Origin: a virus
Strand: one strand, 5' to 3'
DNA: 22,070 bases
IMG/VR virus record: IMGVR_UViG_3300025652_007838
Location: 1-22,070 of that record
The notes under the pieces were generated by a model, which saw only the letters and a list, made by a program, of their open reading frames with translations, did not search any database and was not told where the DNA came from. Shown here piece by piece: positions 1 to 22,070 of this stretch (positions are counted from its first letter, which is position 1; every line of letters begins with the position of its first letter). The position numbers were made by a program, and so were the translations under genes.

Positions 1-487
1 CACAACAGGAGTTGGAGGAGGAACTTTTGCAAGTATAGATGAAGAAGTTGCAAGCGATTCAGATTTTGTCTGGACGGATGATAACACCGCTGCAGTTTAT
101 GAAGTATCATTAAGCAATGTAACAGATCCTGGCACAGACTCTGGGCACATACTAAGATACAGAGTTTCAAAAGCAGATGGAGGTGTGCCAAATAACAACT
201 CTGGAAGTGTTGTTACGCTTAACGTTGAATTATACCAAGGAGCAACTCAAATACAATTAATTGAAAACACATTAGCGTTAGGTTTGTGGGCAGACAGAAG
301 TTTAGCATTTACACCAGCCTTTATTTCAAGCATAACAGACTACACAGATTTAAGATTACGATTTACTTGTACAAATAGCGGTGGTTCGCCAGCAAACCGT
401 AGAGGAATGGCCATAAGTTGGACGGAGTTGGAAGTCCCTGACCCTCCCGCTCCGTCGACTCGTAGAATAATGATAATAAATAAATAA
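1..487 (+). CDS. C-terminal part of probable phage virion protein (5'-truncated)
   Basis: The reading frame is open from the window edge (first full codon at base 2) to the TAA at 485-487, so this is the last 161 residues of a longer protein. A GTG at 185 is internal and not the likely start. The visible part alternates short hydrophobic and polar stretches rich in T, S, N and G (for example GHILRYRVSKADGG and GSVVTLNVELYQGATQIQL), as expected of an all-beta sandwich of the jelly-roll kind found in phage structural and adhesion proteins. It ends in a proline-rich tail with PDPPAP. It lies 1 bp before a secreted beta-helix gene. A role in the virion, such as tail tip or fibre, is inferred from fold and position. 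I do not recognise the family. Confidence 0.6.
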   Translation, partial: TTGVGGGTFASIDEEVASDSDFVWTDDNTAAVYEVSLSNVTDPGTDSGHILRYRVSKADGGVPNNNSGSVVTLNVELYQGATQIQLIENTLALGLWADRSLAFTPAFISSITDYTDLRLRFTCTNSGGSPANRRGMAISWTELEVPDPPAPSTRRIMIINK

Positions 488-488
488 A

Positions 489-1808
489 ATGAAACACTAT
501 ATTTTAATACTACTAATGTTTTTTAGCTTAGGAGTAAGCTCTCAAAATATAAATATATTAAGCTCGCAGTCTTGCTGTGCTGGAGGAGGTGTTCCTTTAC
601 AGGCTGTAAAAGCTTTTCCTGAAGCAGAAGGATTTGGTAAAAACGCAACTGGAGGTCGTGGAGGTACTGTTATAAAGGTAACTAATCTTAATAATAGTGG
701 GGCTGGAAGTTTACGAGAAGCTTGTAGTACTGTAGGTGCTAAGACTATAGTTTTTGATGTTGGTGGAACAATAACTTTAACCTCAAATTTAAATATAACT
801 GCAAATACTACTATTGCAGGACAAACAGCACCGGGAGATGGAATACAACTAGATGGCGGTAAAGTTGTGATAAGTGAGAGTAACGTTATTATTAGATACA
901 TAAGAATAAGAACTAACGGGGTCGGGAGCGATAGTCTCTCTATATTAGCTGAAGACGCTACGACTGTCGAGGATGTTATCATTGACCATTGCTCTATAAG
1001 TTGGGCGACGGATGAAAATATCGGAATTAGCTCCGTCGGGGGTGCTGGAAGTACTGCGATTTTACGAGATATAACAATTCAAAACTGTTTAATAGGAGAA
1101 TCTCTTTACGCTTTACTAAATGGAGGAGGTAGAGCTTACAATTTAACAGTCTATAACAATCTATTTGCTTTAAATCAAGATAGGCATATCAGAAGTCAAG
1201 GGAGCGTTTACATTGGAAATACAACCTTTGACTATGAAATGATTAATAATGTCATTTATGGGTTTCAAGGTAACGCAAACATGACTTATGGACATAAGAT
1301 GTCAGCTATTAATAACCATTGGAAACCTAGTTCAGAAGTAACAGACGATACTTTTGATTTATATAAGACCTTACCTGAATTTGGAGGGGTTTTATCAGAT
1401 ACAGATGCCTATATTACTGGAAATACAGTTCCAGCAGGTCATGGAGAGTATGAAACTGAACTAAATCCTTATATTACAGGAACTCCTTATGCTTCATCAG
1501 GAATAACTCCTATTGCAGCAGCAAGTGTTCCAGCATCTATACTATCAACTGTAGGATGTAGTTATCCTAGTAGAGACACAGTTGATGCTAGATTAGTTAC
1601 TCATTATAATGATGGAGATGGTTCTTTAGCTGAAACTAGAACTCTTCCAACAATAGCAGGTGGAACAGCTATAACAGATACGGATAGTGATGGAATGTTA
1701 GATAGTTGGGAAACTGCTAATTTTGGAGATTTAACAAGAGATGGAACTGGAGATTTTGATGGAGATGGCTATACTGACCTCGAGGAATACATTAATTCAT
1801 TATACTAA
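489..1808 (+). CDS. Secreted pectate-lyase-like right-handed beta-helix protein
   Basis: 439 residues. Residues 1-18 form a signal peptide (MKHYILILLMFFSLGVSS). From about residue 44 the sequence follows the polysaccharide lyase 1 (pectate lyase) pattern: AEGFGKNATGGRGG, GSLREAC, IVFDVGGTI, TIAGQTAPGDGI, VIIRYIRIR, VIIDHCSISWATDENI, then NNLFALNQDRHIR where PL1 enzymes usually carry the catalytic arginine region (RxPxxR). The proline of that motif is absent, so catalysis is not certain. The last 45 residues hold two calcium-loop-like repeats, DTDSDGMLDSWE and DFDGDGYTDLEEY, like thrombospondin type 3 or EF-hand loops. The next gene begins 17 bp downstream. A phage depolymerase would cleave host capsule or algal-type polysaccharide, but tailspikes normally lack signal peptides, so export by the infected cell is the alternative. 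Confidence 0.8.
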   Translation: MKHYILILLMFFSLGVSSQNINILSSQSCCAGGGVPLQAVKAFPEAEGFGKNATGGRGGTVIKVTNLNNSGAGSLREACSTVGAKTIVFDVGGTITLTSNLNITANTTIAGQTAPGDGIQLDGGKVVISESNVIIRYIRIRTNGVGSDSLSILAEDATTVEDVIIDHCSISWATDENIGISSVGGAGSTAILRDITIQNCLIGESLYALLNGGGRAYNLTVYNNLFALNQDRHIRSQGSVYIGNTTFDYEMINNVIYGFQGNANMTYGHKMSAINNHWKPSSEVTDDTFDLYKTLPEFGGVLSDTDAYITGNTVPAGHGEYETELNPYITGTPYASSGITPIAAASVPASILSTVGCSYPSRDTVDARLVTHYNDGDGSLAETRTLPTIAGGTAITDTDSDGMLDSWETANFGDLTRDGTGDFDGDGYTDLEEYINSLY

Positions 1809-1825
1809 TACTAAATTCAAATACA

Positions 1826-2233
1826 ATGAAAAGAATTATATACATATCACTTATTTTAATCTTTACATCTTGTGAGCAACATACTAATGTTTGGGTTAAA
1901 CAAGAGGTTATGCAATATAATAAAACAGCTTCTAAAAACACACAGATTTATGAATCTATAACCTTAGACACGTTAGATTTTAGTAACGGCGGTTGGAGTA
2001 TTGGAAATGGTTTTTATAATAAGTTTGGCGATAGGATGCAAAGGGGTAATTTGAAAGCTTGGGTTTATCCTTATGATTTAGATTTAAAAGGAAACGATTT
2101 AGAAGTCAATGTTGGTTATCTTTTTATTGATGGGAAGGTTTACGACAATGGCGTTTTAAAAAGCATTAAAAAGTTAGAACAGGAAGGTAGAATTACGTAT
2201 GCTAATAATTTATCAAAAGTAAAAAATAGATGA
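1826..2233 (+). CDS. Small lipoprotein
   Basis: 135 residues. The N-terminus MKRIIYISLILIFTSCEQ is a type II signal peptide with a lipobox ending in Cys16, so the mature protein would be lipid-anchored outside the inner membrane. The rest is soluble and mixed alpha/beta, with no motif I recognise. It includes a G/N-rich stretch (DFSNGGWSIGNGFYNKFGD) and ends in a lysine-rich tail. The stop overlaps the next start (ATGA at 2230-2233), suggesting translational coupling. Small phage lipoproteins can block superinfection or alter the lysogen surface. That is inference from type and position only. Confidence 0.75.
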   Translation: MKRIIYISLILIFTSCEQHTNVWVKQEVMQYNKTASKNTQIYESITLDTLDFSNGGWSIGNGFYNKFGDRMQRGNLKAWVYPYDLDLKGNDLEVNVGYLFIDGKVYDNGVLKSIKKLEQEGRITYANNLSKVKNR

Positions 2234-2592
2234 AAACGTGGCGAATTTTAATAGCACCACCTAGATTTGACTTTTACGTTTTTAAAGAAACTAATTATTA
2301 TGCTGAAACAATTTATAATTATTTTGCTTCATTTGATAGATTAAATGAAAGTGATAGAGGTAAATTAGAAGAACTAACATTAAAAGAATTTGAAAAACCA
2401 AAACATCAACGAGTGTTTCCTAAAGAATTGTTAGGGAGAGTATTAAATAAACCCTTTAAAGCAAATAGTATTATGTATAAAACACAGTTACAATCGAAGC
2501 TAGAAGAAAAAAGATTCAATGAGAGGTTAGCAAAAAAGCAACATATTAGATTAATGAGGGAGATTAAACGATTAACGAAAAATAACAATTAA
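2230..2592 (+). CDS. Hypothetical protein, basic helical C-terminus
   Basis: 120 residues, no family recognised. No signal peptide or membrane segment is visible. Residues 1-25 look like a beta strand followed by an aromatic-rich segment (ILIAPPRFDFYVFKE). Residues 40-117 are charged and probably helical, ending in a basic stretch (RLAKKQHIRLMREIKRLTK) that could bind nucleic acid or form a coiled coil. It is coupled by ATGA overlap to the upstream lipoprotein gene and lies 13 bp before a secreted protein gene, so it belongs to the same transcript. Coding status rests on the uninterrupted frame and tight packing. Confidence 0.6.
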   Translation: MKTWRILIAPPRFDFYVFKETNYYAETIYNYFASFDRLNESDRGKLEELTLKEFEKPKHQRVFPKELLGRVLNKPFKANSIMYKTQLQSKLEEKRFNERLAKKQHIRLMREIKRLTKNNN

Positions 2593-2605
2593 ATAAATAA
2601 ACAAC

Positions 2606-3175
2606 ATGAAAAAACTATTACTATTATTCACAATTACTTGTATGACATTCGTACAAGCACAATCAAGCCTTTACTTATCGGGAGACACAGTAATTGAGGG
2701 TTCTGAAAACTTTGCCTTTGTAAGAACCAACGGGTACAATTTACACGTTAAAGGGGCTTTAAATATTACAAATTTCATATTATTCAATGGAGGAGGGGTT
2801 GTTACAACTGATGATGACTTTATAGTCGCTGGAACAATATTTATGCCTGATGGTGGTGAGATAAGAGCTAAAACAGGAATATCTGTTGCAAGGGATATTA
2901 CTGGAACTGGAACAGTTTATTGGTGTACATTCTTTAACGTGCCAGACTATGATGATACTATAACTCAGGTACAAGATTGCTTTTTAAATATTCCATTAAG
3001 TAAATACATTAAAAACATACCTATTGGAGAGGAGTATTTCATATATAATGAACTTGGGCAAATTTTAGAGAAAAGAATATTGAAAGACTATTCTGAATTG
3101 TATTCGGATAAGGTTTATTATTTGTACTTTCCTAAACTAAATTACAGTTCGAGAACAATATTAAAAGTTAATTAA
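2606..3175 (+). CDS. Secreted protein with T9SS-like C-terminal sorting domain
   Basis: 189 residues. Residues 1-18 (MKKLLLLFTITCMTFVQA) form a signal peptide cleaved after VQA. Residues 20-110 are glycine- and threonine-rich with repeating short strands (LYLSGDTVIEG, LHVKGALNITNFILFNGGG, FIVAGTIFMPDGG, RDITGTGTVYW), suggesting a small beta-solenoid. The last 50 residues, starting at EEYFIYNELGQILEKRI and ending YSSRTILKVN, resemble the type A C-terminal sorting domain of the Bacteroidota type IX secretion system (usual pattern: xxYNxxGQ, then SxLxxGxYxxxx, then KxxK). This would send the product across the outer membrane. No enzymatic motif is visible. Two cysteines (in YWCTFF and VQDCFL) could form a disulfide. 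Confidence 0.65.
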   Translation: MKKLLLLFTITCMTFVQAQSSLYLSGDTVIEGSENFAFVRTNGYNLHVKGALNITNFILFNGGGVVTTDDDFIVAGTIFMPDGGEIRAKTGISVARDITGTGTVYWCTFFNVPDYDDTITQVQDCFLNIPLSKYIKNIPIGEEYFIYNELGQILEKRILKDYSELYSDKVYYLYFPKLNYSSRTILKVN

Positions 3176-3217
3176 TTGCTAAAAAGTTTTTTGAGGGATT
3201 ACAAAACTTAAAAATAA

Positions 3218-3616
3218 ATGACAACAGAACAAAAAAGAAGAAACAGTAATATCCTAAACATAGCTTACAAGTTTGTGAATACGGTTGGTATTTTTGGAAT
3301 TTTAATATCAATAGGTGCTGCAAAAGAAGAGGTTAAGAATTTAAGTTTTGATTCAAGTGAAGATAAAATAAACACTAAAAATCACGTTAACAAAGCATTA
3401 AGTCCAATGCAGTTAAATGACTTACAAGAGCATATTATTAATCCAGACTTTCACATGCCTAAAAGCGCAAAAGATAGTGTATATATTTTAAGGAAAGAAC
3501 ACGAAGCTTTTGTGAATAGAACAAGTGTTGCTATTTGGCAGACTAAAGAAAAATTAGAGGAAATGAACACTCTGATTAAAGCAATTAAAAAAGAGGTTGA
3601 TAAAAAAAATAATTAA
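3218..3616 (+). CDS. Hypothetical protein with one weak membrane segment
   Basis: 132 residues. A short hydrophobic segment (FVNTVGIFGILISIGAA, about residues 18-34) follows a basic N-terminus. The rest is charged and helical and ends in a coiled-coil-like stretch with lysines (QTKEKLEEMNTLIKAIKKEVDKKNN). No family recognised. The stop codon overlaps the next start by one base (TAATG at 3614-3618), and two genes later comes the endolysin. A membrane anchor plus soluble coiled coil in a lysis block would suit a holin or spanin accessory, but nothing proves it. Confidence 0.6.
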   Translation: MTTEQKRRNSNILNIAYKFVNTVGIFGILISIGAAKEEVKNLSFDSSEDKINTKNHVNKALSPMQLNDLQEHIINPDFHMPKSAKDSVYILRKEHEAFVNRTSVAIWQTKEKLEEMNTLIKAIKKEVDKKNN

Positions 3617-3846
3617 TGGGACTACCTAGCGACTTCGATAAACAAACAACAGTTACTCTAGGTTTAATTATCTGGATTGCTGGCATGAGTTTTTCAATGG
3701 GCATGATTTACGCAAAGTTTATAGATAACGAAGCACAGCATATTGAAATCAACAAATATATAGAGCAAGAGGTTGGGGGTTTAAGAAGTGATTGGGAACG
3801 AGACAGAGTAGAACAAAACAGAAGATTAAATAATTTAGAAGAATAA
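3616..3846 (+). CDS. Small membrane protein with coiled-coil tail, possible holin or spanin-like
   Basis: 76 residues. It has one strong transmembrane helix at about residues 12-31 (VTLGLIIWIAGMSFSMGMIYAKF) and then a charged helix to the end (EINKYIEQEVGG...NRRLNNLEE) with coiled-coil character. It overlaps the previous gene by one base and stops 2 bp before the endolysin start. A small single-helix protein directly upstream of an endolysin fits a holin-type or inner-membrane spanin component. The family is not recognised, so this is inference from size, topology and neighbours. Confidence 0.6.
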   Translation: MGLPSDFDKQTTVTLGLIIWIAGMSFSMGMIYAKFIDNEAQHIEINKYIEQEVGGLRSDWERDRVEQNRRLNNLEE

Positions 3847-3848
3847 TT

Positions 3849-4292
3849 ATGGATATTCAAACGTTGGCTTTATCTCAAGCAGGAATCAAAGAGATAGTTG
3901 GAAAAGAAGACAATCCTAAAGTGTTAAAATATTTCGACGACATAGGGTTTGATGGGAGCACTTTAAAAGACGAAACATCATGGTGTTCAGCGTTTATTAA
4001 TTGGCTAGCATTCAGATTAGGTCTAGAAATGACAAGGAAATTAAATGCACGTTCATGGCTTGAGGTGGGAGAAGTAATTGAAGATGGATGCCAGCAAGTT
4101 GGAGATGTAGCAATTTTCTGGAGAGAAAGCGAAGATTCATGGAAAGGTCATGTCGGATTATATTGTAACGATTTAGGTAACGGTTGGATTGCGATACTAG
4201 GAGGTAACCAAGGAAACCAAGTACAGATATCAAACTATCCTAAGTCTCGTCTGTTAGGTTACCGTAGACTAAAGAAAGGCGGAATTAATTAA
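3849..4292 (+). CDS. Endolysin: CHAP-like cysteine peptidoglycan hydrolase
   Basis: 147 residues, matching the compact single-domain phage peptidase/amidase family often annotated as TIGR02594. Cys46 in ETSWCSAF is the likely nucleophile, His101 in KGHVGLY the likely base, and Asn120 in LGGNQGNQV the third polar residue, in the usual C-H-N order. The segment GDVAIFWRE preceding the His matches the CHAP fold. There is no signal peptide, so release to the periplasm would need a holin, and the two upstream small membrane proteins are candidates. It would cut cell-wall peptide cross-links at the end of infection. The start ATG lies 2 bp after the upstream stop. Confidence 0.85.
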   Translation: MDIQTLALSQAGIKEIVGKEDNPKVLKYFDDIGFDGSTLKDETSWCSAFINWLAFRLGLEMTRKLNARSWLEVGEVIEDGCQQVGDVAIFWRESEDSWKGHVGLYCNDLGNGWIAILGGNQGNQVQISNYPKSRLLGYRRLKKGGIN

Positions 4293-4295
4293 AAT

Positions 4296-4330
4296 TTTGA
4301 CTGGATGCATTTTCCAAGTATATAATTTAG
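4296..4330 (+). promoter_or_regulatory. Candidate promoter for the 4360 gene
   Basis: TTTG at 4296-4299 resembles the Bacteroidota -33 element, and TAATTTAG at 4323-4330 matches the -7 consensus TAnnTTTG in 7 of 8 positions. The gap between them is 23 bp, at the long end of what is accepted. About 30 bp of AT-rich leader separates it from the ATG at 4360. Confidence 0.45.
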
Positions 4331-4359
4331 TACATTTAATTTTTTAAACTCAATATATT

Positions 4360-4800
4360 ATGAAAACAATGAAACCATTAATTTTAACCCTTCTATTTCT
4401 TTTGCCTTTATCTTTGTTGGCAATGAATGTGATCCAAGATGCTGAATCAACCCCTACTTTCGGAGGAGTGGTATGGAATTTAGCACAAATTACTTTAATC
4501 CAAGCTATAGCTCTAGCGTTTGTGCATATTGTTGCAAAGACGTTTGATCTTAAAGTTTGGTTTAAAAACAATGGATTGCCAGCTGTTCTTGCATTCGGGA
4601 TTGCAACTGGATTAGCTGCAATCGATATTTATTTAGCTACAACAGTTGATGTCGTAATCGAAATGGTTATAGGGGAGACTACAAATGCTTACGATTACCA
4701 AGCCTTAGTTGTTATTGCTTTTGTGTTAGTTCCAGTAGTCCAATCATTCATGTTTGGTAACGTAGCTAAAACACAAGCTAAAGTGGCTGCTAAAAAATAA
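4360..4800 (+). CDS. Four-helix membrane protein, monocistronic
   Basis: 146 residues. A signal-like hydrophobic N-terminus (residues 5-21) is followed by three strong membrane helices at about 39-61 (LAQITLIQAIALAFVHIVA), 73-95 (GLPAVLAFGIATGLAAIDIYLA) and 114-134 (ALVVIAFVLVPVVQSFMF), with a basic tail KTQAKVAAKK. There are no catalytic motifs. The gene has its own probable promoter (4296-4330) and a strong hairpin terminator (4824-4854), so it seems to be transcribed alone. It could be a holin, since it follows the endolysin, or a cargo membrane protein. I do not recognise the family. Confidence 0.7.
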   Translation: MKTMKPLILTLLFLLPLSLLAMNVIQDAESTPTFGGVVWNLAQITLIQAIALAFVHIVAKTFDLKVWFKNNGLPAVLAFGIATGLAAIDIYLATTVDVVIEMVIGETTNAYDYQALVVIAFVLVPVVQSFMFGNVAKTQAKVAAKK

Positions 4801-4823
4801 TCCCCGTAACCTACTTATTAACT

Positions 4824-4854
4824 AAAAGCCACGTTGTAAAAATGTGGCTTTTTT
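4824..4854 (+). terminator. Rho-independent terminator
   Basis: AAAAGCCAC (4824-4832) pairs perfectly with GTGGCTTTT (4844-4852) around an 11-nt loop and runs into a T tract (4849-4854). It lies 24 bp after the stop of the four-helix membrane protein gene and closes its transcript. Confidence 0.85.
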
Positions 4855-4867
4855 ATTCTTATAAATT

Positions 4868-5542
4868 ATGAAAAAAATACAAACTATAGTTATGATCCTA
4901 TCCCTGTTAGGATTAGGGTTCATAGTGTTCCAAAACATAGAAAGGGGGAGAGAGATCCAAAGATTAAGATTTAACGAAGAGAATTTTAGGAAAGATTTTG
5001 GAGACTTTAAAAATGATTTGATCCAAATTCAATTTGACGGAAAGAATTCCATAGAAAAATTCTTGAGCGAACAACAAGAAATTTCATCCAGTGCTTTAAA
5101 AAACATAAAGTCTAAACTTGAGCAACAAAATGTGAAACTCTCCAGAATAGATAGGTTAGTAGTAACCCAATTAAATAGTGTTGATACTACGTACAATAAA
5201 ATAGTATTAGATAGTATAGGGAAAATGATTACATGGATTAAACAGTCTGAAAAAGAGAGGGTTCAAATCCCTTTTCAAGATAAAAGCACTTGTTTTGAAT
5301 TCAAAGCTAACTTAGTGTTTGAGGATGGACAAACCTACGTAGAGGTCATTGACAGAAAATATAATGATACTCTAGTTCACGTTTCAACTTGGGAAAGAAA
5401 TCAGTGGAAACTCTTCGGGTTGATTCCTACTAGATTCTTAGGAAAAAAGATTTCTACGGTAGAGATCTCTAATAACTGTGGATTCAGTAAAGTGTTCGTA
5501 ATAGACAACAAGAAGGCTAACCGTAAAAGGTCTAAGCAATGA
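4868..5542 (+). CDS. Membrane-anchored coiled-coil protein
   Basis: 224 residues. An N-terminal membrane helix (residues 5-23, IQTIVMILSLLGLGFIVFQ) has no cleavage site and probably acts as an anchor. Residues 25-130 are charged and heptad-like (REIQRLRFNEENFRKDFGDFKNDL onward), predicting a long coiled coil. Residues 140-205 look beta-rich (CFEFKANLVFEDGQTYVEVIDRKYNDTLVHVSTWE), then comes a very basic tail (KKANRKRSKQ). Anchored coiled-coil proteins of this size are common in Bacteroidota phages and prophages, possibly DUF6549, which I cannot verify. It lies between a terminator and the repeat-rich non-coding region, with no obvious promoter of its own, so weak read-through may drive it. Confidence 0.7.
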   Translation: MKKIQTIVMILSLLGLGFIVFQNIERGREIQRLRFNEENFRKDFGDFKNDLIQIQFDGKNSIEKFLSEQQEISSSALKNIKSKLEQQNVKLSRIDRLVVTQLNSVDTTYNKIVLDSIGKMITWIKQSEKERVQIPFQDKSTCFEFKANLVFEDGQTYVEVIDRKYNDTLVHVSTWERNQWKLFGLIPTRFLGKKISTVEISNNCGFSKVFVIDNKKANRKRSKQ

Positions 5543-5639
5543 ATCTTACGGGTGCACTCGCGTAGATCGAATACATAAACATATATAAGTATACAGATTC
5601 TGATAGTATCCTTTAGACGCTTTAAAATGAGTTAGTCAG

Positions 5640-5840
5640 TAAACAAAGTAAACAATAAATAAACAATCATTGTTTCTTCTACACAACTAATGTTCATAAG
5701 GCTTTGCTCAGGAATAAACAATGTAAACAATAATATATAGAAACTTTTGAAAAGGAGTGTAATAGTACTAATACCATATAAATAGCAGTATTACGACGAA
5801 TTAAAGTGTTACAAAGTATTGTTTCTATTGTTTCTTGTTT
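5640..5840. repeat. AAACAAT/ATTGTTT repeat cluster (candidate operators or iterons)
   Basis: The 7-mer AAACAAT occurs on the + strand at 5650, 5661, 5716 and 5725, with an imperfect copy AAACAAA at 5641. Its complement ATTGTTT occurs at 5669, 5818 and 5827, with an imperfect copy at 5834. Three pairs are exactly 9 bp apart (5641/5650, 5716/5725, 5818/5827). AAACAATCATTGTTT at 5661-5675 is a perfect palindrome with a 1-bp centre. Forward copies lie on the left and inverted copies on the right. Regularly spaced repeats beside an HTH regulator and a replication module fit operators or origin iterons. The sequence does not say which. Confidence 0.7.
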
Positions 5841-5904
5841 CTCCTAATCATAAATATTTTTCAAAATTAATTGAAAAAAAATTTTTAAATGTTATTTTAA
5901 TAGT

Positions 5905-5912
5905 TACTTTTG
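5905..5912 (+). promoter_or_regulatory. -7 box for the HTH regulator gene
   Basis: TACTTTTG at 5905-5912 is a perfect match to the Bacteroidota -7 consensus TAnnTTTG. A good -33 TTTG at normal spacing is not seen, since the region is nearly pure A+T. Transcription from here would give a leader of only about 10 nt before the ATG at 5928. It would also place a TTG at 5910 inside the promoter, which supports ATG 5928 as the true start. Confidence 0.45.
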
Positions 5913-5927
5913 GATCAAAATTACACG

Positions 5928-6335
5928 ATGAATAAAATAGATTTGAAAAAAATCATAGAAGACCAAGGATTAAATATCAAAGAGGTCGCATTAGAGTTGT
6001 TCCCTACGAACAAATATTCAAAGCTTGCGCTGGACAGGGTTATAAGAGGAGAAGCTTTTTTAGACTCTAACCAAATAAGTAAGTTATCAAGTCTTACTAG
6101 AATACCTATTCAATTCCTTTTTTCCGAAGACAAATGGGAAAAGAAGGCTAAGGATAAAATGGTGATATTCACTTCGGGAAATTATAGAGCTGAATTGAAT
6201 ACCTCTACTAACGTGACTCGTATATTCCATGAGACTTCTCTGTTTCACGAATCCTTATTACACACAAAGTCCATTCCTTTGAATGAATATTTATCCGAAC
6301 TAGAACAAATAATAATCAAATATAATAAATCATGA
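5928..6335 (+). CDS. XRE-like helix-turn-helix regulator
   Basis: 135 residues from ATG 5928. A TTG 18 bp upstream is in frame but falls inside the promoter box and adds nothing domain-like. Residues 1-65 fit a Cro/C1-type HTH: DLKKIIEDQGLNIKEVALELFP, then KLALDRVIRGEAFLDSNQISKLSSLTRIPIQFLF, with the recognition helix around residues 30-40. The C-terminal 70 residues form a small alpha/beta part ending in a helix (YLSELEQIIIKY). It is the first gene after the AAACAAT repeat region, so it may bind those repeats and control the downstream replication genes or itself. Phage repressor, Cro-like or replication-initiation regulator are all possible. Its stop overlaps the next start (ATGA at 6332-6335). 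Confidence 0.65.
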   Translation: MNKIDLKKIIEDQGLNIKEVALELFPTNKYSKLALDRVIRGEAFLDSNQISKLSSLTRIPIQFLFSEDKWEKKAKDKMVIFTSGNYRAELNTSTNVTRIFHETSLFHESLLHTKSIPLNEYLSELEQIIIKYNKS

Positions 6336-6757
6336 ATCTAAAAATCAAAATGAGCGTGGACACAAGTTGTCCGGAACAGGTAGGGGGACTAATTAATTTT
6401 CTTCAGGGATTAAACGGAAAAGAGACAAAGTCTCCATCTAAGGAAACCCCTGTTTCCCCTTTGCAGGATTTTCTTTCAAAACAGGGGTTTCCCTCTGTGA
6501 AAGAAAAACCCTCAAAAAAGGAAAAAACTGAAAAGGAACCTGAAGTAGATCAAAAAGCCGCTAACAAAACAGAGGTGGAGGATCCTAAAGAAATTACAAA
6601 TATTAAAACGGAAGAGGTTAGGGCTTTAGTTTCTGCAAAAGCCGCCGATAACAGAAAAGAAATAAAGGCGGAACTTACTCGACTTAAAGCTTCCAATGTG
6701 ACGTCTTTAGACAAGAAACACTATGAGGAATTTGTTGAATTCCTAAAAGCTCTTTAA
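6332..6757 (+). CDS. Lys/Glu-rich phage protein with rrp5-like C-terminal domain
   Basis: 141 residues. Residues 35-90 are a low-complexity K/E/P linker (KEKPSKKEKTEKEPEVDQ), probably disordered. Residues 90-141 (EEVRALVSAKAADNRKEIKA, then LTRLKASNVTSLDKKHYEEFVEFL) are a compact helical domain. It resembles the small domain often found just upstream of DUF2800 in Firmicutes phages and usually mis-annotated as rRNA biogenesis protein rrp5. In those phages similar helical modules sit on proteins of recombination or ssDNA-binding loci, and the exact role is unknown. It overlaps the HTH gene by 4 bp and ends 1 bp before the DUF2800 gene, so they are co-transcribed. Confidence 0.6.
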   Translation: MNLKIKMSVDTSCPEQVGGLINFLQGLNGKETKSPSKETPVSPLQDFLSKQGFPSVKEKPSKKEKTEKEPEVDQKAANKTEVEDPKEITNIKTEEVRALVSAKAADNRKEIKAELTRLKASNVTSLDKKHYEEFVEFLKAL

Positions 6758-6758
6758 T

Positions 6759-7946
6759 ATGAGTTCTCAAAAGAAAATCGATCACAGTGCAAGAGCACAT
6801 GCACTGTTGTCGGCTTCGGGGTCTTCCCGATGGATGAATTGCACTCCGAGTCCTGTTTTAGAATCTAAGTTCGAAAGTCACTCTTCTTTTTACGGAGAGG
6901 AGGGAACCTTAGCCCATGAATTTGCAGAACTCAATTTGAAACTACAACTGAGTCTAGTAACTAAGACCGAATATAATAAGTTAGTAAAGCCATTCAAAGC
7001 TAATCTTCATTATTCAGGAGAAATGGAAACAGAGGTTCAGAAGCATGTAGACTATGTGATCCAACAATTTACAGAAGCGAAAAGACTCACCAAGGATTCT
7101 ATATTGATGATAGAACAAAAGGTAAACTATTCTGAATATGTGGAAGAAGGATTTGGGACCTGTGATGATGTGATAATAGCTGATAGAGTTTTAGAAGTTA
7201 TAGATTTAAAATACGGGAAAGGAATCAGAGTCTCAGCTAAGGATAATCCTCAATTGAAATTATACGGGCTGGGAGCTCTATGTGAAAATGAAATTCTTTT
7301 TGACATAGATGTAGTTAGATTGACTATCGTTCAACCGAGATTGGATTCTATTTCTTCTTGGGAAATAAGTGTAAAAGATTTAAAAGAATGGGCGGAAAAA
7401 GAACTTAAGCCTAAAGCCAAATTGGCTTTCAAAGGGAAAGGAGAATTAAACTCTGGAGAGTGGTGCAGATTCTGCAAAGCAGCACCTAGATGTAGCGCAT
7501 TAGCTAAACAGAGCTTAGAAGTTGCTAAAGAAGAGTTTTCTGATCCTAAAGTTCTAACGGACAATCAACTCATTGAAGCATATAAAAAATTCTCTACCAT
7601 ATCGAGTTGGATGAAGGAAGTTAGTTCTTATTTATTAGCGGAAGCTTTAGCAGGGAAAACATGGCCAGAACACAAACTGGTACAAGGCAGAAGTAACAGA
7701 GTGTGGACAGACACGGAAAGAATAGAAGAAATACTTAAGAAAAAGAAATTCTCTAGAAAAGATTATTTATCTCAGCCTTCGCTTTTAGGAATAGGAGCAA
7801 TAGAGAAACTAGTAGGGAAAGACAAATTTCACTCTATGTTTGAATCTCTATATGATAAACCTCCAGGGAAACCTACCCTCGTTCCCGAAACGGACAGGAG
7901 ACCGGAATTCTCTGTCTCAGATGCAAAGTCGGATTTCTCTGAATGA
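6759..7946 (+). CDS. DUF2800 family Cas4/RecB-like nuclease
   Basis: 395 residues, the usual length for DUF2800. Opening motifs are SARAHALLSASGSSRWMNC and GEEGTLAHEFAEL. The PD-(D/E)XK core reads GTCDDVI (Asp136/Asp137), EVIDLKYGKG (Asp149, Lys151) and DNPQLKLYG, followed by IVQPR. Three cysteines in SGEWCRFCKAAPRCSAL (236, 239, 245), with Cys28 in WMNC, match the iron-sulfur cluster arrangement of Cas4 and AddB-type nucleases. It probably processes DNA ends for phage recombination or replication. It lies 1 bp after the rrp5-like gene, and a separate promoter for the ssDNA-binding gene follows it. Confidence 0.85.
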   Translation: MSSQKKIDHSARAHALLSASGSSRWMNCTPSPVLESKFESHSSFYGEEGTLAHEFAELNLKLQLSLVTKTEYNKLVKPFKANLHYSGEMETEVQKHVDYVIQQFTEAKRLTKDSILMIEQKVNYSEYVEEGFGTCDDVIIADRVLEVIDLKYGKGIRVSAKDNPQLKLYGLGALCENEILFDIDVVRLTIVQPRLDSISSWEISVKDLKEWAEKELKPKAKLAFKGKGELNSGEWCRFCKAAPRCSALAKQSLEVAKEEFSDPKVLTDNQLIEAYKKFSTISSWMKEVSSYLLAEALAGKTWPEHKLVQGRSNRVWTDTERIEEILKKKKFSRKDYLSQPSLLGIGAIEKLVGKDKFHSMFESLYDKPPGKPTLVPETDRRPEFSVSDAKSDFSE

Positions 7947-7975
7947 AAATAATTTTATAAAATTTTTAAAAAAAA

Positions 7976-8038
7976 GTTTTATTCCTAACTAAAAGTTTTA
8001 TAGATTAGCAAAGATAAAATATATAAATTAAAAACTAG
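7976..8038 (+). promoter_or_regulatory. Promoter and leader for the ssDNA-binding protein gene
   Basis: GTTTTATT (7976-7983) lies upstream of a -7 box TAGATTAGC (8001-8009), a TAnnTTAG variant of the Bacteroidota TAnnTTTG. The leader AATTAAAAACTAG (8026-8038) ends 6 nt before ATG 8045. The same box and leader recur at 15655-15709 and 20374-20428, which strengthens the call. Confidence 0.55.
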
Positions 8039-8044
8039 AAAAAA

Positions 8045-8572
8045 ATGACAAAAGTGATTACAGGAAAGGTGAGATTTAGTTATCTCAATGTTTTCGAGCC
8101 AAAAGCTATCAACGAAGGAGATACTCCTAAATACGGGGTATCTTTAATCATCCCTAAGAAGGATAAGGCTACCATTAAGAAAATTGAAAAAGCGATCCAG
8201 GATGCTCTTGAAGAAGGAAAGACTTCTAAATTCGGGGGTAAAATTCCTAAAGGGTTTAAGAATCCTCTTCGAGACGGGGATGAGGAAAGAGAAGACGATG
8301 AGGTTTATGCAGGATGTATGTTCGTAAATGCGAATAGCCCTCGAAAACCTGGGCTTGTGGATGAAAATTTAGATCCCGTCATGGACAAAGGGGTAATGTA
8401 CAGCGGATGCTACGGTAGAGCATCAGTGAATTTCTACGCTTTCAATTCAAACGGTAACAAAGGAGTTGCTTGTGGATTAAACAATCTTCAAAAACTTGAA
8501 GACGGAGAAGCATTAGGAGCTAACATATCTACTGCTGAAGATGATTTCGGAGGAGAAGACGATCTAATGTAA
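8045..8572 (+). CDS. DUF2815 single-stranded DNA-binding protein
   Basis: 175 residues, typical of DUF2815. The start MTKVITGKVRFSYLNVFEPK, then YGVSLIIPKKDK, DEVYAGCMFVNANS and CYGRASVNFYAFNSNGNKGV, are family hallmarks. The fold is thought to be an OB fold like T7 gp2.5. The C-terminus is acidic and ends in an aromatic/acidic tail (TAEDDFGGEDDLM), as in ssDNA-binding proteins that recruit partners through the tail. It should coat ssDNA for the polymerase and primase-helicase encoded next. It has its own promoter (8001 box) and is followed 9 bp later by a strong hairpin terminator, so it can be made in excess over the polymerase. Confidence 0.85.
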   Translation: MTKVITGKVRFSYLNVFEPKAINEGDTPKYGVSLIIPKKDKATIKKIEKAIQDALEEGKTSKFGGKIPKGFKNPLRDGDEEREDDEVYAGCMFVNANSPRKPGLVDENLDPVMDKGVMYSGCYGRASVNFYAFNSNGNKGVACGLNNLQKLEDGEALGANISTAEDDFGGEDDLM

Positions 8573-8581
8573 ATTGATCTT

Positions 8582-8611
8582 AAAGAGAGGGATTCATATT
8601 CCTCTCTTTTT
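8582..8611 (+). terminator. Rho-independent terminator or attenuator
   Basis: AAAGAGAGG (8582-8590) pairs with CCTCTCTTT (8601-8609), and GAT/ATT inside adds three more pairs including one G-T, leaving a 4-nt loop. It ends in a T run. It lies between the ssDNA-binding gene and the tRNA/polymerase genes, only 4 nt before the tRNA, so downstream genes need read-through or an internal promoter I cannot see. Confidence 0.8.
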
Positions 8612-8614
8612 AAC

Positions 8615-8697
8615 GGCAGTGTAGCTCAGTAGGTAGAGCGTTCTCACACTCATAGAGTTCTCGGGAAAAGTCAGAGGTTCGATTCCTTTTACTGCCA
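8615..8697 (+). tRNA. tRNA-like gene with enlarged anticodon loop, isotype unassigned
   Basis: The cloverleaf can be drawn. Acceptor stem GGCAGTG (8615-8621) pairs with TACTGCC (8690-8696), one G-T. The D arm is GCTC-AGTAGGTA-GAGC (8624-8639). The T arm is AGAGG-TTCGATT-CCTTT (8673-8689), and the 5-nt variable loop is AAGTC. The anticodon stem is TTCTC (8641-8645) with GGGAA (8663-8667), but the loop between is 17 nt instead of 7. It contains CTCATAG (8649-8655), which resembles a CAU anticodon context, and a small hairpin ACTC-ATA-GAGT. A second TTCTC sits at 8658-8662. CCA is not encoded (ACAA follows). The alternative reading as a long-variable-arm tRNA gives a C at position 33 and is less convincing. 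It could be a degenerate tRNA or a tRNA-like RNA element. Confidence 0.65.
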
Positions 8698-8717
8698 CAA
8701 AAAAAACAAGCAAGCAA

Positions 8718-10676
8718 ATGATCAAAAAACTACACATAGACATAGAGACTTACAGCTCTGTAGATATCAAGACTTCCGGATCTTACAAATATATGGAATC
8801 TTTGGATTTTGAAATCCTTATGGTTGCTTTTGCATTTGACGAGGGACCTATTCAAATTATAGATTTAGCTTTAGGTGAAAAATTACCCCGAAAATTCATA
8901 AAAAACTTAACGGACCCTAAAGTAGAAAAGCACGCACACAATGCTAACTTCGAGAGAAATGCTTTCAGGACTTACGGATATGATGTACCAATAAAACAAT
9001 GGAAATGTACAGCTATAAAAGCTGCTTATTGCGGACTCCCTCTCTCCCTTAAAATGGTTTCAAAAGCTTTAGAGTTAGAGGACAGAGGTAAATCTTCTAC
9101 AGGGGAATCACTCATTAGGTTTTTCTGTAGTCCTATAAAAGCAACTAAAGCAAACGACCACAGAGTTAGGAATTTTCCTAAACATGACATGGAGAAATGG
9201 GAGGAATTTAAACAATATTGCGTACAAGATGTAGAGGCGGAAAGAACTATAGATAACATTTTAATGAACTATAGACTTCCGTTGTTTGAGAAAAGAAACT
9301 ACATGTTGGATCAAAAAATAAACGATACAGGATTACTTACGGATTTGGATTTTGCCCGTAAAGCTTATGTCATGAATGATAAGTTCTCAACTCAACTGAT
9401 GATAGAATTCAAAGAGTTAACAGGACTAGAGAACCCTAACAGTCCAGCTCAGCTTAAGAAATGGCTCAGTGATCTAATGCAAAAAGAGGTTACAACATTA
9501 GCTAAAGATGGACTCGATGCTTTAATTGAAGAGTCTGAGTTGGACATAGTTAGGAAAGCAATAGGCTACCGTAAAAAACTTTCTAAATCTTCCGTTAAAA
9601 AGTATGTTTCTATGATGAATTGTGCTTGTGAGGACGAAAGAGTTCGGGGCCTTTTCCAATTCTATGGAGCAAACAGGACAGGGAGATGGTCAGGAAGACT
9701 AGTTCAACTTCAAAATCTGCCCAGGAACTATCTTAAAGATCTAGATGAAGCTAGACGATTAGTAGCTTCGGGAGATTATGATTTAGCTATGATGCTTTAC
9801 AATAATATAGCTAACATCCTTTCAGAACTTATAAGAACAGCATTCGTCCCTAAACCTAATCACACTTTTGTGGTGGCAGATTTCAGTGCCATTGAAGCAA
9901 GAGTAATTTCTTGGCTTGCAGGAGAAAAATGGAGGATAGAAGTTTTCGAAAGTCACGGAAAAATATATGAAGCTTCTGCTTCAATGATGTTTAATGTTCC
10001 TATAGAAAAAATAACTAAAGGATCAGATCTTAGACAGAAAGGGAAAACAGCCGAATTAGCTTTAGGATACCAAGGATCCATAGGAGCTATGAAAGCAATG
10101 GACAGAGACAACAAGTTGACCGACCCTGAGATGAGAATCATAGTTAAAAAATGGAGAAAGGCGAATCCTAACATAGTTAAACTGTGGTGGAATTTGAACG
10201 AGTGCGCAATAGCTGCAGTAAAAAAGAGAACCAAGATTGTATCTAAATATAAAAATCTGGAGTTCGAATATGACGGGACAGCATTGACTATAAAACTACC
10301 TTCCGGTAAAAAACTTTTTTATTGGGAACCTAAGATACAAAAAAACAAATACAACAATGAAGCATTAGTGTACAGAGGAGTAGACCAAAAAACTGCTCAA
10401 TGGGTTTATGTAGACACTTACGGAGGAAAACTCGCAGAAAACATTGTGCAAGCAATTTCCAGAGATTTATTGGCTCACTCCATGTTAGAACTGGACAAAG
10501 AGGGATTTAACATTGTGATGCATGTACATGATGAAGCAATAGCGGAACAACCTATTGAAGGGTCAAAACAATCCCTTGAAAAAATGTGTAAAATAATGAG
10601 CAAAGACGTTCCTTGGGCGGAGGGATTACCTTTAGGAGCAGACGGTTATGTGACTCCTTATTATAAAAAAGATTAA
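8718..10676 (+). CDS. Family A DNA polymerase with 3'-5' exonuclease domain
   Basis: 652 residues, the usual size for phage PolA-like enzymes. The proofreading domain shows Exo I DIETYS (Asp8, Glu10), Exo II HNANFERN, and Exo III in YCVQDVEAE. The polymerase domain shows motif A VADFSAIEAR (Asp388), motif B RQKGKTAELALGYQGS (Arg439, Lys443, Tyr451) and motif C HVHDEA (His604, Asp605, Glu606), all intact. It should be the replicative polymerase of the phage. The ATG follows the tRNA by 20 nt, and its leader AAAAACAAGCAAGCAA carries the motif seen before several other starts here. No DNA-polymerase-I 5' nuclease domain is present. Confidence 0.95.
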   Translation: MIKKLHIDIETYSSVDIKTSGSYKYMESLDFEILMVAFAFDEGPIQIIDLALGEKLPRKFIKNLTDPKVEKHAHNANFERNAFRTYGYDVPIKQWKCTAIKAAYCGLPLSLKMVSKALELEDRGKSSTGESLIRFFCSPIKATKANDHRVRNFPKHDMEKWEEFKQYCVQDVEAERTIDNILMNYRLPLFEKRNYMLDQKINDTGLLTDLDFARKAYVMNDKFSTQLMIEFKELTGLENPNSPAQLKKWLSDLMQKEVTTLAKDGLDALIEESELDIVRKAIGYRKKLSKSSVKKYVSMMNCACEDERVRGLFQFYGANRTGRWSGRLVQLQNLPRNYLKDLDEARRLVASGDYDLAMMLYNNIANILSELIRTAFVPKPNHTFVVADFSAIEARVISWLAGEKWRIEVFESHGKIYEASASMMFNVPIEKITKGSDLRQKGKTAELALGYQGSIGAMKAMDRDNKLTDPEMRIIVKKWRKANPNIVKLWWNLNECAIAAVKKRTKIVSKYKNLEFEYDGTALTIKLPSGKKLFYWEPKIQKNKYNNEALVYRGVDQKTAQWVYVDTYGGKLAENIVQAISRDLLAHSMLELDKEGFNIVMHVHDEAIAEQPIEGSKQSLEKMCKIMSKDVPWAEGLPLGADGYVTPYYKKD

Positions 10677-10677
10677 T

Positions 10678-10890
10678 ATGGTCGGAGTATATTACGATAG
10701 AGAAAACATGACCGCTCACTTTGACGATCCTCCTACCCTTCTTAAATTGCCCTGTAGTCACTGGTACATAGAAACGGTAGATGATGAAGTAGTAGACTCA
10801 CTAATAGAAAACGGTTATTTAAATCACGACGTATCACATGATATGCTTAAAATGTTCATAAAAATGGTAAAAACAGATCTGAAAAAATGA
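10678..10890 (+). CDS. Small acidic hypothetical protein
   Basis: 70 residues, no family recognised. It is soluble, with no signal or membrane segment. There is an aromatic N-terminal half (GVYYDRENMTAHFDD, SHWYIETVDDEVVDSLIENG) and a helical C-terminus with lysines (MLKMFIKMVKTDLKK). It starts 1 bp after the polymerase stop and its stop overlaps the primase-helicase start (ATGA at 10887-10890). The tight packing on both sides supports it as a real replication-operon gene, perhaps an accessory of polymerase or primase. Confidence 0.6.
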   Translation: MVGVYYDRENMTAHFDDPPTLLKLPCSHWYIETVDDEVVDSLIENGYLNHDVSHDMLKMFIKMVKTDLKK

Positions 10891-13271
10891 AATACGACGA
10901 TAAAATCGACATTGCAATAGGTATGAGTGCCAGATCTAAAATCTGGAAAAATAAAAAAATGTTGTTTTCAGAATTTGCTCAAAGGTTAAGCGAAGGAAAT
11001 AGAACTAATGAAACATACAAAGAATACATATCTTCAAGTAAACAGGAGCAAAGTAAAATAAAGGACGTAGGAGGATACGTAGGGGGATATTTAAGAAACG
11101 GTAGAAGAAATCCTAAAAACGTAGTCCATAGACAGATATTAACCTTAGACATAGATTTTGCCCATTTAGATTTTTGGGACGATTTCACTCTCCAGTTTGA
11201 TAATTGTGCAATACTCCATTCAACCCATAAGCACTGTGATGCAAATCCTCGATACAGACTCATAATGCCTTTATCTAGATCGGTTTCTCCCGACGAATAT
11301 GTAGCAATTTCCCGACAAATAGCAGGGACTATGGGGATTGATCTGTTTGACAACACAACGTTTGAAACCAACAGATTGATGTTTTGGCAATCTAATCCGA
11401 GAGATGTAGATTACTATTATAAGCTACAAGACGGACCATGGGTGGATGCGGATGAAATATTAGATTCTTATACAGACTGGAAGGATACAAGTTTATGGCC
11501 TACTGCTACTAAAAAGCTACATGAATTGCAAGGAGATTCTAAAAAGCAAGAAGACCCGGAAAACAAAAAAGGGATAGTAGGAATATTTTGTAGGAGCTAT
11601 TCTATCTCTGAAGCGATAGAATCTTTTTTACCGGAGATATATTTGACAACTTCAATCACTGATAGGTACACCTACACTAAAGGTTCTACCTCTGCAGGTT
11701 TAATAGTTTACGAAGATAAATTTGCTTATTCTCATCACGGAACAGATCCTTGTTCGGGTAAACTTTCGAATGCTTTTGACTTAGTGAGATTACATAAGTT
11801 TGGTAATTTAGATCCTGAAGATCCTAACCCTAACGTTACTAGAACTCCGAGTTATAAAGCAATGGAAGAGTTTGTTAAGAATGATAAAAAAGCAAAAAAG
11901 ACTATAGCTTCGGAAAATTTAAGTAGTTCCAAATATGATTTTGCAGAAGATTTAGGGGACGAGATAGAAGAGGAAACAGAGATCGAGTGGATGACAGAAC
12001 TAGAAGTAGACACCCGAGGGAACTATCTTTCAGGTTCCACCAACATAAATCTAATTTTTTCTAATGACATTCGATTATCTGGAGCATTCAAGGAGAATAA
12101 ATTCGATAATAAGAGATATATTTTTAAATCTCTCCCTTGGAGAAAAATAATAGGTCATGAACCTATGAAAAATGTAGACTATTCAGGGGTCAGAAACTAC
12201 ATTGAAAGCATATACGGGATCTCAGGGAGTTTAAAAATAGATGACTCTTTGGCTTTAGAGTTTGAAAAAAATTCCTTCCATCCCGTTTTAGATTACCTAA
12301 AAGAAGTTAAATGGGACAAATCTCCGAGAATTGATACTTTGCTCATTGATTATTTTGGAGCTGATGACAATTTATATTCCAGGGAAGCTATCAGGAAGAC
12401 TTTAGTCGGAGCAGTTTCTAGAGTATTTTATCCCGGATGTAAATTTGATTTAGTCTTAACTTTAGTAGGAGAGCAGGGAACCAGCAAAAGTAGCTTCATA
12501 AACAAAATAGGTAGGCAATGGTTCTCAGACACCTTTATGACAGTAAACGGAAAAGAAGCTTTAGAGCAAATACAAGGAGCTTGGATCATAGAAATGGCAG
12601 AATTAGCAGGACTAAGAAAAGCTGAAGTGGAATCTATAAAACACTTTATCTCTAAACAGGAAGACTCTTTTAGACCGGCTTATGCAAGAACTTCGGAGAC
12701 TTTCAAGAGACAATGCGTATTCATAGGAACTACTAACAAGAAAGACTTCTTGACCGACCCTTCTGGAAATAGAAGGTTTATGCCTGTGGATGTGATCCCT
12801 CATAGAATAACTAAAGATGTATGGGTAGATCTAACCGAGGAGGAAATAGATCAGATATGGGCAGAAGCAGTTCACTTGTGTAGGAAAAAAGAAAAATTAT
12901 ATTTGAGTGATGCGGCAGAAGAGATTGCTAAAAATGAGCAAATGAAGCACAGTGAAGTAGATGAAAGAAAAGGAGTTATTGAACAGTTTTTAGATAAATT
13001 ACTTCCTGAAAACTGGGACGAGAAAGACCCTATGGAAAGAAGGATGTATGTAGAAGATCCATTATCAGCTAACGGAACAGAGGAAAGAGAATTCGTATGT
13101 GTAGCAGAGATATGGTGCGAATGCTTAGGGAAAGACAAAGAGAACATGAACAGGTATACGACTAGAGAGATAAACGATATAATGAAGAGTATAAGCTCCT
13201 GGGAATACCACTCTTCAACTAAGAATTTCAAGCATTACGGAAAACAAAAATATTATTCAAAAAAATTATGA
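10887..13271 (+). CDS. Primase-helicase (AEP-type primase plus VapE helicase)
   Basis: 794 residues, two modules. The N-terminal third resembles archaeo-eukaryotic primases: LTLDIDFAH (Asp88, Asp90), HSTHKH (111-116), PRYRLIMPL (121-129) and the later ETNRLMFW. The C-terminal half is a virulence-associated protein E (VapE, PF05272) ATPase. It shows HPVLDYLKEVKWDKSPRIDT as the family entry motif, Walker A GEQGTSKS (528-535), acidic Walker B-like IIEMAELAG, sensor region IGTTNKKDFLTD, and arginine-finger region GNRRFMPV. Such proteins prime and unwind DNA at phage origins. It is coupled by ATGA overlap at both ends, downstream to the small WFPKSQ protein at 13268. AEP assignment is by motif resemblance, and VapE is clear. 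Confidence 0.9.
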   Translation: MKYDDKIDIAIGMSARSKIWKNKKMLFSEFAQRLSEGNRTNETYKEYISSSKQEQSKIKDVGGYVGGYLRNGRRNPKNVVHRQILTLDIDFAHLDFWDDFTLQFDNCAILHSTHKHCDANPRYRLIMPLSRSVSPDEYVAISRQIAGTMGIDLFDNTTFETNRLMFWQSNPRDVDYYYKLQDGPWVDADEILDSYTDWKDTSLWPTATKKLHELQGDSKKQEDPENKKGIVGIFCRSYSISEAIESFLPEIYLTTSITDRYTYTKGSTSAGLIVYEDKFAYSHHGTDPCSGKLSNAFDLVRLHKFGNLDPEDPNPNVTRTPSYKAMEEFVKNDKKAKKTIASENLSSSKYDFAEDLGDEIEEETEIEWMTELEVDTRGNYLSGSTNINLIFSNDIRLSGAFKENKFDNKRYIFKSLPWRKIIGHEPMKNVDYSGVRNYIESIYGISGSLKIDDSLALEFEKNSFHPVLDYLKEVKWDKSPRIDTLLIDYFGADDNLYSREAIRKTLVGAVSRVFYPGCKFDLVLTLVGEQGTSKSSFINKIGRQWFSDTFMTVNGKEALEQIQGAWIIEMAELAGLRKAEVESIKHFISKQEDSFRPAYARTSETFKRQCVFIGTTNKKDFLTDPSGNRRFMPVDVIPHRITKDVWVDLTEEEIDQIWAEAVHLCRKKEKLYLSDAAEEIAKNEQMKHSEVDERKGVIEQFLDKLLPENWDEKDPMERRMYVEDPLSANGTEEREFVCVAEIWCECLGKDKENMNRYTTREINDIMKSISSWEYHSSTKNFKHYGKQKYYSKKL

Positions 13272-13444
13272 AGACAACAATAGAAGCAAAACTGGTACAG
13301 GAGACAAGTAAGTCTTGGCTTTTAGATTGCGAAGGGGATGAAGTATGGTTTCCTAAATCTCAATGTACTTTTGATTTCGATAAACAAGAATTGACAGCTC
13401 CTGATTGGTTACTAAGAGAAAAATTTCCAAATGAAAACTTTTAA
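13268..13444 (+). CDS. Small protein with WFPKSQ...PDWL motif
   Basis: 58 residues: starts MKTTIEAKLVQETSKSWLLD, ends DWLLREKFPNENF. Its ATG overlaps the primase-helicase stop (ATGA), and its end overlaps the VRR-NUC start by 14 bp. The pattern of a short beta strand with an acidic turn (CEGDEVWFPKSQ), an acidic stretch, then PDWLLREKF matches a widespread phage micro-protein type that reads xEVWxPKSQ...xxPxWLxxxKG. I know of no assigned function. Position between helicase-primase and nuclease suggests a replication accessory. Confidence 0.7.
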   Translation: MKTTIEAKLVQETSKSWLLDCEGDEVWFPKSQCTFDFDKQELTAPDWLLREKFPNENF

Positions 13445-13724
13445 AGTTGAAAGTGAAAAAATATTAGAGCGAAAGCTCAGCAAAGAAATCAAGAGAATAG
13501 GTGGTCTGTCGATTAAGTTATTATCTACTCATTTCACCGGATTACCTGACAGGCTTTGCTTGTTGCCTGGAGGGCGCCTATTCTTTATTGAAATGAAAAC
13601 AACAAAACAAAATCCTCGAAAGATCCAACTGAAGGTCCATAAAATGATAAGGAACTTAGGATTTAAAGTGCTAGTAATAGATACATCAGAACAGATAAAA
13701 GATTTCATATCGGAAAATGAATGA
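13431..13724 (+). CDS. VRR-NUC domain nuclease
   Basis: 97 residues, a stand-alone VRR-NUC (PD-(D/E)XK superfamily) as found in many phages. GLPDRLCLLPGGRLFFIEMK carries the catalytic Asp40, Glu54 and Lys56; Gln66 of KIQLKVH completes the core, and the last part is GFKVLVIDTSEQIKDF. Stand-alone VRR-NUC proteins are structure-specific nucleases, so the likely role is resolving branched replication or recombination intermediates. It overlaps its upstream neighbour by 14 bp and the helicase by 8 bp, consistent with the conserved VapE, VRR-NUC, SNF2 helicase order of phage replication modules. Confidence 0.9.
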   Translation: MKTFKVESEKILERKLSKEIKRIGGLSIKLLSTHFTGLPDRLCLLPGGRLFFIEMKTTKQNPRKIQLKVHKMIRNLGFKVLVIDTSEQIKDFISENE

Positions 13725-15105
13725 GAACCATTTACATCCTTACCAAATAAATTGCAAGTATCACATTCTTGAAAATACCCATTGTGGTCTGTTTCTGGAC
13801 ATGGGTCTCGGGAAAACAGTCTCTACCTTAACGGCTATAAACTATTTGATGTTTGAAGATTTAGACATCAGTAAGGTTCTAGTAATTGCCCCGAAAAGAG
13901 TGGCAGAAAGTGTATGGGATGCAGAGTGTGAAAAATGGGATCATCTCAACCATTTTAAAATTACTAAAGTCATAGGATCCGCTAAACAGAGGGAAAAAGC
14001 TCTCATGGAGGAATCGGATATTTACTTAATAGGAAGGGATAATGTATCATGGCTATGTGGCCAATATGGAGGATCTATGCTCCCGTTCGACATGTTAGTG
14101 ATCGATGAAAGTAGTAGTTTCAAATCCCCTAAGTCCCTAAGATTTAAATCTTTGAGAATGGTTCAACCCTCGTTTAAGAGAGTAGTAATTCTTACAGGGA
14201 CTCCGGCACCTAACGGGCTTATAGATATATGGAGTCAGATATATATGTTAGACAGAGGAGAACGATTAGGCAAAACTATCACGACTTATCGTAAAAACTA
14301 CTTTAAACCTGGTCAGACCAACGGACACATCGTTTACAATTATAATCTACAGAAGGATTCTGAAAGTGCCATACACAAGCTTATAGGAGATATTTGTATG
14401 AGTATGAAAGCTAAAGACTATTTGAATTTACCTGAGAGAATAGATAACTATATTGACATAAAATTTCCTGAGTCTCTTCAAAAGAAATATGATGATTTTG
14501 AGAGAGAACAGATTCTGGAAATGCTTTCAGAGGAAGAAGACATTACTGCTTTCAATGCAGCTGCTTTATCCAATAAGCTTTTACAATTTGCAAATGGAGC
14601 AGTATATGATTCTAAAATGAATTATCACGAAGTTCACAGTCTTAAACTAGATGCACTGGAGGAAATAATAGAATCATCTAACGGGAAACCGGTATTGATA
14701 GCTTACACCTACAGACACGATGTAGAACGCATAATGAATAGGCTTAAAAAGTATAAACCTAAAAAACTAGACGGAGATCAAGACATAAGAGATTGGAACA
14801 AAGGAAAAATTCCTATTCTTATAATGCATCCAGCTTCAGGGGGACACGGACTTAACCTTCAATCAGGGGGAAACATAATCGTTTGGTTTGGCCAGACTTG
14901 GTCTTTGGAACTGTATATGCAACTGAATGCAAGGCTCCACAGGCAAGGACAAAAAGAGTCAGTTATAGTTCATCACCTGATAGCTAGTAAAACTATAGAT
15001 CAGGATGTTAAAAGATCTTTGAAAAGAAAAGACGCTAAACAAGAAGGACTAATGAAAGCTATAAAAGCAAAAATAGATAAATATGTTCAAAACAATAGAC
15101 AGTAA
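13717..15105 (+). CDS. SNF2-type DEAD/DEAH helicase
   Basis: 462 residues, the compact SF2 helicase of phage replication modules. The Q-like entry is HPYQINC. Motif I is LDMGLGKT (27-34), motif II is MLVIDESSS (Asp130-Glu131), motif III is LTGTPAPNG, motif V is HPASGGHGLNLQSGG, and motif VI is QLNARLHRQGQK. The DES form of motif II and the GLNLQ...WSLE...RxHRxGQ run are typical of SNF2 relatives. It is an ATP-driven translocase on duplex DNA, probably acting with the VRR-NUC nuclease encoded just before. It overlaps the nuclease by 8 bp and the HNH-like gene by 23 bp. Confidence 0.9.
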   Translation: MNENHLHPYQINCKYHILENTHCGLFLDMGLGKTVSTLTAINYLMFEDLDISKVLVIAPKRVAESVWDAECEKWDHLNHFKITKVIGSAKQREKALMEESDIYLIGRDNVSWLCGQYGGSMLPFDMLVIDESSSFKSPKSLRFKSLRMVQPSFKRVVILTGTPAPNGLIDIWSQIYMLDRGERLGKTITTYRKNYFKPGQTNGHIVYNYNLQKDSESAIHKLIGDICMSMKAKDYLNLPERIDNYIDIKFPESLQKKYDDFEREQILEMLSEEEDITAFNAAALSNKLLQFANGAVYDSKMNYHEVHSLKLDALEEIIESSNGKPVLIAYTYRHDVERIMNRLKKYKPKKLDGDQDIRDWNKGKIPILIMHPASGGHGLNLQSGGNIIVWFGQTWSLELYMQLNARLHRQGQKESVIVHHLIASKTIDQDVKRSLKRKDAKQEGLMKAIKAKIDKYVQNNRQ

Positions 15106-15457
15106 AAAATCCAAGGGGTTATGTGTAGCTCACAGATGCTCTAACAAAAGTACTCCTAAGGATAGATTCTGTTCTAAACACAGTAAAAGATATCAGAAAC
15201 ATAAGAATGCAATAAAGTATACTTACCACCAAAAGAAATTCAGAGCTATAGAAAGAGGGATCTCCTGGGAGTTAACTGTAAAAGAATTTACAGATTTCTG
15301 TAGCTATACAAACTACATGGAACTAAAAGGAAAGACTTCTACATCTGCATCAATAGACAGAATAAGATCAGAAGAGGGGTATCACAAAGACAACATTCAA
15401 ATTTTAACTCTGGGAGACAACACTAGAAAAATGCACGAGGACAATTGTCCTTTCTAA
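15083..15457 (+). CDS. HNH-like zinc protein
   Basis: 124 residues. The N-terminus has a probable zinc-binding cluster CVAHRC...RFCSKH (Cys14, His17, Cys19, Cys30, His33). The C-terminal half carries SIDRIRSEEGYHKDNIQILT followed by N113, matching the core of phage His-Me/HNH proteins (xSxDRIDxxxGYxxDNIQ). The first His of the HNH triad is not clear, so nuclease activity is uncertain. It overlaps the helicase end by 23 bp, but no downstream in-frame ATG would keep the zinc cluster, so this start stands. It may be a homing-type endonuclease or a functional accessory nuclease. Confidence 0.65.
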   Translation: MFKTIDSKKSKGLCVAHRCSNKSTPKDRFCSKHSKRYQKHKNAIKYTYHQKKFRAIERGISWELTVKEFTDFCSYTNYMELKGKTSTSASIDRIRSEEGYHKDNIQILTLGDNTRKMHEDNCPF

Positions 15458-15461
15458 AATT

Positions 15462-15632
15462 ATGGCAACAAAATATTTAATATGGTACGTACAATGGGAA
15501 AATCAACCTAAATTAATAGAGAAGCAACGTTTCATTGAATACACGAGTATAAAAGCTTTCAACAAAGATCTACTGAGATTAAGAAAAAATCCTATGGTAT
15601 CAAGACTTAAACATACAACGTTTGAAAATTAG
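15462..15632 (+). CDS. Small basic hypothetical protein
   Basis: 56 residues: begins MATKYLIWYVQWENQPKLIE and ends RLRKNPMVSRLKHTTFEN. It starts 4 bp after the HNH-like gene and is the last gene before the promoter at 15655. The N-terminal strand (YLIWYVQWE) and basic helix (FNKDLLRLRKNP) could fold as a small alpha/beta unit. No family recognised. Coding status rests on frame, ATG start and fit between neighbours. Confidence 0.5.
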   Translation: MATKYLIWYVQWENQPKLIEKQRFIEYTSIKAFNKDLLRLRKNPMVSRLKHTTFEN

Positions 15633-15654
15633 TTTCAAAAAAAGATGAAAAATA

Positions 15655-15709
15655 TTTTTATATTAAATAATTTAGTTGTATGTTAGCTCCATAATTAAAA
15701 ACAAGCAAC
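15655..15709 (+). promoter_or_regulatory. Promoter and leader, copy of the 20374 element
   Basis: TTTTTATAT (15655-15663), 14 bp, then GTATGTTAGCT (15678-15688), 3 bp, then TAATTAAAAACAAGCAAC (15692-15709), 1 nt before ATG 15711. The identical parts with the identical 14-bp and 3-bp spacings occur at 20374-20428. TATGTTAG (15679-15686) is read as the -7 box, a TAnnTTAG variant. Confidence 0.7.
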
Positions 15710-15710
15710 C

Positions 15711-15911
15711 ATGGGAAAATATTCAATTTCAGCTACGAAAGAAGATTACAACAAAATGTATGAAAAGCTAAGAGAACTAGAGTCTAAGATGAATGGCAAC
15801 TGGAAAGGGGATAAGATTAAAAGATCAAGTTTAGATCAATTAGAAGTTCTTTATTCTGCAACAAAAAGGAGAATAGAGTCTCCAGATTATGAATTAATTA
15901 AAACAAGCTAA
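15711..15911 (+). CDS. Small hypothetical protein, first gene of operon
   Basis: 66 residues: MGKYSISATKEDYNKMYEKL, then a charged helix (RELESKMNGNWKGDKIKRSS) and QLEVLYSATKRRIESPDY, ending IKTS. Predicted mainly helical and soluble. No family recognised. It directly follows the strong promoter/leader element at 15655-15709. Its last codons (ATTAAAACAAGC, then TAA) double as the AAAACAAG leader of the next gene at 15915. The 65-residue protein at 20432 has the same position and the same IKTS ending but otherwise differs. Confidence 0.6.
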   Translation: MGKYSISATKEDYNKMYEKLRELESKMNGNWKGDKIKRSSLDQLEVLYSATKRRIESPDYELIKTS

Positions 15912-15914
15912 ATT

Positions 15915-16523
15915 ATGAAAGCAAAAATTTTTACAAAAGGAAACGAAAGTCAAATCTATTTATCGAATGGATCGGATTTCAAAAACAAAAAAGGAGAAGC
16001 CAAAGAGCAACTCATAGAAAGAGTTAGAAAATATGTTGAAGAAGACTTAATAGAGTCATTCGACCTAAAATTCATGGATGCTAAAAGCGTCAAAGCTCTT
16101 GCAAGTAAAGCAGTCCTTAAAACTTACCCTAACGTAAAAGGACTATTCAAAGAATTGTTAGGAGATTTATTGATCTCTAGAGGGATAGATATTCCGACAG
16201 AAGAGGAAAAACCAAAAGCTAAAAAGGAAATCCCTAAAAAGCCAGATTCTCCCAAAGATTCTCCCAAAGATTCTCCCAAGGACCGAACGGGAAGGCAAGC
16301 GATTTTAGATGCTTTCAAAGGAACTGAAGCCTACAAGAAGGCCAAGAAAAATGTAGGAAGGGATGTAACTTATAGAAACAGAGGGAATAAAAAGGATAAT
16401 GTAGGCATAGTTAAAGGGGTATTGATCAACCGAAATGCTACTAAAGCATACTACATGGTGTTAAACATCCACACGGGAAAAAGAGATTCTTGTATCTTCG
16501 AAAACCTAAAATTTATAAACTAA
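15915..16523 (+). CDS. Hypothetical protein with Ser-Pro-Lys-Asp repeat linker
   Basis: 202 residues in two parts. The N-terminal 95 residues are alpha/beta (KIFTKGNESQIYLSNGSDFK, then helices to LGDLLISRGIDIPTE). Next comes a charged proline linker with three DSPK units, encoded by three 12-bp tandem repeats at 16245-16280. The C-terminal 70 residues (GRDVTYRNRGNKKDNVGIVK onward, to FENLKFIN) look like a small beta-barrel, perhaps SH3- or KOW-like. No catalytic motif is visible and the family is not recognised. It has an AAAACAAGC leader motif 6 nt before the ATG and ends 1 bp before the DUF3310-like gene. Confidence 0.6.
   Translation: MKAKIFTKGNESQIYLSNGSDFKNKKGEAKEQLIERVRKYVEEDLIESFDLKFMDAKSVKALASKAVLKTYPNVKGLFKELLGDLLISRGIDIPTEEEKPKAKKEIPKKPDSPKDSPKDSPKDRTGRQAILDAFKGTEAYKKAKKNVGRDVTYRNRGNKKDNVGIVKGVLINRNATKAYYMVLNIHTGKRDSCIFENLKFIN
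16245..16280 (+). repeat. Three 12-bp tandem repeats inside a gene
   Basis: GATTCTCCCAAA at 16245 and 16257, and GATTCTCCCAAG at 16269, in frame, encoding DSPK three times in a linker of the 15915 gene. Only the last base differs, so the copies are probably recent and the unit number may vary by slippage. Confidence 0.9.
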
Positions 16524-16524
16524 A

Positions 16525-16896
16525 ATGGCTTACGACGATAAAGGGACTGCAAGCCACTATGATGATCAGAGAATAAACATGGCTCACATGGTGGAAAGAA
16601 TATGGGGAACAGAAGCAGCTATGTTATTCCATGAAATGAATGCTTTTAAATATAGAATGAGAATAGGAAAAAAAGACGATCCTTCTCAAGAGATACTAAA
16701 AGCAGAATGGTCGGAAAAGATGGCTAAATTTCTTAAAAATAAGACTATCCGAATGAAGGGGATAGGTTTAGGAGATCATCCCCTTTACTCTGAATTCAAA
16801 GATATACTAGAGGGGAAAATAGGTACAGAATGCACTTGTCACATAGGAGCACCATACAACAGTTTATGTTGCCCAATACATAAAAACGATGGATAG
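16525..16896 (+). CDS. DUF3310-like protein with C-terminal Cys/His cluster
   Basis: 123 residues. Residues 10-70 follow the DUF3310 pattern of phage proteins often called nucleotide kinase (HYxxxxI...F...NxxKYxxRxGxK...xxLKAxW): SHYDDQRINMAHMVERIWG, FHEMNAFKYRMRIGKKDD, then EILKAEWSEKMAKFL. The kinase label is unproven, and helical similarity to MazG-like NTP pyrophosphatases has also been suggested. The tail CTCHIGAPYNSLCCPIH (103-119) has four Cys and two His and may bind zinc, an unusual addition. It overlaps the thymidylate-synthase-family gene by 8 bp, so a nucleotide-metabolism role is reasonable. Confidence 0.6.
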   Translation: MAYDDKGTASHYDDQRINMAHMVERIWGTEAAMLFHEMNAFKYRMRIGKKDDPSQEILKAEWSEKMAKFLKNKTIRMKGIGLGDHPLYSEFKDILEGKIGTECTCHIGAPYNSLCCPIHKNDG

Positions 16897-17680
16897 AATA
16901 TTTCCTTCCCCTTTCGAAATGATAAGATATGCTGGAGAATTACTATCGGGTCCTTCTTCGAAAGTTATAGATCCCGGAAAATGGCAAGGGATACAGATAC
17001 AAAATTTCAAAATGGTAGAGATTTTCGATAGAGTATTTAGATGTAACATTCCGGGATCTTTTGAACAATTGGCAATTGAAACTAATGCGGATCTCCCTTG
17101 GGCAGAAGATCATTTCAATGAGCGAATAGGAGAAAAACCTACTAACCCTGGGGACACTTACCTCTACTGGCCTTACTATAAGGAAGATGAAAGGATAAGA
17201 TCTAAAATCTTCACCCATACTTATCAAGAAAGATTTTGGCCTAAAAGAGTAGGAAAAATCACTAATAGATTAGAGGAAGACAACAAAGGGTTGAGATATG
17301 GATTAGGAGACTATTTTGATGTAGTTACTCATCTTGCAAAAAATCCTTATACAAGACAGGCATTTCTACCTATATGGTTTCCGGAAGATACCGGAGTAAG
17401 ACATAAAGGAAGAGTTCCGTGCACATTAGGGTATTTGTTCTCATATCGAGAAGGATATTTACATTTGACTTATTACATAAGATCATGTGATTATATTAGG
17501 CATTTTAAAAACGACGTGTACATGGCTTGTAGGTTATTACAGCACACTCTAGAACTATTAAGCTATCAGAGCAGTAGTATAGATTGGACGAAAGTAAAAC
17601 CCGGGAGACTAAAAATGGATGTTGAGTCCTTACACATATTCGAATCAGACAAATTAGAACTTAAAAAACGATTGAAATAA
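16889..17680 (+). CDS. Thymidylate-synthase-family enzyme (TS or pyrimidine hydroxymethylase)
   Basis: 263 residues, about the length of ThyA. The family core is clear: HTYQERFWP, NPYTRQAFLPIWFPEDTG (Arg156), RVPCTLGYLF with the catalytic Cys178, YYIRSCDYIRHFKNDVYMAC (Arg198, Ser199, Asp201) and LHIF (His249) near the end. The enzyme would methylate dUMP, or hydroxymethylate dUMP or dCMP, with methylene-tetrahydrofolate. The residue that sets uracil or cytosine preference (Asn in ThyA, Asp in dCMP hydroxymethylases) falls in HFKNDVY, where Asn208 and Asp209 are adjacent, so I cannot tell which it is. It overlaps DUF3310-like (8 bp) and the methyltransferase (1 bp), within a nucleotide block. 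Confidence 0.8.
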   Translation: MDRIFPSPFEMIRYAGELLSGPSSKVIDPGKWQGIQIQNFKMVEIFDRVFRCNIPGSFEQLAIETNADLPWAEDHFNERIGEKPTNPGDTYLYWPYYKEDERIRSKIFTHTYQERFWPKRVGKITNRLEEDNKGLRYGLGDYFDVVTHLAKNPYTRQAFLPIWFPEDTGVRHKGRVPCTLGYLFSYREGYLHLTYYIRSCDYIRHFKNDVYMACRLLQHTLELLSYQSSSIDWTKVKPGRLKMDVESLHIFESDKLELKKRLK

Positions 17681-18609
17681 TGAGCGTATACACCAACAAA
17701 TTAAACAGACCAGGAGAATCATTAAAGTTTAGAATGGACATACCTGAAGACTTCCACTGGGAAGATTTAACCATAGAAGAGTTCTTTGGTGAAATATATG
17801 ATACTGAAAACGATAAATATTATTCTCGTAATTGCGGAAGAGATTATCGTCCTAAATCCAAACAGAAGCATTTGGACGAAGGTCACTTCCAAGGATATTC
17901 GTTTGGAGTAGAACGTTTCTGTCCAGAAGGAGGGAGAGTACTAGATCCATTTGTAGGATCAGGAACTGCTATCATAGAATCCTATTTACAAGGAAGACAC
18001 GGAGTAGGCATCGAAGTAGAATTCAATCAATTACTAGATGATAACATTAAACATATTCAGGAGAATCATCCGACTAAAGGATCAATGGAGAGACTACTCG
18101 GAGATTGTAGAGAAGTACTACATGATGTGAATGAAGAAATACTTATGGGAGACACAGAACAATTTGATTTAGTAATCACCGGATTCCCTTACCCCATAAT
18201 TAGTGGCAATGTTACTTCAGATGCTCCTATGAATCCAAATAAAAACGGAGGAAAAGGATTTCAGAAGATCGATTATGAAGCAGAAAAATCCTTAGGTAAA
18301 CTCAAATGGAAGGGAAATTTTAGACCGGAAATGGCTAAGGTGTTAACTCAGGCAACTCAGGGATTAAAGGTAGGAGGCCATTTCATAACCCTTATAAAAG
18401 ATTGCGTAAATAACAAAAAAGCATTTCTTTTACAGGACTACGTGAATCAAGATTTTATGGCAATGAATCCTAACTTTGAAATCAAAGGATGGTACATCCA
18501 TAGGCACTGTCCGGAAACTATGTTTATGAGAACTTACAACAAAAGATTTCCAGATGTAAAAATTCCATTTTACCAGGTAGGGCTAGTATTAGAAAAAATA
18601 TCAGAATGA
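17680..18609 (+). CDS. DNA N4/N6-methyltransferase-like protein with variant motif IV
   Basis: 309 residues. The SAM-binding motif I is VLDPFVGSGTAIIESYLQGRH (DPFVGSGT at 89-96), followed by GVGIEVE. Motif IV in DNA amino-methyltransferases is usually (D/N/S)PP(Y/F). Here the matching place reads LVITGFPYPIISGN (168-172), keeping the Pro-Tyr-Pro but replacing the usual SP/PP with GF. Near the end come GWYIHRHCPETMFMRTYNKR and a final strand QVGLVLEK. The order I before IV fits the alpha/gamma-like layout. The substrate could be adenine or N4-cytosine, or a nucleotide or already modified base given the variant motif. No restriction enzyme lies next to it. It overlaps the upstream gene by 1 bp. 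Confidence 0.75.
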   Translation: MSVYTNKLNRPGESLKFRMDIPEDFHWEDLTIEEFFGEIYDTENDKYYSRNCGRDYRPKSKQKHLDEGHFQGYSFGVERFCPEGGRVLDPFVGSGTAIIESYLQGRHGVGIEVEFNQLLDDNIKHIQENHPTKGSMERLLGDCREVLHDVNEEILMGDTEQFDLVITGFPYPIISGNVTSDAPMNPNKNGGKGFQKIDYEAEKSLGKLKWKGNFRPEMAKVLTQATQGLKVGGHFITLIKDCVNNKKAFLLQDYVNQDFMAMNPNFEIKGWYIHRHCPETMFMRTYNKRFPDVKIPFYQVGLVLEKISE

Positions 18610-18749
18610 TGAAAGAAAATGTAATAGTAAAAGAACTAATGAGGTCTGAAAGAATATACGGAATCTTAATCGGGATTCTAATAACATTCTTAACCATGTC
18701 TGGAGTAATCATATTAATCCTTTTAAACTATGAACTATGTGCGGAATAG
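18609..18749 (+). CDS. Small single-helix membrane peptide
   Basis: 46 residues (47 if the ATG at 18606 is used). A charged N-terminus MKENVIVKELMRSERIYG is followed by a hydrophobic helix (ILIGILITFLTMSGVIILIL, residues 19-38) and a short tail NYELCAE. The ATGATGA at 18606-18612 overlaps the methyltransferase stop, and its end overlaps the asparagine-synthetase-like gene by 13 bp. This tight packing and the clear helix argue for a real gene. Function unknown. It may simply anchor or regulate a neighbour. Confidence 0.55.
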   Translation: MKENVIVKELMRSERIYGILIGILITFLTMSGVIILILLNYELCAE

Positions 18750-20065
18750 CAATTAAATACAAGGATCACACCTGTAGTGCCAATAAAATTTCCCACAGGG
18801 GAATATACGGCAAAGGAAAACAGTTCGGAGATTATCTCATGACTCACTACAAACTTCCTTTGCAAACAGAACCAGGGGATGAATTTGATCAGCCTATTCG
18901 ACTTAGAAATGGGAATTATCTTTTGTTCAACGGCGAGATATTCAATGCTCCTAAGGAGTTTAAAAACGATGTTGAATATCTGGTAGATTTTTTCTCTAAA
19001 CCGAATTGGTTAGAATCCATAGGAGGAGCAGAATATAATCACTGGGATGGATTTTGGGCGATATGTATTGTCACACACGATAAGGTATACGCTTTTACTG
19101 ATCCCTTAGGCAAGAAGCAATTGTATTTCAGAGACGGATGCATAAGTTCGGAGATGAAACCCTTACTGTCCAACAGTAACAAAGATCCGAGATTCGATCA
19201 AGATGAAGTAATTGCCACAAGCGTAACTCCTTTCCATGGAGTTAGTAGAATATTACCTAACAGACTATACTGGTTTAAAGGAACTCAAGCAAACAGAAGC
19301 TCAAGGGAACTATTTGATCTCCGTAGACCTTCGAAGGATAAAGATCTCGTTAGGATGATTCATAACTCAGTAGAGAAAAGACTCATCAATACTCTAGACC
19401 AAAATACTTTGTTCGTAAGCGGGGGACTAGACTCAACCATAATCCTGAGTCACCTCCATTCGTTAGGAGTTGCTGACGACTTCCAATTACTTTCTGTAGA
19501 CAATTATAAAGATTCAGAATTTTTGTCCTGTATAGAGTCCTATTTTGGATATAAGGTAGATGTAATTCCTTCAGAACCTTATTCGGAAGATCAATTGAGA
19601 AAAGCTATAAAAGTATATGAGTATCCTTTGGAAAGAGGATCCCTATTGCAACAATTTAGATTATGCTCAAAAGTAAAAGGATCCGTAATTTATTCAGGGG
19701 ATGGAGCAGATGAATTATTCTCTGGATATTCTAGAGCTCAGATTCACGATTCCCAGAACTTCGATGTATTTGTAGAACTGCCTTATTATCACCATTTAAG
19801 ATTAGACAGAATTCCTATGCACTTTACAAAGGAATTAAGATCCCCTTTTCTAGATCACGAGATAGTTAGATTTGCTCTTAATTGTCCTTATGAATATCGT
19901 AAAGGCAAAAAAATACTGAAAGAATTATATAAAGGATCAATCCCTGATGAGATTATAAATAGAGAAAAATCTCCTCTGAGGGAAGAAAGTATGATCAGAG
20001 ACAGAAACTCTTACATTGAAAAAATAAAAACAACTTTTAATCAAATAAATTATGAAATTAACTAA
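18737..20065 (+). CDS. Glutamine-dependent asparagine-synthetase-like enzyme
   Basis: 442 residues against about 550 for bacterial AsnB. Residues 1-200 are a class II glutamine amidotransferase: MCGIA with the nucleophile Cys2, SHRG (19-22), QPIRL, FNGEIFN (64-70), DPLGKKQLYF and SSEMKPLL. Arg49 of E. coli AsnB appears replaced by Lys39 in THYKLPLQT. Residues 200-442 are the ATP pyrophosphatase synthetase domain: LFVSGGLDSTIIL (SGGLDS 228-233), SGDGADELFSGY (320-331), LRSPFLDHEIVRFAL, KKILKELYKGSIPDEIINRE. Both halves look active. It would use Gln and ATP to amidate a carboxylate, either aspartate or a modified base or peptide. The adjacent TS-family, methyltransferase and MazG-like genes make a DNA or nucleotide modification role possible. 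Confidence 0.9.
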   Translation: MCGIAIKYKDHTCSANKISHRGIYGKGKQFGDYLMTHYKLPLQTEPGDEFDQPIRLRNGNYLLFNGEIFNAPKEFKNDVEYLVDFFSKPNWLESIGGAEYNHWDGFWAICIVTHDKVYAFTDPLGKKQLYFRDGCISSEMKPLLSNSNKDPRFDQDEVIATSVTPFHGVSRILPNRLYWFKGTQANRSSRELFDLRRPSKDKDLVRMIHNSVEKRLINTLDQNTLFVSGGLDSTIILSHLHSLGVADDFQLLSVDNYKDSEFLSCIESYFGYKVDVIPSEPYSEDQLRKAIKVYEYPLERGSLLQQFRLCSKVKGSVIYSGDGADELFSGYSRAQIHDSQNFDVFVELPYYHHLRLDRIPMHFTKELRSPFLDHEIVRFALNCPYEYRKGKKILKELYKGSIPDEIINREKSPLREESMIRDRNSYIEKIKTTFNQINYEIN

Positions 20066-20351
20066 TGAATTTTTACCTATAAGAATGTGGGCAGGAAAAA
20101 GAGGGATCTACAGAAAAGGGGATGTGAAAACTCAATTGATAAAACTGGTAGAGGAGCAAGGAGAATTGGCTAAGGCTATTCTCAAGGAAGATGACAAAGA
20201 GTTCATAGATGCTATAGGGGACTGCGTTGTAGTACTTACTAATCTTGCTCATCTGGGAGGAGTAAGCATAGAAGACTGTATAAATTCAGCTTTTAAGGAA
20301 ATAGAAAATAGAGAGGGAGAAATGAAAAATGGAACTTTTGTTAAAAAATAA
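20052..20351 (+). CDS. MazG-like nucleotide pyrophosphohydrolase
   Basis: 99 residues. LVEEQGELAKAILKEDD (Glu34, Glu35, Glu38) followed by EFIDAIGDCVVVLTNLA (Glu50, Asp53, Asp57) is the paired acidic metal-binding pattern of single-domain phage MazG-like proteins, an all-alpha NTP pyrophosphatase fold. The C-terminal helix with VSIEDCINSAFKEIENREGE is also typical. It would hydrolyse a (d)NTP or an alarmone to the monophosphate. Behind a TS-family enzyme this could supply dUMP or dCMP, or remove unmodified nucleotides. It overlaps the asparagine-synthetase-like gene by 14 bp and ends the operon before the 20374 promoter. Confidence 0.85.
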   Translation: MKLTNEFLPIRMWAGKRGIYRKGDVKTQLIKLVEEQGELAKAILKEDDKEFIDAIGDCVVVLTNLAHLGGVSIEDCINSAFKEIENREGEMKNGTFVKK

Positions 20352-20373
20352 TTTCACTTTTTATTGAAAATTA

Positions 20374-20428
20374 TTTTTATATCTTAGAACTTATCAGTAT
20401 GTTAGCTATGTAATTAAAAACAAGCAAC
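20374..20428 (+). promoter_or_regulatory. Promoter and leader, copy of the 15655 element
   Basis: TTTTTATAT (20374-20382), 14 bp, GTATGTTAGCT (20397-20407), 3 bp, TAATTAAAAACAAGCAAC (20411-20428), then ATG at 20432. TATGTTAG (20398-20405) is the presumed -7 box. The blocks are identical to those at 15655-15709 while the spacers differ, which marks the blocks as functional. Confidence 0.7.
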
Positions 20429-20431
20429 ATT

Positions 20432-20629
20432 ATGAAACACGTAAAAACAGTATCCTTAGAATTTCCAAACGGAGATTTATTAATTGGATGCACAGGTAAA
20501 GAAGGGCGAAGAATGTTCTTCATCAAAACTTCAGATGGGATTTTCGAATATTCTGAAGACGAAGTAGAAGAGATCTACAATGGATTAGTTCCCGCAGACA
20601 CTCATTTAGTAGGTATTAAAACAAGTTAA
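20432..20629 (+). CDS. Small hypothetical protein, first gene of operon
   Basis: 65 residues. It starts KHVKTVSLEFPNGDLLIGCT, then MFFIKTSDGIFEYSEDEVEE and ends IKTS. The pattern of short strands (VSLEFPNGDLLIG, RRMFFIKTSDGIFEYS) suggests a small beta-rich protein with a following helix. No family recognised. It sits right after the promoter/leader at 20374-20428, and its final codons (ATTAAAACAAG, then TTAA) form the leader motif of the next gene at 20633, the same layout as 15711-15915. Confidence 0.6.
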   Translation: MKHVKTVSLEFPNGDLLIGCTGKEGRRMFFIKTSDGIFEYSEDEVEEIYNGLVPADTHLVGIKTS

Positions 20630-20632
20630 GCC

Positions 20633-20887
20633 ATGTACATAGGAAAAACAAAAATACTAGACGAAGATCTAAAAGTAGATCAGCCTATCCAAGGAGAAAA
20701 ATACCACACGAGTTGGGCAAAGAGAGGATGTGTATGGAAGTTCACAGGTTTTGATGCAGGAGGAATGTGTCTCCTGGAAACTCCTAAGTCGAGGAAATTG
20801 ATCAAAACATCGATCACTTCATTAAGACACATTAATCGTAACGCACTTAATAATGCTCAAAAAAGATTGAAAGATGGAAATGAATGA
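20633..20887 (+). CDS. Small basic hypothetical protein
   Basis: 84 residues: MYIGKTKILDEDLKVDQPIQ, then SWAKRGCVWKFTGFDAGGMC and a basic end (KSRKLIKTSITSLRHINRNALN). The middle (CVWKFTGFDAGGMCLLETPK) looks like a small beta-barrel, as in SH3-like modules, and the tail is helical and basic, so nucleic-acid binding is possible. Family not recognised. The AAAACAAG motif ends 7 nt before the ATG. Its end overlaps the tiny membrane peptide gene by 8 bp. Confidence 0.55.
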   Translation: MYIGKTKILDEDLKVDQPIQGEKYHTSWAKRGCVWKFTGFDAGGMCLLETPKSRKLIKTSITSLRHINRNALNNAQKRLKDGNE

Positions 20888-20966
20888 TGTGATAATACTA
20901 GTATTATTTCTAATAAGTCTAGTGATAGTACACTGGTTTGATTATGATAAATCTGATCTATTTTGA
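20880..20966 (+). CDS. Tiny membrane peptide (28 residues)
   Basis: ATG 20880 opens a 28-residue frame: MNDVIILVLFLISLVIVHWF followed by DYDKSDLF. Residues 4-20 are one hydrophobic helix with an acidic tail. It overlaps its upstream neighbour by 8 bp, and its TGA (20964-20966) shares bases with the TTG start of the exonuclease gene (TTGA at 20963-20966). It could be a real micro-peptide or mainly a translated leader that couples translation into the exonuclease. Length alone makes it uncertain. Confidence 0.4.
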   Translation: MNDVIILVLFLISLVIVHWFDYDKSDLF

Positions 20967-21727
20967 TCCTTGATCCGTATAAAAGATACGACAGGAGGAA
21001 TTCCATCCTATACGAGGATGGAATTCCTTTCATAAAACTAAAACAAATATTTCCTGACAGAGAAGATCTCCAGGACGGATTCAGAGACTATATGAATTCT
21101 CATTTTATAAATTATCCTAATTCACACGAAATAATAATGTATAAGCCAATAGTTAAAATATTTTACGATTTAGAAACCACAGGAGTGGACTTTATGAAAA
21201 ACGGAATTCACCATATTTCAGGACTCATAGAAATAGATGATGAGATCAGAGATGAATTCGACTTCAGAGTAAAACCTCATCCTAAGTCAGTGATAGAAGA
21301 TAAAGCCTTAGAGGTGTCAAACACCACCAGGGAAGATCTGGAGGGATTTGCAGGAATGGAAGTCACTTACAGAAAACTTTTAGAAATATTAGGCAAACAC
21401 TGTGATAGATTCGATCGCAAAGACAAGATATGGCTGATAGGTTTCAATAATAGAAAGTTTGATGATCTATTCCTTAGAAAATGGTTTGAACTCAACAAAG
21501 ATGCATTTTTTGGATCTTGGTTTTGGTCTGACACTCTAGATGTTATGGTTTTAACTTCTCAATACCTGATTGAAAGAAGAAGATCAATGAAAAACTTTAA
21601 GCTGCAGACAGTAGCTCACGAATTAGGGATTGTGGTAGATGAATCAAGATTGCACGATGCAAAATACGATTTGGAACTCACAAGAGATATTTACAGAATA
21701 GTAACCGGGTTAGAAATAGAACTATGA
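20963..21727 (+). CDS. DEDDh 3'-5' exonuclease (DnaQ/RNase T-like)
   Basis: 254 residues. Exo I is IFYDLETTGVDF (Asp69, Glu71), Exo II lies in WLIGFNNRKFDDLFLRKW, and Exo III is LHDAKYDLELTRDIY with the His-x4-Asp of the DEDDh type. About 60 residues precede the fold (DPYKRYDRRNSILYEDG, then IPFIKLKQIFPDRED). No ATG precedes these residues: the frame has a stop at 20954-20956, so TTG 20963, overlapping the upstream stop as TTGA, is the best start. The first ATG (residue 44) would lose protein-like sequence but still keep the catalytic core. It probably degrades host or trims phage DNA, or proofreads, although the polymerase already has its own proofreading domain. Confidence 0.85.
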   Translation: MILDPYKRYDRRNSILYEDGIPFIKLKQIFPDREDLQDGFRDYMNSHFINYPNSHEIIMYKPIVKIFYDLETTGVDFMKNGIHHISGLIEIDDEIRDEFDFRVKPHPKSVIEDKALEVSNTTREDLEGFAGMEVTYRKLLEILGKHCDRFDRKDKIWLIGFNNRKFDDLFLRKWFELNKDAFFGSWFWSDTLDVMVLTSQYLIERRRSMKNFKLQTVAHELGIVVDESRLHDAKYDLELTRDIYRIVTGLEIEL

Positions 21728-21746
21728 AAGATAAAGATAAATTATT

Positions 21747-21785
21747 CGCTCAATACCCGTACTAATTAGTCTTGAGTGCGCCTTT
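21747..21785 (+). terminator. Possible terminator hairpin
   Basis: CGCTCAA (21747-21753) pairs with TTGAGTG (21772-21778), one G-T, around an 18-nt loop that contains the perfect palindrome ACTAATTAGT (21761-21770). CGCC and then TTTTT follow. It lies about 20 bp after the exonuclease stop. The long loop and the bases before the T run make it weaker than the other two terminators. Confidence 0.4.
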
Positions 21786-21834
21786 TTGCTAACGGCATCT
21801 TGTATGGGATCGTTGCGACTTAAACAACTGAACT

Positions 21835-21997
21835 ATGAGAAAAGTATTTAAGTGAAAATTATAATGGACTCTTTGATGAATTTGATATTACGGAACTACA
21901 AGATATTATACAGGCTATGGAAGATTACAAAGACCAAGCATTAATTATAAACGTTTTGTGCATGATTAGTAGCGTAATTAATAACTTAACAAAATAA
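21835..21997 (+). pseudogene. Small gene apparently broken by a +1 frameshift
   Basis: ATG 21835 reads MRKVFK and stops at 21853. Shifting frame within the AAAA at 21840-21843 joins it to an open frame ending at TAA 21995-21997: (MRK)YLSENYNGLFDEFDITEL, then QDIIQAMEDYKDQALIINVL and ISSVINNLTK. Removing one A gives a continuous protein of 53 residues with a natural amphipathic helix. The broken frame has no good start of its own. Possible causes are a real inactivating indel, a homopolymer sequencing error or slippage during expression. No family recognised. Confidence 0.5.
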
Positions 21998-22003
21998 ATA
22001 ATA

Positions 22004-22070
22004 ATGGAAAATATACAAAATTACAAAGATGCACTTGCTTCTGTTTCTAAGAAAGAAATGGAACAAAGAA
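22004..22070 (+). CDS. Start of a gene cut by the window end
   Basis: ATG 22004 opens a frame that continues past the window edge: MENIQNYKDALASVSKKEME. It is 6 bp after the stop of the frameshifted small gene. Only 22 residues are visible, charged and probably helical, so nothing can be said about function. Confidence 0.45.
   Translation, partial: MENIQNYKDALASVSKKEMEQR

Follow-up and report, generated by a model that had tools for sequence, protein, structure and literature searches.

Could a phage transcribe one set of its genes from a promoter class of its own, and which RNA polymerase would then read it? This question is raised by the window analysed here, a stretch of 22,070 nucleotides from IMG/VR virus record IMGVR_UViG_3300025652_007838, which is attributed to Bacteroidota (flavobacteria-like) hosts. 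A sequence-only reading had noticed two near-identical promoter-leader cassettes in it, each followed by a small gene, and had proposed a phage-specific promoter class, whose changed -7 box (TAnnTTAGC instead of TAnnTTTG) could mean a modified RNA polymerase or a timed expression class.

Two cassettes and their relatives

Both cassettes are real and exactly as they had been described. The element TTTTTATAT-N14-GTATGTTAGCT is present with no mismatch at 15655-15688 and 20374-20407, and both copies are continued by N3 and TAATTAAAAACAAGCAAC at the claimed spacing (15655-15709 and 20374-20428), the entire repeat being 73 nt long with 78% identity. In shuffled windows 0.01 matches to TTTTTATAT-N14-GTATGTTAGCT are expected with up to three mismatches allowed, and two matches occurred in no shuffle. 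One might think of a coincidence in AT-rich DNA, or of the recent duplication of one cassette, given that the GC content of the window is 35% and that the 73-nt repeat is common to both small operons. However, the shuffle controls, a scan with a scrambled box that returned 0 matches, and the retention of the promoters at orthologous genes of divergent phages speak otherwise, and we consider such an origin hardly credible.

A second IMG/VR contig carries both elements, but it is 99.97% identical to the source virus and was dropped as independent support. Since the nearest contig is thus the same virus, independent evidence was sought in divergent relatives, which were gathered via the DNA polymerase (17 IMG/VR loci besides the same virus) and supplemented with further loci by alignment search. 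The one isolate among them, and the nearest named relative, is Croceibacter phage P2559Y, which infects Croceibacter. TAnnTTAGC promoters recur before the genes of these relatives, and the sequence upstream of the box is the same. Based on 10 sites of two relatives (L008 and L009), a model of the upstream A/T block was built from columns -48 to -13 only, with the -7 box left out. Applied to held-out phages, the model leads to -7 boxes at precisely the spacing of the training set, and in the window it recovers 5905, 15679 and 20398, and 8001 at a lower score (Table 1). The best sense-strand match of the window is that at 5905, which had been overlooked. At a score of 15 or more, the core phages (193 kb, training phages included) have 34 block-plus-box sites, against one in 1.57 Mb of Bacteroidia DNA. 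Relatives are pooled in many of the tests, so that the counts are not fully independent, and scores and thresholds come from our own scripts.

Table 1. Putative block promoters and associated features of the window (block positions are counted from the -7 box).
Feature	Coordinates	Strand	Description
Block promoter 1	5852..5913	+	Before the HTH gene; -7 box TACTTTTGG at 5905-5913; block score 21.9
HTH protein gene	5928..6335	+	Opens the replication module; conserved among most relatives; candidate regulator
Block promoter 2	7948..8009	+	Before ssb (DUF2815); -7 box TAGATTAGC at 8001-8009; weaker block, score 11.7
Block promoter 3	15626..15687	+	Before the 15.7-kb operon; -7 box TATGTTAGC at 15679-15687; block score 19.4; AAA at -53, TTT at -46, A at -41, AAA at -30; T-tract 15655-15659 on the -33 box; predicted start near 15691
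Leader TAATTAAAAACAAGCAAC	15692..15709	+	A-rich translation initiation region
66-aa first gene of the 15.7-kb operon	15711..15911	+	ORF; ends IKTS
ATTAAAACAAGCTAAATT	15897..15914	+	IKTS codons and stop of gene 1; also A-rich leader of the gene at 15915
Block promoter 4	20345..20406	+	Before the exonuclease operon; -7 box TATGTTAGC at 20398-20406; block score 19.6; layout as promoter 3; T-tract 20374-20378; predicted start near 20410
Leader TAATTAAAAACAAGCAAC	20411..20428	+	A-rich translation initiation region
65-aa first gene of the exonuclease operon	20432..20629	+	ORF; ends IKTS
ATTAAAACAAGTTAAGCC	20615..20632	+	IKTS codons and stop; also A-rich leader of the gene at 20633

All members in the window combine a -7 box with a T-tract on the -33 box and with A-tracts at even spacing. 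The site at 8001, for which a related leader had been noted, is a genuine member by position and orthology, though a weaker one. The site at 4323, which had been listed as a weak instance, is not a member: it is without the upstream block and scores -19, against 19.4 and 19.6 for the two cassettes.

Conservation and genomic placement

Orthologues of the window's promoters were found in divergent phages, and the element is therefore conserved beyond its two original sites. For example, block promoters precede the HTH orthologues in L007-L010, L121, L125, P2559Y and others, the ssb orthologues in L006, L007, L008, L009, L010, L015, L120, L125, L157 and P2559Y, and the exonuclease operon in L006, L010, L123 and P2559Y. 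In the four long records (P2559Y, G004, G003 and G008), all 23 block promoters are located outside the structural module (p ~1e-4, by intergenic length), and G002 agrees. Recurring places for them are upstream of the HTH gene, of ssb, of the genes that follow the SNF2 helicase and of the exonuclease operon, and the window's 5905, 8001, 15679 and 20398 give the same map. The terminase and head genes of the same phages have ordinary TAnnTTTG promoters without the block. The class is thus confined to one functional module, as a temporal class should be. By direction and position the putative promoters fit one co-regulated set, and a separately timed expression class is plausible, because the class is shared at orthologous genes and confined to the replication half, and TAnnTTAGC is dominant in the phage and those nearest to it. 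The four promoters of the window would drive the replication and nucleotide-metabolism operons of the phage.

The upstream block

An alignment of 58 sites, which was seeded by the block model and is consequently partly block-selected, shows A-tracts (-53 to -50, -42 to -40 and -31 to -27) and T-tracts (-46 to -43 and -23 to -19), with the first T of the -7 box as reference; the columns on which the model was trained do not reach the A-tract at -53. Within the block, AAAA-N3/4-TTTT occurs twice as a dyad-like site, at a distance of about 23 bp. If the -7 box occupies -12 to -5, as TAnnTTTG does in F. psychrophilum (PMC9723704), the A-tracts are centred at about -41, -53 and -64 of the expected start, one helical turn apart. 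In E. coli the alpha-CTD sites are near -42 and -52 (PMC4496709), and the phased A/T tracts near these positions that would be expected of an UP element are present in the 58-site alignment. The strict E. coli UP core AAAWWTWTTTT is matched at only 18 of the 58 sites, and the UP reading is therefore based on the positions of the tracts and not on their exact sequence. At the -33 box, where TTG is expected about 19 nt from the -7 box, there is a T-tract, which becomes TTTTG in the GC-richer L125 and in many unrelated phages. Bacterial TTTG promoters have the T at -23 to -20 and at -15 (the sigma-A core) in common with the block promoters, but the ordinary ones are without the A-tracts.

When 2.9 million viral contigs were scanned with the rigid skeleton, TTAGC was found in 19 stretches, TTTG[CT] in at least 80 and a scrambled box in 0. 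The listed TTTG[CT] stretches fall into 32 sequence clusters, and most of them have no detected homologue of the phage's HTH protein, ssb or polA, some being short. Only five matches were found in 395 Bacteroidia genomes. Because it occurs in many viral stretches without homologues of the phage's proteins and so rarely in bacterial genomes, the block is, as far as sequence comparison goes, a broad phage promoter skeleton, and it is this block, not the -7 box, that is the defining part of the putative class.

The -7 box

Within the window, TAnnTTAGC is the -7 box of three of the four promoters and TACTTTTGG that of the other, so that the set departs from the TAnnTTTG of a sigma-A promoter. Upstream of genes, TAnnTTTG has sense/antisense counts of 80/30 in bacterial genomes versus 21/18 in core phages, while TAnnTTAG has 14/11 in the pooled bacterial genomes versus 26/6 in core phages, an inverted preference with a Fisher p of ~1e-6. 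Across 119 Bacteroidia genomes, the T-tract pattern with TAnnTTTGCA is enriched over the reversed control, and no enrichment was found for its TTAGCA version. The box also varies at orthologous promoters. Before ssb, TTAGC is the box of the window, L006, L008, L009 and P2559Y, TTTAC that of L010, L015 and L125, and TTTGA that of L007 and L120; before the HTH gene, most close relatives have TTAGC, and the window and distant relatives have TTTG; and P2559Y and L007 each have mixed boxes within a single genome. TTAGC, TTTAC and TTTGA are each one A away from TTTGC, and the core phages shun TTTG[CT] in this class. In flavobacteria-like genomes, that is, genomes rich in Flavo-1 RNA taken as a stand-in for Flavobacteriaceae, TTAGC (7/1) and TTTAC (27/10) are in low-level use. 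On account of this low-level use and of the variation at orthologous promoters, TTAGC seems to be a variant that sigma-A tolerates and that has become the main form in the phage lineage. What stands of the proposed phage-specific class is that it is real and common to relatives at orthologous genes; TAnnTTAGC dominates in the phage and its closest relatives, yet the box has other variants as well.

Specific reading of TAnnTTAGC by a polymerase that the phage has modified, or by an alternative or phage-encoded sigma factor, would account for the sense bias of TAnnTTAG in core phages and its weakness in bacterial genomes. However, the orthologous promoters of relatives join TTTAC, TTTGA or TTTG to the same block, boxes are mixed within P2559Y and within L007, unrelated phages combine the block with TTTG, and both TTAGC and TTTAC are minor but used boxes in flavobacteria-like genomes. 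In addition, the annotation of the complete P2559Y genome lists neither a polymerase nor a sigma gene, and none was found among the scanned proteins of P2559Y and of the window, which is a fragment. The changed box is therefore a poor sign of a modified polymerase, and we regard this explanation as improbable.

Possible readers of the block promoters

The best reading, and in our judgement a probable one, is that the host sigma-A polymerase reads the block promoters with the aid of an UP-like upstream element. RNA polymerase with the host's primary sigma factor (sigma-A) would take TAnnTTAGC as a minor, tolerated form of TAnnTTTGC and the T-tract as the -33 box, while the three phased A-tracts would act as an UP-like element that is bound by the alpha C-terminal domains of the polymerase and compensates for the imperfect boxes. 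The class would then mark one co-expressed gene set, the structural genes being left to ordinary TAnnTTTG promoters. We infer transcription itself, its timing, the recognition by sigma-A and the UP-element role from the sequence features described above. This reading is supported by the -7 boxes at the trained spacing in held-out phages and the strong excess of block-plus-box sites in core phages over bacteria, by the A-tracts near the alpha-CTD positions together with the T at -23 to -20 and -15 as in bacterial TTTG promoters, by TTTTG at the -33 box of L125 and the skeleton with TTTG[CT] in so many viral stretches, and by the placement of all 23 block promoters of the four long records outside the structural module, at recurring places, with late-gene promoters of the TAnnTTTG type without the block. 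Against it, the skeleton is almost missing from bacteria and the A-tracts from their ordinary promoters, though one would expect an UP element to serve the hosts' own strong promoters as well; the avoidance of TTTG[CT] by core phages is not required by a simple sigma-A reading; and strict UP-core matches are few and the transcription starts are predicted ones.

The main rival supposes activator-dependent middle promoters similar to those of MotA in T4, where a phage protein, possibly the HTH protein, would bind the AAAAnnnTTTT sites beside and over the -33 box and recruit or retarget the sigma-A polymerase, letting the -7 box drift. The two dyad-like sites of the block, its near restriction to phages, the shunning of the best host -7 box by core phages, and the position of a Cro/CI-like HTH gene at the head of the module, itself behind a block promoter, would all suit such an activator. 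But the skeleton occurs in many viral contigs without a detected homologue of the HTH protein, ssb or polA (some pieces are short), L016, L017 and L018 have the HTH protein and yet no block before its gene, and the scanned proteins of the window and P2559Y gave no match to a known transcription-takeover family; we therefore consider it rather unlikely. A Bacteroidota phage middle-promoter class, in which the block of phased A-tracts is bound by a phage factor that shifts what sigma-A recognises, with individual lineages drifting in consequence to TTAGC, TTTAC or TTTGA and away from the host TTTGC, is likewise doubtful, and slightly more so. Less likely still than a modified polymerase is an autorepressor role of the HTH protein, with the block as its operator and not as a positive promoter element. 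This would agree with the Cro/CI-like fold, the dyad-like block over the -33 box and the block promoter at the protein's own gene, but it meets the same objections from blocks without a detected HTH homologue, from the three HTH genes without a block and from the missing takeover family. Moreover, a search for related polA genes in 395 Bacteroidia genomes, which sought a prophage and host, found only an already known Dysgonomonas locus, and because this is the only one, lysogeny control seems unlikely.

The homologues of the HTH protein have 28-58% identity. Its AlphaFold2 model has a pLDDT of 87, and Foldseek matched a Cro/CI-type N-terminal domain with a probability of about 1, yet with an E value of 0.07 or worse. 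As an explanation of the block, the protein is weakened by unrelated phages that carry the block and have no detected homologue.

Comparison with known systems

Bacteroidota sigma-A promoters (-33 TTG and -7 TAnnTTTG) resemble the block promoters in box positions, spacing and the T at the -33 box and at -15. However, the -7 box is one base off in the block promoters, TAnnTTAGC dominates there, and the phased A-tracts are lacking in ordinary host promoters. UP-element promoters of the E. coli rrnB P1 type, with alpha-CTD sites near -42 and -52, also have A/T tracts one turn apart, here at about -41 and -53; but the block has a third tract at about -64, its rigid form is nearly missing from bacterial genomes, and the alpha-CTD sites compared are those of E. 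coli. In T4 middle (MotA) promoters, a phage-specific upstream box is likewise combined with a host-like downstream box and serves replication genes, whereas here no MotA or AsiA homologue was found, the block is common to unrelated phages, and the -7 box itself varies. The TAnnTTTG variants SM1-SM3 of F. psychrophilum have been assigned to sigma-A, and the portion of that study available to us names no TTAGC variant with an A-tract block (PMC9723704). Among the papers on flavobacteria and Bacteroidota that were searched, none describes a phage promoter class of this form.

If the sigma-A reading is true, the skeleton would be a signature by which the replication regulons of Bacteroidota phages could be searched for, and it would provide candidate strong promoters in a phylum that is poorly served by standard genetic tools. 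The role of an UP element with the unusual sigma factor of this phylum could then be tested with P2559Y, an isolate with a name, on its host Croceibacter atlanticus HTCC2559.

Leaders and small genes

As had been noted, each cassette is followed by a small ORF ending in IKTS, and in both operons the IKTS codons overlap the leader of the next gene, with AAACAAG 14 nt before the next ATG. Neither small protein gave a Pfam or PHROG match or a homologue in the relatives searched. In the window, AAACAAG is found 12-14 nt before five start codons (polA, 15711, 15915, 20432 and 20633). Flavobacterium is without Shine-Dalgarno sites, and A at -14 to -11 and at -3 favours initiation (PMC6847099); the repeated AAAACAAG leader would be a normal A-rich translation start region of Bacteroidota. 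Both proteins end in IKTS because the leader that overlaps the preceding stop reads ATT AAA ACA AGY TAA. Judged from this overlap, the common ending is a coding side-effect of the next gene's A-rich leader, and a shared protein function need not be assumed.

Within a single phage, the initial transcribed bases, as judged from the predicted starts, are alike among the promoters, and the leader sequence therefore seems to have been homogenised phage by phage. For example, ACTATCAAATAA-like leaders follow positions 6754, 7170, 9258, 14409 and 20828 in the related phage L009, and the leader AATTAAAAACAAGCAAC is present at both promoter 3 and promoter 4 of the window.

The consecutive genes at 16525-20351 of the window (see the table) look like a set for nucleotide or DNA modification. 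The short ORF directly upstream of promoter 3, for which a search for a PHROG match returned none, may be the one that closes the operon before it.

Several phages of this group have short AAACAAT / ATTGTTT repeats clustered in noncoding DNA adjoining module borders, and these repeats are possibly the iterons of a replication origin.

Features located in the window and in related phages
Feature	Record	Position	Context
DUF3310, thymidylate-synthase-like, N6/N4 methylase-like, asparagine-synthase/GATase-like and MazG-like genes	window	16525-20351	consecutive
ORF, 56 aa	window	15462-15632	directly 5' of promoter 3
AAACAAT / ATTGTTT cluster	window	about 5620-5870	noncoding
AAACAAT / ATTGTTT cluster	P2559Y (Croceibacter phage)	1-130	noncoding
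AAACAAT / ATTGTTT cluster	G003 (long phage record)	24480-24530	noncoding
AAACAAT / ATTGTTT cluster	G004 (long phage record)		noncoding, upstream of terminase
tRNA-Glu (anticodon ctc)	window	8615-8698	between ssb and polA

At the position matching that of the window tRNA, the ssb-polA interval of P2559Y contains a gene resembling a tRNA, whose anticodon is unusual (L196, 26696-26783), and a tRNA-resembling sequence lies directly 5' of polA in the related locus L016, near 9908.

A contig binned as Robiginitomaculum sp. (L040, JALZUP010000257.1), probably in the wrong bin, carries a phage of the window's family; the HTH gene of this phage is preceded by a Bacteroidota-type promoter, TAnnTTTGC.
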